Shown here in pieces: positions 1 to 64,000 of a stretch of 64,000 nucleotides of DNA (the stretch's first letter is position 1; the number at the start of each line of letters is the position of its first letter). The DNA is from Amycolatopsis australiensis. Lineage in GTDB: Bacteria; Actinomycetota; Actinomycetes; Mycobacteriales; Pseudonocardiaceae. The stretch is from the NCBI RefSeq assembly GCF_900119165.1, contig NZ_FPJG01000006.1:8470001-8534000 (forward strand), given 5' to 3'. A program made the translations under genes and the position numbers. Under the pieces are notes generated by a model, which saw only the letters and a list, made by a program, of their open reading frames with translations, had not been told where the DNA came from and did not search any database.

Positions 1-152
1 AGCGCAACAACCGCGAAACCGGCCCGGCGCTGGTCGGCGTGGAAATCGCCCGCCCGGCCGACCTGCCGGGGCTGCTGGCGCGGATGGCGGCGAGCCCGCT
101 GCAGGTCGAGCGGATCGAGCCGGGCAGCCCCCTGTTCCACTTCCTGCTCTGA
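1..152 (+). CDS. ilvA: Threonine ammonia-lyase, C-terminal end (5' part outside window)
   Basis: Only the last 49 codons are present, read from base 3 to a TGA at 150-152. They contain RNNRETGPALVGVE and end in IEPGSPLFHFLL, which I recognise as the C-terminal ACT-like regulatory end of actinobacterial biosynthetic threonine dehydratase. That enzyme makes 2-oxobutanoate from threonine in the cytosol as the first step of isoleucine synthesis. The PLP-binding catalytic domain lies upstream of the window, so the call rests on the tail alone. Confidence 0.75.
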   Translation, partial: RNNRETGPALVGVEIARPADLPGLLARMAASPLQVERIEPGSPLFHFLL

Positions 153-171
153 GACGTGGTCCACTGGGCGG

Positions 172-735
172 ATGATCGAAGGTGTCCGCAGTGTCGAGGC
201 GTTGCGCGAAAAAGTCCACGAGGGTGCGGAGCCCGAGTACCTGCTCTTCTACGGCCACACCCCGTCGAAGTCCGGGCGGGTGACGGCGAGCTGCCTGAGC
301 CAGTGGTGGCTGGACCCGTTCGAGGCCGACGGCGTCGTGTACCCGACCGCCGAGCACTACGTGATGGCGGGCAAGGCGGAGCTGTTCGGCGACCACGAGA
401 AGGCGTCGCTGATCCGCGCGGCACCGGACCCGAAGACGGCGAAGGTGCTCGGCCGCGAGGTCGCGGGGTTCGACACGGACACCTGGGAGCGGCACCGGTT
501 CGACATCGCCGTCGACGCCAACCTGGCCAAGTTCCGCGCCCACCGCGACCTGCGCCGCTTCCTGCTCGGCACCGGCGACGCGGTGCTCGTCGAGGCGTCC
601 AAGAAGGACCTCGTCTGGGGCAGCGGCCTCGCCCGTGAAGAGAAGAACGCGACCAAGCCGGACTACTGGCGCGGGCTGAATCTGCTCGGTTTCGCGCTGA
701 TGGAGGTCCGCGACCAGCTGCGGGCTCGCCTCTGA
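172..735 (+). CDS. NADAR family protein (YbiA-like)
   Basis: 187 aa starting at ATG 172 behind GGGCGG, 19 bp after ilvA. It has the NADAR/DUF1768 layout: LLFYGHTP near residue 24, CLSQWW, then YPTAEHYVM with the conserved Glu-His, a central AKVLGREV stretch and VWGSGL before the C-terminal YWRGLNLLG. Relatives hydrolyse N-glycosidic bonds, for example early riboflavin intermediates or ADP-ribose attached to bases. This copy is a single domain and not fused to a riboflavin or ADP-ribosylation gene, so its substrate is unknown. It may share a transcript with ilvA. Confidence 0.85.
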   Translation: MIEGVRSVEALREKVHEGAEPEYLLFYGHTPSKSGRVTASCLSQWWLDPFEADGVVYPTAEHYVMAGKAELFGDHEKASLIRAAPDPKTAKVLGREVAGFDTDTWERHRFDIAVDANLAKFRAHRDLRRFLLGTGDAVLVEASKKDLVWGSGLAREEKNATKPDYWRGLNLLGFALMEVRDQLRARL

Positions 736-750
736 GCGGTCACGGCGCCG

Positions 751-777
751 GGCCGTGGTCGATTCGCGACCACGGCC
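751..777. terminator. Hairpin between convergent genes
   Basis: GGCCGTGGTC at 751-760 pairs perfectly with GACCACGGCC at 768-777 around a 7-nt loop. It lies between the NADAR gene (+) and the GntR gene (-). There is no T-run, as is common for actinomycete terminators, and it could act in both directions. Confidence 0.6.
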
Positions 778-784
778 GTCGCGC

Positions 785-1489
785 TCACTCCAGGCCGACG
801 AACATCGTCTGGTGCAGGCCGCGCACGTGCTTTCTGGTCACCCGGGCTGCCGCGTCCGGGTCGCCCGCTGCCAGCGCCTTCACCAGCTTCCCGTGGTCGC
901 GGTTCGACTCTCGCAGCTTCGGCATCGGGTACGGCAGGTAGAACCGGTACAGCTCCGCCAGCACCATCTCGTACTGCGCGACCGCCGCCGGTGGGCCCGG
1001 GGCCGCCACCGCCCGGTGGAACTCCGCGTCCAGTTCGTGGAACTCCGCCCAGCCCGTCGCCGTGTCCATCCGGGCGACCAACGTCCGCAGGCGCGGGAGG
1101 TCAGGGGACCGTTTCGCCACCAACTGGACCAAGCCCGACTCCAGGACCAGGCGGTGGTCGATCAGCTCGCGGACCTCGGCCGCCGACTCGCGGTACGCGC
1201 CGACCTCGCCGACTCGCTCCGACGGCGGGTTCGCGGCCACGTGCGTTCCGCCGCCACGGCCGCGGCGGCGTTCGATCAGGCCGTCGCCGACCAGGGACTC
1301 CAGGGCCCGCCGGACCGTGATCTCCGCGACGCCGAGCGCGCGGGCGATCTCGGCGTTCGACGGCAGGCGCTCCCCCGGCTTCAGCAGGCCCAGCTCCACC
1401 GCGAGCGCGATGCGGGCGCGGACCGTGTCCAGCGCGGACAACCGCCGGATGCCGGTCAGCGCGGGGGCGCTCAGGTCTGCCGTCGCCAT
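785..1489 (-). CDS. GntR family regulator, FadR/FCD type
   Basis: 234 aa. I chose ATG 1489 (MATADLSAPALTG) because the family's winged helix starts just after it; the open frame continues upstream only as an antisense shadow. The N-terminal winged HTH (about residues 25-85) contains LGVAEITVRRALESLVGDGLI. The C-terminal part is an alpha-helical FCD-type ligand domain with HELDAEFHRAV and the metal-site-like His pattern ending in VRGLHQTMF. It is divergent from the amidohydrolase/permease operon with a near-perfect palindrome between them (1517-1548). It is therefore probably the local, ligand-responsive repressor of that pair and of itself. Confidence 0.88.
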   Translation of the reverse strand: MATADLSAPALTGIRRLSALDTVRARIALAVELGLLKPGERLPSNAEIARALGVAEITVRRALESLVGDGLIERRRGRGGGTHVAANPPSERVGEVGAYRESAAEVRELIDHRLVLESGLVQLVAKRSPDLPRLRTLVARMDTATGWAEFHELDAEFHRAVAAPGPPAAVAQYEMVLAELYRFYLPYPMPKLRESNRDHGKLVKALAAGDPDAAARVTRKHVRGLHQTMFVGLE

Positions 1490-1516
1490 GAACCGACCGT
1501 ACCGCACAAACTGCTC

Positions 1517-1548
1517 ATCTTGAGCACTCTTGTTTAAGTGTTCAAGAT
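1517..1548. promoter_or_regulatory. Candidate GntR operator
   Basis: Imperfect palindrome: ATCTTGAGCACT at 1517-1528 and AGTGTTCAAGAT at 1537-1548, with 11 of 12 arm bases complementary and an 8-bp spacer. It is 28 bp upstream of the regulator's ATG and ends 16 bp before the amidohydrolase ATG, so it can cover both promoters. It is unusually A+T-rich for this window. Confidence 0.65.
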
Positions 1549-1564
1549 GGACTATTTTTCGTCC

Positions 1565-2440
1565 ATGCCGCGACCACTGCCGATCGCCCTGGTGCAAGCG
1601 CCACCCAGGCCCGTCGGGGACGCCGGGTTCGCCGACGAGGTCGAGGCGGTCCTTCGCCGTTTTCCGGACACGCGCCTGGCCGCCTTCCCCGAGCTGCACC
1701 TCTGCGGCGTCGACGGCGAAGGCGACGAACGCACCGGACAACTGCGGGCCGCCGCGGAGCCGTTGGCCGGAAAACGGACCAGGGCCCTCGCCGAGCTGGC
1801 CGGTGACCTCGGGATCTGGCTCGCGCCGGGGACCGTTTGCGAAGCAGGCGACCACGGCGAGCTGTTCAACACCGCCCTCGTCTTTTCCCCGCGAGGGCAG
1901 CTCGCCGGCTGGTACCGGAAGGTCTTCCCGTGGCGGCCGCACGAGCCCTACGACCCCGGTGACCGGTTCGTCGTCGCCGATCTGGCCGACGCCGGCCGCG
2001 TCGGGTTCTCCATCTGCTACGACGCCTGGTTCCCCGAAGTGACCCGGCACCTCGCGTGGATGGGCGCCGAGCTCGTGCTCAACCCCGTCCAGACCACGAC
2101 CCCCGACCGCGCGCAGGAGCTCGTCCTCGCGCGGGCGAACGCCATCGTCAACCAGGTCTTCGTCGCCAGCGTGAACACGGCAGGCCCGTTCGGCATGGGC
2201 GACAGCCTGCTCGTCGGCCCCGAAGGTGACGTCCTGGCCGCGTTGCCGGGAAACGACCACGGCGTCCTCGCCCACACCATCGACCTCGACGAGGTGGCCC
2301 GCGTCCGCCGCGACGGCACCGCCGGCACCAACCGCGTCTGGGCGCAGTTCACGCCTGCCGACGCACCCCTGGACCTGCCGCTCTACCAGGGCCGGATCAA
2401 CCCGGACCGCTGGCGTCCACGAGAAGGAGACGACCGATGA
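1565..2440 (+). CDS. Carbon-nitrogen hydrolase (nitrilase superfamily amidase)
   Basis: 291 aa from ATG 1565 (MPRPLPIALVQAP). In-frame starts at 1538 and 1547 lie inside the palindromic operator, so I prefer 1565, although no clear ribosome site precedes it and the mRNA may be nearly leaderless. The nitrilase triad is visible: Glu43 in FPELHL, Lys119 in YRKVFPW, Cys151 in ICYDAWFPE. Such enzymes cleave amides or omega-amides in the cytosol. The stop overlaps the permease start (ATGA), and a GntR regulator is divergent. This suggests uptake and hydrolysis of an amide-containing nitrogen source; the substrate cannot be read from the sequence. Confidence 0.88.
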   Translation: MPRPLPIALVQAPPRPVGDAGFADEVEAVLRRFPDTRLAAFPELHLCGVDGEGDERTGQLRAAAEPLAGKRTRALAELAGDLGIWLAPGTVCEAGDHGELFNTALVFSPRGQLAGWYRKVFPWRPHEPYDPGDRFVVADLADAGRVGFSICYDAWFPEVTRHLAWMGAELVLNPVQTTTPDRAQELVLARANAIVNQVFVASVNTAGPFGMGDSLLVGPEGDVLAALPGNDHGVLAHTIDLDEVARVRRDGTAGTNRVWAQFTPADAPLDLPLYQGRINPDRWRPREGDDR

Positions 2441-3759
2441 CCACCACGGCCGCGGCCCCCGCCCTGCAGCGCCGGCTCGGCCTGCCCGGCGTCGTCCTGT
2501 TCGGGCTCGCCTACATGGCGCCGCTGATCGTGCTCGGCACCTTCGGCATCGTCGCGACGACGACCGGGGGCATCGTGCCCTCCGCCTACCTGCTGGCCCT
2601 GGTCGCGATGCTGTTCACCGCCGCCAGCTACGGTAAGATGGCCGCCACCCACCCGGTCGCCGGGTCGGCCTACACCTATGTCCGGAAATCGGTCGACGCC
2701 CGCGCCGGGTTCCTCGTCGGGTGGGCCGTGCTGCTCGACTACTTCTTCCTGCCGATGGTCATCTGGCTGATCGGCGGCGCGTACCTCTCGGCCGAGTTCC
2801 CCGCGGTCCCCAAATGGATCTGGTTGATCACTTTCATCGCGCTGACGACCATCCTCAACGTGCTGGGCATCAAGATCGCCGAGAAGGCCAACTTCATCCT
2901 CATGGCGTTCCAGCTGCTGGTGATCGGCTTCTTCGTCGTCCTTTCGATCAAGCAGGTGCTGCACGTCGGCGGCTCGCTGGCGAGCACCCAGCCGTTCTTC
3001 CACGCCGGCAGCACGCTGGGCACGATCTCCGGTGGCGCCGCGCTCGCGACCTACTCCTTCCTCGGCTTCGACGCCGTGACGACGTTGACCGAGGAGACGA
3101 CCGAGCCGCGCCGGACGATCCCGCGGGCCATCCTGCTCACCGCGCTGATCGGCGGCGGCATCTTCGTCGTGCTCGCCTACTTCACCCAGCTCGCGCACCC
3201 GGGCAGCGCGTTCGGCGACGAGTCGTCCGCCGCGTTCGAAATCGCGACGACGATCGGGGGCAACCTCTTCGCTTCCTTCTTCCTCGCCGGCCTGGTCGTG
3301 GCCCAGTTCGCGTCCGGGATCGCCGCGCAGGCGAGCGCGTCGCGGCTGATGTACGCCATGGGCCGCGACGGCGTGCTGCCGCGGATCTTCGGCAAGCTGC
3401 AGCCGCGGTTCGCGACCCCCGTGTTCGGGATCGTCCTGACCGGGCTCGTCGGGCTGGTCGCGCTGGCGCTGGACGTCAGCACGTCGACGTCGTTCATCAA
3501 CTTCGGCGCATTCACCGCGTTCACGTTCGTCAACGTCAGCGTGCTGGCCACGTGGCTGCGCGACCGGGCCGGGAAACGGGTGCTGACCTGGGTGGTGTTT
3601 CCGCTGGTCGGGGCCGTGGTCGATGTGTGGCTACTGGTCAACCTCGACGGCATCGCGCTGGTGTTCGGCCTGGTCTGGCTGGCGATCGGCGTCGTCGTGC
3701 TGGCGGCCATCACCCGTGGCTTCCGGCGGCCGCCACCGGAAATGACCTTCGAGGAGTAG
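2437..3759 (+). CDS. APC family amino acid/amine permease
   Basis: 440 aa with about 12 hydrophobic segments. The N-terminus has GVVLFGLAYMAPLIVL and the characteristic PVAGSAYTYVRKSV loop near residue 70, typical of the amino acid-polyamine-organocation superfamily. ATG 2437 overlaps the amidohydrolase stop by 4 bp, so the two are translationally coupled. It is probably the importer for the compound that the amidohydrolase cleaves. The gene stops directly against the convergent small membrane protein gene, with no spacer. Confidence 0.9.
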   Translation: MTTTAAAPALQRRLGLPGVVLFGLAYMAPLIVLGTFGIVATTTGGIVPSAYLLALVAMLFTAASYGKMAATHPVAGSAYTYVRKSVDARAGFLVGWAVLLDYFFLPMVIWLIGGAYLSAEFPAVPKWIWLITFIALTTILNVLGIKIAEKANFILMAFQLLVIGFFVVLSIKQVLHVGGSLASTQPFFHAGSTLGTISGGAALATYSFLGFDAVTTLTEETTEPRRTIPRAILLTALIGGGIFVVLAYFTQLAHPGSAFGDESSAAFEIATTIGGNLFASFFLAGLVVAQFASGIAAQASASRLMYAMGRDGVLPRIFGKLQPRFATPVFGIVLTGLVGLVALALDVSTSTSFINFGAFTAFTFVNVSVLATWLRDRAGKRVLTWVVFPLVGAVVDVWLLVNLDGIALVFGLVWLAIGVVVLAAITRGFRRPPPEMTFEE

Positions 3760-4137
3760 TCAGCCGCCCGGGCACTCGTTGCCGCCGCCGCTGTGCTCGA
3801 CGCAGTGGCGCGGGCCCGGCGGCGGTGGCGGGGCGTGCCGGAGGTCGTCGGCCAGGCTCAAGGCCGCGACCGCGGCCGCCAGCGCCAGGCAGCTGCCGAA
3901 GAACCACGTCCAGCCGCGGCGTCGCGTTGTCGCGGAAACGACCACGCCGGCGGCCGGGAGGCCCGCGCCGAGCACCGCCGCCCAGGTCAGGTAGCCGCCC
4001 GCGTGGTCGCCGACCTCGCCGAACACCGGAATGCTCGCCAGGAAACCCAGCAGCACCAGGAACGGGACGACGAGCAGCAGGCCCCCGGCACACAGCGCCA
4101 GCACGAGCGAGGACCAGCCGGTCCGGAATTCCCCCAC
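3760..4137 (-). CDS. Small membrane protein, unrecognised
   Basis: 125 aa with three hydrophobic segments (about residues 10-32, 47-67 and 75-95) and a Pro-rich, Cys-containing C-terminal tail (HAPPPPPGPRHC, ending NECPGG). Start is ATG 4137. I do not recognise the family. Its coding bias fits its neighbours and it abuts the permease gene tail-to-tail. It may share a promoter region with nothing else, since the downstream minus-strand gene lies beyond a 43-bp gap on its upstream side. Confidence 0.6.
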   Translation of the reverse strand: MGEFRTGWSSLVLALCAGGLLLVVPFLVLLGFLASIPVFGEVGDHAGGYLTWAAVLGAGLPAAGVVVSATTRRRGWTWFFGSCLALAAAVAALSLADDLRHAPPPPPGPRHCVEHSGGGNECPGG

Positions 4138-4180
4138 CGGACCAGCATGCCCGGCCGGCCGAGCGAAAGCCTGAGTACTT

Positions 4181-4936
4181 CTACGCCTCGCCGAGCGTCT
4201 TCTGCAGCGCCTTGTTCGCCTTCCGCGCCATGTCGGCCACGGCCTCGCGGCGCGCGGCGTCGGCGGCGTAGTCGTCCTCGCGGTTACGGACCACGCGCGC
4301 CGGTGCGCCGACCGCGATCGAGTAGTCCGGGATGTCGCCGCGGACCACCGCGTGCGCGCCGAGGACGCAGCCGCGGCCCACGCGGGTGCCCTTCAGGACG
4401 CTGACCTTCGTGCCCAGCCACGTGTCCGGGCCGATCCGGACCGGTGACTTGACGATGCCCTGGTCTTTGATCGGCACGTGGATGTCCGAAATGACGTGAT
4501 CGAAGTCACAGATGTAGACCCAGTCGGCGACCAGCGTCGCCGCGCCGAGCTCGATGTCCAGGTAGCAGTTGATGACGTTCTGGCGGCCGAACACGGACTT
4601 GTCGCCGATCCGCAGCGAACCCTCGTGGCAGCGGATCGCGTTGCCGTCGCCGATGTGGACCCAGCGGCCGATCTCCAGCCGCCCGTAGCCGGGACGGCAG
4701 TGGATCTCGACATCCTTGCCGAGGAACAGCATGCCGCGCAGGATGATGTGCGGGTTGGCGAGCCGGAACTTGAGCAGCCGGTAGTAGCGGACCAGGTACC
4801 AGGGCGTGTACGCGCGGTTGCGCAGCACCCAGCGCAGCGAGTCGGCGGTCAGGAACTTCGCCTGCCGCGGGTCGCGCCGGGCGCGGCGCCAGGCCCGCAC
4901 CCGCGACAGCGCGGGCGCACCCCACATCGACGTCAT
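4181..4936 (-). CDS. Left-handed beta-helix acyltransferase (hexapeptide repeat)
   Basis: 251 aa from ATG 4936 (MTSMWGAPAL); ATG 4927 is an alternative. After a basic N-terminal segment of about 70 residues come imperfect hexapeptide turns from IEIGRWVHIG-like repeats through VFGRQNVINCY to TWLGTKVSVLKGTRVGRGCVLGAHAVVRGDIPDYSIAVGAPAR (split here by reading order). That is the LbH fold of CysE/WbbJ-type O-acetyltransferases, with the usual AxVVRGDIP and VGAPAR ends. It probably acetylates a sugar of a cell-surface polymer. It is divergent from the nucleoside hydrolase gene with a 52-bp gap. Confidence 0.82.
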   Translation of the reverse strand: MTSMWGAPALSRVRAWRRARRDPRQAKFLTADSLRWVLRNRAYTPWYLVRYYRLLKFRLANPHIILRGMLFLGKDVEIHCRPGYGRLEIGRWVHIGDGNAIRCHEGSLRIGDKSVFGRQNVINCYLDIELGAATLVADWVYICDFDHVISDIHVPIKDQGIVKSPVRIGPDTWLGTKVSVLKGTRVGRGCVLGAHAVVRGDIPDYSIAVGAPARVVRNREDDYAADAARREAVADMARKANKALQKTLGEA

Positions 4937-4988
4937 GCCCGTGACCGTAACCTGTGTGCGGGACGGGTTCACAGGCAAGGGGAGCTGG

Positions 4989-5951
4989 ATGGGCACGAAG
5001 CTGATCATCGACACCGACCCGGGCGTCGACGACGCGCTGGCGATCGCGCTGGCGGCGCTGTCCCCGGACGTCGAGCTCCTGGGCGTGACGTCGGTGTTCG
5101 GCAACGTGCCCCTGGACCGCACCACGTCGAACGCGCGGCGGCTGCTGGAGCTGTTCGGCCGCGCCGACGTGCCCGTGGCCGCCGGGGCGGCGCGGCCGCT
5201 GGTGTACTCGAAGCCACGTGACGCCAAGGCGGTCCACGGCGGCGACGGCCTGTCGGGCCACTCCTACACGCTGCCGGAGGCGAGCCGGCCCCTCGACGAA
5301 CGTGACGCCGTCCGGCTGATGCTCGACCTGCTGGAGGCGTCCGACGAGCCGGTGACCATCGCCCCGATCGGGCCGCTGACCAACATCGCCGCGCTGCTGG
5401 CCGCGCACCCGGGCGCGGCGGCGAAGATCGCGCGGCTGGTGATCATGGGCGGCGGGGTGACGTTCGGCAACAGCACCACCGCCGCCGAGTTCAACATCTG
5501 GAGCGACCCCGAAGCGGCGCGCCGGGTGCTGGTCGAGGAGGACGTGCCGGTCGTGCTCGTGCCGCTGGACCTCACGCACCGCTGCGCCGTCGACGGCGAG
5601 TGGCTGGCGAAGCTCGCTGCGTCGGGGCCGGTCGGCGCCACCCTCGAAGGCCTCACCGCCACCTACCGGCAGCACTACACGCGCGTGTTCGGCGAAGACC
5701 GGATGGTCATGCACGACGCCGTCGCGGTCGCGGAGGCGATCTCGCCGGGGATCCTGCGCACCGAGACCTACCGCGTCGACGTCGACTGCGGGCTGGGCCC
5801 GGCACGCGGGCAGACCCTCGTCGACCGGCGACGGCTCGGCGAGGACGATCCGCAGTTCACGCCCGGCCGGCCGATCGAGGTCGCCATGGACACCGACCTC
5901 GACGGCCTGCGCGGCTTCGTCCTCGACCGGCTGACCGGGGCCGCGCGGTGA
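4989..5951 (+). CDS. Inosine-uridine preferring nucleoside hydrolase
   Basis: 320 aa from ATG 4989 behind GGGGAGCTGG. The Ca2+-binding signature DTDPGVDDALA is at residues 8-18. Further family marks are GPLTNIA, the AEFNIWSDPEAA segment and MHDAVAVA near the C-terminus. The enzyme hydrolyses the N-glycosidic bond of ribonucleosides for base salvage in the cytosol. The next gene overlaps it by 4 bp (GTGA), although an NlpC/P60 protein has no obvious link to salvage. Confidence 0.93.
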   Translation: MGTKLIIDTDPGVDDALAIALAALSPDVELLGVTSVFGNVPLDRTTSNARRLLELFGRADVPVAAGAARPLVYSKPRDAKAVHGGDGLSGHSYTLPEASRPLDERDAVRLMLDLLEASDEPVTIAPIGPLTNIAALLAAHPGAAAKIARLVIMGGGVTFGNSTTAAEFNIWSDPEAARRVLVEEDVPVVLVPLDLTHRCAVDGEWLAKLAASGPVGATLEGLTATYRQHYTRVFGEDRMVMHDAVAVAEAISPGILRTETYRVDVDCGLGPARGQTLVDRRRLGEDDPQFTPGRPIEVAMDTDLDGLRGFVLDRLTGAAR

Positions 5952-7081
5952 GCGAGGAGCCCGCGGCCGTGCCGGACGAGACCCCCCAGCCGCGCCGTCG
6001 CAAGGCCGCCGTCGTGGTCGCCGCGGTGGTCGTGGTCGTCGCCGCGCTGGTGGCCGGCGTGCAGTTCGCGCCGAAGCAGGAGACGACGACCAACGCGGCC
6101 GCGACGGTCACGGCGCCGCCGACCGTTGCCCGGAAAACGACCACGCCGCCCACCCAGCCGAACGTGCCGCAGGCCGGCGAGTTCGACGCCTGGGCGTCCA
6201 AGACCAGCCAGTGGCTCGACATCCCGCTGCGCGCGATGGTCGGCTACGCGAAGGCGACGACGAAGCTGAGCAAGGACGTCCCCGGCTGCCACCTGTCCTG
6301 GGTGACGCTGGCCGCGGTCGGAAAAGTGACCACGGACCACGGCCGGGCGAAAGGCGGCCAGTTCGGCCCCACCGGCGTGCTGGACAAGCCGCTCGGCACG
6401 GTCGAGGTGCGCGACTTCTACGACAAGGTCGTCTCGACGGCGAACGCCGCCGGGCCGATGCAGCTGTCGCCGTCGATCTGGGCGAAGTTCCAGGCCAGCT
6501 ACGCCGGCGGGAAGCCCGATGTCCAGAACATCGACGACGCCGCACTGACGACCGGCCGCGCGCTGTGCGACGGCGGCCGTGATCTGTCGCAGGGCCAGCC
6601 GTGGTGGGACGCCGTGAGCACGCTGGAGCCGGCGCCGCTGCTGCTGCACCGGACGCTGGCCACGGTCAACGTCTACGGCACGGTCGGCCAGGGCTCGGCG
6701 GCGCCGAACCCCGCGGTCCTGAGCGCGGTGAACTTCGCCATCGACAAGATCGGCCTCCCGTACATCTGGGGCGGCAACGGCACCGGCGGCAACGACCCGG
6801 GCTTCGACTGCTCCGGCCTGACCACGGCGGCGTACGCGAGCGCCGGGATCAAGCTGATGCGCACCGCCGACACGCAGTTCCGCAGCGTCCCGCACGTGAC
6901 CGATCCGCAGCTGGGCGACCTGATCTTCTACGGCGAGCCGTCGACGAAGATCCACCACGTCGGCCTCTACATCGGCAACCAGCAGATGATCGACGCACCG
7001 CAGACCGGCCAGGCCGTGCAGGTCCACCCGTACCGCAAGGACGGCGACGACTACGCCGGCGCCGGCCGTCCGACGGCCTGA
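5948..7081 (+). CDS. NlpC/P60 family cell-wall hydrolase
   Basis: 377 aa from GTG 5948, overlapping the previous stop. One membrane anchor (about residues 19-40) follows a short basic N-terminus, then a Thr/Pro linker, a central helical region of about 200 residues and a C-terminal NlpC/P60 domain. The catalytic Cys is in FDCSGLTTA and the His in HHVGLYIG, preceded by LPYIWGGNG. Such enzymes cut D-Glu-diaminopimelate type bonds in peptidoglycan peptides outside the cell. The central region resembles the lytic-transglycosylase-like part of RipA-type proteins only weakly. Confidence 0.88.
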   Translation: MSEEPAAVPDETPQPRRRKAAVVVAAVVVVVAALVAGVQFAPKQETTTNAAATVTAPPTVARKTTTPPTQPNVPQAGEFDAWASKTSQWLDIPLRAMVGYAKATTKLSKDVPGCHLSWVTLAAVGKVTTDHGRAKGGQFGPTGVLDKPLGTVEVRDFYDKVVSTANAAGPMQLSPSIWAKFQASYAGGKPDVQNIDDAALTTGRALCDGGRDLSQGQPWWDAVSTLEPAPLLLHRTLATVNVYGTVGQGSAAPNPAVLSAVNFAIDKIGLPYIWGGNGTGGNDPGFDCSGLTTAAYASAGIKLMRTADTQFRSVPHVTDPQLGDLIFYGEPSTKIHHVGLYIGNQQMIDAPQTGQAVQVHPYRKDGDDYAGAGRPTA

Positions 7082-7090
7082 CCCCGCGGA

Positions 7091-7924
7091 TCAGCTCGCC
7101 AGCTTGCGGAGCAGGCCCTCGAGGTCGCGTTCGCCGTCGCGGGTCTGGGCGCCGTGGGCCAGCCCGTCGCGGATCAGCCGTTCGGCCGCGGGCCGGACGA
7201 ACTGGCCCGCCCAGGCGTCGTGCTCCCGCCGGTACCCCTCGGCCAGCTCTTCGGGGACGAGGGCGTGTTTGGCCGCGGCGACCACACCTTCGGGTAGCGC
7301 GGCGATGTTGCGGGCCAGGCGGTCGACGACGTCGTCGAGCTCGCCCGCCGGGACCGCGCGGTTGACCCAGCCGTAGCGCTCGGCCGTCTGCGCGTCGTAC
7401 AGGTCCGCGCCGAGCACCGCCTCCAAAGCGCGGTGGCGGCCGATCCGCCCGGCGAGGTACTGGGTGCCTCCGCCGCCGGGAACGATGCCCATCAGGGCTT
7501 CGATCTGGCCGATCCCGGCGCGGCCGATCGCGGCGAACGCCATGTCCGCGGCGGCGACGAACTCCGCCCCGCCGCCGCGGGCCAGGCCGGCGAGCTTGAC
7601 GATCGTGACCTGGGGCTGGTGCCGCAGCAGTTCCCCGAGCGCTTGGAAGACGTTGACGCCCGGGGGTGCTTCCGCCGCCAGTTCGGCGAAGGCGTCCGGC
7701 GTGTCGACGAGGGACATGTCGACGTGGGCGATGAAGAAGTCGGGGTCGGCGCTGTCGAACACGATCACGCGGACCGACTCGTCGGCGCGCAGGCTGGTCA
7801 GCAGCCGCCGGAGATCGGTCATGAGCGCGACGTCCAGGACGTTGACGGGTGGATTGTCGAGCGTGACGCGGACGATGCCGGGCTCGCGACTCAGCCGCAG
7901 GGTCGCGTAGGCGTCGTGGGACAT
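7091..7924 (-). CDS. Enoyl-CoA hydratase/isomerase family protein
   Basis: 277 aa from ATG 7924 (MSHDAYATLR). Crotonase fold: NPPVNVLDVAL at the N-terminus, the oxyanion-hole regions around FFIAHVDMS and ARGGGAEFVAAAD, then IEALMGIVPGGGGTQYLAGR. The usual AGGADI/AGADI loop is replaced by IAHVD, so it may be a diverged hydratase or isomerase. It is divergent from an HxlR regulator 56 bp away, which is probably its controller. Confidence 0.85.
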   Translation of the reverse strand: MSHDAYATLRLSREPGIVRVTLDNPPVNVLDVALMTDLRRLLTSLRADESVRVIVFDSADPDFFIAHVDMSLVDTPDAFAELAAEAPPGVNVFQALGELLRHQPQVTIVKLAGLARGGGAEFVAAADMAFAAIGRAGIGQIEALMGIVPGGGGTQYLAGRIGRHRALEAVLGADLYDAQTAERYGWVNRAVPAGELDDVVDRLARNIAALPEGVVAAAKHALVPEELAEGYRREHDAWAGQFVRPAAERLIRDGLAHGAQTRDGERDLEGLLRKLAS

Positions 7925-7940
7925 ACCGATCTCCGATCCG

Positions 7941-7972
7941 TATCTGGCAGGCATGCAGGTATCTGCCGTATA
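7941..7972. promoter_or_regulatory. Candidate HxlR operator
   Basis: Interrupted palindrome TATCTGGCAG (7941-7950) and CTGCCGTATA (7963-7972), 8 of 10 arm bases complementary, in the 56-bp divergent gap between the enoyl-CoA hydratase and the HxlR gene. It ends 8 bp before the regulator's start codon. Confidence 0.4.
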
Positions 7973-7980
7973 CCTAGGCT

Positions 7981-8433
7981 GTGGCGAAGATCGACGAGCG
8001 TCAAGAAGGCACTTCCGGCAGCCCAAGGATCGCGGAGGATACCGGTCCGGTGTACCGGGCCGACTGTCCCAGCCGCCCGATCCTCGACCAGATCGCGGAC
8101 AAGTGGTCGATGATGGCGATGGCCGTCCTCGAACGGCCCCGGCGGTTCAACGACATCCGGCGCCGCCTCGAAGGCGTGACGCAGCGGGTCCTGACCCAGA
8201 CCCTGCGCCGTCTGGAACGCAACGGGATGATCGAGCGGCGGGTGCTGCCGACGTCGCCGGTCGGGGTCGAGTACTCCCTCACCCCGCTCGGCGAATCCCT
8301 GCGGGAGCCGTTCGGCAGGCTGTACGACTGGACGGTCGCCCACGCCGCCGAGATCCAGGAGTGCCGGCAGGTCTACGACCGGCGGACGGGCTCCGCGGAA
8401 ACCGGTTCGCCGGGCGATGTCGAAAACGCGTGA
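7981..8433 (+). CDS. HxlR family regulator
   Basis: 150 aa from GTG 7981. HxlR layout: a conserved lone Cys in RADCPSRPILDQI, then DKWSMMAMAVL, RRFNDIRRRLEGVTQRVLTQ (recognition region) and a wing ending in EYSLTPLGESL. Several HxlR proteins sense electrophiles or redox state through this Cys. It is divergent from the enoyl-CoA hydratase. Its last codons carry what looks like the promoter of the following ECF42 operon (8418-8444). Confidence 0.88.
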   Translation: MAKIDERQEGTSGSPRIAEDTGPVYRADCPSRPILDQIADKWSMMAMAVLERPRRFNDIRRRLEGVTQRVLTQTLRRLERNGMIERRVLPTSPVGVEYSLTPLGESLREPFGRLYDWTVAHAAEIQECRQVYDRRTGSAETGSPGDVENA

Positions 8434-8444
8434 CCGGCTGCGTC
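8418..8444 (+). promoter_or_regulatory. Candidate ECF42-type promoter
   Basis: TGTCGA at 8418-8423, a 17-bp spacer, then CGTC at 8441-8444. This fits the ECF42 promoter pattern as I recall it (TGTCGA at -35, CG[A/T]C at -10). It overlaps the end of the HxlR gene and lies 54 bp before the DGPF gene, the first gene of the sigma-factor operon. The sigma factor would then drive its own operon. Confidence 0.6.
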
Positions 8445-8497
8445 CCCGGGGCGGACACGGCCAAGATGGGCCGCACCCGACACCGAGGAGAACCACG

Positions 8498-8905
8498 ATG
8501 GCCAAGTACCTGCTGCTGAAGCACTACCGCGGGGCCCCGGCTTCGGTCAACGACGTGCCCATGGACCGGTGGACGCCGGAGGAGATCTCGGCCCACGTGC
8601 AGTACATGCAGGACTTCGCCGCCCGGCTGGAGGAGACCGGCGAGTTCGTCGACACCCAGGCGCTCGCCCCGGACGGCGTGTTCGTCCGCAACGACGGCGA
8701 GGGGCGCCCGCCGGTCACCGACGGGCCGTTCGCCGAGACCAAGGACCTCATCGCCGGCTGGGTGGTGATCGACGTCGACAGCTACGAGCGCGCGCTCGAG
8801 CTGGCCGGCGAGCTGTCGGCCGCGCCCGGCGCGGGCGGGAAGCCGGTCCAGGAGTGGCTCGAGCTGCGGCCGATCTACGGCACGGCGCCCACCATCACCG
8901 AATGA
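8498..8905 (+). CDS. YCII-related/DGPF domain protein
   Basis: 135 aa from ATG 8498 behind GAGGAGAACCACG. It starts MAKYLLLKHYRG and has the DGPF motif itself (VTDGPFAETKDLIAGW) near residues 75-90, then IDVDSYERALELA. This family is the standard genomic partner of ECF42 sigma factors, whose gene lies two positions downstream. Its biochemical role is unknown; a YCII-like ferredoxin fold is expected. Confidence 0.9.
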   Translation: MAKYLLLKHYRGAPASVNDVPMDRWTPEEISAHVQYMQDFAARLEETGEFVDTQALAPDGVFVRNDGEGRPPVTDGPFAETKDLIAGWVVIDVDSYERALELAGELSAAPGAGGKPVQEWLELRPIYGTAPTITE

Positions 8906-8921
8906 CCGGGAGGAGACCGTC

Positions 8922-9359
8922 ATGGCGTTTCCGCGTCTGGAACACGTCGGCATCGTCGTCGGCGACTTGGCCGCGGCCAAAGCGTTCTTCGCCGAACTCG
9001 GGCTCGAAGTGGAAGGCGAAATGACCATCGAGGGCCCGGCGGTGGACCGGATCACCGGGGTCGCCGGGGGCCGGTCGGAGGTGGCGATGCTGCGGACCCC
9101 GGACGGGCACGGGGCACTCGAGCTGATCCGGTACCTGGCCCCGGCGGGCCCGGACGGCGACCCGGGCGCGCCGGCGAACACACCCGGCATCCGGCACATC
9201 CTGTTCGAAGTGCAGGACATCGAAGACGTCCTGCACCGCCTGCGGCCGCACGGCGCCGAGCTCGTCGGCGAGCTCGTCCAGTACGAAGACAGCTTCCGGC
9301 TCTGCTACGTCCGCGGCCCCGAAGGCATCATCGTCGAGCTGGCGGAACGGGTCGGGTGA
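8922..9359 (+). CDS. VOC (glyoxalase-fold) family protein
   Basis: 145 aa from ATG 8922 behind GGGAGGAG. Two beta-alpha-beta-beta-beta modules: LEHVGIVVGDLAAAKAFF at the start, GIRHILFEVQDI near residue 87, and a terminal RGPEGIIVELAE with the usual metal-ligand Glu. The first module has His in EHVG. Its stop overlaps the sigma factor start (GTGA), placing it in the DGPF-VOC-ECF42 operon. Substrate unknown. Confidence 0.88.
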   Translation: MAFPRLEHVGIVVGDLAAAKAFFAELGLEVEGEMTIEGPAVDRITGVAGGRSEVAMLRTPDGHGALELIRYLAPAGPDGDPGAPANTPGIRHILFEVQDIEDVLHRLRPHGAELVGELVQYEDSFRLCYVRGPEGIIVELAERVG

Positions 9360-10501
9360 GCGTGGACGAGGCACTGCTGCGGGCCCTCACGCCGGAGGTG
9401 CTCGGCGTTCTCGTGCGGCGCGGGGCCGGCTTCGCGCCGGCCGAGGACGCCGTGCAGGACGCGCTCGTCGAGGCGCTGCGCGTCTGGCCCGCCGATCCGC
9501 CGCGTGACCCGAAAGGGTGGCTGATCACGGTCGCCTGGCGGAAGTTCCTCGACGCGACCCGGGCGGAGACGGCTCGCCGCCGGCGTGAGGACCTCGTCGA
9601 CGTCGAGCCGCCGCCCGGGCCTGCGTCCACTGTGGACGACACGCTCCAGCTGTATTTCCTGTGCGCGCACCCGTCGCTGACGCCGTCGTCGGCGGTCGCG
9701 CTCACGCTGCGGGCCGTCGGCGGGCTGACCACCCGCCAGATCGCCCAGGCCTACCTCGTCCCGGAAGCGACCATGGCGCAGCGCATCAGCCGGGCCAAGC
9801 ACACGGTCTCGCGGGTGCGGTTCGACCAGCCCGGCGACGTCGCGACCGTGCTGCGCGTGCTCTACCTGGTGTTCAACGAGGGGTATTCCGGGGACGTCGA
9901 CCTCGCCGCCGAGGCGATCCGGCTCACCCGGCAGCTCGCGGCCGCGATCGACCACCCCGAGGTCGCGGGACTGCTCGCGCTGATGCTGCTGCACCACGCC
10001 CGGCGGCCGAGCCGCATCGCACCCGACGGCAGCCTGGTGCCGCTCGCCGAGCAGGACCGCGGCCGATGGGACACCGCGGCGATCGCCGAAGGCGTCGGGA
10101 TCCTGCAGGCCGCGCTGGCGCGTGACCGGCTGGGCGAGTTCCAGGCCCAGGCCGCCATCGCCGCGCTGCACGCCGACGCACCCAGCGCCGCGGAGACCGA
10201 CTGGGTGCAGATCGTCGAGTGGTACGACGAGCTCGCGCGGCTGACCGGCAGCCCGGTCGTCCGGCTGAACCGGGCGGTGGCGGTCGGCGAGGCCGACGGG
10301 CCGCGCGCCGGGCTGGCGGCCCTCGCCGAGCTGGACGAGTCGCTCCCCCGCTACACCGCCGTGGCCGCGTACCTCCACGAGCGCGACGGCGATCTGGTGA
10401 CGGCGGCCCGTCTCTACGCCGAAGCCGCGCAGAAAGCCCTCAACCTCGCCGAGCGCGAGCACCTCACCCGCCAGGCCGCCCGGCTCAACGCGCACCAGTG
10501 A
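9356..10501 (+). CDS. ECF42 group RNA polymerase sigma factor with C-terminal extension
   Basis: 381 aa from GTG 9356. Region 2 is at the N-terminus (AEDAVQDALVEALRVWP, then DPKGWLITVAWRKFLDATR) and region 4 at about residues 115-165 (GLTTRQIAQAYLVPEATMAQRISRAK). About 200 further residues form a helical, TPR-like extension including YLVFNEGYSGD and a conserved RLNRAVAV segment. This extended form with adjacent DGPF genes and no anti-sigma factor defines ECF42; the extension is thought to control activity. It overlaps the convergent hydrolase gene by 17 bp. Confidence 0.93.
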   Translation: MSVDEALLRALTPEVLGVLVRRGAGFAPAEDAVQDALVEALRVWPADPPRDPKGWLITVAWRKFLDATRAETARRRREDLVDVEPPPGPASTVDDTLQLYFLCAHPSLTPSSAVALTLRAVGGLTTRQIAQAYLVPEATMAQRISRAKHTVSRVRFDQPGDVATVLRVLYLVFNEGYSGDVDLAAEAIRLTRQLAAAIDHPEVAGLLALMLLHHARRPSRIAPDGSLVPLAEQDRGRWDTAAIAEGVGILQAALARDRLGEFQAQAAIAALHADAPSAAETDWVQIVEWYDELARLTGSPVVRLNRAVAVGEADGPRAGLAALAELDESLPRYTAVAAYLHERDGDLVTAARLYAEAAQKALNLAEREHLTRQAARLNAHQ

Positions 10502-11342
10502 CGGACCTCGGTCCGGCGCCCGCCCGGTCGAGGTCGAAAAACGACCGCAGCAGCGGCACCAGGACGTCGGGCCGGTCCAGCGGGATGATGTGGCCGCAGT
10601 CCGCCACCAGGTGGGTCACCAGGTCGTCGGCGACGGGCGCCAGCTGGTGCGCGAGCGCGTCCCCCACCGGGTGGGCGCCGATCGCCATCGTCGGCACTGC
10701 CAGCCGTCCCGCTGCGACCGCGTCCGCGATCTGTCCCGCGCTCACCGGCATCGCGCGGTAGTGCGCGAACGCGCCGCGCAACGCGTCTTGCCCGGTGTAC
10801 GCGGCGACGAAGTCGTCACGGATCTCGCGCGGCACGCCGCGTCCCTGCGTGCCCGCTTGGAGGAACCAGTCGACGTATTCGGCTTCGTGCCCGGCCAGGA
10901 CGGTCTCGGCGAGCCCGGGGACGGCGTGGAACCCGAACCACCACGGCGGCCCGCCGGCCAGGAAGTCTTCGGCGCCGGGCAGGCGGCCCAGCAGCGACTC
11001 CATGAGGACGAGCCGCCGCACGCGCTCCGGGCGGCGCATGGCCAGCAGGAAGGCGGGCGGCGTACCCGCGTCGATGCCCACCACGGCCGCCGCCGGTTCG
11101 CCCAGCGCGTCCAGCAGTGCCTCGGCGTCGGCCGCCAGGGTGCCGGCGTCGTAGCCGCCGTCCGGGCGGGCCGACGCGCCGAGCCCGCGGAGGTCCGGCG
11201 TGATGACCCGGTAGCGCGTCGCCAGGTGCGGGACGACTTCGGCCCAGAGCCGCCGGGTGTGCGGAAAGCCGTGCAGCAGCAGGACGGCGGGCCCGTCCCC
11301 GGTGACCGTCACGCCGACCTCGATGCCGTTGACCCGCAGCAT
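10485..11342 (-). CDS. Alpha/beta hydrolase, Asp-nucleophile type
   Basis: 285 aa from ATG 11342, chosen over 11363 because AAAGGAG lies 4 bp upstream of it. The fold marks are LLLHGFPHTRRLW, a nucleophile elbow VGIDAGTPPAF with Asp where serine hydrolases have Ser, and the catalytic His in DCGHIIPLDRP. Asp in this place is typical of epoxide hydrolases and haloalkane/haloacetate dehalogenases. It is divergent from an HxlR regulator across a perfect 7-bp inverted repeat. Confidence 0.85.
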   Translation of the reverse strand: MLRVNGIEVGVTVTGDGPAVLLLHGFPHTRRLWAEVVPHLATRYRVITPDLRGLGASARPDGGYDAGTLAADAEALLDALGEPAAAVVGIDAGTPPAFLLAMRRPERVRRLVLMESLLGRLPGAEDFLAGGPPWWFGFHAVPGLAETVLAGHEAEYVDWFLQAGTQGRGVPREIRDDFVAAYTGQDALRGAFAHYRAMPVSAGQIADAVAAGRLAVPTMAIGAHPVGDALAHQLAPVADDLVTHLVADCGHIIPLDRPDVLVPLLRSFFDLDRAGAGPRSVTGAR

Positions 11343-11365
11343 GACGCTCCTTTCGGTTACCATTG

Positions 11366-11388
11366 GTTACCTGCAAACCGTAGGTAAC
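11366..11388. promoter_or_regulatory. Candidate HxlR operator
   Basis: Perfect inverted repeat GTTACCT (11366-11372) and AGGTAAC (11382-11388) with a 9-bp spacer. A further GGTTACC lies just left of it. It sits between the hydrolase start (11342, minus) and the HxlR gene (11439, plus), so it suits shared control. Confidence 0.55.
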
Positions 11389-11438
11389 TCGACAGCGCCG
11401 GCCAAGACGGCACTTTCCCGACAGGTGGTGAGCTCCAG

Positions 11439-11810
11439 GTGACCCCCTCCGCGCGCGGCGACCTGTTCGACCCGGCGTGCCCGACGCGCCGGCTGCTCGA
11501 CCGGATCGGCACCAAGTGGACGTCGATGGTGGTCAAGGTGCTGGCCGAAGCGGACCCGCGGGAGGTGCGGTTCGCCGAGCTGCTGCGGCGGATGCCGGGT
11601 GTCTCGCAGAAGATGCTGTCGGTGACGCTGCGCTCGCTGACCCGCGACGGCCTGGTCGCCCGCCGCGTCGAGCCGACCGTGCCGCCGAAGGTGCATTACC
11701 GGCTCACGGATCTGGGCCGGTCCCTGGAAGTTCCGCTGGCCGCGCTGCGGAACTGGGCCGAGGAGCACATGGCCGCGATCGACCGGGCCAACGCGGCCGC
11801 GGCGGACTGA
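11439..11810 (+). CDS. HxlR family regulator
   Basis: 123 aa from GTG 11439. Single-domain HxlR winged helix: conserved Cys in FDPACPTRRLLDRI, GTKWTSMVVKVL, the recognition segment RRMPGVSQKMLSVTLRSL, and a wing ending VHYRLTDLGRSL. It is divergent from the Asp-type alpha/beta hydrolase. It is followed 4 bp later by the end of a convergent VOC gene. Confidence 0.88.
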   Translation: MTPSARGDLFDPACPTRRLLDRIGTKWTSMVVKVLAEADPREVRFAELLRRMPGVSQKMLSVTLRSLTRDGLVARRVEPTVPPKVHYRLTDLGRSLEVPLAALRNWAEEHMAAIDRANAAAAD

Positions 11811-11814
11811 CGCC

Positions 11815-12183
11815 TCAGGCCGGGCCGGCGAGCCCGATCAGGTTGCCCTCGGGGTCGGTGAAGTGGGCGACCACCAGGTCGCGTCCCGGCGCCCGGTCCG
11901 GCCCCATCCGGCGCGTGCCGCCGAGCCGTTCGGCCGCCGCCAGCGCGGCCCCGACGTCCGGGACACCCACGTAGAACACCACGTGACGCTCGTATCCCGC
12001 GCCGCCGCCGACACCGCCCGGAATGCCGTCCGGCCGCACGAAGCCGTAGCTGCCCGCTTCCGAGACGCAGTCCGACACCGGGCCCGACGTGTCGAACTCC
12101 CAGCCGAACAGCTCGCCGTAGTAGCCGCGCAGCCGCGCCGGGTCGGTCCCGATGATCTCGAAGTGCACGACCGGGTGTCCCAT
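11815..12183 (-). CDS. VOC family protein
   Basis: 122 aa from ATG 12183 behind GGAAGGAACGTC. It starts MGHPVVHFEIIGTDPARL and contains FYGELFGWEFD-like text (here YYGELFGWEFD) and a terminal FTDPEGNLIGL, the usual glyoxalase/bleomycin-resistance half pattern. It is divergent from an HxlR-SCP2 regulator and probably its target. The reaction is unknown. Confidence 0.87.
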   Translation of the reverse strand: MGHPVVHFEIIGTDPARLRGYYGELFGWEFDTSGPVSDCVSEAGSYGFVRPDGIPGGVGGGAGYERHVVFYVGVPDVGAALAAAERLGGTRRMGPDRAPGRDLVVAHFTDPEGNLIGLAGPA

Positions 12184-12226
12184 GACGTTCCTTCCTTCGG
12201 CGACGCGGCCACCGTACGCCGCGATA

Positions 12227-12241
12227 GTTGTTAAAAACAAC
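12227..12241. promoter_or_regulatory. Candidate operator between VOC and HxlR genes
   Basis: GTTGTT (12227-12232) and AACAAC (12236-12241) form a perfect 6-bp inverted repeat around AAA. It lies 44 bp from the VOC start and 23 bp from the regulator start. The stretch is conspicuously A+T-rich. Confidence 0.5.
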
Positions 12242-12263
12242 CTCGAAGTTGTAAGTTCATACT

Positions 12264-12896
12264 ATGCCGACGAGCCGCAGCTACGGGGACGCCTGCACCA
12301 TCGCCCGCGCGCTGGACGTGGTCGGGGAACGCTGGGCACTGCTCGTCGTGCGCGAGCTGCTGCTGGGACCACAGCGGTTCTCCGACGTCCGCCGCGCGCT
12401 GCCGGGCGCCAGCTCCAACCTGGTCACCGACCGGCTCCGCGAGCTGACCGGCCACGGCGTCGTGACGCGGCGGAAGCTGCCGCCTCCCGCGGCGTCGACG
12501 GTCTACGAACTGACGGAGTGGGGCCGCGAGCTGGAACCCGTCGTCCTGGCGCTGGGCGCGTGGGGCTCCCGGCTGTCCCTGCCGCCGTCGGCGCACCTCG
12601 GCACGACGTCCACGCTGCTGTTCCTCCGCGGCTTCGCCCGACCGCGCTCGGCCGCCTGCTTCCACGTCGAACTCGACAGTCGCGTGTGGACGGTCCGCGC
12701 CGAGCCGGGACGGCTGACCGTCGAACCCGGCGAGCCCGCCGCGCCGGACGCCACGATCCGGACCGATCCGCCCACGTTGAACGCGCTGCTCGAAGTGCCG
12801 TCCGACCTGGACGCGGCGATCGCCGACGGCCGGATGCGGATCGAAGGCGACCGGAAAGCCGTGCGACGGCTGCTGCGCGAGACGCTCAGCGCGTGA
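12264..12896 (+). CDS. HxlR regulator with SCP2-like C-terminal domain
   Basis: 210 aa from ATG 12264. The N-terminal half is an HxlR winged helix with the conserved Cys (YGDACTIARALDVVGERW), SDVRRALPGASSNLVTDRL and VYELTEWGREL. The C-terminal half (about residues 110-205) resembles an SCP-2 sterol-carrier fold, ending in the ADGRMRIEGD segment, and may bind a lipophilic ligand. It is divergent from the VOC gene and overlaps the convergent MFS gene by 11 bp. Confidence 0.85.
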   Translation: MPTSRSYGDACTIARALDVVGERWALLVVRELLLGPQRFSDVRRALPGASSNLVTDRLRELTGHGVVTRRKLPPPAASTVYELTEWGRELEPVVLALGAWGSRLSLPPSAHLGTTSTLLFLRGFARPRSAACFHVELDSRVWTVRAEPGRLTVEPGEPAAPDATIRTDPPTLNALLEVPSDLDAAIADGRMRIEGDRKAVRRLLRETLSA

Positions 12897-14037
12897 GCGC
12901 ACCCTCCCGCACCCGCAGCGACGGCGCCAGGAAGCAGATCGCGAAGGTCACCACGACGGCCGAAGACAGCGCCCAGTGCAGGCCGATCCGGGTGGCCAGT
13001 GCCCCGACCAGCGCCGGCTCCACCAGGAAACCCAGGTAGCCGCACGCGGCGACGGCGGCGACCGCCCGGCCCGGCGCGTCCGCCTGCTTCCGGCTCGCCA
13101 CGCTCCACGCGACCGGCACGATCCCGGCCACGCCGAGCCCGACGACCGCGAAGCCGGCCACTGCGGCGGCCGGCCACGGCGCGGCCAGCACGACGGCGAA
13201 CCCCACGACGGCGACCGCGGCCGCCACGCGGACGAACCGCACCGCGCCCGTGCGCGCCACGATCCGGTCGGCGACCAGCCGGACCGCGATCATCGTCCCG
13301 GAGAACGCGAAGTAGCCCAGCGAGGCGAGCGCGGGTGCCGCACCGGTGACGCCGGCGAGGTACACCGCGCTCCAGCTGTTGACCGCGCCCTCGGCGACGA
13401 ACCCGCAGAACGCGATCACGCCCAGCGGCACCAGGGCCCGGCTCGGCCACGCGAACGCCGTCTCGCCCTGGCCGCGGTCGGCTCCGGTCAGGAACAGCGC
13501 CCGGCCCCAGAGCGCGAACGCCAGCAGCACCGCGCCCGCGACGGGGAAGTGCACCGCGACCGGGACGTGCGCGGCCTCCATCAGCGCGTCGGCTCCGGAG
13601 CCGGCGAGGCCGCCGATGTTCCAGAAGGCGTGGAACCCGGCGAAGATCGGCCGCCCGTAGCCCTCCTCGACGCGGGCCGCGTGCGCGTTCATCGCGACGT
13701 CGAGCAGGCTGTTGCCCACGCCGAGGACGACGAGCGCGACGACGAACACCGGCGCCGACCACGCGAACGCGACCAGCGGCAGCCCGCCGCACAGCACGAC
13801 CGCGCCGAGCACGACCGCCGCGCGGCTGCCGATCCGGGTGAGCAGCGCACCCGCGCCCAGCAGCGCGGCCACCGACCCGAAGGCGAGGCCGAACAGGCCG
13901 GTCGCCAGCTGCCCGGTGGTCAGCCCCAGCTGCTCCTGCACCGCCGGCACGCGGGCCAGCCACGTCGCGAACGCCGCGCCGCACACCGCGAACACGACGG
14001 AGACGCCCACGCGGGCGCGCTCAAGTTCCCCCGTCAC
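12886..14037 (-). CDS. MFS transporter (YbjJ-like)
   Basis: 383 aa from GTG 14037, about 12 membrane segments. The N-terminal half has FATWLARVPAVQEQLGLTTGQL, and helix 4-5 has GNSLLDVAMNAHAARVEEGYGRPIFAGFHAFWNIGG (quoted in part: LLDVAMNAHAA), both typical of the YbjJ/FucP-like sugar or drug MFS group. It is divergent from a MarR regulator 49 bp away. It is likely an exporter under that regulator, though the substrate cannot be read. Confidence 0.85.
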   Translation of the reverse strand: MTGELERARVGVSVVFAVCGAAFATWLARVPAVQEQLGLTTGQLATGLFGLAFGSVAALLGAGALLTRIGSRAAVVLGAVVLCGGLPLVAFAWSAPVFVVALVVLGVGNSLLDVAMNAHAARVEEGYGRPIFAGFHAFWNIGGLAGSGADALMEAAHVPVAVHFPVAGAVLLAFALWGRALFLTGADRGQGETAFAWPSRALVPLGVIAFCGFVAEGAVNSWSAVYLAGVTGAAPALASLGYFAFSGTMIAVRLVADRIVARTGAVRFVRVAAAVAVVGFAVVLAAPWPAAAVAGFAVVGLGVAGIVPVAWSVASRKQADAPGRAVAAVAACGYLGFLVEPALVGALATRIGLHWALSSAVVVTFAICFLAPSLRVREGALTR

Positions 14038-14086
14038 GTCGCGAGGTTATCCAAACCGGACCACCAGGCGGCGTAAGGTTCCTGTC

Positions 14087-14515
14087 ATGAGTCCAGCACC
14101 GACCGGCGAACGGCCCGGCTACCTGCTGAAGCGGGCCCAGCAAGCGTTGCACCAGGCCTGCACCGAGCGCCTGCGCTCCCTGGAGCTGTCGATGTCGCAG
14201 TACGCCGTGCTGCGCGCGCTCGACGACCACCCCGGCGCGTCGTCGGCCGAGCTGGCCCGGATCACCTTCGTCACGCGGCAGTCGTTGCGAGACGTCCTCG
14301 GCGGGCTGCGGACGGCGGGACTGGTCACGGTGGCCGAGCAGGCGAGCACCGGCCGGGCGCGGCCAGTGGCCCTGACAGCGTCCGGACGCGCGAAGCTGCG
14401 CGCCGCCGAAGAGGTCGTCACGCGGGTCGAGACGGAGATGCTGGGCGACCTGTCGGCCGGCCAGCAGCAGTCACTGGCGGACCTGCTGCGGACCTGCATC
14501 GGCAACCTGGCTTGA
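14087..14515 (+). CDS. MarR family regulator
   Basis: 142 aa from ATG 14087. The MarR winged helix lies at residues 30-100: LSMSQYAVLRAL, ASSAELARITFVTRQSLRDVL, then a wing with STGRARPVALTASGRAKL and flanking dimerisation helices. It is divergent from the MFS gene, the usual repressor-pump arrangement. It is followed 41 bp later by the PadR gene. Confidence 0.88.
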   Translation: MSPAPTGERPGYLLKRAQQALHQACTERLRSLELSMSQYAVLRALDDHPGASSAELARITFVTRQSLRDVLGGLRTAGLVTVAEQASTGRARPVALTASGRAKLRAAEEVVTRVETEMLGDLSAGQQQSLADLLRTCIGNLA

Positions 14516-14526
14516 CCGACGCCGTA

Positions 14527-14556
14527 TAGTCGGTTCCGACTAATAGGGAGCGACTA
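14527..14556. promoter_or_regulatory. PadR operator candidate
   Basis: A perfect palindrome TAGTCGG-TT-CCGACTA occupies 14527-14542, and a further half-site CGACTA lies at 14551-14556, ending at the GTG start (14557). The position suits autoregulation of the PadR-monooxygenase operon. Confidence 0.65.
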
Positions 14557-15129
14557 GTGGCACGCAAAATCCGCAACACGCTCGCGCTGGCCCTGCTCGG
14601 CCTGCTGCTGGAACGTCCGATGCACCCGTACGAAATGGCGTCCACGCTGCGCGAACGGCACAAGGACACGAGCTTCAAGATCAACCCCGGCTCGCTCTAC
14701 GACACCGTGGAGTCGCTGGCGAAGCACCGCTGGATCGAGCCGGTCGAGACGGTCCGGGAAGGCAACCGGCCCGAGCGGACCGTCTACGCGCACACCGAGC
14801 TCGGCCGCCAGGAGTTCATCGCCTGGCTCGACGAGCTGGTCCGCGAGCCCGTCGCCGAGTACCCGAAGTTCGTCGCGGCGGTGAGCTACCTCGGGGCGCT
14901 CGGCCCCGAACGGGCCGCCGACGCGCTGGAGGAACGCGCCCGCCACCTCGCCGAGCGGATCGACGGCGCGAACACCGCGCTCGAGGCAACCGTGGGCAAG
15001 GGGGCGCCGCGGCTGTTCATGATCGAGGTCGAGTTCGTCCGGCACGCGTGGCAGGCCGAGCTCGAGTGGGCGCGCGCCACCGCCGCCGAAATCCGATCCG
15101 GCTCCCTTTCCTGGCCCGACCACTTCTGA
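14557..15129 (+). CDS. PadR family regulator
   Basis: 190 aa from GTG 14557. PadR N-terminal winged helix: TLALALLGLLLERPMHPYEMA, INPGSLYDTVESLAKHRWIE and RTVYAHTELGRQEF. A C-terminal helical dimerisation domain of about 90 residues (Vir_C/PadR2 type) follows. The monooxygenase gene follows after 10 bp, so they form an operon, probably autoregulated through the palindrome that overlaps the start. Confidence 0.9.
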   Translation: MARKIRNTLALALLGLLLERPMHPYEMASTLRERHKDTSFKINPGSLYDTVESLAKHRWIEPVETVREGNRPERTVYAHTELGRQEFIAWLDELVREPVAEYPKFVAAVSYLGALGPERAADALEERARHLAERIDGANTALEATVGKGAPRLFMIEVEFVRHAWQAELEWARATAAEIRSGSLSWPDHF

Positions 15130-15139
15130 GGGGAAACTC

Positions 15140-16567
15140 GTGCTCGACACCGATGTCCTCGTCGCCGGCGCCGGTCCGGCCGGCCTGCTGCTCGCCGCGG
15201 AGCTCGCGCTGGCGGGCGTGCGCACCACCGTCGTCGAACGCCACCCGGAGCGGCCGCCGTACTGCCGCGGCTTCAACCTCAACGCGCGCGCGTTGGACCT
15301 GCTGGCCCGCCGCGGGCTGGCCGAGGACCTGGTCGCCGAGGGGCACCGGGTGCCGCACGCGCCGGTCACCGGCCTGCCCGGGCCGCTGCTGCTCGACGGG
15401 ACGGCGACCGGCCACCCGTTCTCGCTGGGCATCCCGCAGACCCGCGTCGAGGAAGTGCTGGAGGCGCGGGCCGCCGGTCTCGGCGCCGAGATCCTGCGCG
15501 GCCACGAGCTGCGGACGTTCACGCAGACGCCGGACGACGTCTCCGCGTTACTCCACAATGGACGGACGATCCGGGCCCGCTACCTCGTGGGGTGCGACGG
15601 CGGGCGCAGCACCGTCCGCAAGCAGGCGGGAATCGGCTTCCCCGGCGTCGACGCGCGCTGGTACGCGTTGCTCGGCGACGTCGAGTGCGACCTGCCGTAC
15701 GGTCCTTCGGCCGGGCCGGACGGGCGGACGGTATTCGTCATCCCGCGGCCGGGGTACGTCCGCGTCATCGTGCGCGAGGACGCTCCGCCGTCCGACAAGA
15801 ACGAGCCGGTCACGCTCGACCGGTTGCAGGCGCAGGTGGACGCGGTGCTGGGCAGGCACGTCGAGCTGCGCAACCCCCGCTGGCTGAGCCGGTTCGGCGA
15901 CGCGGCGCGCCTGGCCTCGCGCTACCGCGAAGGCCGGGTACTGCTGGCGGGCGACGCGGCGCACATCCACCCGCCCGCCGGCGCGATCGGGGTGAACGTC
16001 GCGCTCGACGACGCGTTCAACCTGGGCTGGAAACTGGCGGCGACGGTGCGCGGAACGGCCCCGGAAGGCCTCCTGGACACCTACCACGACGAGCGCCACG
16101 CGGCGGGCGCGCGAATCCTGGCGAACACGCGGGCGCAGGTGGCGCTGGAGGAGGCCGGCGACGAGCCGTGGGCGGACCTGATGCGCCGGGTCGCCGCGCA
16201 TCCCGCGGGAAACCGCGCCCTGACGGAGATCATCACGGGCCTGGACACGTGTTACGCGCCGGGTGATCACCCGTGGCTGGGCCGGCTGGCGCCGGACGTG
16301 CCCATCTCGGTCGGCGGGCGCGCGACGCACCTGGCCGCGCTGCTGCACCCGGGACGTCCGGTCCTGCTGGACTTGACGGGCTCCCTCAGCGCGTGGTCGC
16401 CGGCGGTGGAAGTGGTTCCCGGCACGTCGCTGTCCGATTTGGACATCGCGGCCGTGCTGCTGCGGCCGGACGGCCACGTGGCGTGGGTGGGTGTGCCCGG
16501 CTCCGGGGACGACGGGCTCGCCGAGGCGCTCCACCGCTGGATGGGCGGCGTCCCGGTCCGGGCGTAG
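15140..16567 (+). CDS. FAD-dependent aromatic/antibiotic monooxygenase
   Basis: 475 aa from GTG 15140 behind GAGGGGAAACTC. Class A flavoprotein hydroxylase: the dinucleotide fold VAGAGPAGLLLAAELA, the DG motif CDGGRSTVRKQAG near residue 150, and the second FAD motif LLAGDAAHIHPPAGAIG near residue 275. A thioredoxin-like C-terminal domain follows. It resembles Rox (rifampicin monooxygenase) and polyketide hydroxylases. With PadR control it is plausibly a xenobiotic- or antibiotic-modifying enzyme, but the substrate is inference. Confidence 0.88.
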   Translation: MLDTDVLVAGAGPAGLLLAAELALAGVRTTVVERHPERPPYCRGFNLNARALDLLARRGLAEDLVAEGHRVPHAPVTGLPGPLLLDGTATGHPFSLGIPQTRVEEVLEARAAGLGAEILRGHELRTFTQTPDDVSALLHNGRTIRARYLVGCDGGRSTVRKQAGIGFPGVDARWYALLGDVECDLPYGPSAGPDGRTVFVIPRPGYVRVIVREDAPPSDKNEPVTLDRLQAQVDAVLGRHVELRNPRWLSRFGDAARLASRYREGRVLLAGDAAHIHPPAGAIGVNVALDDAFNLGWKLAATVRGTAPEGLLDTYHDERHAAGARILANTRAQVALEEAGDEPWADLMRRVAAHPAGNRALTEIITGLDTCYAPGDHPWLGRLAPDVPISVGGRATHLAALLHPGRPVLLDLTGSLSAWSPAVEVVPGTSLSDLDIAAVLLRPDGHVAWVGVPGSGDDGLAEALHRWMGGVPVRA

Positions 16568-16568
16568 G

Positions 16569-17087
16569 TCAGCGCGGGCGGTCCAGCACCGCCCGCTGCT
16601 CCACCCTTCCGTCCAGCGTGAACCGGCTGTGCGGCGTGAAGCCCAGCTTTTCCACCACCCGCGCCGACGCCGTGTTCTCCGGTTCGTACACCGCCAGCAG
16701 GCGGTCCGCGAAGCCCGACTCGAACACAAAGTCGCGCACCGCCGTCGTCGCTTCCGTCGCGTAGCCGCGGCCCCAGCCCGACGGCGCTATCCACCAGCCC
16801 ATCTCCACCGCCGGCAGGCCCAAGCCCGACTCCGTGGCCGTCCGGCGGACCAGCGACACCACTCCGTCGAACGAGCCCGGCGCCGTGGACACCGCGAACC
16901 AGCCGAACCCGTGCTCGGCCCAGTGCGCGAGCGTCGCGCGGTGCTTGGCCAGCGTGTACTCGCGCGCCCACGGCTCGCCGGTGCCCACGTACCGGACCGT
17001 CTCGGGAATCCGGGCCAGGGCGAACAAGCCGTCGAAGAACTCTTCCGACCACGCCCGCAGCGTCAGGCGTTCCGTGGTGATCCGCAC
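16569..17087 (-). CDS. GNAT family N-acetyltransferase (RimJ/RimL type)
   Basis: 172 aa from GTG 17087. It begins with the RimJ-like ITTERLTLRAW. The acetyl-CoA site is WWIAPSGWGRGYATEA, followed by NTASARVVEKLGF. It acetylates an amine, perhaps a protein N-terminus or small molecule. Only 1 bp separates its stop from the convergent monooxygenase gene. An SDR gene ends 10 bp upstream on the same strand, so they may be co-transcribed. Confidence 0.9.
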   Translation of the reverse strand: MRITTERLTLRAWSEEFFDGLFALARIPETVRYVGTGEPWAREYTLAKHRATLAHWAEHGFGWFAVSTAPGSFDGVVSLVRRTATESGLGLPAVEMGWWIAPSGWGRGYATEATTAVRDFVFESGFADRLLAVYEPENTASARVVEKLGFTPHSRFTLDGRVEQRAVLDRPR

Positions 17088-17097
17088 CCGCCACAGT

Positions 17098-18039
17098 CTA
17101 GGCGTGCGCGGTCTTCCCGCCGTCGATCACCAGCTGCGCCCCGGTCATGTACGGGAAGTCGCCGGAGGCCAGCGCCAGCGCGAACACCGCGATCTCGTCC
17201 GCCGTCGCCATCCGCTTCAAGCCTGGCACGTTCGTCTTCGCCCAGTTCGCCGCCATCGCGTCCCACACCGCGTCCGGCAGGTTCATCGCGCCGCCCGCGC
17301 GGCGGACCAGCTCCGTGTTCGTCGTGCCCGGCACCAGTGCGTTGACGCGGATGCCCTGCTCGGCGTAGTCCAGCGCCGCGGTCTGGACCAGCCCGACCAG
17401 GCCGCGCTTGGACGCCGTGTACGCGGCGCGGCCGGCGTCGGTCGCGAGCGCGTTGGAGGACGCCGTGACCACCACCGTCCCGCCGCCCGCCGCCAGCAGG
17501 TGCGGGACCTCGTACTTCAGCGCGAGGAAGTTGCCGCGCAGGTTCGTCCCGATGACGTCGTCCCACTCCGCCGCGGTGTACTCGTGCAGCGGCTTCTGGA
17601 TGGTGATGCCCGCGTTGTTGAAGCACACGTTGAGGCCGCCGTACTTCGCCGCGATCGTGTCGACAAATCGCTTCACATCGTCCTCGGAGCGGACGTCGGC
17701 ACGCACGTACGTCGCTTCGCCGCCCGCCGCACGGATCTGGCGCTCCACCTCCGCGCCCAGGTTCTCGCGGCGTCCGCAGAAGCCGACTTGCCCGCCTTCG
17801 GCCGCGAAGCGCACCGCGGCCGCGCGGCCGATACCCGACGTCGCTCCCGTGACCAGCACGACCTTCCCCGCGAACCGCCGCGCCGCCGACGGCCCGATCT
17901 GCGGGGCCGGCGCCCCGCCCTGCACGAACGCGACGCCGCCCGCGACCCCCGCGACCGCGCCCACCCCGGCGGCGATCCCGCCGGTGGCCAGCAGCCGGCG
18001 ACGGCTGTAGCGGCGGGGTTCTTCGTTGTTCTCGCTCAT
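17098..18039 (-). CDS. SDR family oxidoreductase with Tat-type signal
   Basis: 313 aa from ATG 18039. The first 45 residues carry a twin-arginine pattern (RRYSRRRLLATGG) and a hydrophobic stretch up to about residue 42. A classical short-chain dehydrogenase follows: TGATSGIGRAAA, NNAGI, catalytic Ser in TASSNALA, and YTASKRG. SDRs need NAD(P), which is not free outside the cell, so a Tat-exported one would have to carry bound cofactor. Alternatively the N-terminus may be a membrane anchor. The GntR-TetR gene lies 38 bp upstream on the same strand. Confidence 0.85.
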   Translation of the reverse strand: MSENNEEPRRYSRRRLLATGGIAAGVGAVAGVAGGVAFVQGGAPAPQIGPSAARRFAGKVVLVTGATSGIGRAAAVRFAAEGGQVGFCGRRENLGAEVERQIRAAGGEATYVRADVRSEDDVKRFVDTIAAKYGGLNVCFNNAGITIQKPLHEYTAAEWDDVIGTNLRGNFLALKYEVPHLLAAGGGTVVVTASSNALATDAGRAAYTASKRGLVGLVQTAALDYAEQGIRVNALVPGTTNTELVRRAGGAMNLPDAVWDAMAANWAKTNVPGLKRMATADEIAVFALALASGDFPYMTGAQLVIDGGKTAHA

Positions 18040-18077
18040 GCCCCCAGCCTGGCCGGACCGGGCGGCGCGGCCATCCG

Positions 18078-18977
18078 TCAAACCGACTGGTGCCGCTCCA
18101 GCAGCACGGCGATGCCGTCGAGCTGGCGCACCAGCCCGAACTCGAACGCTTCGTCCAGCCCGACGTCCTCGACGCCGCTCATCACCTCCACGAGCACCGG
18201 GAAGCGGCCCGAGCCGAGGTACTCCGCCAGCAGCGCCATGTCCGCCGCCAGCCGCTGCTCGGCGGAGATCCCGGTGTCCTGCTCGGCCTGCACCTCGAAG
18301 GCGTTGCTCGCGGCGAGGCCGCCGACCCAGCCGTTGAGCGTCATGACGACCTGCAGCTTCACCCGCCGCCGCAGCCCGGTGCCGGCCAGCGCCCGCAGCG
18401 ACCAGTCGACCAGCCGCAACCCGGCAGCCAGCACCGGGGGCCGGACCAGGGAGTTCAGCAGGATCGGCGCGAGCCACGGGTGGCGCCGGTAGGCCCGCCA
18501 CTGCGCGCGGGCGGCCAGCTCCAGCCGCGGCCGCCAGTCCGCCGGTCCCGGCTCGGGCAGTTCCGCTTCGCCGAGCGCCGCATCCGCCATCAGGCGCAGC
18601 AGCTCTTCCTTGCCCGGGACGTGCCGGTAGAGGGCCATCGGCCCGACGCCGAGCTCGGCGGCGAGCCGGCGCATCGACAGCGCGGCGATGCCCTCGGCGT
18701 CGGCCAGCCGGACCGCCGCCCGGACGAGGTTGTCCCGGCCCAGCGGCGGTTTCCGCGGCGTCCGGTCGGCGACGACCGTGCCGCTGCCCGAGACGGCACG
18801 CACCCAGCCTTCTTCGCGCAGCGTGGCCAGCGCCCTCGCCGCGGTCGCCATCGCGACGCCCCACTCCCGCACCAGCGCGCGCGTCGACGGGACGCGGTCG
18901 CCTGGCCGCAGCTCGCCGGCATTGATCCGGCGGCGCAGGTCGGCCGCGATCCGCAGGTACGGCGGCTGCTCGGCCAC
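18078..18977 (-). CDS. Fusion regulator: GntR winged helix plus TetR
   Basis: 299 aa from GTG 18977 behind GGAGGAT. Residues 1-70 are a GntR/YtrA-type winged HTH (YLRIAADLRRRINAGEL, REWGVAMATAARALATL). Residues 80-299 are a TetR protein: HTH with ALSMRRLAAELGVGPMALYRHV and a TetR_C-like ligand domain. The protein therefore has two DNA-binding domains. It is divergent from the DUF2306 gene and heads the run to the SDR. Repeated CTAGAACACTT boxes in front of it are probable targets. Confidence 0.88.
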   Translation of the reverse strand: MAEQPPYLRIAADLRRRINAGELRPGDRVPSTRALVREWGVAMATAARALATLREEGWVRAVSGSGTVVADRTPRKPPLGRDNLVRAAVRLADAEGIAALSMRRLAAELGVGPMALYRHVPGKEELLRLMADAALGEAELPEPGPADWRPRLELAARAQWRAYRRHPWLAPILLNSLVRPPVLAAGLRLVDWSLRALAGTGLRRRVKLQVVMTLNGWVGGLAASNAFEVQAEQDTGISAEQRLAADMALLAEYLGSGRFPVLVEVMSGVEDVGLDEAFEFGLVRQLDGIAVLLERHQSV

Positions 18978-18986
18978 ACATCCTCC

Positions 18987-19022
18987 GTTCTAGAACACTT
19001 CACCCGGACACCTAGAACACTT
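18987..19022. promoter_or_regulatory. Direct repeats and palindrome before the GntR-TetR gene
   Basis: CTAGAACACTT occurs at 18990-19000 and again at 19012-19022, exactly 22 bp apart (two helical turns). The first copy is embedded in the palindrome GTTCTAGAAC (18987-18996). The site is 10-45 bp upstream of the regulator's start and faces the DUF2306 gene. Confidence 0.6.
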
Positions 19023-19110
19023 TCAGGGTAGTCCCCCATTACGCGCCCGCGAGATTGCCGCCTGTCTCGGCCGGTCCATACGCTGCTCTGACAGCGTAAG
19101 GAGAGACTCA

Positions 19111-19818
19111 ATGACCACAACCGAAACCCGCGCCCCGGCCGGCACCGCCCCGCGCGCGACACCGTGGTGGCGCCGCCCGTGGGTGTTCCCGCTCGGGCTG
19201 ATCGTCACGGTCTTCCTGGTGTACTCGCTCCCGCCGTACTTCGGGCTCGACCCGGCCGAGTCGCGCGTCCCGGTGCCCAGCGGCGCCGGCTGGTACTACC
19301 CGGCGCTGGTGACGCACATCGGGTTCGCGACCATCGCGATGGTGACCTGCGCGCTGCAGATCTGGCCGTGGCTGCGCCGGAAGCACCCGGTCGCCCACCG
19401 CCGGATCGGCCGCGTCTACGTCTTCGCCGGCGCGATCCCCGCCTCGATCGCCGGGTTCGCGATCGCGCTCGCCGCGCCGTTCGGGCCGGTCGGCGCGGTG
19501 TCGAACGTGCTGCTGGCGACGCTCTGGTTCGGCTGCACCGTGCAGGGTTACCGGATGGCGCGGGCGCGCCGGTTCGGCGAGCACCGGCGCTGGATGGTCC
19601 TCAGCTTCGCGCTGTGCATGTCGATCATCAGCAACCGGGTCTGGGGCGTGGTCTGGGTGATCGCGCTGGGCCCGCAGCTGGACACGACGTTCGGCGGCAG
19701 TCCGGCGGCGATGGGGCAGACGATCGCCGGGCTCACGACGTGGACCGGCTGGGTGGTGCCGCTGCTCGTGGCGGAGTGGTGGGTGACGCGGCGGCGGGCC
19801 GGGGCGGGTTCCCGCTGA
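19111..19818 (+). CDS. DUF2306 membrane protein
   Basis: 235 aa from ATG 19111 behind AAGGAGAGACTCA. Six or so hydrophobic segments, with the family's His-rich motifs VTHIGFATIAMVTCALQ, HRRIGRVYVFAG and GEHRRWM. These resemble haem-ligand-like histidines of cytochrome b561-type membrane proteins, but no function is established. It is divergent from the GntR-TetR regulator. Confidence 0.82.
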   Translation: MTTTETRAPAGTAPRATPWWRRPWVFPLGLIVTVFLVYSLPPYFGLDPAESRVPVPSGAGWYYPALVTHIGFATIAMVTCALQIWPWLRRKHPVAHRRIGRVYVFAGAIPASIAGFAIALAAPFGPVGAVSNVLLATLWFGCTVQGYRMARARRFGEHRRWMVLSFALCMSIISNRVWGVVWVIALGPQLDTTFGGSPAAMGQTIAGLTTWTGWVVPLLVAEWWVTRRRAGAGSR

Positions 19819-20679
19819 GCGGGGTAGCCCGTTCGGCTGATGGTCCGGACCACAGTAGTGGTCTATACCAATCATGACCGGAATTCCCGCCTCGCGCACC
19901 ACGCCGTGGAGGTTTCCCATGCGCCTGCGTTCCCTGCTGGCCGGCCTGGCCCTCGTGACCACCGGCTTCGCCGCTCCGGCCGAAGCCGCCGCCGGATCCC
20001 CGATCCCCGTCGGGCCCTACGTCGACATGGGCGCGTGGCCGACGCCCAGCCTGTCGGCGATGTCGGCCGCGAGCGGCGTCAAGGGCTTCACGCTAGCCTT
20101 CGTCAACTCCTACGGCTGCAGGGCCAGCTGGTTCGGCGCGTACGACCCGCGCACGGCGTGGCAGAAGGACGAGATCACGAAGATCCGCAACGCCGGCGGC
20201 GACGTCAAGATCTCCTTCGGCGGCGCGTCGGGCATCGAACTGGCCCAGGCGTGCAGCACGTCCGCGCAGGTCGCGGCGGAGTACGACGCGGTCGTCAAGG
20301 CGTACGGCCTGAAGTACGCCGACTTCGACATCGAGGGCGCGGCCGTCGCGGACCCGGCGTCGATCACCCGCCGTTCGCAGGCGCTGAAGACGTTGCAGGG
20401 CAACAACCCGGGCTTGAAGATCTCGCTGACGCTGCCGGTGCTGCCGAGCGGCCTGACCGCCGACGGGCTCAACGTCGTCAAGTCCGCCAAGGATGCGGGC
20501 GTTTCCCTCGATCTGGTGAACATCATGGCGATGGACTACTACCAGGGCGCGGGCGACCAGGGCGCGAAAGCGATTTCCGCGGCGAAGGCGACGCAGGCCC
20601 AGCTGAAGTCGCTGTACGGGCTCAGCGACGCGGCGGCGTGGAAGAAGGTCGGCGTGACCCCGATGATCGGCGTCAACGA

Positions 20680-20697
20680 CTCGCAGAACGAGATCTT
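20680..20697 (+). repeat. Left 18-bp repeat (attL-like)
   Basis: CTCGCAGAACGAGATCTT, identical to 22891-22908. It contains the small inverted repeat CTCG-N5-CGAG, the kind of symmetry found in tyrosine-recombinase core sites. It is part of the chitinase reading frame (SQNEIL before the TGA). Confidence 0.85.
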
Positions 20698-20758
20698 GTG
20701 AGAGCGAAATGCCCTCTGACCTGGGGATCAGCACCTCGATTCATGGGCTATGAGTAGG

Positions 20759-20780
20759 CCAGGCCGTCACCAGGCCGTCA
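20759..20780 (+). repeat. Tandem 11-mers near the left end (arm-type sites?)
   Basis: Two head-to-tail perfect copies of CCAGGCCGTCA (20759-20769, 20770-20780), followed by a partial third (GGCCGTCTC). The same 11-mer occurs in the same orientation near the right end (22793-22803). Their position 60-90 bp inside each end resembles integrase arm sites. The second copy overlaps the stop codon of the minus-strand remnant. Confidence 0.5.
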
Positions 20781-20860
20781 GGCCGTCTCTTCGGCTTCTC
20801 CACCAGCCTTGCGCGACTTGAACATCTCATCGGCAGCGGCCCGCGCCCGCTCGTGGCTGG
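20778..20860 (-). pseudogene. C-terminal tail of an unknown protein, possibly an integrase
   Basis: Reading leftward, the last codons give SHERARAAADEMFKSRKAGG and end EAEETA before a TGA at 20778-20780. The codon choice looks coding. The position, tail pointing at the left repeat 80 bp away, is where actinomycete element integrases usually sit. The upstream sequence in this frame runs antisense into the TPR gene, so a junction near 20860 seems to have removed the rest. The integrase identity is a positional guess. Confidence 0.3.
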
Positions 20861-21550
20861 TTGCATTTCGACCTTGGGAATGCAAACGAAGCAGTGCAGT
20901 CCTGGCGAAAGACGCTGAAGATTGCCAAGGACTCGGGCGACGCCCCTTTGGCGGCGTGCGCGCTCTCCTATTGGAGTTACCTGGCATCGTCGCGGAACGA
21001 CACCATCCCAGCCGTGCGACTACTACAACAGGCCGAAAGCTACGTTCCTGGTAATACAGCTCCCGCTACCCGCTCGTGGGTAGCGGCGCGCGAGGCCGAG
21101 GAACTAAGCCGTCTAGGAAAAGAGACAGAAGCTATGCGCGCACTCGAACGGGCTTTCACCGCTTTCGACTTCGCACATCCGCGTACGGAGCGTCATTGGA
21201 ATACGTTCTTCACGGCGAACAGACTCGGAAGTCTCACAGTGTCGACCTACATGAGACTACAGCATAAGGACGCTCCTGCTATCGCAGATTCCCTGCTCGC
21301 CTCCCTACCTCCGACCGTTCGGAAGCAGCACGCGCTAGCTCTCGCCGACTTGACCACGCTTTGCGTGCGAGCGAACGACTACGACCGAGCGCGCGCATTG
21401 GTGGACAGCGCGATAGATTCGACGATCCGCACTGAAAGCAGCTTGTCACGACAGCGCCTGCTCACACTTTCTTCCGAGCTTGCGTCCGCGAAGAAGGGCA
21501 GTCCCGGAAGCACCATGCGAGATAAGATCCGATCAGGCTTGCAGCGATAG
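20861..21550 (+). CDS. TPR-repeat protein fragment (regulator C-terminus)
   Basis: The frame is open from about 20861 (TTG) to 21550 and gives 229 helical residues: LGNANEAVQSWRKTLKIA, RLLQQAESYVPGN, LGKETEAMRALERAFTAF, ADLTTLCVRANDYDRARALVD. These are degenerate TPRs, like the C-terminal half of actinomycete XRE-TPR or sporulation-type regulators. No HTH, clear start codon or ribosome site is present, so I read it as 5'-truncated at the junction near 20860. G+C is lower than in neighbouring host genes. It ends 3 bp from the convergent cutA. Confidence 0.6.
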   Translation: MHFDLGNANEAVQSWRKTLKIAKDSGDAPLAACALSYWSYLASSRNDTIPAVRLLQQAESYVPGNTAPATRSWVAAREAEELSRLGKETEAMRALERAFTAFDFAHPRTERHWNTFFTANRLGSLTVSTYMRLQHKDAPAIADSLLASLPPTVRKQHALALADLTTLCVRANDYDRARALVDSAIDSTIRTESSLSRQRLLTLSSELASAKKGSPGSTMRDKIRSGLQR

Positions 21551-21553
21551 CGA

Positions 21554-21883
21554 TTACGCTGGTCGAGTCTCGACTGTCAGCCAGGCAAGATATTCTTCGC
21601 TACCGGCTTCGATCGGCTGCGCGACGATATCGGGTACGTCGTAATGGTGATTCTCTTTGATGTGCGCGAAAAGCAGGTCAAGCCGGTCACCGTCAGTCTT
21701 GACCAGGCATTGCCACTCCTGCTCATCGTGAATGCTGCCTTGCCAACGGTAGAAACTCCGGACAGGGCCAGTCACTTGAGCGCACGCGCCGAGACGCACC
21801 TCTACGATGCCCCGAGCTAAACGCGCTGCATCTTCCGCGCTGTCCGTCATCGTAACGACCGTGTAGTAGCTCCGCGACAACAT
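21554..21883 (-). CDS. cutA: CutA family divalent-ion tolerance protein
   Basis: 109 aa from ATG 21883 behind GAGGAGGAC; the upstream in-frame extension is unlikely. CutA1 features are YTVVTMTDSAEDAARLARGIVEVRLGACAQV-type N-terminus (here split: MTDSAEDAARLARGIV, RLGACAQV), SFYRWQGSI, the EEWQ-like DEQEWQCLVKT and HPYDVPEI-like HHYDVPDI. CutA forms trimers, is linked to copper tolerance in E. coli and is otherwise of unclear role. It is complete and could be expressed from the element. Confidence 0.88.
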   Translation of the reverse strand: MLSRSYYTVVTMTDSAEDAARLARGIVEVRLGACAQVTGPVRSFYRWQGSIHDEQEWQCLVKTDGDRLDLLFAHIKENHHYDVPDIVAQPIEAGSEEYLAWLTVETRPA

Positions 21884-22093
21884 GTCCTCCTCGATCCGCT
21901 CCCGCTCAGCCGAGTTTACTGCCGAATTTGGCTCTATGGGATCAAGGCGCGCCACCTGCGGCGGCGCGCACAGGTCACCTTGCGTCCGTCGGGCTCCGCC
22001 CTTGGCGGACCGGCCTCCCGCTCCGCTCCGCTCCGGCCGGCCGCCGGGCGAGCCCGCCGAAGAGCTCGGTACCCGCTTACGCGCCGCCGCTAC
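21884..22093. other. Non-coding stretch in the element
   Basis: About 210 bp between the cutA start and the end of the ankyrin gene. The part from 21980 to 22080 is extremely G+C-rich, with short direct repeats (CCGCTCCGCTCCGCTCC), flanked by A+T-richer sequence. No convincing coding frame is visible. It should hold the cutA promoter and the ankyrin gene's terminator. Confidence 0.5.
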
Positions 22094-22486
22094 CTAATCG
22101 ACATCTTCGAAGAACTGCCTGACGTCGTAGTTCGCGATGAGTCGAGCCAGTCCGGCGGGGGTCTGTCCGGAGCCGTTGACCCTGTTTGGATCGGCCCCGT
22201 GCCGCCGAAGGAGCCGAATGACTTCGCCTCGTCCACGTGAATGGAAAGCCGCCACGAAAAGTGGCGTGTTCCCGTATTTGTTTACCGCGTCGACGGTAGC
22301 TCCGGCCTCGAGCAGCACCTCGGCGACGGCCACGTTCCCCTGCTGGGCGGCCAGATGGAGCGGGACGAAGCCGTCACGGTCCCCTGAGTTCGGGTCCTGC
22401 CCCGCCGCCAAGAGCGCGCGAGCCTGGTCGGCGGTACCTTCAAGCGCGCTGTAGTGCAGCTCGGAGCGACCTTGGCGATCAACCAT
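22094..22486 (-). CDS. Ankyrin-repeat protein
   Basis: 130 aa from ATG 22486. Three to four ankyrin units: LHYSALEGTADQARALLAAG, FVPLHLAAQQGNVAVAEVLL, GNTPLFVAAFHSRGRGEVIRLL and TPAGLARLIANYDVRQFF. There is no signal peptide or enzymatic domain, so it is probably an intracellular protein-binding module. It is the most upstream intact gene on the element's minus strand and could be co-transcribed with cutA. Its partner is unknown. Confidence 0.85.
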   Translation of the reverse strand: MVDRQGRSELHYSALEGTADQARALLAAGQDPNSGDRDGFVPLHLAAQQGNVAVAEVLLEAGATVDAVNKYGNTPLFVAAFHSRGRGEVIRLLRRHGADPNRVNGSGQTPAGLARLIANYDVRQFFEDVD

Positions 22487-22701
22487 GCCTGCGTCTCCCG
22501 TTGCTCATCGAGGTAGCTAGTGCGCTCACCTCGCAGGCGATCATTTAACGCCGGGCCGCCGATATCAAGGGCGCCTTCGGCGTCGCTACGCGATGAGCTG
22601 CGCTCACCCTTGACACCGACGACCCAGCGCTAACCGTGGCAGGGGCGAGGAAGGCGGGAGCGGACCGCCACTCCCTGAGTTTGACTGCGAGGAGCGCCAC
22701 C
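22487..22701. other. Non-coding stretch with long-loop inverted repeat
   Basis: No coding frame is visible. TCAAGGG (22565-22571) and CCCTTGA (22607-22613) form a 7-bp inverted repeat around a 35-nt loop that itself alternates short G+C-rich and mixed blocks. Similar hairpins occur in intergenic parts of actinomycete plasmids and integrative elements, as far as I recall. The stretch also serves as promoter region for the ankyrin gene and the small ORF at 22702. Confidence 0.4.
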
Positions 22702-22908
22702 ATGAAGCGACCGAGCCGACAGCTCAGCCCGAATCAGACGGCCCTGTTCAGCCCGTACCAACTCACCCTTTGGACCGAGCAGGCCCGCGCCGCCAGGCCG
22801 TCAAACGACCCGACGGGACCGGACGCAACAAGCACAAAGCAGCAGGTCAACGGCACGTCACGCCGCCGACCCGCTGCTAGGTCGCGCAAGCTCGCAGAAC
22901 GAGATCTT
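22702..22908 (+). CDS. Small ORF running into the right repeat, unrecognised
   Basis: ATG 22702 follows GAGGAGCGCCACC, a credible ribosome site. The protein starts MKRPSRQLSPNQTALF and is rich in Arg, Pro and Gln. In the chromosome the frame runs through the right repeat into the chitinase in the wrong frame, up to 23367. If the element were a circle joined at one repeat, the frame would continue into the left end and stop at TAG 20755-20757, giving 88 residues. An imperfect 11-bp inverted repeat (22838-22848, 22868-22878) lies inside it. Function unknown. Confidence 0.4.
22793..22803 (+). repeat. CCAGGCCGTCA copy near the right end
   Basis: Exact match, same orientation, to the two tandem 11-mers at 20759-20780. 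It lies 87 bp inside the right 18-bp repeat, a mirror of the left-end position. Confidence 0.45.
22891..22908 (+). repeat. Right 18-bp repeat (attR-like)
   Basis: CTCGCAGAACGAGATCTT, identical to 20680-20697. The chitinase reading frame resumes in it (SQNEIFYQKD). Confidence 0.85.
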
Positions 22909-23087
22909 CTACCAGAAGGACGCGAAGGCGCTGGTGGCGTTCGCGAAGACGGTCCACCTGGGCATGCTGTCGTTCTGGGAACAGGGCCGCGACGCGAACG
23001 CGTGCACGGGCGCGCTCTACCGGTGCACGAACGTGCCGCAGTCGCCGTACGAGTTCGCGAAGATCTTCGCCGGCTACACCGGCTGAG

Positions 23088-23933
23088 TCACCACCGGTCG
23101 GCGTCCGCGAGCAGTGCGTCCCGCACTGCCGCGGGCCCCGGCCGGCACGGTTCCGCCCGGGTGACCACGAACAGCGTGTTGATCGGTGGCTCCGCCGGCT
23201 CCAGCAGCGCGACCAAGTCCCCCGAAGCCAGCTCCGCCGCGCACAGGTACCGCGGGAGCACCGACACGCCGAACCCGGTCAGCACGCACGTCAGCACGCC
23301 GCGCAGGTCCGGGACGACCACCGCCGGCCCGGACGGCGGCCGCACGCCCAGCACCGAACGCCAGTAGCGGCGGATGATCGGCAGGTCCTCGGCGTAGGCC
23401 ACCAGCGGGGCCGTGCGCGGGTCGCCGTCGAAGCCGCGGGGGCCGACCAGGACGAACTCCTCGTCCGTCAGCGGTGTCGCCGTCAGGCCGCGGCCGCGCG
23501 GGCGGATCGTCGAGACGACGACGTCGAACCGGCGCTGGGCCAAGCCCGCCAGCAAGTCTTCGGCCAGCCCGAACGTCACCCGCAGCCGGAGCCCGGACGC
23601 CACCAGGCCGGTCAGCGCGGGCAGCACCCGCATGGTCGTCAGCTCGGCCGGGCCCGCCAGGTGGACCGGCGCGGCGAAGGCGTCCGCCGGGCCCAGGGCG
23701 ACGTCCGACAGCGCGTCCACGTGCGGGGCGATCCTGGCCGCCAGCTCGTCGGCCACCGAGGTCGGTGTCACGCCGCGGGCGCGCCGGACGAACAGCTGCT
23801 GCCCGAGCTGCTCCTCCAGGGCCCTGACCTGCGCGGTCACCGTCGGCTGGGACAACCCCAGCGACGGCGCCGCACCGGTCAGCGATCCCGCCCGGTAGAC
23901 GGCCAGGAACGTCCTCAGCAGGTCGAGGTCCAG
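23088..23933 (-). CDS. LysR family regulator (CTG start)
   Basis: 281 aa. The HTH segment LRTFLAVYRAGSLTGAAPSLGLSQPTVTAQ (key parts quoted) needs codons upstream of the first ATG/GTG/TTG in frame. The only fitting start is CTG 23933, which gives (M)DLDLLRTFL, the standard LysR opening, with GAGGA 5 nt before it. An in-frame TGA lies just upstream. A LysR effector domain follows (RFDVVVSTIRPRG, GFGVSVLPRYL). It abuts the DUF427 gene, whose stop is 1 bp before this start, so they are coupled. It ends 1 bp after the chitinase stop. Confidence 0.85.
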   Translation of the reverse strand: MDLDLLRTFLAVYRAGSLTGAAPSLGLSQPTVTAQVRALEEQLGQQLFVRRARGVTPTSVADELAARIAPHVDALSDVALGPADAFAAPVHLAGPAELTTMRVLPALTGLVASGLRLRVTFGLAEDLLAGLAQRRFDVVVSTIRPRGRGLTATPLTDEEFVLVGPRGFDGDPRTAPLVAYAEDLPIIRRYWRSVLGVRPPSGPAVVVPDLRGVLTCVLTGFGVSVLPRYLCAAELASGDLVALLEPAEPPINTLFVVTRAEPCRPGPAAVRDALLADADRW

Positions 23934-23934
23934 C

Positions 23935-24312
23935 TCAGTCCTCGATCAGCTCGATCGAATCCACGACGTTCGGGTAGAACGCGACGTGGTCCTTGATCGG
24001 CGCGACCGCGTCGTACGGCCGCTCGTACGTCCAGACCGCGTTCTCGCCCTTCACCTCGCCGGCGTTGAGCGTGAAGTAGCCGGCCTCGCCCTTGTACGGG
24101 CAGTACGTCTCGTGGTCGGTCCGCTCCAGCACGCTGAAGTCGACGTCCGCCCGCGGGATGTACTGGACCGCCGGGTACGACGCCTCCTGCAGGGTGAGCG
24201 CGTTGCGGCTGTCGGCGACGACGCGCCCGCCCGCCTTGACCACCACGCGGGCCTTGGTCGGCTCGACGGTGATCGGGTGGTCCGGGCCCGGCTCCAGAAC
24301 CTTCTTCGCCAT
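23935..24312 (-). CDS. DUF427 family protein
   Basis: 125 aa from ATG 24312. DUF427 marks are ARVVVKAGGRVVADS, YPAVQYIPRADVDF, and TYCPYKGEAGYFTL with the conserved Cys-Pro-Tyr-Lys-Gly. A DUF427 homologue has been proposed to bind or cleave small molecules, but no reaction is settled. It is translationally coupled to the LysR gene that follows. Confidence 0.88.
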   Translation of the reverse strand: MAKKVLEPGPDHPITVEPTKARVVVKAGGRVVADSRNALTLQEASYPAVQYIPRADVDFSVLERTDHETYCPYKGEAGYFTLNAGEVKGENAVWTYERPYDAVAPIKDHVAFYPNVVDSIELIED

Positions 24313-24381
24313 GTCAGCTCCCTAAGAGTCCTGTGTACCGGGTCCAGCACGCCGGGAGCGGCCGTTATTCCGTCCCCGCAC

Positions 24382-25146
24382 TCAGGGCAGGTAGTACATC
24401 GGGTTCGGCAGCTTGACCGGACGCAGCGCGTAGCCGCCTTCGAGGTCGCTGAACTGGTCACCGACGTTGAGCACGATCCTCGCGCCCGTCGCCTCGATGT
24501 GCGCCCGCGTACCCGACTTGTACTGGACGGTGGTGCAGGTCAGCCCGCACGGCAGGTAGCCCGGCGCGGTCGTCTTCGGCTTGAAGAACGCGCCGGCCGG
24601 CGCCGGGTAGCCCTCGCCGGCCAGGTTCTTCAGCGACTGCGGGCCCTGGAACTCGTTGCGCCCGGTCAGGAAGTAGACCTTGACGCCGTGCTGCGCGGCC
24701 CAGCCGGCCAGCTCCAGCACCGGCTTGTTGGCCACGAACGTGCCGTTGTCGATGGCCTGCTGCTGCTTGACCGGGTCGAAGCCGAAGTCGTTGTCGGCCT
24801 CCCAGCCGTAGGTCACCTCGGAGGTGTCGTCGACGTCCAGCACGATCGCCGGGTTCGGCACGCGGCCCAGCTGCTGCTGCAGAAAGCGCTTCGCGTCCGA
24901 GACGATCCGGTTGGTGTCCTTCACGAACTGGCTCGTGTCGGAGTAGTGGTGCTTGCCCGCGGCGTCGAGGTAGTCGCCGTAGTAGGCCTTGACGTCGAGC
25001 TTGACCTGGCCGATGTTGGCCGGCTCCTTCGAGCGCGCGGCGGTCGAGTCGGCCGAGCCGGCGAGCGCGGTGGCTCCCGAGGCGACGGTGGCGCCGATGG
25101 CCGCCGCGGCGGCGAGCTTGACGAGGCCTGACCATTTTCCGGACAC
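24382..25146 (-). CDS. Secreted HAD acid phosphatase (class III-type)
   Basis: 254 aa from GTG 25146 with a signal peptide ending around residue 30-38. HAD motifs: motif I IVLDVDDTSEVTY near residue 100, motif II FLTGRNE, a Lys-containing stretch, and LNVGDQFSDLEGG near the C-terminus. The family (Acid_phosphat_B) releases phosphate from organic esters outside the cell. Two Cys in LPCGLTC may form a disulfide. Nothing in the flanking sequence shows a Pho box. Confidence 0.88.
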   Translation of the reverse strand: MSGKWSGLVKLAAAAAIGATVASGATALAGSADSTAARSKEPANIGQVKLDVKAYYGDYLDAAGKHHYSDTSQFVKDTNRIVSDAKRFLQQQLGRVPNPAIVLDVDDTSEVTYGWEADNDFGFDPVKQQQAIDNGTFVANKPVLELAGWAAQHGVKVYFLTGRNEFQGPQSLKNLAGEGYPAPAGAFFKPKTTAPGYLPCGLTCTTVQYKSGTRAHIEATGARIVLNVGDQFSDLEGGYALRPVKLPNPMYYLP

Positions 25147-25183
25147 GGCGACCCTCCAGTGACGACTTGCCGACCGGGGGAAC

Positions 25184-26350
25184 CTACGTCACCCGCTCCG
25201 CCCGGCAGACAAAAGCCACCGGCGCGCGGCCGATCCGCGTCAAAACCACCGAAGCTTCCGCTTCCCCGCGCGGCTTCAGCCTGCGGCGCAACGCGTCCGG
25301 GTCGACGTCCAGGCCGCGGACCAGGATCTCCAGGCGGCCGACGTCGTGCCGCTTGAGGACGGCCTTCAGCGCCTTTTCGCTGTACGGGCCGTGTTCGAGG
25401 ACGCGGAACGCGCGCACGCCCGGTGGCGGCGTGTCACCGGTCAGGTACGCGATGCGTTCGTCCAGCTGCCACAACCCGTGGCGGGCCGCGTAGTGGCGGA
25501 CCAGCCCGGCCCGGACGACGGCACCGTCGGGATCGACGATCCACTCCCCCGGCTCGCGCGTGGGCAGGTCGTCCGGCTCCGCGTCGGTGACCGTCCACTG
25601 TGTCCCGTCCGAGTGCAGCACGCTCGCCCGGCGGGTGACACCGGTGCCCAAGCCGCGCCAGAGGCAGGATTCGCGCACCTGGCCGTCGAGCGACACCAGC
25701 TCGACCTCGTCGGCCCACGGCGTGAGCGCGAAGTCGAGCCCGGGCGCGCACTTGACGGCCAGCGGCCGTCCCGGGTACGCCTCGACCAGCCCGTCCAGCG
25801 GCGGGGCGAAGTCGGCGGGTTTCCACGCCCGGCGCCCGGCGGAGTCGCGGCGGGCCGGATCCGCGACGACGACCCCGGAGCGGCTGACCGGCCGCAGCGC
25901 GTCGGCGCGGGCGAGCCCGAACGCGACCCCCGCGGTGAGTCCGTTGTGCCGCGCCATTTCCAGCCGCACCGGGTCCACATCGGACCCGAGGGCGCACCGC
26001 GCCACCTTGGCGATCTCGACGAGGTCCGCGCCCACCGAGCACGTGACGTCGTGGACGTCGAGCCCGGCCAGGCGCCCCGCGCGGTGCCGCGCGACCGGCG
26101 CGGCACTCGCCTGCTGCAGCGCGTCCGCGGTGAACAGCCAGTCCTCCGTGGACAGCTTGGCCACGGCTTTCCGGCGCAGCAGCACGGTTTCCAGCACCGC
26201 GGCCGCGTGCTCCTCGCCCACGAGGCGGCGGACGGCGGCGACGGCCGCGATCCGGTCGGTCAGCGGCAGCGCCGAGACCGCGGCGAGCGCCGCCTTCCCC
26301 GCGCCGGAACGCAGGTAGGCGACGTCGCCGAGGGTGAACGAATAGCCCAA
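25184..26350 (-). CDS. SAM-dependent methyltransferase with THUMP-like domain
   Basis: 388 aa from TTG 26350, which follows the upstream gene's stop by 1 bp. The middle part is a class I methyltransferase core: VHDVTCSVGADLVEIA (motif I), a SDVDP acidic loop, and VVVADPARR at motif IV. The C-terminal 80 residues form the THUMP-like domain found in this family (EHGPYSEKALKAVLKRHDV). The NPAR-type motif suggests RNA or base methylation. The substrate is unknown. Confidence 0.82.
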   Translation of the reverse strand: MGYSFTLGDVAYLRSGAGKAALAAVSALPLTDRIAAVAAVRRLVGEEHAAAVLETVLLRRKAVAKLSTEDWLFTADALQQASAAPVARHRAGRLAGLDVHDVTCSVGADLVEIAKVARCALGSDVDPVRLEMARHNGLTAGVAFGLARADALRPVSRSGVVVADPARRDSAGRRAWKPADFAPPLDGLVEAYPGRPLAVKCAPGLDFALTPWADEVELVSLDGQVRESCLWRGLGTGVTRRASVLHSDGTQWTVTDAEPDDLPTREPGEWIVDPDGAVVRAGLVRHYAARHGLWQLDERIAYLTGDTPPPGVRAFRVLEHGPYSEKALKAVLKRHDVGRLEILVRGLDVDPDALRRRLKPRGEAEASVVLTRIGRAPVAFVCRAERVT

Positions 26351-26351
26351 C

Positions 26352-27317
26352 TCAGGACGGCCGCTTGGTCCCGGTGATCATCACGTTGTAGAACAGCTCG
26401 CGCGGCAGCACCTTCGCCAGCACCTTCTTGTCCACGGCGGACAGCCGCAGCCACAGGTGGTAGGCGAACATCCGCCAGCGCACGGTGAGCTTCTCCTGCG
26501 GTACGGCGGCCTCGAACGTCCGGATCGGCCAGCCGGCCAGCGCGGCGGCGAACTCCTCGGTCACCGCGCGGACGTCCTGGGCGCCGGCGCCGCGGGCCGT
26601 CGACTCCAGCTCGGACGGGTCGAACGTGTGGATGTCGACCACGGCCTCGAGCGCGGCAGCACGCGAGGACTCGTCCAGCTCGGACTGCGGACGCCGCCAG
26701 CCGCGCAGCGCGGGCAGCTTCGTCACCCGGGTCGTCAGGAACCAGGTGAGCTGGCCGAGCTTGCGGGCGTAGAAGTCGCCGATCTTCGTCGGCTCGCCCG
26801 CGAAGACGAACCGGCCACCCGGCTTGAGCACGCGCAGCACCTCGCGGAACGCCGCCTGCACGTCCGGGATGTGGTGCAGCACCGCGTGCCCGACCACCAG
26901 GTCGAACGTGTTGTCGTCGTACGGGATGCGCTCGGCGTCGGCGACCCGGCCGTCGACGTCGAGGCCGAGCTTCTCGGCGTTGCGCAGCGCGACCTGGACC
27001 ATGCCGGGCGAAAGGTCGGTGACCGACCCCTTCTTGGCGACGCCGCCCTGCATCAGGTTCAGCAGGAAGAAGCCGGTGCCGCTGCCCAGCTCCATCGCGT
27101 GCTGGTAGGGCTGGCCGTCCTCGCCCGCGACGGCGTTGAACACGTCCGTGGCGTAGGAGATGCAGCGCTCGTCGTACGAGATCGACCACTTCTCGTCGTA
27201 GGTCCCGGCTTCCCAGTCGTGGTAGAGCACGTTTGCCAGCTTGGGGTCGGCGTAGGCGGCCTGGACCTCTTCGGCGGTGGCGTGCGGGTTCGGCGCCGGG
27301 TCGTTCACGTCGGTCAA
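26352..27317 (-). CDS. Class I SAM-dependent methyltransferase
   Basis: 321 aa from TTG 27317; GTG 27308 is equally possible. Motif I is MELGSGTGFFLLNLM near residue 75, then VTDLSPGM, a DAERIPYDDNTFDLVVG region and HAVLHHIPDV with LRVLKPGGRFVFAGEP. The C-terminal 130 residues are helical. It lies 4 bp after the enoyl-CoA hydratase gene and 1 bp before the THUMP-like methyltransferase, so the three are one operon. It could methylate a lipid or a natural product. Confidence 0.87.
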   Translation of the reverse strand: MTDVNDPAPNPHATAEEVQAAYADPKLANVLYHDWEAGTYDEKWSISYDERCISYATDVFNAVAGEDGQPYQHAMELGSGTGFFLLNLMQGGVAKKGSVTDLSPGMVQVALRNAEKLGLDVDGRVADAERIPYDDNTFDLVVGHAVLHHIPDVQAAFREVLRVLKPGGRFVFAGEPTKIGDFYARKLGQLTWFLTTRVTKLPALRGWRRPQSELDESSRAAALEAVVDIHTFDPSELESTARGAGAQDVRAVTEEFAAALAGWPIRTFEAAVPQEKLTVRWRMFAYHLWLRLSAVDKKVLAKVLPRELFYNVMITGTKRPS

Positions 27318-27321
27318 GGCG

Positions 27322-28101
27322 TCATTTCCCTTCGAAAGTGGCCTTGCCCGGCCCGTTTTCGATGAACGACTGCATGCCGTTCTTCTGGTCTTCGGTCGCC
27401 CAGAGCGCGGCGAACAGGTGCGACTCGAGCCTGAGCGCGTTCGGCAGGTCCATGTCGAGGCCGCCGTCGATGGCCGCCTTCGCCGCGCGCAGCGCCACGG
27501 CCGGGCCGTTGGCGAACTGCGCGGCCCACTTGTGCGCGGCCGCGTAGACGTCGTCCGGGGCGACGACCTCGTCGACGATCCCGAGCCGCAGTGCCTCTTC
27601 GGCCTTGACGAACCGTCCCGTGTAGACGATGTCCTTGGTCTTGCTCGGCCCGATCAGCCGCGCCAGCCGCTGCGTGCCGCCCGCGCCGGGGATGACGCCG
27701 AGCTGGATCTCCGGCTGGCCGACCTTGACGTTGTCGCCGGCGATCCGGCGGTCCGCGGTCAGCGCCAGCTCGAGGCCGCCGCCGAGGGCGTACCCGGTGA
27801 TGGCGGCGACGACCGGCTTCGGGATGTTCGCGATGGCCGCGAGGGCGCCGGTCAGGTTCGCGCCGAACTTCGCGATCTCCGGGTAGGTGCGGGTGGCCAT
27901 CTCCTTGATGTCCGCGCCGCCCGCGAAGGTCTTCTCGCCGCCGTAGAGGATCACCGCGCGGACGTCGTCACGGTCGGTGACCTCCTTCGCCAGCTCCGCG
28001 AGCTCGGCGGTGACCTGGGCGTTCAGGGCGTTGACCGGCGGCCGGTCGAGCCGGATGGTGCCGACCCCGTCCTTGACCTCCAGGGTTACGAACTCTCCCA
28101 C
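27322..28101 (-). CDS. Enoyl-CoA hydratase
   Basis: 259 aa from GTG 28101. AGGAGG ends directly before ATG 28107 but 6 nt before GTG 28101, so I prefer the GTG (MGEFVTLEVK). Crotonase marks are complete: FAGGADIKEM and GYALGGGLELALTAD form the oxyanion hole, and PEIQLGVIPGAGGTQRLARL holds the catalytic Glu positions. It hydrates trans-2-enoyl-CoA in beta-oxidation. A TetR-like palindrome lies 34 bp upstream. It heads an operon with two methyltransferases. Confidence 0.92.
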   Translation of the reverse strand: MGEFVTLEVKDGVGTIRLDRPPVNALNAQVTAELAELAKEVTDRDDVRAVILYGGEKTFAGGADIKEMATRTYPEIAKFGANLTGALAAIANIPKPVVAAITGYALGGGLELALTADRRIAGDNVKVGQPEIQLGVIPGAGGTQRLARLIGPSKTKDIVYTGRFVKAEEALRLGIVDEVVAPDDVYAAAHKWAAQFANGPAVALRAAKAAIDGGLDMDLPNALRLESHLFAALWATEDQKNGMQSFIENGPGKATFEGK

Positions 28102-28134
28102 GCCCATCCTCCTCGTTGACGATCTGCCAGCACG

Positions 28135-28148
28135 CTACCGGTCGGTAG
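28135..28148. promoter_or_regulatory. TetR-type operator candidate
   Basis: CTACCG-GT-CGGTAG is a perfect 6-bp inverted repeat, 34 bp upstream of the enoyl-CoA hydratase start and 8 bp after the end of the ABC ATPase gene. ACCGGTCGGT-like palindromes are common targets of TetR regulators of acyl-CoA metabolism. Confidence 0.5.
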
Positions 28149-28155
28149 GGACAGC

Positions 28156-28977
28156 CTAGCGACGACGGGCGAAGAAGCGATCCCCGGAACGCTCGAGCAC
28201 GAGGTCCTGGTCGAACGTCTTCGACAGGTTTTCGCCGGTGATGACGTCGTCGACCAGGCCGGAGACGACCGCGTGGCCGTCGCGCAGCAGCAGCGCGTGG
28301 GTGAACCCCGGCGGGATCTCCTCGACGTGGTGGGTGACCAGCACGAGCGCCGGTGCGTCCGGGTCCATCGCCAGCGCCGAGAGCCGGGCCACGAGGTCTT
28401 CGCGCCCGCCCAGGTCGAGGCCCGCGGCGGGTTCGTCGAGCAGCAGCATCTCGGGGTCGGTCATCAGCGACCGGGCGATCAGGGCCCGCTTGCGCTCGCC
28501 CTCGGACAGCGTCCCGAACGTGCGCTCGGCCAGGTGCCCGATGCCCATCGCTTCGAGCAGCTCGGTCGCGCGGGCGGTGTCGAGGGTGTCGTATTCCTCA
28601 CGCCAGCGGCCGAGGACCGCGTAGCCGGCGCTGACCACGACGTCCTTGACCAGCTCGTCGCCGGGGACGCGCTGGGCGATGGCCGCCGAGGTGAAGCCGA
28701 TGCGCGGGCGCAGGTCGAAGATGTTGACCCGGCCGATCCGCTCGCCGAGCAGGTCGACCTCGCCGGTCGTCGGGTGCAGCTCGGCCGCGGCCAGCCGCAG
28801 CAGGGTGGTCTTGCCCGCGCCGTTCGGCCCGAGCACCACCCACCGCTCGTCCAGCTCCACGCTCCAGTCGAGACCGGCGAGGAGGTCGTTGGTGCCCCGG
28901 CGGACGCCGACACCGGCCATCCGGACCACGAGGTCGTCAAGTTCGCTGGGCTGGATCGGCTCGCTCACGAGGCCCAT
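28156..28977 (-). CDS. ABC transporter ATP-binding protein
   Basis: 273 aa from ATG 28977; GTG 28968 is an alternative. Walker A GPNGAGKTTLL is near residue 52, the signature is LSEGERKRALIARSL, Walker B is MLLLDEPAAGLDL and the switch His is in LVTHHVEEIPPGF. There is no adjacent permease gene. The THHVEEIP segment matches the ModF/YlmA-like stand-alone ATPases, so its partner is uncertain. Confidence 0.88.
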   Translation of the reverse strand: MGLVSEPIQPSELDDLVVRMAGVGVRRGTNDLLAGLDWSVELDERWVVLGPNGAGKTTLLRLAAAELHPTTGEVDLLGERIGRVNIFDLRPRIGFTSAAIAQRVPGDELVKDVVVSAGYAVLGRWREEYDTLDTARATELLEAMGIGHLAERTFGTLSEGERKRALIARSLMTDPEMLLLDEPAAGLDLGGREDLVARLSALAMDPDAPALVLVTHHVEEIPPGFTHALLLRDGHAVVSGLVDDVITGENLSKTFDQDLVLERSGDRFFARRR

Positions 28978-29110
28978 TCTGTCTGCCGTCGCGCGCGCGT
29001 GCGCACCCGCCCGGGTGAGACGGCGAACCGGCAGGTCGGAGCGTGTCCACGACGTGGAACACCGCACCGCGGAAGTGCCGGGCGCGGCGGCGCTGTGGCA
29101 GGATCACGGC

Positions 29111-29224
29111 ATGTCCGCCGACGCGCCCGTGACCCCGGTGACCCGGGGCTCGTTCTGGCGCCGTCGCGCGATCGACCTGCTCCTGGTGGCTTCGGCCGGG
29201 TGTACGCGGGCGCGGCTTCGCTGA
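29111..29224 (+). CDS. Cys-containing leader peptide of the cysteine dioxygenase operon
   Basis: 37 aa from ATG 29111. The C-terminal part RRRAIDLLLVASAGC has the pattern of actinobacterial leader peptides placed before sulfur genes (basic residues, I/V-D-L, VASA, then Cys). It ends 64 bp before the cysteine dioxygenase start. Translation slowing at the Cys codon could signal cysteine supply to the operon, as in known cysteine attenuation. The mechanism at this locus is inferred. Confidence 0.65.
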   Translation: MSADAPVTPVTRGSFWRRRAIDLLLVASAGCTRARLR

Positions 29225-29288
29225 TCTTCTCCTGCGGTGCCGCGCTGCCTCGCGCCCTGATCACCTTCGCGTCCGAGGAGCACCCGCG

Positions 29289-29834
29289 TTGACCACATCC
29301 ATCATCCGTCCCGCCGTCGAGATCCACCCGCAGCTGACCGACCCGCTGCTGCCCGAGCTGCTGCACCCGTCGCGGCTGCTCTGGACCCCGCGTGAGCTGG
29401 CCGACCTGACGGCCACCGTGACGACCGAGCTGACCGCCGGCCTGCGCGGGATCCTGCGGTTCGACGAGGACCGCCGCTGGTGGGCCCGGCTGGCCCTGAC
29501 CGACGGCGTCGAGCTGTGGCTGCTGTCCTGGCTGCCCGGCCAGCGGACGAAGCCGCACGACCACGGCGGCGCATCCGGCTCGTTCACGGTCCTGCAAGGC
29601 GAGCTGGGCGAGGAGTACCGCTACCCGGGCGGCCCGATCCGGCGGCGCACGCACGTGGCGGGCGAAGGAATCGGCTTCGGCGCCGGCCGCGCCCACCAGG
29701 TGACCGGAATCGGCGACCAGCCGGCGGCGAGCGTCCACGCGTACTCGCCACCATTGGTGCCGACGCGGGAGTACGCGTCGCTGGCCGACGTCCCGGCCGA
29801 GATCCCCCCGCTGCCCGCTATCGTCCACGGATGA
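29289..29834 (+). CDS. Cysteine dioxygenase family protein
   Basis: 181 aa from TTG 29289 with GAGGAG 9 bp upstream. Cupin fold: motif 1 is KPHDHGGASGSFTVLQGEL with the iron-binding His pair, and motif 2 contains HQVTGIGD. Family members oxidise cysteine to cysteine sulfinate, and some thiol dioxygenases use related substrates. The rhodanese gene overlaps by 4 bp, a common pairing in sulfur catabolism. A leader peptide precedes it. Confidence 0.9.
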   Translation: MTTSIIRPAVEIHPQLTDPLLPELLHPSRLLWTPRELADLTATVTTELTAGLRGILRFDEDRRWWARLALTDGVELWLLSWLPGQRTKPHDHGGASGSFTVLQGELGEEYRYPGGPIRRRTHVAGEGIGFGAGRAHQVTGIGDQPAASVHAYSPPLVPTREYASLADVPAEIPPLPAIVHG

Positions 29835-30226
29835 GCGCGATCGACGTCTTCCTGGCCGACGCCCGGTCCGGACTGGACCGCGTCAGCCCGGCCCGGGCCC
29901 GCGAGCTGCAGGCGGCCGGTGCGCTGCTCGTGGACATCCGCCCGCTGGCGAACCGCCAGGCGGAAGGCGAGATCCCGGGGGCGGTGATCGTCGAGCGGAT
30001 CCATCTGGAGTGGCGGCTGGCGCCGGACTCCGACTGGCGGCTGCCCGGCGTGACGGCCGAGTCGACGGTCGTGGTGTTGTGCAATGAGGGCTACTCGTCG
30101 AGCCTGGCCGCGGCTGACCTGCAGCGGCTGGGATTGGCTCGGGCGACGGATCTCGAGGGCGGGTTCCGTGCCTGGGCCGCCGCTGGGCTGCCGGTTGTCG
30201 AGGGTGGGAGCCCGGCGGTTCCCTAG
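29831..30226 (+). CDS. Rhodanese domain sulfurtransferase
   Basis: 131 aa from ATG 29831 overlapping the cysteine dioxygenase stop. Single rhodanese domain: LLVDIRPLANRQAEGEIPGA and the active-site loop VLCNEGYSSSLAA with catalytic Cys, ending LEGGFRAWAAAGLPV. It probably handles sulfane sulfur arising from cysteine oxidation. A degraded copy of its 3' end follows immediately (30228-30350). Confidence 0.9.
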   Translation: MSAIDVFLADARSGLDRVSPARARELQAAGALLVDIRPLANRQAEGEIPGAVIVERIHLEWRLAPDSDWRLPGVTAESTVVVLCNEGYSSSLAAADLQRLGLARATDLEGGFRAWAAAGLPVVEGGSPAVP

Positions 30227-30227
30227 G

Positions 30228-30350
30228 CCTGCGGTGCGGCTGCCACTCGCGGCGGGGTTCCTGCTGGCCACGCGGCGTGCGGCTCGGGCGAGGTATCCCG
30301 AAGGTGGGCTCCGCACTTGGACGGCCGCCGGGCTGCGGGTACCGCCCCGC
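30228..30350 (+). pseudogene. Degraded duplicate of the rhodanese 3' end
   Basis: From about 30280 the DNA closely follows the end of the rhodanese gene; it begins GGCTCGGGCGA in both. One frame reads EGGLRTWTAAGLRV against EGGFRAWAAAGLPV in the gene. The part before it aligns more loosely and is frame-shifted. It looks like an old tandem duplication that has decayed. Confidence 0.5.
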
Positions 30351-30354
30351 GGGG

Positions 30355-30395
30355 CCTGGTTGTCCACATCACGACGGCGCTGTGGACAAACCAGG
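30355..30395. terminator. Strong hairpin between convergent genes
   Basis: CCTGGTTGTCCACA (30355-30368) pairs with TGTGGACAAACCAGG (30381-30395), interrupted only by one bulged base, around a 12-nt loop. It lies between the rhodanese operon (+) and the F420 oxidoreductase gene (-) and could end both transcripts. Confidence 0.7.
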
Positions 30396-30403
30396 CTCGA
30401 ACG

Positions 30404-31390
30404 TCAAGCGAGTGCCGGTGCGACCTTCTCGGCGAACAGATCGATGCCCGACCGGTCGTACGCCGCTTCCGGGAAGTTGAAGATCGCGTACGACATGCCC
30501 AGCTCACCCATCGCCGTGAGCTTCTCCGTGACCTGTTCCGGCGTGCCGGTCGTCGGGCTGTTCTCGAAGTTCGCCGCCCAGCGCTCGACCGCCTCCGCCT
30601 CGATGTACTTCGCCAGGTGGGACCGCAGCCAGGCCAGTTTGTCCTGGACGTCCTTCTCCGTCTCGCCGAGGACGATGTTGTGGTTCGCCGAACGCACGAT
30701 CGCGTCGAAGTCCGTGCCCACGTCCTTGCAGTGCGCGGCGAGGATCTCCGACTTCCGGGTGAACGTCTCCGGGTCGGCGGCGAAGTTCGTGTACTTCGCG
30801 TACTTCGCGGCGATCCGGAGCGTCTTCTTCTCGCCGCCGCCGGCGATCCACAGCGGGATACCGCCCTCCTGCGGGGGCAGGGGCCGCAAGATCGCGCCGG
30901 CCGTCCGATAGTGCTTTCCGTCCAGTGTGGACGTTCCCGTCGTCCAGAGGTCACGCATGATCCGGACGCCTTCGTCGAGCTGGCCCAGCCGCTCGCCCGC
31001 GGCCGGGAAGCCGTAGCCGTACGCCCGCCACTCGTGCTCGTACCAGCCCGCCCCGATGCCCATTTCGACGCGGCCGCCCGAGATCGTGTCCGCCGTCGCC
31101 GCCACCTTCGCCAGGTAGGCCGGGTTGCGGTAGCCCATGCACGTGCACATCTGGCCGAGCCGCACCGTCTCCGTCGCCGCGGCGAACGCCGAGATCAGCG
31201 ACCACGCCTCGTGCGTGGCCTCCTCCGTCGGCACCGGCACGGTGTGGAAGTGGTCGTAGACCCAGATCGATTCGAACGGCCCGGCCTCCGCGTGCTTGGC
31301 CAGGCCGAGCATGGTCTTCCAGTGGTCCGCGGGCTCGATGCCGGCCAGGTCGAGCCGCCAGCCCTGCGGGACGAACATTCCGAAGCGCAT
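30404..31390 (-). CDS. LLM class F420-dependent oxidoreductase
   Basis: 328 aa from ATG 31390. Luciferase-like TIM barrel: MRFGMFVPQG, FESIWVYDHFHTVPVP, MCTCMGYRNPAYLAKVAATADTISGGRVEMGIGAGW (family core, quoted in pieces: RNPAYLAK, GRVEMGIGAGWY). GRVxxGIGAGW is characteristic of F420-binding members of actinobacteria. The substrate is unknown. It lies downstream of glgP on the same strand with a 73-bp gap. Confidence 0.88.
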   Translation of the reverse strand: MRFGMFVPQGWRLDLAGIEPADHWKTMLGLAKHAEAGPFESIWVYDHFHTVPVPTEEATHEAWSLISAFAAATETVRLGQMCTCMGYRNPAYLAKVAATADTISGGRVEMGIGAGWYEHEWRAYGYGFPAAGERLGQLDEGVRIMRDLWTTGTSTLDGKHYRTAGAILRPLPPQEGGIPLWIAGGGEKKTLRIAAKYAKYTNFAADPETFTRKSEILAAHCKDVGTDFDAIVRSANHNIVLGETEKDVQDKLAWLRSHLAKYIEAEAVERWAANFENSPTTGTPEQVTEKLTAMGELGMSYAIFNFPEAAYDRSGIDLFAEKVAPALA

Positions 31391-31463
31391 GCCTCCAACC
31401 TAACGCGCCCGCGGCGCCCGCGCGGGGTGTTTTCGCCGACGCGCGAGGTGGAGCAACTCCAGG

Positions 31464-33992
31464 TCAGGCCAGGACGACGCGGGCCAGCTCCGCCGGCGTC
31501 GCCAGCAGGCCGTGCTTCGGCAGCACCCGCACCGTGTACCCGACCGCCCCCGGCCTCGGCAGCTTCAGGCGCGCCACGAACGCGCCGATGCCGTCGGGGG
31601 TCATCGGGACCGTCACCGTGTCGCGCAGCTCGTCGTCGTCGCCCACCTGGCCGACCACCGCCTGGACGTCCACTTCGGACGGATCCAGCCCGGCCAGGTC
31701 GATGCGCGCGCGGATCGTCACCTCCGTGCCGACGACCAGCCGCTCGCTCGTCTCCACCAGCAGCTCCGAGTCGAAGATCCGCACGCGCGGCCAGGACACC
31801 TCCAGCTTGGTGCGGTAGTCCGCCAGCGACAGCGCGCCGCGGTACCCGTCGCCGGTCGCCGCCGCCACCATCCTCGACGCGGGGAGGTAGCCGTTGTCGA
31901 CGTACTCGCGGACCATCCGGGACGCCTGGACCCGCGGCCCGAGCGTCTCCAGCGTGTGCCACACCATCGACAGCCAGCCGGTGGGCACGCCGTCGGGCGA
32001 ACGGTCGTAGAACAGCGGCGCGATCTGCTGGCCGAGCAGCTCGTACAGCGCCGCCGCCTCCAGGTCGTCACGGCGCAGCGGGTCGGTGACGCCGTCCGCC
32101 GTCGGGATCGCCCAGCCGTTGCTGCCGTCGTAGCACTCGTCCCACCAGCCGTCGCGGATCGACAGGTTGAGCCCGCCGTTCAGCGCCGACTTCATCCCCG
32201 ACGTCCCGCACGCCTCCAGCGGCCGCACCGGGTTGTTCAGCCAGACGTCGCAGCCGCGGTACAGGTAGCGCGCCATCGACATGTCGTAGTCGGGCAGGAA
32301 GACGATCCGGTGCCGCACGTCCGCGCCGTCGACGAACCGGACGATCTGCTGGATCAGCTGTTTGCCGTTCTCGTCGGCCGGGTGCGACTTGCCGGCCACG
32401 ACGACCTGGATCGGCCGGTCCTCGTGCAGCAGCAGCGTCCGCAGCCGGTCCGGGTCGCGCAGCATCAGCGTCAGCCGCTTGTACGTCGGGACGCGGCGGG
32501 CGAACCCGACGGTCAGCACGTCCGGGTCGAACACCGAGTCCACCCAGCCCAGCTCCAGCGGCGACGCGCCCCGCTGCAGCCACGCGGCGCGCACCCGGCG
32601 CCGCACCTCGTGCACCAGCTTCTCGCGCAGCTCACGCCGCAACGCCCACAGCTGGGCGTCGGAAACACCCTCGCGCAGCGGCCCCTCGCCGACGTCGAGG
32701 CCCCACTCGCGGCCGAGCAGCGTGCTCAGCTCACGCGCCACCCACGTCGGGCCGTGGACGCCGTTGGTCACCGACGAGATCGGCACCTCGTCGTGGTCGA
32801 AGCCGGGCCACAGCCGCGAGAACATCTTCCGCGTGACGCGCCCGTGCAGCTGCGAGACGCCGTTCGCGCGCTGCGCCAGCCGCAAGCCCATGTGCGCCAT
32901 GTTGAACAGGCCGGGGTTGTCCTCGGCGCCGAGCGCCAGGACGCGGCGCGGGTCGATGTCGGGCACCAGGCGGCCGTCGGCGAAGTAGCGCTGCACCAGG
33001 TCCACCGGGAACCGGTCGATGCCCGCGCTGACCGGCGTGTGCGTGGTGAACAGCGTGCCGGCCCGGACCGCGGGCATGGCCTCGTCGAACGACAGGCCGT
33101 CGGCCTGGACGATCTCGCGGGCCCGCTCCAGCCCGAGGAACCCCGCGTGCCCCTCGTTCGTGTGGAACACCATCGGCTGCGGGTGCCCGGTCAGCTCGCA
33201 GTACTTCCGGACCGCGCGGAACCCGCCGATGCCGGCGAGGATCTCCTGCCGCAGCCGGTGGTCGGCGTCGCCGCCGTAGAGCCGGTCGGTGACGCCGCGC
33301 AGGTCTTCGTCGTTGGCCTCGGTGTCGGTGTCGAGCAGCAGCAGCGGCACGCGGCCGACGCGGGCCTGCCAGATCTGGGCGCACAGTTCGCGCCCGCCCG
33401 GCATCGCGACGCCGATCAGCACCGGCCGCCCGCCCGCCGTCAGCAGCTCCAGGGGGAACGCGTTCGGGTCGATCACCGGGTAGTGCTCGACCTGCCAGCC
33501 GTCCAGCGACAGCGACTGCCGGAAGTAGCCGTTGCGGTAGAGCAGCCCGACCCCGACCATCGGCACGCCCAGGTCGGACGCGGCCTTGAGGTGGTCGCCG
33601 GCCAGGACGCCGAGGCCGCCCGAGTAGTTCGGCAGGGCCTCGGTGACACCGAACTCCATCGAGAAGTACGCGACGGCCGGCGGCAGGTCGGCCTCCTCGC
33701 GACGCTGGTACCAGCGCGGCTCGGACAGGTACCGCTCCAGGTCTTCGGCGGCGGCACGGGCGCGCGCGAGGAAGTCGTCGTCGACGGCCAGCTCGTCCAG
33801 CCGCGACGGCGGCAGCGCGGTGAGCATCCGCAGCGGGTCGCGCACGGCGTTGAACAGCTCGGCGTCCATCGACGCGAACAGGTCACGCGTCGGCGGGTGC
33901 CAGGTCCAGCGCAGGTTGGTGGCGAGCGCGCCGAGCCCGGACAGGGACTCCGGAAGGCTGGCGCGGACGGTGAACCGGCGGACTGCACGCAT
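31464..33992 (-). CDS. glgP: Alpha-glucan (glycogen/maltodextrin) phosphorylase
   Basis: 842 aa from ATG 33992. It has the N-terminal DUF3417 segment of the actinobacterial and archaeal-type short phosphorylases (LATNLRWTWHPPTRDLF) and SMEFGVTEALPNYSGGLGVLAGDHL. The PLP site is GTSGMKSALNGGLNLSIRDG. It releases glucose-1-phosphate from alpha-1,4-glucan in the cytosol. The length agrees with the mycobacterial GlgP type. No other glycogen gene is near. Confidence 0.94.
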   Translation of the reverse strand: MRAVRRFTVRASLPESLSGLGALATNLRWTWHPPTRDLFASMDAELFNAVRDPLRMLTALPPSRLDELAVDDDFLARARAAAEDLERYLSEPRWYQRREEADLPPAVAYFSMEFGVTEALPNYSGGLGVLAGDHLKAASDLGVPMVGVGLLYRNGYFRQSLSLDGWQVEHYPVIDPNAFPLELLTAGGRPVLIGVAMPGGRELCAQIWQARVGRVPLLLLDTDTEANDEDLRGVTDRLYGGDADHRLRQEILAGIGGFRAVRKYCELTGHPQPMVFHTNEGHAGFLGLERAREIVQADGLSFDEAMPAVRAGTLFTTHTPVSAGIDRFPVDLVQRYFADGRLVPDIDPRRVLALGAEDNPGLFNMAHMGLRLAQRANGVSQLHGRVTRKMFSRLWPGFDHDEVPISSVTNGVHGPTWVARELSTLLGREWGLDVGEGPLREGVSDAQLWALRRELREKLVHEVRRRVRAAWLQRGASPLELGWVDSVFDPDVLTVGFARRVPTYKRLTLMLRDPDRLRTLLLHEDRPIQVVVAGKSHPADENGKQLIQQIVRFVDGADVRHRIVFLPDYDMSMARYLYRGCDVWLNNPVRPLEACGTSGMKSALNGGLNLSIRDGWWDECYDGSNGWAIPTADGVTDPLRRDDLEAAALYELLGQQIAPLFYDRSPDGVPTGWLSMVWHTLETLGPRVQASRMVREYVDNGYLPASRMVAAATGDGYRGALSLADYRTKLEVSWPRVRIFDSELLVETSERLVVGTEVTIRARIDLAGLDPSEVDVQAVVGQVGDDDELRDTVTVPMTPDGIGAFVARLKLPRPGAVGYTVRVLPKHGLLATPAELARVVLA

Positions 33993-34115
33993 GGGAAGCG
34001 ACGATATCGGGCCGCGGGCCGCGCTGCGCAGGGAGTAGTTCGGGGATTACGTGCACGCTCCGCGTATGCCCTGGGTATGGTCCTGCCGTCGGGTACCGGG
34101 TGGGCACGAGAGCGA

Positions 34116-35558
34116 GTGAAGAAGATGATCCCAGGGGGAGGACGGCGCGCGCTGGTCGCGCTGCTCGCCGTCGCGGCGGTCGCGGTGAGCGGATGCGGCG
34201 GCAAGGGCGGTCCGGGCGGCGGGCCGGGCCAGGACACCGGCGCCGGATCGGTCGCCGGCCTGCCGGTGACGCACTTCGAGAGCGGCCTCAAGCCGGACGC
34301 GCCGACGCCGCGCATCGACGTGCGCAACGCCGACGGCGGCGAGGACGACAAGCTCGCCACCGCCGCGATCGACGACGTCCAGGCGTACTGGGGCGAGCGG
34401 CTGCAGGCCGACTTCGGGCAGCAGTTCGAGCCGGTGAAGTCGCTGCTGTCCTACGACTCGAAGACCGACACCGAAGAAACCGGCTGCGGCAGCGTGAAGA
34501 AGCTGATCAACGCCTTCTACTGCCCGGTCGACGACTCGGTGGCGTGGGACCGCGGCGTGCTGCTGCCGATGCTGCGCCAGCGGTTCGGGCCGATGTCGGT
34601 GGTCGTCGTGCTGGCGCACGAGTTCGGCCACGCCGTCCAGTACCGGCTCGGCGACAAGGCGGGCATCACCAAGAGCACCCCGACCGTCGTCAAGGAGCAG
34701 CAGGCCGACTGCTTCGCCGGCGGCTACTTCCGCTGGGTCGCCGAGGACAAGAGCAAGTACTACCGCGTGTCGACGTCCGAGGGCCTGAACCAGGTGATGG
34801 CGTCGATGTTCCTGATCCGCGACCAGGCGGGCACGAGCGCGACCGACAAGGGCGCGCACGGCACGGCGTTCGACCGCACGTACGCGTTCCAGGCCGGGTT
34901 CGAGAAGGGCCCGAAGGAGTGCGCGGCGATGAACACCGAGAACGTCAAGGCGCGGCTCACCGAGCGCCCGTTCGACAAGGGCGACAAGGGCAAGGGCGAC
35001 GCGAAGTTCGACGCCGAGGCCGTGCGGCTGCTGAAGAAGAGCCTCGACGAGGCCTTCCAGCGCGCCGGGGTGGCCGCGCCGGAGATCACCGACGGCGGCA
35101 GCTGCCAGACGACCCCGCCGGCGTCGTACTGCCCGGACGACAACACGGTCAGCATCGACCTGGCGAAGCTGTCCGCGCTGGCCCAGCCGCTCGACCGCGA
35201 AGCCGAGATGAAGGGCGAGGACCCGGGCGGCATGGGCGACTTCGCGGCCTTCGCCGAAGTGGCGTCGCGGTACGCGCTGGGCATCCAGAAAGGCGCCGGC
35301 GCGTCGATCGACAACCCGAACGCGGGCCTGCGGACGGCGTGCCTCGTCGGCGCGTGGGCGGCGTTCACCAACCGGCCCGGCGACCTGCGGCTGTCGGCGG
35401 GTGACCTCGACGAGGCCATCGCGGACCTCCTGCAACCGGAGAGCCTGGTGTCGGCGGACGTCAACGGGAAGCGCCCGGACAGCGGTTTCGACCGCGTCGA
35501 GTCGCTGCGGCGCGGGTACCTCGAGGGGTCCTCGGTCTGCTCGAAGCAGTACGCCTGA
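34116..35558 (+). CDS. Lipoprotein neutral zinc metallopeptidase
   Basis: 480 aa from GTG 34116; ATG 34125 is an alternative. A lipobox-like VAVSGCGG ends the signal region, so the mature protein is probably a membrane-anchored lipoprotein, followed by a Gly-rich linker. The zinc motif is VLAHEFGHAVQYRLG with the third-ligand region KEQQADCFAGGYF. It matches the putative neutral zinc metallopeptidase family (Zn_peptidase). The substrate is unknown. It is divergent from glgP by 123 bp of unremarkable sequence. Confidence 0.88.
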   Translation: MKKMIPGGGRRALVALLAVAAVAVSGCGGKGGPGGGPGQDTGAGSVAGLPVTHFESGLKPDAPTPRIDVRNADGGEDDKLATAAIDDVQAYWGERLQADFGQQFEPVKSLLSYDSKTDTEETGCGSVKKLINAFYCPVDDSVAWDRGVLLPMLRQRFGPMSVVVVLAHEFGHAVQYRLGDKAGITKSTPTVVKEQQADCFAGGYFRWVAEDKSKYYRVSTSEGLNQVMASMFLIRDQAGTSATDKGAHGTAFDRTYAFQAGFEKGPKECAAMNTENVKARLTERPFDKGDKGKGDAKFDAEAVRLLKKSLDEAFQRAGVAAPEITDGGSCQTTPPASYCPDDNTVSIDLAKLSALAQPLDREAEMKGEDPGGMGDFAAFAEVASRYALGIQKGAGASIDNPNAGLRTACLVGAWAAFTNRPGDLRLSAGDLDEAIADLLQPESLVSADVNGKRPDSGFDRVESLRRGYLEGSSVCSKQYA

Positions 35559-35561
35559 GCA

Positions 35562-35601
35562 AAGCCGTGAACGCCACTCGTGAAGGTGGCGTTCACGGCT
35601 T
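35562..35601. terminator. Perfect 16-bp stem hairpin
   Basis: AAGCCGTGAACGCCAC (35562-35577) and GTGGCGTTCACGGCTT (35586-35601) pair perfectly around an 8-nt loop. It starts 4 bp after the metalloprotease stop and ends 7 bp before the convergent YbbN stop. There is no T-run. Its composition resembles an intergenic repeat I associate with Amycolatopsis genomes. Confidence 0.75.
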
Positions 35602-35607
35602 CCAGGG

Positions 35608-36576
35608 TCAGAAGAGGGCGCTCGCCAGGTCGCGGCGGGCCTTCATCACGCGCTCGTCGGCCGGGTCGAACAGGTCGAACAGGGCCACCAGGTGCTCCCG
35701 GACCTTGTTGCGGTCCTCGCCCGCCGTGCGGCGGACCGTGTCGACCAGGCGCTTGAACCCGGCCTCCACCTGGTTCTCGGCGATCTCCAGGTCGGCGGCG
35801 TCGAGCTGGGCGGCGATGTCCGACGGGTCGGCGTCGGCCTTGGCGACCGCGTCCGGGTCGGCCTTCTCCGCGCGGGCGGTGAACTTGACCTGGGCCAGCG
35901 CGTTCTTCGCCAGCTCGTTGGCCGGCTCGACGTCGAGGATGCGCTCGTAGGCGGCCTGCGCGGCGGCGAAGTCGCCCCGCTCGAAGGCCTCCTCCGCCTC
36001 GGTGAAGCGCGGGTCCTCGGGCTCCTCGGCCCGGCCGCCTCCTTCCGCGTCGCGGATCGACGGCAGCTTGTCGCGCAGGGCGTCGAGCAGCGCGTCGATC
36101 CACTTGCGGATCTCGGGCTCGGGCAGGGCGCCGGAGAAGGCGTCGACGGGCTGGCCGCCGGCGATGGCGACGATCGTCGGGATGGACTGCGCGCCGAAGA
36201 GCTGCGCGATCCGCGGGTTGGCGTCGACGTCGACCTTCGCGACGACCCAGGCCCCGCCGGACTCGGCGGCGAGCCGTTCCAGCACCGGGGACAGCTGCTT
36301 GCACGGGCCGCACCACTCGGCCCACAGGTCGACGACCACGAGCTGGCGCAGGGACCGCTCCACGACCTCGGCCTGGAAGGTGGCCTCGGTGACATCGATC
36401 ACGGCCTCGGACGAGGGCGGCGGCCCATCACCGGAGGGGGCGGGGCCGCCCGCGGGCGGGGCCGGCTGCTTGCGCGCCGCTTCGGCGCGGGCCTTGAGCG
36501 CGGACAGGTCGACCGCGCCGGACAGGGCGGCGGACAGGGCCGCTGACTTCGCTGCAGATCCGCGTGGGTGTGTCAC
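35608..36576 (-). CDS. Thioredoxin-like co-chaperone with TPR (YbbN/CnoX)
   Basis: 322 aa from GTG 36576 behind GGATGGAAGC; upstream in-frame ATGs belong to the repeat array and are rejected. A Pro-rich N-terminal stretch of about 65 residues precedes a thioredoxin domain with [19 protein letters not shown] linker and TPR helices follow ([34 protein letters not shown]). YbbN-type proteins protect and deliver oxidatively stressed clients. The intact WCGPC suggests a redox-active version. Confidence 0.9.
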
Positions 36577-36603
36577 GCTTCCATCCTGGCACGCGCGCCG
36601 GAG

Positions 36604-37020
36604 GAGTTTCACCGGGTGCCCGGGCGGTCCACCCGGCAGGACTGCCGGGTCGGCCGGTTGTGCGGCCGGCGTGCCCGGGAGTGGCGGAGCGGGCCGGGTC
36701 GGACGGCCCTCTGCTGGGCCGCTTCACCCGGCGCCCAGGCGGCCCATCCGGCAGGACCGCCCGAACGGCCGGTTGCGGCGGCCGGAAGTGACGGACCAGG
36801 CGGCCAGGACCAGGCCACTTCACCCGGCGCCCAGGCGGCCCATCGGGCGAGACCGCGTGATCGGGCGGTCGTGGCGGCCGGGAGTGACGGATCGGACGGC
36901 CTGTACCGGGCCACTTCACCCGGCGCCCAGGCGGCCCATCCCGCAGGACCGCGCGATCGGCCAGTCGTGCATCCAGCGCGGCGGAGAGTGGCGGGGTCGG
37001 GCGGCCCGCACCGGGCGCGA
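36604..37020. repeat. 96-bp imperfect tandem repeat array
   Basis: The block starting TTCACCCGGCGCCCAGGCGG recurs at 36723, 36819 and 36915, exactly 96 bp apart each time. A more diverged copy lies at about 36608 (115 bp before the second), and the last copy fades out after about 37011. Units share TTCACCCGG...CATCC-GCAGGACCGC...AGTGACGGA and differ by scattered substitutions. Because 96 is divisible by 3, long frames stay open on both strands, but none has a credible start or known protein. I read it as a non-coding minisatellite in the 592-bp gap between the YbbN gene and 37169. Confidence 0.85.
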
Positions 37021-37168
37021 CCCGCGCCGGTCAAGCATCCGGCAGCCTCGGCTCCGCGCCCTCCGCTCGGCACGACCGCCGCCGGGCAACCTCCGTGTGC
37101 CGGGCCGTTTCGCGCGGTCCCGGCCCGTCCGCTTGGCAGGACGGCGCCGCTGGGGCAGGCTCGGCCGG

Positions 37169-37576
37169 GTGCACATCCGGCGTGACGTGAAGGTCGGCCT
37201 CTCGGTCGCGGCCGCCGTCGTCTGGGTCGGCGCGGTGACCTTGCTCATCGGGCACGAACCGGACCCGGGCGCCGCCTCGCCCGGTGAACTGCGCGACCGG
37301 CTCGCCGCGGCGCTCGGCGCCCACGACTCCGACGCGCTCGCCGACCTGCTCGATTACCCCGGCTCCGGCGGGAGCGACTTCGCGAAGGACTACGTCGCGG
37401 TCCTGGCCGACCACGGCGTCCACGACGTGCACGTCGACCTCGGCCCGGACGCGAGCGCCCCGACCCGCGCGACCGTCGCGGGTGCCCTCGGCGACGGCAA
37501 GCCGTTCAGCTACCCGCTGACAGTGACCAGCGAAGACGGCCGCTGGACGGTCGCCTTCACCCCGCCGCTGCCGTAG
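37169..37576 (+). CDS. Small membrane-anchored protein, unrecognised
   Basis: 135 aa from GTG 37169. One hydrophobic segment (about residues 9-26, LSVAAAVVWVGAVTLLIG) is followed by about 105 soluble residues with two short beta-rich halves ending YPLTVTSEDGRWTVAF. It probably faces the outside. I do not recognise the family; the soluble part resembles small NTF2-like/DUF4878-type domains only in general plan. It ends 1 bp before the convergent MTH1187 gene. Confidence 0.65.
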   Translation: MHIRRDVKVGLSVAAAVVWVGAVTLLIGHEPDPGAASPGELRDRLAAALGAHDSDALADLLDYPGSGGSDFAKDYVAVLADHGVHDVHVDLGPDASAPTRATVAGALGDGKPFSYPLTVTSEDGRWTVAFTPPLP

Positions 37577-37577
37577 T

Positions 37578-37880
37578 TCACGACTCGCGGAGGTGGGCTT
37601 CGACGCGCTCCACCTTCGCCTCCAGCTGGTCGGTGAAGCCCGGCCGGATGTCGGCCTTCAGCACCAGCCCCACCCGGGCCGACCCCTCGCCCGCGGCCGC
37701 CACCGCGCGCTTGACCACGTCCATCACTTCGTCCCACTCGCCTTCGATGTTCGTGAACATCGCGTTGGTCGAGTTGGGCAGCCCCGACTCGCGGACCACC
37801 TTCACCGCGCGGGCCACGGCCTCGCTCACCCCGCCGTCGGGGTCCCCGCCGGACGGGCTCACGCTGAACGCGACGATCAT
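37578..37880 (-). CDS. MTH1187 family thiamine-binding protein
   Basis: 100 aa from ATG 37880. It starts MIVAFSVSPSG and contains NSTNAMFTNIEGEWDEVMDVVKRAV and VGLVLKADIRPG, matching the MTH1187/YkoF-like small fold (here quoted in part: NAMFTNIEGEWDEVM). Relatives bind thiamine or hydroxymethylpyrimidine in the cytosol. It is divergent from a MarR gene 78 bp away. Confidence 0.88.
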   Translation of the reverse strand: MIVAFSVSPSGGDPDGGVSEAVARAVKVVRESGLPNSTNAMFTNIEGEWDEVMDVVKRAVAAAGEGSARVGLVLKADIRPGFTDQLEAKVERVEAHLRES

Positions 37881-37958
37881 GCTCGGAAGTCCCTTCTTCG
37901 GTGTTGTTTCCGCCGGTCGTGCGACACCCGCCGGTACCCGCTGGTAACTTCGCGTGTC

Positions 37959-38459
37959 ATGAACCGTCCGCTGCCGTTCGACCCGATCGCCCGCGCGGCA
38001 CAGCTGTGGGAGGACCGCATCGGGCCCTCCGGGACCATGGCCGCGGTGACCGGGGTCATGCGGGTCCAGCAGATCATCCAGTCCGCGGTGGACGGCGCGC
38101 TCAAGCCGCACGGCCTGACCTTCGCCCGGTACGAAGCCCTGGTGCTGCTCACCTTCGCCCGCAGCGCCAGCCTGCCGATGCGGGTGATGGGCGAGCGGCT
38201 CCAGCTGCACCCCACCAGTGTCACCAACATAGTCGACCGGCTGGAGCGCGACGGGCTCGTCAAGCGCGTCCCCCACCCGACCGACCGCCGGACGACGCTG
38301 GTCGAGATCACCGACGAGGGCCGCGCGCGCCGCGAGGCCGCGACCGAGGCCGTCACCGCCATCGACTTCGGGCTGTCCGGGCTCACCGAGCGGCAGACCG
38401 AGCAGCTGACCGAGCTGCTGACGAAGGTGCGCCGGGCGGCCGGCGACTTCACCGAATGA
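37959..38459 (+). CDS. MarR family regulator
   Basis: 166 aa from ATG 37959. The winged helix is at residues 50-125: LTFARYEALVLL, MRVMGERLQLHPTSVTNIVDRLER and VPHPTDRRTTLVEITDEG with the wing's DRR motif. A longer N-terminal helix precedes it. It is divergent from the MTH1187 gene and ends 3 bp before a strong terminator. Confidence 0.9.
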   Translation: MNRPLPFDPIARAAQLWEDRIGPSGTMAAVTGVMRVQQIIQSAVDGALKPHGLTFARYEALVLLTFARSASLPMRVMGERLQLHPTSVTNIVDRLERDGLVKRVPHPTDRRTTLVEITDEGRARREAATEAVTAIDFGLSGLTERQTEQLTELLTKVRRAAGDFTE

Positions 38460-38462
38460 CAA

Positions 38463-38493
38463 GAAAGGCCCGCGCGGGCAGCGCGGGCCTTTC
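38463..38493. terminator. Intrinsic terminator
   Basis: GAAAGGCCCGCGC (38463-38475) and GCGCGGGCCTTTC (38481-38493) form a perfect 13-bp stem with a 5-nt loop. It sits between convergent MarR (+) and DUF3817 (-) genes. A-rich and T-rich edges suit both directions. Confidence 0.85.
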
Positions 38494-38507
38494 TCACGTC
38501 CTGGGAA

Positions 38508-38873
38508 TCAGGCAGCGACGGTTTCCTTGGCCTGGAACAGGCCGACACCGCCGTGGGACAGCCGCTGCGGGCCGTCGAGCTTGCCGTTGCGCAGCGCCCA
38601 CTTCTCGAACAGCCACGTGAACAGCGGCGGGATGCTCGCCAGCAGCGCCAGGACCAGCGTCTTCGGGCGCCAGCCGAGCGGCTTCGCCACGGACAGGGAG
38701 ACGACCACGTAGAGGACGAAGATCACGCCGTGCACCATGCCGAGGACGGGCACGCCGCCCTCGCCGGAAGAGTGGACGACGTACTTGAGGAACATCCCGA
38801 CCAGCAGCCCGGCCCAGGAGAGGGCTTCGGCTACCGCGGCCACGCGGAAAATGAGAGCGGCCTTGCTGGACAC
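38508..38873 (-). CDS. DUF3817 membrane protein
   Basis: 121 aa from GTG 38873, chosen because AGGAGGAAGCA directly precedes it. Three membrane helices with the family pattern FRVAAVAEALSWAGLLVGM, GMVHGVIFVLYVV, and PPLFTWLFEKW. The role is unknown; the family is a widespread small integral membrane protein of actinobacteria. The 218 bp upstream hold no gene. Confidence 0.87.
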   Translation of the reverse strand: MSSKAALIFRVAAVAEALSWAGLLVGMFLKYVVHSSGEGGVPVLGMVHGVIFVLYVVVSLSVAKPLGWRPKTLVLALLASIPPLFTWLFEKWALRNGKLDGPQRLSHGGVGLFQAKETVAA

Positions 38874-39038
38874 TGCTTCCTCCTGTGGGGTCTCACCACG
38901 TTGGTCTGCACACACGAAAACGTCCGACAGGGACCGTCCAAGGCGGACTTGCCTTGTACGTCAACGGCGCTGTCGGACGTCCTGATACCCAGTGTGAGGC
39001 GTGACGGCCCTCACGGGAACACCGGGGCCCGTGACGAT

Positions 39039-39082
39039 GCTCACGGCCGTGGTCCACTGTGGTCTGGACCACGGCCGTGAGC
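39039..39082. terminator. 18-bp perfect stem hairpin
   Basis: GCTCACGGCCGTGGTCCA (39039-39056) pairs with TGGACCACGGCCGTGAGC (39065-39082) around an 8-nt loop. It ends 9 bp from the stop of the first GH92 gene and is likely its terminator. The 218-bp gap between 38874 and 39091 otherwise holds the DUF3817 promoter. Confidence 0.8.
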
Positions 39083-39091
39083 GTCCGTGGC

Positions 39092-41476
39092 CTACTCCGC
39101 GCAGGGCGACACCGGCGCGGACGCGGGTGACGTGCCCCACGTTGCGGCGGCGTCGCCGGTCAGGCGGAAGCCGAGCGTCACGCCACGCTTCAACTGGTCC
39201 ACGTTGACATACACGCGGTCACTGGATCGCGACGCGACGTCGACACCCGACACGTACTGCAGCTTCGCGCCGTCCGCTCCCGGCGCCTCGATCGTGATGT
39301 CGCGCCCGTTCTCCAGGTGCAGCACGGACTCGGCGAACCGCGGCGCGTTGAGCACGAAGTTCCCAGTCCCCGGGACAGCCGGGTACAGCCCCAGCGCGCT
39401 GAAGACGTACCACGCCGACATCGTCCCGAGGTCGTCGTTGCCGGTGACGCCGTTGGGCGCGTTAGTGAACAGCGTGTGCGCCGCCCGGACCACCGTCGAC
39501 GTCTTCGCCGGCTGCCCGGCGAGCGCGTACATCCACGGCGAGTGCAGGTCGGGCTCGTTGTTCGGGTTGTAGCGGAACTGGTCGTAGTAGTCGTACGGGC
39601 CGACGACCCAGTTCTCGCGGACCGCCTTCGCCGGGTCCTGCACCAGCTTGTCGTAGGCGAAGAAGTCGTCGAGGCGCTTTCCGGTGGCCGCCGGGCCGCC
39701 CATCCGCCGGACCAGCCCCGGCACGTCCTGCTGGACGAGCCACTGGTACTGCCAGGCCGTGCCCTCGTGGAAGCCGTCCTGGCTCTGCGGGCTGTACGGC
39801 TTGTCCGCGGGCGAGAACCAGGCTCCGCCGAGGACCTTCGGCCGGAAGAAGCCGGTGAAGCCGCGATCGGTCCGGGTTTCGTCCCACAGCGTCCGGTAGG
39901 TCCGGCCCTTCGCGGCCAGCGCCGCCGCGTCGTCCTTCTTGCCCAGCGCCGCCGCCATGATCGACAGCGAACAGTCACCGAGCGCGTACTCCAAGGTGGC
40001 CGACGCGCCGTGGTTCGGGTCGGTGTCCTGGCCCTTCTTCGGGAAGTCCGGGTCGTACTGGACGAACCCGTCCTGCTGGTAGCTGACGTTCCCCGACCGC
40101 CCTTGGAACGGCGACGCCGCGGGCGGGATCTCGCGCGAGTTCTGCAGCAGCGCCTGGTAGGCGTGCACCTCCTCGCCCGGCAGCGCGCCGAACCGCCAGA
40201 GGTCCACCAGGAACGGGGTGACCGGGTCACCGGTCATCGTGTTCGTCTCCTGGCTCGCGTACGCCCACCTCGGCAGCCAGCCGCCCTGGTCGTGGATGGC
40301 CAGGATGCTTTTCGCGATGTCGCGCGCCCGGTCCGGCCGCAGCAGCGCCAGGAGCTGGTTCTGCGAGCGGTAGGTGTCCCAGAGCGAGAAGAAGTCGTAG
40401 TAGGTCCAGCCGATCGCGCGGTGGATCTTCTTGTCGAAGCCGTAGTAGCGGCCGTCGGCGTCGTTCGCCGTCAGCGGCTGCAGGAGGGCGTGGTAGAGCG
40501 AGGTGTAGAACACCGTGCGGTCGTCGGGCGTGCCACCCTTGACGTCCACAGTGGACAGCTCGTGGCGCCAGGCGCGCTGGACGCCGGCCTTCGCCGCGTC
40601 GAACGAGCGGATGCGCTCGGCGGCCAGGTTCACGCGCGGACCGGCCGCGTCCACCTGGGAGATCGCCGTGGTCGCGGTGACCTGTCCCCCACCGGCGAAG
40701 GTCAGCCACGCGCCGCGCAGGCCGGCGCCGCCTCCGGAAGAACGCGCGCCGGGCGTGCCGCCGGTCGGCGACCACGTGCCGAAGGTCTTGAACGGCTTGT
40801 CGAACTTCGTCGTGAAGTACGTCGTGTAGGGCTTGCCGCCGCAGAACGCCTGCGACTCCACGGTGCCCTCGACGGTCCGGTCGTCGACGACGCGGATGCT
40901 GCTGCCCGTCACCGGTTCCTTGTCGTTGGCCTGCCCGACGTTGACGAAGACGTTGGCGTCACCCGGTTTCGTGAACGTGTACCGCTCGACACCCGCCCGG
41001 GTCGCCGCCGTCGTCTCGACGTCGACGCCGCCGTAGCCGGTCAGGTGGACCTTGTAGTAGCCGGGCTTGCCGACTTCGCCGTCGTGCGTGAACGGCGACG
41101 CGTACTGCTTCTGGTCGAACGTGGCGGCCTTGGTCGTGTCGAACGCCTTGCCGGGCCCGATTTCGCCGGTCGTCGGCAGGGTCGAGACCAGGCCGCCCTG
41201 CTCCCAGCAGCCAGCGCCGGACAGGAAGAAGTGCCCGAACCCGCGGATCGCCGGGTCGGTGTAGCGGTAACCGGCGTAGTGCGAGGTGATCGGGCTGACC
41301 TGGGTCATCCCGAACGGCGCCGAGGCGCCGGGGAACGTGTTGCCCTCGTCCTGCGTGCCGATGAACGTGTTGACGGCGTCGAGGGCGTCACCACCGGAAG
41401 CCGAAGCGACGGCGGGACTCACCCCCGTCGCCACCACGGCGAGCGTCAGCGCGCCCGCCAGGACCTTGCTCTTCAC
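39092..41476 (-). CDS. Secreted GH92 alpha-1,2-mannosidase family protein
   Basis: 794 aa from ATG 41476 with a signal peptide of about 27 residues (ending PAVASA). GH92 features: FIGTQDEGNTFPGASAPFGM near the start, the catalytic-region motif GNDDLGTMSAWYVFSALGLYP and NNEPDLHSPWMYALAG. These Ca2+-dependent exo-mannosidases trim alpha-mannosides outside the cell. It has no extra C-terminal module, unlike its larger neighbour. It lies 64 bp downstream of that gene, across a hairpin, and belongs to the LacI-linked mannoside locus. Confidence 0.92.
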   Translation of the reverse strand: MKSKVLAGALTLAVVATGVSPAVASASGGDALDAVNTFIGTQDEGNTFPGASAPFGMTQVSPITSHYAGYRYTDPAIRGFGHFFLSGAGCWEQGGLVSTLPTTGEIGPGKAFDTTKAATFDQKQYASPFTHDGEVGKPGYYKVHLTGYGGVDVETTAATRAGVERYTFTKPGDANVFVNVGQANDKEPVTGSSIRVVDDRTVEGTVESQAFCGGKPYTTYFTTKFDKPFKTFGTWSPTGGTPGARSSGGGAGLRGAWLTFAGGGQVTATTAISQVDAAGPRVNLAAERIRSFDAAKAGVQRAWRHELSTVDVKGGTPDDRTVFYTSLYHALLQPLTANDADGRYYGFDKKIHRAIGWTYYDFFSLWDTYRSQNQLLALLRPDRARDIAKSILAIHDQGGWLPRWAYASQETNTMTGDPVTPFLVDLWRFGALPGEEVHAYQALLQNSREIPPAASPFQGRSGNVSYQQDGFVQYDPDFPKKGQDTDPNHGASATLEYALGDCSLSIMAAALGKKDDAAALAAKGRTYRTLWDETRTDRGFTGFFRPKVLGGAWFSPADKPYSPQSQDGFHEGTAWQYQWLVQQDVPGLVRRMGGPAATGKRLDDFFAYDKLVQDPAKAVRENWVVGPYDYYDQFRYNPNNEPDLHSPWMYALAGQPAKTSTVVRAAHTLFTNAPNGVTGNDDLGTMSAWYVFSALGLYPAVPGTGNFVLNAPRFAESVLHLENGRDITIEAPGADGAKLQYVSGVDVASRSSDRVYVNVDQLKRGVTLGFRLTGDAAATWGTSPASAPVSPCAE

Positions 41477-41494
41477 TGAGCCTCCCGGGTGCGG

Positions 41495-41530
41495 GAAAGG
41501 CCGCCCGCACGGAGGCGGACGGCCTTTCCG
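41495..41530. terminator. Hairpin between the two GH92 genes
   Basis: 41495-41509 pairs with 41516-41530 (GGAAAGGCCG...CGGCCTTTCC outer stem) with one mismatch. It lies just after the large GH92 stop (41541, minus strand) and before the second GH92 start. It probably limits read-through into the downstream gene. Confidence 0.65.
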
Positions 41531-41540
41531 GGTTGGATCA

Positions 41541-44500
41541 TTACGCGCCGATGCCGATCGCGAACACGTGCAGGGCGCCGCCGCTGACGTTGCCCGGCAG
41601 CGTCACGCTCGCCACGGTCTTGCCCGCGTCGAGGGTGATCGGGTTGGTGCCGAACACCATCGTCCGGATCTGCTGCGGGTCGCCGCCCGAGGCGTTGCGG
41701 TACGGCGTGGACAGCACGATCCGGTTGCCGAACGCCGGCTGCGCGCCGCCGCCCCCGAGGGTCCAGTCGGAGAACCCGATGGTGGCGGTGGACTTCGTGC
41801 CGTCGGTGTAGGTGACCGTCAGCGTGCCGGACGCGTTGCCGTTGGACGCCGCGCCGAGCAGCGCGAGCCGCCCGGAACCGCTCACGTTCACCGTCTGGCC
41901 GGCCGCGATCACGTTGTCCGGGTCCCCGGCCGGGAACGACGGCCAGGTGAACTTGAGCCCGTCACTGGTGATCGTCGCGCCCGGGGTGGCGCCGGCCGCG
42001 GCCAGCGCGTCGGCCGAGTAACTCCAGCCGCCGCCGTCGAAGTTCGCCGCGGCGGGCTTCGAGTCCGGCGAGATGCCCGCGTTGTTCACCGTGGCCAGCC
42101 AGCTGTTCGGCTGGGCCACGAGCACGGTCAGCACGGCCTGCGACGAAGCCACGCCCGGCGCGGAGAACGTCACCGGGATGCGGCGCGCGCCGTCGGCCAG
42201 CCCGGCCGGGACGCTGACCGTCAGGTCGGCCTGTGCCTTGCCCGCGGCGGGCACGGCGACGCTGCCGGTCGCCGGGGTCAGCGTGATCCCGTCGACGCTG
42301 CCCGCGGTGTAGGTCCAGCTCCGGGCCGTGCCGGAGAGGTCCTGGACGCCCACCGACACCTTGGACGTCGACCCCGCCGGGACCACCGCCCGGGCCGGGT
42401 TGACGAACGACAGGCTCGGCTTTTCCTGGTCGCGGAAGGACGGCGGCGCGTCGGCCGGGGCGCTGCCCCACGCGGTCGGGATCTCCGACAGCGTGAAGTC
42501 CAGCGTGCCGCCGGTGGAGACGAGGGCCTCCGGCATCCACGCCTTCGCCGCGTCCCCGCCGTTGACCTTCAGGCCCGCGACGTAGTCACCGGTGCCGGAC
42601 GAGGTGACGGTGATCTTCTTGCCCGCGCCGGTGGTCAGCACGGCCTTGCCGAACAGCGGCGTGTTGAGGACGAACTCGGCGCGGCCCGGGATCTCCGGGT
42701 AGATGCCGAGCGCGGCCCAGACGTACCAGGACGACATCTGGCCGAGGTCGTCGTTGCCGATCAGGCCTTCGGGACGCGGGTTGTACAGCTCGTTCATCGA
42801 CCGCCGGACGATCGCCTGCGTCTTGGCCGGCGCGCCCGCGTAGGAGTACACCCACGGCGCGTTCGAGTTGGGCTCGTTGCCCATGAACGCGTACGGCAGC
42901 TGCGTTCCCGCGTTGAGCTGGGTGAAGAAGGTGTCCAACCGGGACTGGACCGCGGTGTTCCCGCCGAACGCCGTGACAAGACCGCCGAGGTCGTAGGGCA
43001 CCATCCAGTCGTACTGCGCGCCGTTGCCCTCGACCCAGCCCTGCGAGCTGGCCGGGTTGTAGGTGCCGGAGAAGGAGCCGTCGGCGTTGCGCGGCTGCAG
43101 GTGACCGGTGCCCGGGTTGTAGAGGTTCTGCCAGTACTGGGCTCGCTTCATGAACGTCGTGTACGTCCCGGAGTCGCCGAGCCGCTTGGCGAACTGGGCG
43201 ATGGCGAAGTCCGCGCTGGTGTACTCGAGCGTGTCGGCGCCCGCGCCCGGGACGTACCCGAGGGTCTGGTAGTCCTGCAGCCCCGGCCGCTCGGTGTAGC
43301 CCTGCGTCGGCTGGGTGGCACCCTTGATCATGAGCAGCAACGCCTTCTGGGCGTCGAAGTCACGCGCGCCGAACGCGTACGCGCTGGACACGATGATGTG
43401 GTACGGGTCGCCGTTCATGACGCCGGTGTAGTCGTTGGCCACCGTCCAGCGGTCCCAGGAGCCGCCCTGCTCGGCGTAGGCCATCATCGACCGGACGATG
43501 TCCGACGTCTCGTGCGGCGCGATCGTCGCCAGCAGCGGGATCTCCGAGCGGTAGATGTCCCAGCCGGAGAAGTTCGTGTACATCGCGTGGCCCTTGTCGG
43601 CCGTGTGGATCCGGCCGTCGAAGCCGATGTACTGGCCGTTGACGTCGGAGAACACGTTCGGCTGGATCAGCGCGTGGTAGAGCGAGGTGTAGAACGTCGT
43701 CAGGTGCTCGTCGGAGCCGCCGGTGACGGCGATCTTGCCGAGCTGGGCGTTCCACGCCTTCCGCGCGTCGGCCGCGACCGTGCCGAACGACTTGCCGGTG
43801 TTCTCCGCCTTGAGGTTGGCCTTCGCGCCGTCGACGGACACGAAGGACAGTCCCACCTGGACGTTGACCTGCGCGCCGTTGAGGTTGGCGAAGGTGACGT
43901 ACCCGCCGCTGCCCGGGCCGGACACGGTGGTGTCCTGCGGCGCCACCTTGGCCGGGCGCGCGATCGAGGCGTCGACGCCGTTGGGCTGCGCGACCTTCGC
44001 CTTCGCGCCACCGGTTTCGGCGGCCTTGCCCGGCGTCACGGCCCCGTTCTTCCAGGTACCGATCGACTCGAACGGCGTGTCGAACTTCGCCGAGAAGTAG
44101 ACGCGGTAGCTGTTCTGCGCGCCGCAGAAGCGGCCGCTCGTGGCCCAGCCGCTGATGGTGTCCTTGCCGATGGTGATCGACGCGTCGTCGGTGCCGTTGA
44201 CCGAGCCGGACGTGTTGATCAGCAGCGTCGACGACGCGCCGGCCGGGTAGGTCAGGCGCGCGGAGCCGGTGCGCTGGGTCGCGCTCAGCTCCACCTTCGC
44301 GCCGCTGTCCAGGGTGACGTCGTAGGCGCCCGCCGTCGCGTGTTCGTTCGTGTGCGAGAACTTCGACGTGTAGTGCGCGGGGTCGGTCGCCGGGGAGGTG
44401 GTCACCTCGCCGACGTACGGGATGAACGGGATGTCCTCGTAGGTCGAGCAGCCGGCGCCGGAAAGGTGCGTCAGGCTGAACCCGGTCAGGGCGTTGTCGT

Positions 44501-44771
44501 CGTAGAAGTACCCGCCGGGCTGGGACTTCACCGTGTCCGGGCTCCACTGGACCATGCCGAACGGCACGACCGCGCCCGGGAACGTGTTGCCGGCACCGCC
44601 CCCGGTGCCGTGGTCGGCCCCACCGGGCCGGGTGCCCACGAAGGGGTTGACCCACTTCGCGTAATCGGTGCTCGTAGCTGCGGCGGCGGGAACAGCGGGA
44701 GCCACCGCTGCGGTCACCGCCAATGTCAGGAAAGCTAAACCGGCTCTGAAGCGCGCTCGCGCCATGGCCAT
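41541..44771 (-). CDS. Secreted GH92 alpha-mannosidase with C-terminal binding modules
   Basis: 1,076 aa from ATG 44771 behind GGAGAGG, with a signal peptide ending around AVPAAAA. The GH92 core (to about residue 760) has FVGTRPGGADHGTGGGAGNT-type opening, GNEPNSNAPWVYSYAG and GNDDLGQMSSWYVWAALGIYP. About 300 more residues follow: an Ig/NEW3-like stretch (VSVGVQDLSG to VPVTFSAPG) and a C-terminal beta-sandwich of about 150 residues (NAGISPDSKPAAANFDG, ending LHVFAIGIG) like carbohydrate-binding modules in secreted glycosidases. It starts 40 bp from a LacI-type operator. Confidence 0.92.
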   Translation of the reverse strand: MAMARARFRAGLAFLTLAVTAAVAPAVPAAAATSTDYAKWVNPFVGTRPGGADHGTGGGAGNTFPGAVVPFGMVQWSPDTVKSQPGGYFYDDNALTGFSLTHLSGAGCSTYEDIPFIPYVGEVTTSPATDPAHYTSKFSHTNEHATAGAYDVTLDSGAKVELSATQRTGSARLTYPAGASSTLLINTSGSVNGTDDASITIGKDTISGWATSGRFCGAQNSYRVYFSAKFDTPFESIGTWKNGAVTPGKAAETGGAKAKVAQPNGVDASIARPAKVAPQDTTVSGPGSGGYVTFANLNGAQVNVQVGLSFVSVDGAKANLKAENTGKSFGTVAADARKAWNAQLGKIAVTGGSDEHLTTFYTSLYHALIQPNVFSDVNGQYIGFDGRIHTADKGHAMYTNFSGWDIYRSEIPLLATIAPHETSDIVRSMMAYAEQGGSWDRWTVANDYTGVMNGDPYHIIVSSAYAFGARDFDAQKALLLMIKGATQPTQGYTERPGLQDYQTLGYVPGAGADTLEYTSADFAIAQFAKRLGDSGTYTTFMKRAQYWQNLYNPGTGHLQPRNADGSFSGTYNPASSQGWVEGNGAQYDWMVPYDLGGLVTAFGGNTAVQSRLDTFFTQLNAGTQLPYAFMGNEPNSNAPWVYSYAGAPAKTQAIVRRSMNELYNPRPEGLIGNDDLGQMSSWYVWAALGIYPEIPGRAEFVLNTPLFGKAVLTTGAGKKITVTSSGTGDYVAGLKVNGGDAAKAWMPEALVSTGGTLDFTLSEIPTAWGSAPADAPPSFRDQEKPSLSFVNPARAVVPAGSTSKVSVGVQDLSGTARSWTYTAGSVDGITLTPATGSVAVPAAGKAQADLTVSVPAGLADGARRIPVTFSAPGVASSQAVLTVLVAQPNSWLATVNNAGISPDSKPAAANFDGGGWSYSADALAAAGATPGATITSDGLKFTWPSFPAGDPDNVIAAGQTVNVSGSGRLALLGAASNGNASGTLTVTYTDGTKSTATIGFSDWTLGGGGAQPAFGNRIVLSTPYRNASGGDPQQIRTMVFGTNPITLDAGKTVASVTLPGNVSGGALHVFAIGIGA

Positions 44772-44810
44772 CGCCTCTCCACCTCGTCAGCGCGACCGGA
44801 ACCGGTGTCA

Positions 44811-44824
44811 TGACAACCTTGTCG
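44811..44824. promoter_or_regulatory. LacI operator O1 (imperfect)
   Basis: TGACAACCTTGTCG: the GACAA/TTGTC arms match the perfect sites O2 and O3 (GACAACGTTGTC) with a changed centre. It lies 40 bp upstream of the large GH92 start, on the minus-strand promoter side of the 239-bp divergent region. Confidence 0.65.
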
Positions 44825-44970
44825 CGCAGTCGGTCGAACCGGGCCACCTTGGGCAGCGGCTCACCAGGCAGTCAAGGGTCCCGTCAAGACCTGTCCGGTT
44901 CCGGACAGCGTGATCAGCCGTCTGCCCTACGACTTCGGTAGCCGAATCGGCACAATCCGCGCGGGAGGCG

Positions 44971-45000
44971 TTGACAAGGCGCGGGGTCGTGGCGTTCAAT
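44971..45000 (+). promoter_or_regulatory. Promoter of the lacI operon
   Basis: TTGACA (44971-44976), an 18-bp spacer and TTCAAT (44995-45000), a fair sigma-70/HrdB-type match. Transcription would start about 45007-45011, at or next to the ATG at 45011. That fits the lack of a ribosome site and implies a leaderless mRNA. Confidence 0.6.
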
Positions 45001-45010
45001 CCCGGTCACT

Positions 45011-46063
45011 ATGACAACGTTGTCTCCTCCTGGGCGGGACCCCGGCGGCGCCCCGCGCACCACGAGCAGGCGGGCCACGATGAGCGACGTGGCCCGGCTG
45101 GCGGGCGTGAGCATCAAAACCGTCTCACGCGTCGTCAACGACGAGCCGGCGGTGCACCCCGACACCGCCGAGCGGGTCATGGCCGCCATCGAGCAGCTGG
45201 GCTTCCGGCGCAACCTCGGCGCGCGCAACCTACGCCGCGGGTCCACGACCGGCACCATCGGGCTGATCGTCGAGGACGTCGGCAACCCCTTCTACTCCGA
45301 GCTGAATCGCGCGGTCGAGCGGATCGCGACGTCGTTCGGCCGCCAGGTGCTCACCGGCTCGTCCGAGGAGAACTCCGACCGCGAGCGCGAGCTCGTCCTG
45401 GAGTTCTGCGCGCGGCGGGTGGACGGCATCCTCGTCGTCCCGGCCGGCCTGCAGCACGGCTACCTGGTGCCGGAGATGCGCGCCGGCACGCCGGTCGTGT
45501 TCATCGACCGCCCGGCCGGCGACATCGTGGCCGACACGGTGCTGGTCGACAACCTCGGCGGCACCATCGAAGCCGTCACCCACCTCGCCAAGCACGGCCA
45601 CCGCCGGATCGCGTTCCTCGGCGACAGCCCGGACATCTTCACCGCGGCCGAGCGCCTGCGCGGGTTCCGCGAGGGCTGCGTGCGCAACGGCATCTCCTAC
45701 GACGAATCGCTGGTCTCCATGCGGACGCCGACGCAGGAGGGCATCGGCGACGCGGTGAAGCGGCTGCTGCACGGCCCGGACGCGGCGACCGCGGTGATCG
45801 CGGGGAACAACCGGGTCGCGGTGCACCTGCTGCGCGCACTCGCCCACGCCGAGCACCGCCCGGCGATGGTCGGCTTCGACGACTTCGAGCTGGCGGACCT
45901 GCTCGACCCGCCGGTCACCGTCGTCGCGCACGACGTCAGCGCGCTGGGCCACGCCGCGGCCGAGCTGCTCTTCGCCCGCGTCCAAGGAGACCAGTCCCCG
46001 CCCAGAAAGGTAGTCCTGCCCGTGCATCTCGTCGCCCGCGGTTCCGGTGAGGTCGCCCCGTGA
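45011..46063 (+). CDS. LacI family regulator of mannoside use
   Basis: 350 aa from ATG 45011, apparently leaderless; ATG 45080 is an alternative that would start right at the HTH. The HTH is SDVARLAGVSIKTVSRVVND, with the hinge NLGARNLRRGSTTGTIGLI. The ligand domain is a periplasmic-binding fold (VDGILVVPAG, IAFLGDSPDIFTAAERLRGF, AMVGFDDFELADLL). Its own start codon lies in a perfect GACAACGTTGTC operator, so it should be autoregulated. It is coupled to manA by GTGA. Confidence 0.92.
   Translation: MTTLSPPGRDPGGAPRTTSRRATMSDVARLAGVSIKTVSRVVNDEPAVHPDTAERVMAAIEQLGFRRNLGARNLRRGSTTGTIGLIVEDVGNPFYSELNRAVERIATSFGRQVLTGSSEENSDRERELVLEFCARRVDGILVVPAGLQHGYLVPEMRAGTPVVFIDRPAGDIVADTVLVDNLGGTIEAVTHLAKHGHRRIAFLGDSPDIFTAAERLRGFREGCVRNGISYDESLVSMRTPTQEGIGDAVKRLLHGPDAATAVIAGNNRVAVHLLRALAHAEHRPAMVGFDDFELADLLDPPVTVVAHDVSALGHAAAELLFARVQGDQSPPRKVVLPVHLVARGSGEVAP
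45012..45025. promoter_or_regulatory. LacI operator O2 on the start codon
   Basis: TGACAACGTTGTCT with a perfect 12-bp palindrome GACAACGTTGTC at 45013-45024. It overlaps codons 1-5 of the regulator and the probable transcription start. Confidence 0.75.
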
Positions 46064-47097
46064 CCCTCGAACCCATCCGGCTCCCGGCCAACCAGCCGCC
46101 CCAGTTCTACCGCGGGGGCGACGCCATCGCGGCGCTGCGCGGAGCCCCGTCCGAGTCGAAGTTCGGCCCGGAGGACTGGGTCGCCTCGGCGACCACCATG
46201 TTCGGCCAGGACACCAACGGCCTGACCCGGCTGCCGGACGGCGCCTGGCTGCGCGACGCGGTCGTGGCGAACCCGAACGGCTGGCTCGGCGCCAAGCACG
46301 TCGAGGCGCTCGGGACGTCGACCGGGCTGCTGGTCAAGCTGCTCGACGCCGGCCAGCGGCTGCCCGTGCACTTCCACCCGGACGACACGTTCGCGAAGCG
46401 GCACTTCGACTCGCACTTCGGCAAGACCGAGGCGTGGATCGTGGTCGGCACGTACGGCGCCGACCCGCGCGTCTACCCCGGCTTCAAGGAGACGCTGTCG
46501 AAGGCGACCGTGTCCGAGTGGACGCGGGAGCAGGACGTGCCGTCGATGCTGGGCGCGCTCAACAGCGTCCCGGTCCGCCCGGGCGACACGGTTTACATCC
46601 CGGCCGGGCTGCCGCACGCGATCGGCGAAGGCGTCTTCGTGGTCGAGCTGCAGCAGCCGACGGACTTCTCGCTGACCATCGAGTGGCGCGACTTCCTGGC
46701 GTCGCCGGAAAAGGGCCACCTCGGCCTCGGCTTCGACACCGCGATCGAGGCGCTGGACACGTCCGGGTGGGACGCCGAGCGCCTGGAGACCCTCATCAAG
46801 CGCACGGCGGCCGACAGCTCGTCCACTGTGGACCTGCTGGCCGGCGGTTCGGAGCGGTTCTTCCGCGCCGACCAGCTGCGCACGACCATGACGACAACGT
46901 TGTCACTCGATCCGTCGTTCGCGGTCCTGGTCGTCCTCGACGGCGAAGGGACCCTCCGCACCGAGCACGGCGGCGAGCACGCGCTGGCGAAGGGCGACAC
47001 CTACGTCGTCCCGTTCGACGCCGGTCAGACCGAGCTGTCCGGCACGGCGACGGTGATCCGCTGCCGCCCACCGGCCCCGGAAGAGAGGCACGGATGA
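46060..47097 (+). CDS. manA: Class I mannose-6-phosphate isomerase-like cupin
   Basis: 345 aa from GTG 46060. Type I phosphomannose isomerase fold: zinc-ligand stretch LPVHFHPDDTFAKRHF, the later KTEAWIVVGTYG, and VYIPAGLPHAIGEGVFVVELQQPTDF. A C-terminal half-cupin follows. It converts mannose-6-phosphate to fructose-6-phosphate, feeding released mannose into glycolysis. No mannokinase is in the window, so a kinase elsewhere must supply the substrate. A perfect LacI operator lies inside the gene (46893-46904). Confidence 0.85.
   Translation: MTLEPIRLPANQPPQFYRGGDAIAALRGAPSESKFGPEDWVASATTMFGQDTNGLTRLPDGAWLRDAVVANPNGWLGAKHVEALGTSTGLLVKLLDAGQRLPVHFHPDDTFAKRHFDSHFGKTEAWIVVGTYGADPRVYPGFKETLSKATVSEWTREQDVPSMLGALNSVPVRPGDTVYIPAGLPHAIGEGVFVVELQQPTDFSLTIEWRDFLASPEKGHLGLGFDTAIEALDTSGWDAERLETLIKRTAADSSSTVDLLAGGSERFFRADQLRTTMTTTLSLDPSFAVLVVLDGEGTLRTEHGGEHALAKGDTYVVPFDAGQTELSGTATVIRCRPPAPEERHG
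46893..46904. promoter_or_regulatory. LacI operator O3 inside manA
   Basis: GACAACGTTGTC, identical to the core of O2, within manA codons and 190 bp upstream of the ABC ATPase start. It could serve a looping contact with O1/O2, a roadblock, or an internal promoter for the transporter genes. Confidence 0.65.
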
Positions 47098-47858
47098 GCG
47101 AAATCCTCCTCGACGCGGTCGAGCTGACCAAGCACTACGGGTCCGTCGAAGCCCTGCGCGGCGCGTCGTTCCAGGCCCGCGCGGGCGAGGTGACCGCGCT
47201 GATCGGCGACAACGGCGCCGGCAAGTCCACTTTGGTCAAATGCCTCTCCGGCGCGGAGCAGCCGACGTCCGGCAAGATCCTCCTCGACGGCACCGAGGTG
47301 CACCTCGACTCGCCGACGACGGCCCGGCGGCTGGGCATCGAAACCGTGTACCAGGACCTCGCCGTCGCGCCCGAGCTGGACCCGGCGGCCAACCTGTTCC
47401 TCGGCCGGGAGATCCACCGCAAAGGCATCCTCGGCAAGCTCGGCATGCTCGACAAGGCCGAGATGCGGCGCCAGGCGGTCGAAGAGTTCCAGCGGCTGGG
47501 CGTGACGCTGCAGAGCACCGACGTCCCGATCGGCTCGCTGTCCGGCGGCCAACGGCAGAGCGTCGCGGTGGCACGCTCGGTCGTGTGGGCGTCGAAGGTC
47601 GTGTTCATGGACGAGCCGACGGCCGCGCTGGGCGTGGTGCAGCGCGAGCGCGTCCTCGACGTCATCAAGAAGGTGCGCGACAAAGGCATCGCCGTCGTGC
47701 TGATCAGCCACAACATGCCCGAGGTGCTGTCGGTCGCCGACCGCGTCGAGGTGCTGCGGCTCGGCAAGCGCGTCGCCCGGTTCGCCGGGCCGGACACGAA
47801 GCTCGAAGACCTCGTCGCCGCGATGACCGGCGCGCTGGTGCAGGAGGAGGCCGCATGA
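47094..47858 (+). CDS. Sugar ABC transporter ATP-binding protein (FrcA type)
   Basis: 254 aa from ATG 47094 overlapping the manA stop. One ABC cassette: Walker A GDNGAGKSTLVKCL, signature LSGGQRQSVAVARSV, Walker B VVFMDEPTAALG and switch His in LISHNMPEV. EPTAALG and the single-cassette size are typical of FrcA/RbsA half-size ATPases of CUT2 sugar importers. It works with the permease and binding protein that follow. Confidence 0.92.
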   Translation: MSEILLDAVELTKHYGSVEALRGASFQARAGEVTALIGDNGAGKSTLVKCLSGAEQPTSGKILLDGTEVHLDSPTTARRLGIETVYQDLAVAPELDPAANLFLGREIHRKGILGKLGMLDKAEMRRQAVEEFQRLGVTLQSTDVPIGSLSGGQRQSVAVARSVVWASKVVFMDEPTAALGVVQRERVLDVIKKVRDKGIAVVLISHNMPEVLSVADRVEVLRLGKRVARFAGPDTKLEDLVAAMTGALVQEEAA

Positions 47859-48907
47859 GCGTGTCCGCGCCGCAGCAGAAGGACATCCAGGAGTCACCCG
47901 AAGCGGGCTTCGGCAAGCGGCCGCTGGGCAAGCGGCTGGTCGAGGCCAACACGTTCTGGATCGGGCTGGTCCTGGTGGCCCTCGTCATCCTGTTCAGCGT
48001 GATCGCGCCGGACAGCTTCCCGACCCTGTTCACCTTCCAGACGCTGTTCATCGAGTCCGCGGTGCTGCTCATCCTTTCGGTGGGCATGACGTTCGTGATC
48101 ATCACCTCGGGCATCGACCTCTCGGTCGGCTCGGTGCTGATCCTCGCGGGCATGGTCGCGGGCAAGACGATGGAGGCGATGTCCGGCGGCGACGCGTCGA
48201 AGGCGGGTTGGGGCGTGATCATCGTCGGGCTCGTCGTCGCCGTCGTCACCGGCACGATCTGGGGGCTGATCAACGGCGTGCTCGTCGCGCTGGCCAAGAT
48301 CCCGGCGCTGATCGTCACGCTCGGCACCATGGGGGCCGCGCTGGCCACCGCCTACCTGCTCAACGGCGGCTCGGACCTGCGGACCGTGCCGGCCGCGCTC
48401 ACCCAGACCCTCGGCTACGGTACGTCGTTCGGCGTGGTGCCCAACCTCGTGATCGTGGCGATCGTGATCACGGTGATCGGCGCGTGGCTGCTGCGGACGA
48501 CCAAGTTCGGCCGGTACACCTTCGCGGTGGGCTCCAACGCCGAGGGGGCGCGCCGGGCGGGCATCGGCGTGACCGCGCACCTGCTCAAGGTCTACACGCT
48601 GACCGGCTTCCTGGCCGGGATCGCCGGGTTCCTCTCGCTGGCCTACTACAACTCGACCACCATCTCCGGGCACACCACCGACAACCTCAACGCCATCGCC
48701 GCGGTCGTCATGGGCGGCACCAGCCTCTTCGGCGGCGTCGGCACGATCCTCGGCACGGTGATCGGGGTGTTCATCCCCGCCGTGCTGCGCAAGGGCTTCA
48801 ACATCATCCACGTCCAGGACTTCTGGCAGATGTTCATCGTCAGCTGGGTCCTGGTCGCCGCCGTCTGGTTCGACCAGCGACGCCGGCGCCGCCGCAACTC
48901 CCGCTGA
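47855..48907 (+). CDS. Sugar ABC transporter permease (CUT2/FrcC type)
   Basis: 350 aa from ATG 47855 overlapping the ATPase stop. About ten membrane segments and the CUT2 marks GIDLSVGSVLILAGMV, IPALIVTLGTM, and AVGSNAEGARRAGI (the EAA-like cytoplasmic loop contacting the ATPase), ending in a basic tail. It forms the membrane channel for a monosaccharide, by context mannose or a related sugar. Confidence 0.92.
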   Translation: MSVSAPQQKDIQESPEAGFGKRPLGKRLVEANTFWIGLVLVALVILFSVIAPDSFPTLFTFQTLFIESAVLLILSVGMTFVIITSGIDLSVGSVLILAGMVAGKTMEAMSGGDASKAGWGVIIVGLVVAVVTGTIWGLINGVLVALAKIPALIVTLGTMGAALATAYLLNGGSDLRTVPAALTQTLGYGTSFGVVPNLVIVAIVITVIGAWLLRTTKFGRYTFAVGSNAEGARRAGIGVTAHLLKVYTLTGFLAGIAGFLSLAYYNSTTISGHTTDNLNAIAAVVMGGTSLFGGVGTILGTVIGVFIPAVLRKGFNIIHVQDFWQMFIVSWVLVAAVWFDQRRRRRRNSR

Positions 48908-48932
48908 ATCCCCTGAGTACGAAGAGGTGCTT

Positions 48933-49928
48933 ATGAAGCTGACCAAGACTCTCACCGCCATGGGTGCCGTGGTCTCCGCCGCCGCCCTGCTCACCGCGTG
49001 CGGGTCCGGCACGGTCGGGCAGAGCGGGTCCGGCAGCTCCGCCCAGCCGCCCGGCGGCAAGAAGCTGGCGCTGATCCCCGGCGTGCAGGCCGAGCCGTTC
49101 TACATCTCGCTGCAGTGCGGCGCGGAGGCCGAGGCGAAGAAGCTGGGCTACGAGCTGACCACGCAGGCGCCGCAGAAGTTCGACGCGCCCCTGCAGACGC
49201 AGCTGGTCAACGCCCTCGGCGCGAACCCGCCGGCGGCGCTGCTCATCGCCCCGACCGACGACACCGCGATGCTGGCCCCGATCCAGCAGGTGAAGGCGCG
49301 CGGCACGAAGATCGTCGAGGTCGACACGGCGCTGAAGGACACCGGCGTGGCCGTGTCCTCCATTTCGTCCGACAACGCCGCGGGCGGCAAGCTCGCCGCG
49401 CAGACGATGGCCAAGCTGGCGGGCGGCAAGAGCGGCTCGGTGCTGGTGCTCGACACGATCGCCGGCACGTCCACGACCGCGGCGCGGGCCAAGGGCTTCG
49501 AGGACGAGCTGAAGAACACGCCGAACCTGAAGTCGATCGGCGTCCAGTTCACCCAGAACGAGCCCGAGCAGGCCGCGGCCAAGGTGACGGCCGCGCTGTC
49601 GTCGACCCCGGACCTGATCGGCGTCTTCGCGACCAACCTCAACACCGGTGAAGGCGCGGCGACCGGCCTGCGCAACGCGGGCAAGGTCGGCGCGGTGAAC
49701 CTGATCGGCTTCGACGCCAGCCCGTCGGAGGTGGAAGGCCTCAAGAACGGTCAGTACCAGGCGCTGATCGCCCAGGACCCGGCCTCGATCGGCACCCAGG
49801 GTGTCGACCAGGCCGTGGCGGCCATCGAGGGCAAGCCGGTGACGCGCACGCTCACCGCGCAGCTGCACTCGATCACCAAGGCCGACATGGACGCCAACTC
49901 GCAGTACTTCTACAAGCAGTCCTGCTGA
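48933..49928 (+). CDS. Sugar ABC transporter substrate-binding lipoprotein
   Basis: 331 aa from ATG 48933, 6 nt after GAGG. The lipobox LLTACGSG puts the mature N-terminal Cys near residue 23, followed by a Ser/Gly linker. The type I periplasmic-binding fold shows ALLIAPTDDTAM, ISSDNAAGGKLAAQTMA and NLIGFDASPSEVEGLK. It captures the sugar outside the membrane for the FrcA/FrcC pair. A strong terminator follows 8 bp later. Confidence 0.92.
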   Translation: MKLTKTLTAMGAVVSAAALLTACGSGTVGQSGSGSSAQPPGGKKLALIPGVQAEPFYISLQCGAEAEAKKLGYELTTQAPQKFDAPLQTQLVNALGANPPAALLIAPTDDTAMLAPIQQVKARGTKIVEVDTALKDTGVAVSSISSDNAAGGKLAAQTMAKLAGGKSGSVLVLDTIAGTSTTAARAKGFEDELKNTPNLKSIGVQFTQNEPEQAAAKVTAALSSTPDLIGVFATNLNTGEGAATGLRNAGKVGAVNLIGFDASPSEVEGLKNGQYQALIAQDPASIGTQGVDQAVAAIEGKPVTRTLTAQLHSITKADMDANSQYFYKQSC

Positions 49929-49936
49929 GCCGTCCG

Positions 49937-49982
49937 TCAGGGTCCTGCGAGCGGCGTACCCGTCGCTCGCAGGGCCCTGACC
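49937..49982. terminator. Terminator of the mannoside operon
   Basis: 49937-49954 (GTCAGGGTCCTGCGAGCG) pairs with 49965-49982 (CGCTCGCAGGGCCCTGAC), 18 bp with one mismatch and a 10-nt loop. Confidence 0.85.
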
Positions 49983-50087
49983 TGCAGATTCACTGCCAGT
50001 GATCGCACCGGGCCGGTCACCGCGGGGAAGACACCGCTCACCGCACGGCCCGTTCCCCCGCACGGGTGGCCGGCGTCACACTCACTT

Positions 50088-50109
50088 GCACATGCATCGG
50101 CACATGCAT
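50088..50109. promoter_or_regulatory. Direct repeats upstream of the cyclase-like gene
   Basis: GCACATGCAT occurs at 50088-50097 and 50100-50109, 12 bp apart; each contains the palindrome ATGCAT. It lies 19-40 bp before the ATG at 50128, between a possible promoter and the ribosome site GGGAGGGTGCG. Confidence 0.4.
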
Positions 50110-50127
50110 GATCGCAGGGAGGGTGCG

Positions 50128-50841
50128 ATGAACTACGAACGGCCGGCCGTGCACCGGACGATCTTCGCCGTGGACGTCGAGGGCTACGGCGACCAGCGCC
50201 GGACGACACCACACCGCCTGGCGTTGCGCGCCGGGCTCTACCGCGCGCTCTGCCGGGCGTTCGACGACGCCGGTGTCCCGTGGGCGGACTGCCGGCGCGA
50301 AGACTGCGGCGACGGCGTCTTCGTCCTCGCGCCGGCGGAGATCCCGAAAGGGCCCTTCGTCGAGTTCCTGCCCACCGCGCTCGCCGTGGCGCTGCACCGG
50401 CACAACCGCACGCACCACGCCGAGGCCCGGATCCGGCTCCGGATGGCCCTGCACGCGGGTGAAGTCGCCTACGACGACCACGGCGTCACCGCGCCGGCGA
50501 TCAACCAGACGTTCCGGCTCCTGGAGGCCGCGCCGCTGAAGGCGGCCCTCAAGGCGTCGCCCGGCGTGCTGGCGCTCATCACGTCGGCCTGGTTCTTCGA
50601 CGAGGTCGTCCGGCACAGCGAAGGGCTCGACCCGACGACGTTCCGGCCGGTGCCGGTGGCGGTCAAGGAGACCCGCACGACCGGCTGGATCGCGCTGCCG
50701 GACCGGCCCTACCCCGCCGACGCCCGGCTGCTGGAGTCGGCGCCCGCCCGGGTCACCGGGCTCGACGACTACCGCACCTGGCGCCGCTTCCGCCGCCACG
50801 CCCAGGTGCTGGCCGACCGCGAGGACCCCGCCTGGCCGTAG
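50128..50841 (+). CDS. Nucleotidyl-cyclase-like domain protein (class III fold)
   Basis: 237 aa from ATG 50128 behind GGGAGG. The first 190 residues follow a class III cyclase domain: IFAVDVEGYGD (first metal Asp), EDCGDGVFVLAP (second, GDG) and RLRMALHAGEV. Both metal-type Asp are kept, but the substrate-selecting Lys/Asp pair is not evident, so activity is uncertain. No receptor or membrane part is attached. This is a common but uncharacterised actinomycete protein. It stands alone between two operons. Confidence 0.6.
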   Translation: MNYERPAVHRTIFAVDVEGYGDQRRTTPHRLALRAGLYRALCRAFDDAGVPWADCRREDCGDGVFVLAPAEIPKGPFVEFLPTALAVALHRHNRTHHAEARIRLRMALHAGEVAYDDHGVTAPAINQTFRLLEAAPLKAALKASPGVLALITSAWFFDEVVRHSEGLDPTTFRPVPVAVKETRTTGWIALPDRPYPADARLLESAPARVTGLDDYRTWRRFRRHAQVLADREDPAWP

Positions 50842-50880
50842 GATCTACTGCCCTGGACACCGTCGCCAAGGGGAGGCCCG

Positions 50881-51933
50881 ATGACCGTGCACCTGCGCCC
50901 GGCGTCCCGCGCCGACCCGCTGCCGGTGCTCGCCGCCGCCCGCCGGATCACCGACGACCTGCGTGACGGCCTCGCCGGCACCCGGGCCCGCCGCGCCGCG
51001 CACGGCCTGCGCCGGCTGTTCGGCTTCCCCGGGCTCGGCCTCACCGACCTGTCCGGCTCGCTGCTCTGGTCGGGACGGCCGGGACCGGACGCGGTCGTCG
51101 CGACGGTGCTCGACGGCGTGCTGCACACGGAGGAACCCGGCTCGGCGCCGGACGTCCTCGCCCTGCCGTTGCACGTCCGCGACGAGCTGGCCGGCGTCCT
51201 GCTGGTCGTCGGCGACGTCCGGGACGCCGTCGCGAGCGAAGCGGCGGACCTCGTCGTCCGGGCGCTGGAGCGCGGGCGGCTGGAGGCGTCGGCGGACCAG
51301 GCGGCGCAGGCCGAGCTGCGGGCGTTGCGGGCGGAGATGTCACCGCACTTCGTCTACAACGCGCTCACCGTCATCGCGTCGCTGGTGCGTTCGGACCCCG
51401 ACCGCGCCCGCGACCTCATGCTCGACTTCGCCGACTACACGCGTTACAGCCTGGCGCGGCACGGCGAGTACACGGTGGTCGCCGAGGAGTTCCGCGCGAT
51501 CGAGACGTACCTGGCGCTGCAGCGGGCGGTGCTCGGCGAACGGCTGCGCGTCCAGGTGCGGGTGGCGCCGGAGATCCTCGCCGTCGCCGTGCCGTACCTC
51601 GTCCTGGAACCGCTGGTGGAGAACGCGATCCGGCACGGCATCGAGCCGCGGTCGGGCACCGGGCTGGTCCAGGTGCACGGCCAGGCGGAAGGGAACGACT
51701 GCGTGATCTTCGTCGAGGACGACGGGGTCGGCATGGACCCGAAGCGGGCCGCGGACATCCTGGCCGGGCGCACCGGCGAGGACGACCCCGCTGGCCTTGG
51801 ACTGGCCAATGTGGACAGGCGATTGCGGGACGTCTACGGCGCCTGGTACGGCCTGACGGTCGAGACCGAGGTCGGCGCGGGCACCCGGGTGATCGTGCGG
51901 GTGCCGCGGTTCCAACCGGGGGTGCTGCCGTGA
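50881..51933 (+). CDS. LytS/YehU-type sensor histidine kinase
   Basis: 350 aa from ATG 50881 behind GGGGAGG. No membrane span; a GAF-like N-terminal part (LFGFPGLGLTDLSG, LPLHVRDELAGVLLVVGDV) is followed by the His_kinase domain with phosphoacceptor MSPHFVYNALTVIASL and an HATPase with ENAIRHGIEPR and EDDGVGMDP. It is probably a soluble or peripheral sensor. The response regulator gene overlaps by 4 bp, and the symporter genes downstream are the likely targets. Confidence 0.92.
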   Translation: MTVHLRPASRADPLPVLAAARRITDDLRDGLAGTRARRAAHGLRRLFGFPGLGLTDLSGSLLWSGRPGPDAVVATVLDGVLHTEEPGSAPDVLALPLHVRDELAGVLLVVGDVRDAVASEAADLVVRALERGRLEASADQAAQAELRALRAEMSPHFVYNALTVIASLVRSDPDRARDLMLDFADYTRYSLARHGEYTVVAEEFRAIETYLALQRAVLGERLRVQVRVAPEILAVAVPYLVLEPLVENAIRHGIEPRSGTGLVQVHGQAEGNDCVIFVEDDGVGMDPKRAADILAGRTGEDDPAGLGLANVDRRLRDVYGAWYGLTVETEVGAGTRVIVRVPRFQPGVLP

Positions 51934-52685
51934 CCGGGCTGCGGGTCCTCGCCGTCGACGACCTGCCACCCGCGTTGGACGAGCTGTGCCGCATGCTGCG
52001 CGAAGCACCCGAAGTCGGCGAAGTCGTCGGCGCGGGTGACGCGCTGAAGGCGTTGAAGCTGCTTCAGGCGGACAGGTTCGACGCGGTGTTCCTGGACATC
52101 TCGATGCCGGGCCTCGACGGCCTCGAACTGGCGTCCCTGCTGGCGAAGCTGAGCGAGCCACCGGTGATCGTCTTCGTCACGGCACACGACGGCCACGCGG
52201 TGACGGCGTACGGCATCGGCGCGGTGGACTACCTGCTCAAGCCGGTCCGCGCGGAACGGCTGTCGGCGGCGCTGGCGAAGGTGCGGCGGATGGCGACCCC
52301 GGCCCCGCGCCCGGCCCCGGACGCGATGGCGGCGCTGCCGGTGGAGTCGGGCGGCCGGACCCGGTACGTCCGGCGCGACGACGTCCTGTTCGCCGAGGCC
52401 CACGGCGACTACGTCCGGCTGCACACGCGCGGCGGGGTCCACCTGGTGCGGATGCCGATCTCCCGGCTCGAGGAGTACTGGGAGGGCACGGGTTTCAGCC
52501 GCGTGCACCGCGGGTTCCTGCTGGCCGTGGGAGCGGTGCTGGAGCTGCGCAGCGACACGGCGGGCGGCCTGCTGGCCCACACGGAGGCCGGCGACGTCCC
52601 GGTGAGCCGTCGTCACGCGCGGGACCTGCGGGACCGGCTGCTGGAGGCCGCCCAGCGCGGCCAGCTCGGGCCGGGCCCGCGGTGA
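51930..52685 (+). CDS. LytTR family response regulator
   Basis: 251 aa from GTG 51930 overlapping the kinase stop. The receiver domain has VDDLPPALDEL, the phosphoacceptor Asp in VFLDISMPGLDG and the conserved Lys in YLLKPVRAERL. A short Pro-rich linker precedes a LytTR DNA-binding domain (VLFAEAHGDYVRLHT, FSRVHRGFLLAV). It is likely to activate the transport genes in response to an external carbon source, as BtsSR/YehUT does for pyruvate. Confidence 0.93.
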   Translation: MTGLRVLAVDDLPPALDELCRMLREAPEVGEVVGAGDALKALKLLQADRFDAVFLDISMPGLDGLELASLLAKLSEPPVIVFVTAHDGHAVTAYGIGAVDYLLKPVRAERLSAALAKVRRMATPAPRPAPDAMAALPVESGGRTRYVRRDDVLFAEAHGDYVRLHTRGGVHLVRMPISRLEEYWEGTGFSRVHRGFLLAVGAVLELRSDTAGGLLAHTEAGDVPVSRRHARDLRDRLLEAAQRGQLGPGPR

Positions 52686-52716
52686 GCCGCCCCCGGGCAC
52701 CCGGGCGGGGACCGCG

Positions 52717-53067
52717 ATGAGCAAGATCCGCCGGGTGGCCGTCACCAGCCCGCAGACCCGCCTCGCCCACGCGCGGCGCCGCTCGCGCGCCCGCTGGCGC
52801 CAGCCGCGCCTGCCCGCGGGCGACACCCAGCGCGCCACCGCGCTCTACCGCGCCCAGCGCCGCCGCGGCGTGCCCGCCCTGCTCCTGATGTTCGCCCTCC
52901 TCCTCGGCCTGCCCGGGATCTTCGCCCTCTTCCCCGGCCTGGACACCGTGCGGCTGCTGGGCATCCCGCTGTCCTGGCTGATGATCGCGGTCCTGCCGTA
53001 CCCGGCGATGGCCGTCCTGGCCCGCTGGCAGCTGCGCCGCGCCGAACGCCTCGAGGACGACCGATGA
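52717..53067 (+). CDS. Small membrane protein upstream of a solute symporter
   Basis: 116 aa from ATG 52717. A strongly basic N-terminus (about 50 residues) precedes two membrane segments (VPALLLMFALLLGLPGIFAL and LLGIPLSWLMIAVLPYPAM) and a basic-acidic tail. Its place before a symporter mirrors the DUF485 protein before the second symporter, so it is probably a short accessory subunit. Its stop overlaps an ATG at 53064 that may be the original start of the symporter. Confidence 0.75.
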   Translation: MSKIRRVAVTSPQTRLAHARRRSRARWRQPRLPAGDTQRATALYRAQRRRGVPALLLMFALLLGLPGIFALFPGLDTVRLLGIPLSWLMIAVLPYPAMAVLARWQLRRAERLEDDR

Positions 53068-53075
53068 CCCGAGCA

Positions 53076-53160
53076 CCCCAATGTGGCCTTCGGTGCGTCA
53101 CACGCACCCAAGGCGGCCTTCGGTGCGTCACACGCACCGAAGGCCGCCTTGGGGCGCTCG
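53076..53160. repeat. Palindromic repeat element in front of a symporter gene
   Basis: A 22-bp perfect stem (53107-53128 with 53132-53153) around the 3-nt loop CAC. The core is GGCCTTCGGTGCGT/ACGCACCGAAGGCC. A second, slightly diverged copy of the left unit (GGCCTTCGGTGCGTCACACG) precedes it at 53085. The sequence looks like the palindromic intergenic repeats I associate with Amycolatopsis. It separates the small membrane gene from the symporter and would fold in the mRNA 27 nt before the GTG start. Confidence 0.8.
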
Positions 53161-53179
53161 AGACCGGCGGGGCCGGGTA

Positions 53180-54904
53180 GTGGGCGTCGCGCTGGCCGTC
53201 GCGCCGGTCGTGCTCGTGACCCTGCTGATCGGCGTCCGCGGGGTCGCCGCGATGCGCACGACCTCCGACTTCCTCGTCGCGTCCCGCCGGATCTCCCCGC
53301 TGGTCAACTCCGCGGCCGTCTCCGGCGAGTACCTCAGCGCGGCGTCCTTCCTCGGCGTCGCCGGGCTCGTCGTCAAGGACGGCATCGGCGCCCTCTGGTA
53401 CCCGGTCGGCTTCACCGCCGGCTACATCGCCATGCTGGTGCTGGTCGCCGCGCCGATGCGCCGCTCGGGCGCGCTCACCGTCCCGGACTTCGCCGAAGCC
53501 CGCCTCAACTCCCCCGCGCTGCGCCGCCTTGCCGCCGTCGTCGTGCTCGTGATCGGCACCATCTACGTCGTCCCGCAGTTCCGCACCGCCGGTCTCGTGC
53601 TCGCGGCCGTCGGCGGCACCCAGTACTGGGTCGGTGTCGTGCTCGCCGGTGCCGCGGTCAGCGTCACCCTCGCCCTCGGCGGCATGCGCGCGGCGACGTA
53701 CGTGCAGGCGTTCCAGTTCGTGCTCAAGCTGCTGCTGTTCCTGGTCCCGGCCATCTGGCTGGTGCTGCAGGCCGGCGCGGTCAACCGGACCGACGCCCTG
53801 CACCCGGTCGAATTCACCCACTTCGCCCGCGAGACGCCGGTGCGGTTCGAGGTCGACGTCACCATGGAGCTGCGCGAGCCGACCCCCGTCCGCCTCAACG
53901 GCGCCGTGCAGACGCTCCCGCCGGGCGAGTTCACCGCGCACAGCCAGGACGAGGTCGTGTTCGGCACGGGCGCGGCGGTGCCCGCGGTCCGCGGCGGGGC
54001 CCCGCTCGGCGGCGCCGACTGGCAACGCCCGCTGCTCGACCTCGGCGACCAGGGCTACCCGCTGCTCGGCACGTGGTCCGTGCTCATCGCGACCATGCTC
54101 GGCACGATGGGCCTGCCGCACGTGCTCATGCGCTTCCACACCAGCCCGGACGGCCGCGCCGCGCGCCGCACCGCCGCGATCACCGTCGCGCTGCTCGGCG
54201 TGTTCTACCTCTTCCCCGGCGTGTACGGGGTCCTCGGCCGCGTTCTCGTGCCCGGGCTCTACCTGTCGGGCGCCACGGACACCGTGGTCGTCGCACTGCC
54301 GTACCAAGTGGACAGTGGCTGGGCCGGCGGCCTGTTCACGGCGTTGCTGACCGCGGGCGCGTTCGCCGCGTTCCTGGCGACGTCGCTCGGCCTGCTGCTG
54401 GTGATGTCCGGCGCGCTCGCGCACGACCTCGTGCCCGGCGGGCTGCGGCGGCTGCGGATCGCCGTGTTCGGCGTCGCCGGCGTGATGGTGCTGCTCGCGC
54501 TGCGTTCGGCCGAACTCGACGCCGGGGTGCTCGTCACGTGGGGCTTCACCGTGGCGGCGTCGACGTTCTGCCCGCTGCTCGTGCTCGGCATCTGGTGGCC
54601 GCGGCTGACCGCGGCGGGCGGGATCGCCGGCGTGCTGACCGGGCTGGTCGCGTCGTCCGGCTCGATCCTGTTCGCCCTCGCCGGGCCCGGCCTGCACGGC
54701 TGGGTGGCGATCTTGGTCCAGCAACCGGCACCCTGGTCGGTACCGCTGGCATTCGGCGTAATGGCGCTGGTCTCGCTGCGGGGCAGGCCACCGGCCTGGT
54801 CCACGGCGGCGATGCTCCGCCTGCACCTGGACGAGCCCCGTTCGACCCGGCCGCGCGACCGTTCGTCAACCGTTCGTCGTCTCGCCCGGCTGTTGAGCCG
54901 CTGA
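53180..54904 (+). CDS. Sodium:solute symporter family protein
   Basis: 574 aa from GTG 53180, the first start after the palindrome; upstream in-frame codons translate the repeat. About 13 membrane segments with the SSS marks TSDFLVASRRISPLVNSAAVSGEYLSAASFLG (quoted in parts: SGEYLSAASFLG) and GTMGLPHVLMRFHT. A loop of about 80 residues (after VLQAGAVNRTDAL, with ELREPTPVRLNG) is not present in the ActP paralogue downstream and is probably extracytoplasmic. The substrate is likely a short organic acid. Confidence 0.88.
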   Translation: MGVALAVAPVVLVTLLIGVRGVAAMRTTSDFLVASRRISPLVNSAAVSGEYLSAASFLGVAGLVVKDGIGALWYPVGFTAGYIAMLVLVAAPMRRSGALTVPDFAEARLNSPALRRLAAVVVLVIGTIYVVPQFRTAGLVLAAVGGTQYWVGVVLAGAAVSVTLALGGMRAATYVQAFQFVLKLLLFLVPAIWLVLQAGAVNRTDALHPVEFTHFARETPVRFEVDVTMELREPTPVRLNGAVQTLPPGEFTAHSQDEVVFGTGAAVPAVRGGAPLGGADWQRPLLDLGDQGYPLLGTWSVLIATMLGTMGLPHVLMRFHTSPDGRAARRTAAITVALLGVFYLFPGVYGVLGRVLVPGLYLSGATDTVVVALPYQVDSGWAGGLFTALLTAGAFAAFLATSLGLLLVMSGALAHDLVPGGLRRLRIAVFGVAGVMVLLALRSAELDAGVLVTWGFTVAASTFCPLLVLGIWWPRLTAAGGIAGVLTGLVASSGSILFALAGPGLHGWVAILVQQPAPWSVPLAFGVMALVSLRGRPPAWSTAAMLRLHLDEPRSTRPRDRSSTVRRLARLLSR

Positions 54905-54976
54905 ATCTTCACGCGAGACTCACACGTCCCTACGGTGTCGCACGTCACTTTCCGCAGCGCCGCGAGGGAGCAAGCG

Positions 54977-55324
54977 ATGAGCACGACCGACACCGGCGGG
55001 CCCCCGGACACCTCAGAAACCATCTGGGAACGAGCGCACGACAGCACCGAGTTCCGCGAGCTGCGCAGCCGCCTGCGCCGGTTCGTCTTCCCGATGACGG
55101 CGTTGTTCCTGCTCTGGTACCTGCTGTACGTGCTGCTCGCCGACTACGCGCACGGCTTCATGAGCACCAAGCTGTTCGGCAACATCAACGTCGGCCTGGT
55201 CTTCGGCCTGCTGCAGTTCGTCTCGACGTTCGTCATCACCGGCCTGTACGTCCGGTACGCCAACCGGAAGCTGGACCCGGTCGCCGAGAAGATCCGTGAC
55301 GACATCGAGGGAGAGCAGGCATGA
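54977..55324 (+). CDS. DUF485 membrane protein
   Basis: 115 aa from ATG 54977 behind GAGGGAGCAAGCG. Two membrane helices with the DUF485 pattern (SRLRRFVFPMTALFLLWYLLYVLL and a second at GLVFGLLQFVSTFVITGLYV; quoted in part: FPMTALFLLWYLLY, LQFVSTFVITGLYV). DUF485 proteins (YjcH type) are the standard partners of ActP acetate symporters. ATG of actP overlaps its stop. Confidence 0.92.
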   Translation: MSTTDTGGPPDTSETIWERAHDSTEFRELRSRLRRFVFPMTALFLLWYLLYVLLADYAHGFMSTKLFGNINVGLVFGLLQFVSTFVITGLYVRYANRKLDPVAEKIRDDIEGEQA

Positions 55325-56928
55325 AGATCCTCGCCGCGGGGGTGGAGGGCAGCAACCCGCTCCTCAACATCATCATCTTCGCCCTCTTCGTGGTCATCAC
55401 GCTGGTGATCGTGTTCCGGGCCAGCCGCAACACGAAGACCGCGTCGGACTACTACGCCGCCGGCCGCGCGTTCACCGGCCCGCAGAACGGCATCGCGATC
55501 TCGGGTGACTACCTTTCCGCGGCGTCGTTCCTGGGTATCGCGGGCGCGATCGCCATCAACGGCTACGACGGCTTCCTCTACTCCATCGGCTTCCTCGTCG
55601 CGTGGCTCGTGGCATTGCTGCTGGTCGCCGAGCTGCTGCGCAACACCGGCAAGTTCACGATGGGCGACGTGCTGGCGTTCCGGATGAAGCAGCGTCCGGT
55701 GCGGGCGGCGGCGGCGACGTCGACGCTGATCGTGTCGTTCTTCTACCTGCTGGCGCAGATGGCCGGCGCCGGCGGCCTCGTCGCGCTGCTGCTCGGCGTC
55801 GAAGGCACCGGGGCGCAGGCGCTGGTCATCGCCGTGGTCGGCGTGATCATGATCGCCTACGTGCTGATCGGCGGCATGAAGGGCACCACCTGGGTGCAGA
55901 TCATCAAGGCCGCGCTGCTGATCATCGGCGCGCTCGCGATCACCCTGTGGGTCCTCGGCAAGTACGGCTTCAACTTCTCGAACCTGCTGCAGGCCGCCGT
56001 CGACAAGGCGGGCAAGGCCGGTCAGACGCTGCTCGGGCCGGGCAAGCAGTACGGCACCAACGGAACGTCCAAACTGGACTTCCTGTCGCTGGGCATCGCG
56101 CTGGTCCTGGGCACCGCCGGCCTGCCGCACGTCCTGATGCGCTTCTACACGGTGCCGACGGCGAAGGACGCGCGGCGCTCGGTGGTTTGGGCGATCGTGC
56201 TGATCGGCGTGTTCTACCTGTTCACGCTGGTGCTGGGCTACGGCGCCGGTGCGCTGGTCGGGCCCGACGCCATCAAGAAGGCGCCGGGCGGGGTCAACTC
56301 GGCCGCGCCGCTGCTCGCGCTGGAGCTGGGCGGCCCGGTGCTGCTGGGCCTGATCTCCGCGATCGCGTTCGCCACGATCCTCGCGGTGGTCGCCGGCCTG
56401 ACGATCACGGCGTCCGCGTCCTTCGCGCACGACGTCTACGCCAACGTCGTGAAGAAGGGCAAGACGTCGCCGGATTCGGAGGTCAGGGTCGCCCGGATCA
56501 CCGCGGTGGTGATCGGCGTGCTGGCCATCGGCGGCGGCATCCTGGCCAACGGGCAGAACGTCGCCTTCCTGGTCGCGCTGGCGTTCGCGGTCGCGGCGTC
56601 GGCGAACCTGCCCACGATCCTGTATTCGCTGTTCTGGAAGCGGTTCAACACCCAGGGCGCGCTGTGGTCGATCTACGGCGGCCTGGCCGTCACGATCGTG
56701 CTGATCGTGTTCTCGCCCGCGGTGTCCGGCAAGAGCACGTCGATGATCAAGCACGCCGACTTCGCCTGGTTCCCGCTGAGCAACCCGGGCATCGTCTCGA
56801 TCCCGGTCGCGTTCATCCTGGGCTGGCTCGGCACGGTCCTGTCCAAGGAGCACGACGAGAAGAAGTACGCCGAGATGGAGGTCCGCTCCCTGACCGGCGC
56901 GGGCGCCGAGAAGGCGGTCGTCCACTAA
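55321..56928 (+). CDS. actP: Cation/acetate symporter
   Basis: 535 aa from ATG 55321. SSS family with SDYYAAGRAFTGPQNG, SGDYLSAASFLGIAGAIA and GTAGLPHVLMRFYTVP, matching ActP. The pairing with a DUF485 gene supports acetate (or glycolate/propionate/pyruvate-like acid) uptake driven by sodium or protons. It is the last gene of the run starting with LytS/LytTR and ends before a strong hairpin. Confidence 0.92.
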   Translation: MKILAAGVEGSNPLLNIIIFALFVVITLVIVFRASRNTKTASDYYAAGRAFTGPQNGIAISGDYLSAASFLGIAGAIAINGYDGFLYSIGFLVAWLVALLLVAELLRNTGKFTMGDVLAFRMKQRPVRAAAATSTLIVSFFYLLAQMAGAGGLVALLLGVEGTGAQALVIAVVGVIMIAYVLIGGMKGTTWVQIIKAALLIIGALAITLWVLGKYGFNFSNLLQAAVDKAGKAGQTLLGPGKQYGTNGTSKLDFLSLGIALVLGTAGLPHVLMRFYTVPTAKDARRSVVWAIVLIGVFYLFTLVLGYGAGALVGPDAIKKAPGGVNSAAPLLALELGGPVLLGLISAIAFATILAVVAGLTITASASFAHDVYANVVKKGKTSPDSEVRVARITAVVIGVLAIGGGILANGQNVAFLVALAFAVAASANLPTILYSLFWKRFNTQGALWSIYGGLAVTIVLIVFSPAVSGKSTSMIKHADFAWFPLSNPGIVSIPVAFILGWLGTVLSKEHDEKKYAEMEVRSLTGAGAEKAVVH

Positions 56929-56990
56929 CCGGTCTTTCGGGGGTTCCGGGTGGCGGAGCCCCGATTCGGCACAGCCCCCACCAACCCCGG

Positions 56991-57031
56991 AGGCCGCCGC
57001 GAGGGTGTTCCCGATCCCCTCGCGGCGGCCT
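56991..57031. terminator. Bidirectional hairpin terminator
   Basis: AGGCCGCCGCGAGGG (56991-57005) and CCCTCGCGGCGGCCT (57017-57031) form a perfect 15-bp stem with an 11-nt loop between convergent actP (+) and the PEP-mutase-family gene (-). Confidence 0.8.
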
Positions 57032-57038
57032 TCGGCCA

Positions 57039-57776
57039 TCAGTACGGCAGTTTTCCTTCGGCGACGGCCCGCACGGTCGCCTCGAACTGCTTGCGGACGT
57101 ACTGCCACAGCCCGCCGCCCAGCGAAATCCTCGCCACCCCCAGTTCGGCGAGGCCGGCCAGGCCCGGGCTGCCCGGCCACGCGGGCGCGTTGACCGCTCC
57201 GCCGACACCCTGCACGAACTCCGCGATCAGCCCGGGCGTGCGCAGGTGGATCGGGTAGACGCAGTCGGCGCCCGCGTCGAGATAGGCCTTCGCCCGAGAG
57301 ATGCCGTCGGCCAGCGCCGCTTTCGGGTCGACTTCGCGGAACGAGTCGACCCGGGCGTTGATGACCAGGGCGTCGCCCGCCGCCTCGCGCAGGGCGGCGA
57401 TGCGCCCGGCCTGCTCGGCGACCGGCCGCACCTCGCCGGTGGCGTGGTCGGTGTCCTCGAAGTTGCAGCCGGCCGCACCCGCGTCGAGCAGCCGTCCCGC
57501 CAGCTCCGCGCCGGACAGGCCGTAGCCTGACTCGGCGTCGACGGTCACCGGCACGCCGACGGCCTTGGCGATCCGCGCGGCGGCCGCGAACATCTCGTCA
57601 GCGGGCGCCTTTTCGCCGTCGGCGAAGCCGAGGGCAGCCGCCACGGCGACCGAGCTGGTCGCCACGGCGGGGAACCCGGCGGCCTCGACGAGCTTGGCCG
57701 TGTCGGCGTCCCACGCGTTCGGCAGCACCAGCGGCTTGCCGGGCACGTGCAGCGCCTTGAGCGCGGCCGCGCTCAC
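57039..57776 (-). CDS. Isocitrate lyase/PEP mutase family protein
   Basis: 245 aa from GTG 57776, which overlaps the upstream stop (GTGA). TIM-barrel marks: LPNAWDADTAKLVEAAGFPAVATSS (quoted in part: LPNAWDADTAKLVE), VTVDAESGYG with metal-site Asp, CNFEDTDH, and VINARVDSF. The family includes 2-methylisocitrate lyase, PEP mutase and oxaloacetate-type lyases. The KKCGH motif of true lyases is absent, so the reaction is open. It is coupled to an AhpD-like gene. Confidence 0.87.
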   Translation of the reverse strand: MSAAALKALHVPGKPLVLPNAWDADTAKLVEAAGFPAVATSSVAVAAALGFADGEKAPADEMFAAAARIAKAVGVPVTVDAESGYGLSGAELAGRLLDAGAAGCNFEDTDHATGEVRPVAEQAGRIAALREAAGDALVINARVDSFREVDPKAALADGISRAKAYLDAGADCVYPIHLRTPGLIAEFVQGVGGAVNAPAWPGSPGLAGLAELGVARISLGGGLWQYVRKQFEATVRAVAEGKLPY

Positions 57777-58234
57777 GCGTCGCGCTTCGGGAGCGGCGTG
57801 TGGCTGGTGATCGTCATCCGGTTCCAGCTGTTGATCGCGATGATCTCCCACGCGACCGCGCGGTACTGGTCCTCGGTGAACACCTTCACCGCCTGCTCGT
57901 AGACGTCGTCGGGGACAGCCTGGGTCGCGGACAGCTTGGTCATCGCCTCGGTGAGGGCGAGGGCGGCCTGCTCCTGCTCGGTGAACAGGTCCGTCTCGCG
58001 CCAGCCGTCGAGCACGAACAGCCGCCGCGGCGACTCGCCCAGCTCCAGGGCGTCGCGGGAGTGCATGTCGAGGCAGTACGCGCAGCCGTTGATCTGGGAC
58101 GCGCGGGTCTTCACCAGTTCGAGGAGCTTGGGGTCGAGTCCGGCGTTCGCCCCGGCCTTGTTGACCTCCGCCTGCAGGTTCGCCATCGCCTGGTAGAGCT
58201 CGGGCGCCTGCCCGAGTCCGATTCGCTTCGTCAT
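57773..58234 (-). CDS. Carboxymuconolactone decarboxylase/AhpD-like protein
   Basis: 153 aa from ATG 58234. The AhpD-type motif INGCAYCLDMHSRDA carries the CxxC-x3-H redox/proton-relay site near residue 50, with KTRASQ before it. Family members are alkylhydroperoxidase-like enzymes. It is the first gene of a two-gene operon and is divergent from a MocR regulator 45 bp away, which probably controls it. Confidence 0.9.
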   Translation of the reverse strand: MTKRIGLGQAPELYQAMANLQAEVNKAGANAGLDPKLLELVKTRASQINGCAYCLDMHSRDALELGESPRRLFVLDGWRETDLFTEQEQAALALTEAMTKLSATQAVPDDVYEQAVKVFTEDQYRAVAWEIIAINSWNRMTITSHTPLPKRDA

Positions 58235-58254
58235 GCCACCACGCTAGCCCCAAC

Positions 58255-58298
58255 TGGTCCACGGGTATGGTCCAGTCACATGACGGATTCGTGGTCCA
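58255..58298. promoter_or_regulatory. MocR operator candidate: three direct repeats
   Basis: TGGTCCA occurs at 58255-58261, 58268-58274 and 58292-58298, all in the same orientation, across the divergent start region and the first codons of the MocR gene. MocR/PdxR/GabR regulators typically recognise direct repeats. Confidence 0.6.
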
Positions 58299-59662
58299 GT
58301 TCCGGGCTCGACGTCCACCTCGGCTGGCAGCCGTCGACGGGCCGCCGCGGTCTCGCCGCGGCGATCCGCACCGCCATCCGCGAGGGCCGGTGGCAGCCGG
58401 GCGCGGCGGTGCCCTCGACCCGCGCGCTGGCGCACGACCTCGGTGTCGCGCGCGGCACGGTCACGCGGGTGTACGCCGACCTCGCGGCCGAGGGCTACCT
58501 GCGCACGGCCCAGGGCGCGCCGACCCGGGTGGCGACCGCGGGGTCACTCCCCCAGTCCGCCCCACGGCAGGCGCCCCGCGACCCGGCGCCGCGCTGGGAC
58601 CTGCGGCCGGGACGCCCGGACCTGACGGCCTTCCCGCGTCAGGCGTGGATCACCGCGACGCGGCGCGCCCTGCTGCGGACCCCGGCGGCGGCGTTCGGCT
58701 ACGAGTCGGAGTTCGGCGCGCCGGAGCTGCGCGACACCCTCGCGGCATACCTGGCCCGCAGCCGCGGGGTGGTGGCCGACCCGGAGCGGATCGTGGTGTG
58801 CCACGGGTACTCGCACGCGGTCGCCGTGCTGTCCCGGGCGTTGTCCGGCCTGGGCGTCGGCGAAATCGCCTTCGAGAACCCGTCGTTCGGCAGGTACCGG
58901 TCCATCGCGGCGGCCCAGGGCCCGCGGGTGGTCGGCGTGCCGGTCGACGAGCACGGGATCGACGTGTCCGCCTTGGCCAGCCCGGCGGTGGTCGTGACGG
59001 CGGCACACCAGTACCCGACCGGCGTCACGCTGGCCCCGCCGCGACGGGCGGCACTGACCCGCTGGGCCACCGAGTCGGGGGCGTTCGTGCTGGAGGACGA
59101 CTACGACGGCGAGTTCCGCTTCGACCGTCAGCAGGTCGGGGCGTTGCAGGCGCTGGCGCCGGAGCGGGTGGTGTACGCGGGCACGGCGAGCAAGACGCTG
59201 GCGCCGGCCTTGCGCCTGGCGTGGCTGGTGCTGCCGCGGTCGCTGGTGGAGCCGGTCCGCGCGGCGATGGCCGACAGCGGTTCGCGCCCGGTGGTGCTGA
59301 ACCAGCTGGTGCTGGCGGAGCTGATCGACTCGGGCGCGTACGACCGGCACGTCCGCCGCAGCCGCGCCGAGTACCGCTCACGCCGTGCGCGCCTGCTGGC
59401 CGCGTTGCCGGACTCGGTGCGCCCGCGAGGCATCGCGGCGGGCCTGCACCTGCTGCTGATGCTGCCGGCGGACGGCCCCTCGGAAGCGACGGCGCTGGCG
59501 GCCTGCCGCCGCCGCGCGATCGGCATCGAGGGCCTGTCGGGCTACTGGATGGAGCCCGGCGGCCCGGGAGGCCTGATCGTCGGCTACGCGGCGACGCCGA
59601 AACACGCGTTCGCGGGAGCCACGCAGACGTTGGTGGAAGCCCTCTGGGAAATCACCTCCTGA
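58280..59662 (+). CDS. MocR family regulator (GntR HTH + aminotransferase-like domain)
   Basis: 460 aa from ATG 58280. The N-terminal winged HTH is at residues 20-80 (AAIRTAIREGRWQPGAAVPSTRALAHDLG, quoted in part: ALAHDLGVARGTVTRVYADL). A fold-type I aminotransferase domain follows with HQYPTGVTL, LEDDYDGEF and the PLP Lys region YAGTASKTLAPALRLAW. MocR proteins sense PLP or an amino compound. It is divergent from the AhpD/PEP-mutase operon and probably autoregulated through TGGTCCA repeats. Confidence 0.92.
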   Translation: MTDSWSSSGLDVHLGWQPSTGRRGLAAAIRTAIREGRWQPGAAVPSTRALAHDLGVARGTVTRVYADLAAEGYLRTAQGAPTRVATAGSLPQSAPRQAPRDPAPRWDLRPGRPDLTAFPRQAWITATRRALLRTPAAAFGYESEFGAPELRDTLAAYLARSRGVVADPERIVVCHGYSHAVAVLSRALSGLGVGEIAFENPSFGRYRSIAAAQGPRVVGVPVDEHGIDVSALASPAVVVTAAHQYPTGVTLAPPRRAALTRWATESGAFVLEDDYDGEFRFDRQQVGALQALAPERVVYAGTASKTLAPALRLAWLVLPRSLVEPVRAAMADSGSRPVVLNQLVLAELIDSGAYDRHVRRSRAEYRSRRARLLAALPDSVRPRGIAAGLHLLLMLPADGPSEATALAACRRRAIGIEGLSGYWMEPGGPGGLIVGYAATPKHAFAGATQTLVEALWEITS

Positions 59663-59677
59663 CCGGTCCGCGGGCCG

Positions 59678-60403
59678 TCAGAACCAGCAACCGGGGCGGA
59701 CGCGAAGCAGTTCCGTCCGCAGCACGGGCGTCCCGTCGACCGGCGCCGGATCATCGGCAGTCGGCTGGATTCCACCGGCGGCGACCTTGTCTAGCGTCTT
59801 CAGCCCTTCGGCGCCGACCGTCCCGAAGACCGTGTAGTTCGGCCGCAGCGCGGAATCGCCGTACACGACGAAGAACTGCGAGCCGTTCGTGTCCGGTCCC
59901 GCGTTGGCCATCGCCAGCAACCCGCGCGCGTACACCCGCCGAGCCCCGGTCGGGTCGGTCGGCGCGGGCGGCAGGTCCACCGGCAGCTCGTCCTTGTACT
60001 TGTAGCCCGGGCCGCCTTCGCCGGTCGCGGTCGGGTCGCCGCACTGCAGGACCTTCAACGTCGGGTACGCCGTGAGCCGGTGGCACACCGTGTGGTCGTA
60101 GAACCGGTGCCGCGCCAGGTGCAGGAAGCTCTGCACGGTGCACGGCGCCTTCGCCCGGTCGAGCCGCAGCGGCAGCGCGCCCTGGGTGGTCGGGATCGCG
60201 ACGTCGACCTGGCCGTGACTCGGCGTGTGCCGCGGGTCGGGCGGCAGCGGTACCGGCCGCGCGGGCGGGTCGTCGGGCGTCCCGGTGTACTGGCAGGGCC
60301 CGTGCGTCGTCTTCGGCGGCGGCGCGTCGGCCGCGGTGGCGACGCCGTTGCCGGCCACGAACAACGCGCCGGCCGCCAGCGCGGTGACGAGTGTCTTCTT
60401 CAT
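59678..60403 (-). CDS. Secreted cyclophilin-type peptidyl-prolyl isomerase
   Basis: 241 aa from ATG 60403 with a signal peptide (MKKTLVTALAAGALFVAGNG, cleavage near ATAA). A Pro-rich linker of about 45 residues precedes a cyclophilin domain: FLHLARHRFYDHTVCHRL, GLLAMANAGPDTNGSQFFVVYGD (quoted in part: PDTNGSQFFVVYGD), and NYTVFGTV. It helps fold exported proteins. The usual FxxFxR active-site Arg is replaced by a CHRL segment, and several Cys (CQY, CTVQ, CHRL, CGDP, CWF) suggest disulfides. Confidence 0.88.
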   Translation of the reverse strand: MKKTLVTALAAGALFVAGNGVATAADAPPPKTTHGPCQYTGTPDDPPARPVPLPPDPRHTPSHGQVDVAIPTTQGALPLRLDRAKAPCTVQSFLHLARHRFYDHTVCHRLTAYPTLKVLQCGDPTATGEGGPGYKYKDELPVDLPPAPTDPTGARRVYARGLLAMANAGPDTNGSQFFVVYGDSALRPNYTVFGTVGAEGLKTLDKVAAGGIQPTADDPAPVDGTPVLRTELLRVRPGCWF

Positions 60404-60666
60404 CCTGCACGCCCTCCCAGTGATCGCCCGGTTCCGGAGCGCCCCGCAGTCTAGGGCCCGGCACCGACAGCCAGAACCGGCGAAAGTCGCCCATGTCAAC
60501 CGGTCGGGTGAACCTCGGCGGCGGCCCCCCGGAAATTGTCGGACCCCCGGCGCACGATGGTCAGCACGCGGCGAACCCGCCGCCAACGAGGGAGGGCACC
60601 ATGGAATTCCGGCGAAGATCCGTTGCCGTGGCACGGTTTCTGTTCACGACGCTGGCCCGGGCCGCG
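60404..60666. other. Intergenic stretch upstream of the cyclophilin gene
   Basis: 263 bp between the meaB stop and the cyclophilin start, both minus strand. A plus-strand ATG at 60601 behind GAGGGCACC opens a short frame, but it runs antisense into meaB and has no recognisable product. I see no hairpin or operator worth calling. Confidence 0.4.
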
Positions 60667-61632
60667 CTACCGCCGCAGATCCGCGATCAGCTCTTCCGCG
60701 GCGGCGAACGGATCGATCTGCCGGGCCACCACGCGTTCGGCGACCCCGGCGAGCCGTCCGCCGCCGCGCAGGTCCACCAGCTCGGCGCGCAACCGCCGGA
60801 GCGCGATGGCCTCGATCTCTTCGCGCGCCCGCTGGACGCGACGCCGGGACAGCTCGCCGTGTTCGGCGAGCCAGTCGTGATGGGCGGCGAGGGCGCGCAC
60901 GACCTCGTCGATGCCCTCACCTTTCGCCGCGACGGTCCGCACGATCGGCTGGCGCCAGGCGGGCCCCCGGATCTCCCGGCGCGCCAGGGAAATCATCTGC
61001 TTGAGGTCGTGCACCGTCGCGTCGGCGCCCTCGCGGTCCGCCTTGTTCACGACGAACACGTCGGCGATCTCGAGCACCCCGGCCTTCGCCGCCTGGATCC
61101 CGTCACCCATGCCCGGCGCGAGCAGCACCACCGTGGTGTCGGCCAGCTTCACGACGTCCACTTCGGACTGTCCGACGCCCACGGTCTCGATCAGTACCAC
61201 GTCGAAGCCCGCGGCGTCGAGCACGCGCACGGCCTGCGGGGTCGCCCAGGAAAGGCCGCCGAGGTGCCCGCGCGTGGCCATCGAGCGGATGAACACGCCG
61301 GGGTCGGTGGCGTGCTCGGTCATCCGGATCCGGTCGCCGAGGAGCGCGCCGCCGGAAAACGGCGAAGACGGGTCGATGGCGAGGACCCCGACGCGTTTGC
61401 CTTCCGCGCGCAACGCGGTGAGCAGCGCCGAAGTCGAAGTCGACTTGCCGACGCCGGGCGGACCGGTGAGCCCGACGACCCGGGCCCGTCCGGTGTGCGG
61501 GGTCAGCGCCCGCGCGATCTCGGCGACGCGGGGGTGGGCGTCTTCGACGAGCGACAGCAGCCGCGCGACGGCACGGGGCTGCCCGTCCCGCGCGCGGCCG
61601 ACCAGGTCGTCGAGGTCGGGTGCGCCGGCCAC
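60667..61632 (-). CDS. meaB: Methylmalonyl-CoA mutase-associated GTPase MeaB
   Basis: 321 aa from GTG 61632, directly after the thiolase stop. G1 is GLTGPPGVGKSTSTSALL, then DPSSPFSGGALLGDRIRM, VETVGVGQSEVDV (G3/Switch) and NKADREGAD (G4). MeaB/ArgK guards the B12-dependent methylmalonyl-CoA mutase by controlling cofactor loading and exchange. The mutase genes are not in the window. Co-location with thiolase and the divergent epimerase gives a propionyl/methylmalonyl-CoA context. Confidence 0.95.
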   Translation of the reverse strand: MAGAPDLDDLVGRARDGQPRAVARLLSLVEDAHPRVAEIARALTPHTGRARVVGLTGPPGVGKSTSTSALLTALRAEGKRVGVLAIDPSSPFSGGALLGDRIRMTEHATDPGVFIRSMATRGHLGGLSWATPQAVRVLDAAGFDVVLIETVGVGQSEVDVVKLADTTVVLLAPGMGDGIQAAKAGVLEIADVFVVNKADREGADATVHDLKQMISLARREIRGPAWRQPIVRTVAAKGEGIDEVVRALAAHHDWLAEHGELSRRRVQRAREEIEAIALRRLRAELVDLRGGGRLAGVAERVVARQIDPFAAAEELIADLRR

Positions 61633-62820
<1,188 letters not shown>

Positions 62821-62957
62821 GGCGTCCTCCAAGCATCGGCGCATGGGCAGTTTTCCCGACCATACCCGGGTGACGGCCATCTTGATGGAGCCAGTGTGAG
62901 GCGGGGCACGCGACGATTCCGGGCCGCGGCGGCGCGCGGGCCCCCTATCCTGCCTCC

Positions 62958-63413
62958 ATGAATGACGCCCTGCGGCCGTTCGTGACGGCCATCGACCACG
63001 TCGGCATCGCGGTCCCGGACCTGGACGCGGCCATCGAGTTCCACCGCGCGCACTTCGGCCTGGAGGTCGCGCACGAGGAGGTGAACGAGGAGCAGGGAGT
63101 GCGGGAGGCGATGCTGCGCGCCCCCGGCACGGCGGCCACGGAGACCCAGATCCAGCTGCTGGCCCCGCTGCGCGACGACTCGGCGATCGGCAAGTTCCTG
63201 GCCAAGAGCGGCCCGGGACTGCAGCAGCTGGCCTACCGCGTGTCCGATGTGGACGCAGCAGCGGCAGCACTGCGGGAGCAGGGCCTGCGCCTGCTGTACG
63301 AGACGGCGAAGCGCGGCACCTCCAACAGCAGGGTCAACTTCGTCCACCCGAAGGACGCGGGCGGCGTGCTGGTGGAACTGGTCGAGCCGGCCAAGGACAC
63401 CACGGCCCACTGA
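62958..63413 (+). CDS. mce: Methylmalonyl-CoA epimerase
   Basis: 151 aa from ATG 62958. VOC fold with [18 protein letters not shown] at the start (metal His), an E-rich loop [30 protein letters not shown] in the second module, and [15 protein letters not shown] with the last metal ligand. It interconverts (2S)- and (2R)-methylmalonyl-CoA ahead of the mutase. It is divergent from thiolase-meaB, consistent with a shared propionate route. Confidence 0.94.
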
Positions 63414-63647
63414 CGCGAGCCCGTTCGCGCACGGCGACTGCACCGCGAAGGCAGGCGACCAACGGCGGACCGCAGCGCGACGGCATCACGTCCGGCGACA
63501 TGCCCGGCCACCGGGCCGGCAACCCACCGGTTCCCGGACAACCCGCCCCGACCGGAACGACCGGCGCCAAGCCGGCCCCGGGCGGCTCAAAGCCCACGCA
63601 GGGCCGCACGGCCGAGCCGCAACCACGGCCGCACGGCCCCGCCTCGG

Positions 63648-64000
63648 CTAAGCCGGCGCCGTTTTCGAGACCAGGGCGTCGGCGATGAATGTCAGCTCGC
63701 CGTCGAACTCGGCGGGGAGGTCGTCGTCCGAGTGGCGGGCCGTCGCGTGGCGGTGGCTCACCGCCCGGGCCAGCAGGCCCGAGGCGTGCTCCACGTCCGC
63801 CGGGGGCAACACTCCGCCGGTGGCCGCCAGGATCACCGCGCGGACCTGGCGCACCAGCACCTGGAAGCGCTCGTGCAAGGCGTCGCGGACCACGTGGTGG
63901 GTGTCGGCCTCGCGCCACAGCAGGTGGGACAGGCCCAATGACCTGCTGAACCGGTGGTCGAGTTCGCGAACCAGCCGCCGCAGGCTGCCCGCGAGGTCAC
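63648..64000 (-). CDS. C-terminal part of an unidentified protein, possibly a TetR regulator
   Basis: The frame stays open from the stop at 63648 to the window edge, so the start lies beyond 64000. The 117 visible residues are helical (RRLVRELDHRFSRSL, LLWREADTHHVVRDALHERF, VRQVRAVILAATGGVLPP). They look like the ligand/dimerisation half of a TetR regulator. The HTH would lie outside the window, so this is a suggestion only. The 234 bp between it and mce hold nothing recognisable. Confidence 0.55.
   Translation of the reverse strand, partial: DLAGSLRRLVRELDHRFSRSLGLSHLLWREADTHHVVRDALHERFQVLVRQVRAVILAATGGVLPPADVEHASGLLARAVSHRHATARHSDDDLPAEFDGELTFIADALVSKTAPA

Follow-up and report, generated by a model that had tools for sequence, protein, structure and literature searches.

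How did a secreted GH18 chitinase gene of a soil actinomycete (genus Amycolatopsis) come to be interrupted by 2,211 bp lying between two perfect 18-bp repeats? The gene lies in a 64,000-nucleotide stretch of DNA, the window, whose relevant features are collected in Table 1. Its 5′ part is orthologous to residues 1–268 of the uninterrupted G007 protein (92%) and matches Pfam family PF00704 slightly below the cut-off (E = 4e-6; 27.2 versus 29.6 bits). The encoded chitinase is truncated before the end of the barrel and is presumably inactive. Rejoining the flanks at one repeat yielded 957 bp, that is, 318 codons and a stop codon, and residues 1–318 of the rejoined protein aligned over the full length with residues 1–321 of the G007 protein (93%). 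The interior has a G+C content of 62.8%, compared with 71.6% for the window. The initial annotation had described the perfect repeats, the frame restored by excision and the lower G+C content, and had proposed aligning the rejoined protein with GH18 homologues; all of this was borne out.

Table 1 Features of the split chitinase gene and its insert (window coordinates).
Feature	Position	Strand	Basis or detail
GH18 chitinase gene, 5′ part	19919..20701	+	ORF; ends SQNEIL and stop codon (20699–20701), just within the element
attL, left 18-bp repeat	20680..20697	+	CAGAACGAGATC at 20684–20695
Direct repeats, putative integrase arm-type sites, left end	20760..20787	+	CAGGCCGTCA at 20760 and 20771; CAGGCCGTC at 20779
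AICE tyrosine integrase gene remnant, last 28 codons and stop	20778..20864	-	Stop read from the sequence
Probable internal-deletion junction, integrase tail to mid XRE-TPR gene	20848..20865	.	blastn overlap and side-by-side sequences
XRE-TPR regulator gene, 3′ half; HTH half deleted	20861..21550	+	TPR_12, E = 6e-6
CutA1-like cargo gene	21554..21955	-	PF03091, E = 7.7e-32
Non-coding block, recurrent in many Amycolatopsis genomes	21919..22090	.	Repeated partial DNA matches, query ~1222–1393
Ankyrin-repeat cargo gene	22094..22486	-	PF00023, PF12796
Second recurrent non-coding block	22523..22671	.	TCAAGG/CCTTGA inverted repeat
Small AICE end ORF	22702..22890	+	MKRPSRQLSPNQTALFS...; open through attR
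attR, second perfect 18-mer copy	22891..22908	+	
GH18 gene, 3′ part with stop	22909..23086	+	Reading frame; barrel end including MLSFWE; aligned to PDB 9buf

The 9.3-Mb genome contains no exact copies of the 18-mer besides attL and attR (reversed-letter control: 0). Searches of related genomes for the uninterrupted gene and for other elements with the same 18-mer, both suggested at the outset, succeeded. Among 42 orthologues in the genus (at least 69% identity; 11 of them outside the 31-genome GH18 set), 39 are uninterrupted. The 18-mer is present in 25 other genomes of the genus, in 24 of them as a single copy within the uninterrupted SQNEIF reading frame; in the 25th, G067, it marks the right boundary of a full element.

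G067 and a second genome, G029, carry full actinomycete integrative and conjugative elements (AICEs) with a tyrosine integrase, RepSA and an FtsK-type Tra at the identical base of the GH18 gene. The G067 element (L048; 9,848 bp from core to core) encodes an integrase (Phage_integrase, PF00589, E = 2e-13), a replication initiator (RepSA, PF20199, E = 4e-98), a transfer protein (FtsK_SpoIIIE, PF01580, E = 5.5e-9) and an excisionase-like ORF with an HTH_17 domain (Pfam); the int, rep and tra products of the G029 element (L049; 12,066 bp) are 91–96% identical to their L048 counterparts. Together with the uninterrupted orthologues, these elements strongly support the proposal of site-specific integration in a protein-coding gene. 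Across the occupied GH18 sites of the window, G067 and G029, all six junctions share the stretch CAGAACGAGATC. The letters of the CTCG-N5-CGAG symmetry, previously likened to a recombinase core, are present, but the CTCG half falls outside this common stretch and is therefore not essential. That the arrangement arose by chance, as an assembly artefact, or as a repeat from homologous recombination or transposon target duplication is hardly credible: no point in its support was found, two further assemblies have full AICEs at this very base, an integrase remnant lies at the left end, and the 18-mer with up to three mismatches gave three matches in the window versus a mean of 0.05 in shuffles. 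A transposon target duplication of 18 bp would also be long.

The insert is very probably a decayed AICE, one that entered the GH18 gene by integrase-mediated insertion and then underwent an internal deletion of ~7.6 kb, as comparison of the elements indicates. Its left 160 bp are 89–91% identical to both full elements and its right 205–392 bp 79–80% identical, and 1.25 kb of the interior is 88% identical to G067. Positions 20781–20864 correspond to residues 401–428 of the G067 integrase (79% identity). At the junction, which has a few bp of microhomology at most, ~7.6 kb is missing relative to G067, and the XRE-TPR fragment that follows starts mid-protein (95% identity to residues 239–469 of the G067 protein). 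The CutA1-like gene adjoins XRE-TPR in L048 and L051 too, and relatives of the AICE end ORF were found in six of ten loci tested (L048, L049, L050, L052, L119 and, in two pieces, L053). A search for the ankyrin gene in L048, L049 and eight further loci gave nothing, and the second recurrent non-coding block gave no Rfam match. Given the absence of the ankyrin gene from the tested loci and the greater divergence of the right end than of the left, the ancestor was not identical to L048 or L049. The putative arm repeats of the left end recur in L048 and L049 with the same spacing as in the window; the right end has a single CAGGCCGTCA, at 22794, and one of two putative right arm repeats is missing. 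A functional AICE holds int, rep and tra within the element; here rep and tra were not found, and the integrase is a tail only. What is present is the make-up of a decayed AICE (DAICE): direct repeats enclosing cargo and an incomplete integrase, at a position that a full AICE also occupies.

From these comparisons, we infer the recombination as follows. The attP of an AICE with a tyrosine integrase would have recombined with a short site in the GH18 gene, splitting the gene and leaving the repeats, as seen for the full elements of the two relatives. The deletion, judged against G067, would then have fused the integrase end to the middle of XRE-TPR, with loss of the integrase, the excisionase-like ORF, Rep and Tra. 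In our model of the core, strand exchange would take place within the 7 bp CGAGATC, the attB flanks would form the inverted repeat AGAA...TTCT, and the CAGGCCGTCA repeats near both ends would serve as integrase arm sites. A decayed AICE would account for the apparently split chitinase gene, and a single base would then document how an AICE arrives, disrupts a gene and decays; within one genus this site is empty in some genomes, holds a full element in others and a decayed one in the window.

Other origins and targets were also considered and rejected. Viral contigs contained no 18-mer and phage records gave no DNA match, and 14 plasmid records matched, each over 2–3% of the element. No tRNA was found in the window or in 30 short integrase loci; 30 further loci contained one (in L144), and over 5 kb separates it from the integrase. 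No RNA family reached the gathering threshold.

It had also been proposed that the element, if it still excises, acts as a switch for the chitinase. On this account, it would be a non-autonomous, cis-mobilisable element that excises in part of the population through an integrase acting in trans, restoring the enzyme. Both 18-mers are perfect and both gene halves keep their frames, and in the 5′ half omega was 0.042–0.088 in the three split-genome pairs versus a median of 0.087 in intact pairs. Private changes at otherwise invariant columns numbered one in the window and none in G067 or G029 across the 29 of 31 genomes covered by the GH18 analysis (G058 and G004 had no match to the SQNE[IVL] core). 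The window 3′ half, however, appears somewhat less constrained: with few changes in each comparison, omega was 0.17 (with G067) and 0.39 (with G029), versus 0.07 for G067–G029 and an intact median of 0.09. Its mean omega of 0.164 falls among the means of 17 intact genomes (0.065–0.296), two of which are higher; the accompanying dS comparison covered ten genomes, G029 not among them. The halves are thus without clear decay, unlike the expectation for a long-dead gene, but a young insertion would explain this equally well. Further, one right arm repeat is lost, and the genome has a single full-length relative of the element's integrase (49% identity), which adjoins the 3′ end of an acyl-CoA dehydrogenase gene. 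Because the element's own integrase is reduced to 28 codons and this relative sits at another target, excision and a chitinase switch are very unlikely for the window copy. In all likelihood it is a relic and not a functioning switch, and as a decayed AICE it would be stranded unless a matching integrase arrived from outside.

The trees hint at, but do not prove, more than one insertion into or departure from the GH18 site; they are built from one or two genes, their backbones are weak, and the pattern would be no different if precise losses had recurred. As to one ancestral insertion shared by the three split genomes, a single clade of these was rejected by gyrB (21 genomes; p-AU 0.0045) and not rejected by gyrB plus GH18 (p-AU 0.067; bootstrap not settled). 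The GH18 tree (29 genomes) needed two changes and the LysR tree three (17 genomes, those among the 31 in which LysR was found), and 0% of bootstrap trees grouped the three split genomes in any of these analyses. Between G067 and G029, dS was 0.46 for int, 0.40 for rep, 0.31 for tra, 0.41 for the flanking LysR gene and 0.09–0.10 for GH18. The rep and tra genes of GH27-site AICEs in G061 and G046a gave values of 0.41–0.45 against G067, so inheritance and reacquisition are not told apart by dS.

Six close integrases are located within GH18 chitinase or GH27 alpha-galactosidase genes, and two other integrase clades target 3′ ends of dehydrogenase genes; the aldehyde dehydrogenase target was read from ORFs of L066–L073 and Pfam on L066. 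The integrase tree comprises 36 of the available integrase loci, 17 of the 36 being assigned to no group. Among the ungrouped, the G060 integrase adjoins an MFS gene (Pfam) and loses homology near residue 380, an end that may itself be a deletion, and three loci match the acyl-CoA dehydrogenase probe at only 31–33%. This target range of AICE integrases, glycosidase genes and dehydrogenase 3′ ends, looks new. One of the clades has mostly glycosidase genes, rather than tRNA genes, as its known targets and is a source of new integration sites for genetic tools in Amycolatopsis. A bolder reading is that this clade is specialised on conserved glycosidase barrel-coding sites (GH18 SQNEIF, GH27 YLKYD/NCN), and that the full elements in G067, G029 and the GH27 carriers switch polysaccharide degradation off and on by integration and precise excision. 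On this reading, which we regard as rather improbable, the GH18 site would have been hit or vacated repeatedly and the gene halves would be little decayed. The clade raises a testable question: does excision of the full elements restore the enzyme?

Among known systems, CIMEs are cis-mobilisable elements, mobilised in trans or after accretion, that keep attL and attR and lack recombination and transfer genes. The window element is partly similar: its two 18-mers are perfect and such genes are missing, but it is short of one right arm repeat, and mobilisation is not in evidence. Elements whose excision restores an interrupted gene include skin in sigK and the comK prophage; the present insertion is similarly precise, in a coding gene and restorable by excision, whereas the window element has no recombinase and regulated excision is not in evidence. 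L048 resembles pSAM2-type AICEs (RepSA, FtsK-like Tra, tyrosine Int) in its RepSA, FtsK_SpoIIIE, tyrosine integrase and HTH_17 ORF. According to PMC3218068, the vast majority of tyrosine AICEs integrate at tRNA 3′ ends, the pSLS subfamily being an exception; unlike most, the elements described here use a site within a protein gene. Decayed AICEs that lie in protein-coding genes and are flanked by direct repeats have a precedent in the Streptomyces DAICEs (PMC9513070). There too, cargo and an incomplete integrase stand between two direct repeats, within a glycosyltransferase gene; some strains have this site unoccupied, and another carries a full AICE there. The present case differs in its genus and in its target, a GH18 chitinase gene, and here two further Amycolatopsis genomes hold full elements.

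The GH18 reading frame of the window terminates in SQNEIL, with its stop directly past the left of two identical 18-mers, and picks up past the right one as SQNEIFYQKDA. No further copy of the 18-mer was found anywhere in the 9.3-Mb A. australiensis genome. Rejoining the flanks yielded 957 bp encoding a 318-residue protein, which aligned end to end, across the junction, with the uninterrupted protein of genome G007 (93% identity). These results confirm the initial annotation of a GH18 gene that is split between perfect repeats and exactly restored on rejoining. The closest solved structure by sequence, exochitinase 1 (PDB 9buf), covers residues 21–319 of the G007 protein. What the split severs in the window is the final part of the barrel, and its chitinase activity has therefore likely been lost.

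Coordinates of the split chitinase gene, its insert and a second locus of the same genome
Feature	Position	Remark
GH18 frame, start	19919	ATG
Left 18-mer (attL)	20680-20697
GH18 frame, stop	20699-20701
Integrase remnant	20781-20864	residues 401-428
CutA1-like AICE cargo gene	21554-21955	adjoins XRE-TPR gene in G067 (L048) and G035 (L051) too
Non-coding block	21919-22090	recurs across AICE-like loci of the genus
Non-coding block	22523-22671	recurs across AICE-like loci of the genus
Right 18-mer (attR)	22891-22908
GH18 frame, end	23086
L121, second AICE-like locus	G000:C6:2441000-2458500	integrase 49%, RepSA 73% to G067

Across 80 Amycolatopsis genomes, the 18-mer was present in 26, including A. 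australiensis (G000); 24 of the 25 other carriers read uninterrupted SQNEIF, and in G067 the 18-mer was seen at a right junction only. A GH18 orthologue was found in 42 of the 80 genomes at 69% protein identity or more, among the matches listed. The uninterrupted gene sought in relatives was recovered, 39 of the 42 orthologues being unbroken through residue 321; in G000, G067 and G029 the match stops at residue 268, with an internal TGA. A DNA search of the genus found the two ends of the window element separated by ~9.8 kb in G067 and by ~12 kb in G029, where a longer element occupies the chitinase gene at the identical base. The 12-mer CAGAACGAGATC was found at all six junctions of the three occupied sites. 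In G067 (locus L048), a tyrosine integrase gene adjoins the left end, and the element also encodes a 76-aa HTH_17 ORF, RepSA, an FtsK/SpoIIIE protein, an HTH_31 protein and an XRE-TPR regulator; this gene set is the anatomy of an actinomycete integrative and conjugative element (AICE). The Int, Rep and Tra proteins of the G029 element (L049) are 96, 91 and 93% identical to their L048 counterparts.

The left 160 bp of the window element showed 89–91% identity to both full elements, beyond which the sequence leaps into the central part of the XRE-TPR gene and stays at 88% identity to G067 for 1.25 kb, the longest match elsewhere among those listed. Among these, none of the 80 genomes besides G000 had a match spanning the full 2.2 kb. 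Divergence is greater at the right end (79% identity to G067 across 205 bp; 80% to G029 across 392 bp). The left match, the leap and the retained integrase residues show a deletion of ~7.6 kb relative to G067, which took out the HTH_17 ORF, rep, tra and all of int but its tail; microhomology at its junction is at most a few bases in the side-by-side sequences. The CutA1-like gene, an ankyrin gene and a small end ORF remain as cargo. One recurring non-coding block contains a TCAAGG/CCTTGA inverted repeat that most aligned loci retain; it may be a promoter–operator or an origin.

The best integrase match in G000 outside the window is 49% identical and adjoins its own RepSA gene (73%) and the 3′ end of an acyl-CoA dehydrogenase gene; the other three are weak (28–31%). 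G000 thus has no enzyme known to act on the GH18 site. The earlier proposal that the element, if it still excises, acts as a chitinase switch was not borne out for the window copy, which would fail to switch barring an outside integrase or action by the 49% relative. For the full elements, an on/off effect is possible.

A single clade of the three split genomes was rejected by the gyrB tree (p-AU 0.0045); gyrB plus GH18 gave p-AU 0.067. The GH18 tree required two changes and the LysR tree three, and zero bootstrap trees united the split genomes. These trees, although weak, make repeated insertion or repeated precise loss at the GH18 site likely. Separately, GH18 dS between G067 and G029 was only 0.09–0.10, versus 0.41 for the neighbouring LysR gene; this ratio (~0.23) falls short of every value among 45 other pairs (minimum 0.41), which makes gene exchange at the locus possible. 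Among the split genomes, the 5′ half gave pairwise omega values of 0.042–0.088 (intact-pair median 0.087), and private changes at otherwise invariant columns numbered one in the window and none in G067 or G029. For the 3′ half, omega was 0.17 (window–G067), 0.39 (window–G029) and 0.07 (G067–G029; intact median 0.09), and means against intact genomes were 0.164, 0.080 and 0.119 for the window, G067 and G029, respectively. The 17 intact genomes had their own means of 0.065–0.296, two exceeding the window. The window 3′ half, a short stretch with small numbers, may therefore be slightly relaxed; such weak decay fits young insertions and intermittent function alike.

Integrase relatives (E up to 1e-60) occurred in 38 of the 80 genomes, and a named-genome scan gave 30 loci. 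Integrases at 66–72% identity lie inside GH27 alpha-galactosidase genes in G061 (L050), twice in G046 (L052, L118) and in Crossiella sp. S99.2 (L125, seen at its integrase-side end). These AICEs break the gene at YLKYD/NCN, a motif containing the catalytic nucleophile; in G061, the Melibiase_2 profile breaks between its positions 130 and 131, with one part on each side. The G060 integrase (75%) adjoins an MFS gene, but the integrase homology itself stops near residue 380. A tree built from 36 integrases sets the six GH18/GH27 users apart by a branch supported at 100/99, together with four ungrouped rows (G060, G048, G032 and G002).

In attB orientation, the empty chitinase site reads CAGAA-CGAGATC-TTCT, a 7-bp centre flanked by inverted AGAA and TTCT. 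The left junction is CGAGATC-TTGTG in the window and CGAGATC-GTCTG in both G067 and G029; the right junctions are CGAGATC-TTCT. In the GH27-inserted AICEs with both ends seen (L050, L052, L118), the common stretch contains 7 bp, GTACGAC. By sequence, both sites would fit a ~7-bp tyrosine-recombinase overlap. CAGGCCGTCA is repeated close to the element ends: G067 and G029 have two copies on either side, whereas the window has two on the left and a single one on the right.

Together, these results identify the window insert as a decayed AICE that interrupts a GH18 gene, an element of a kind already known: PMC9513070 describes decayed AICEs whose partial integrases lie between direct repeats inside a glycosyltransferase gene, and counts 36 tRNA genes, 14 protein-coding genes and one intergenic space as insertion sites. 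Among the papers listed, the titles and abstract openings that we searched gave no report of elements inside chitinase or galactosidase genes, a result that argues only weakly for their absence from the literature. Of greater interest are the integrase clade that targets glycosidases and an on/off effect that the full elements may exert. Elsewhere in the integrase tree, eight aldehyde dehydrogenase users formed a clade of their own, as did five users of acyl-CoA dehydrogenase genes together with four ungrouped rows; at the inspected loci, integration was at the dehydrogenase 3′ ends (L066–L073 and L054, L080, L083 and L084). According to PMC3218068, the vast majority of tyrosine AICEs, the pSLS subfamily excepted, reside in tRNA 3′ ends. 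The dehydrogenase 3′ ends are the protein-gene counterpart of these usual sites.
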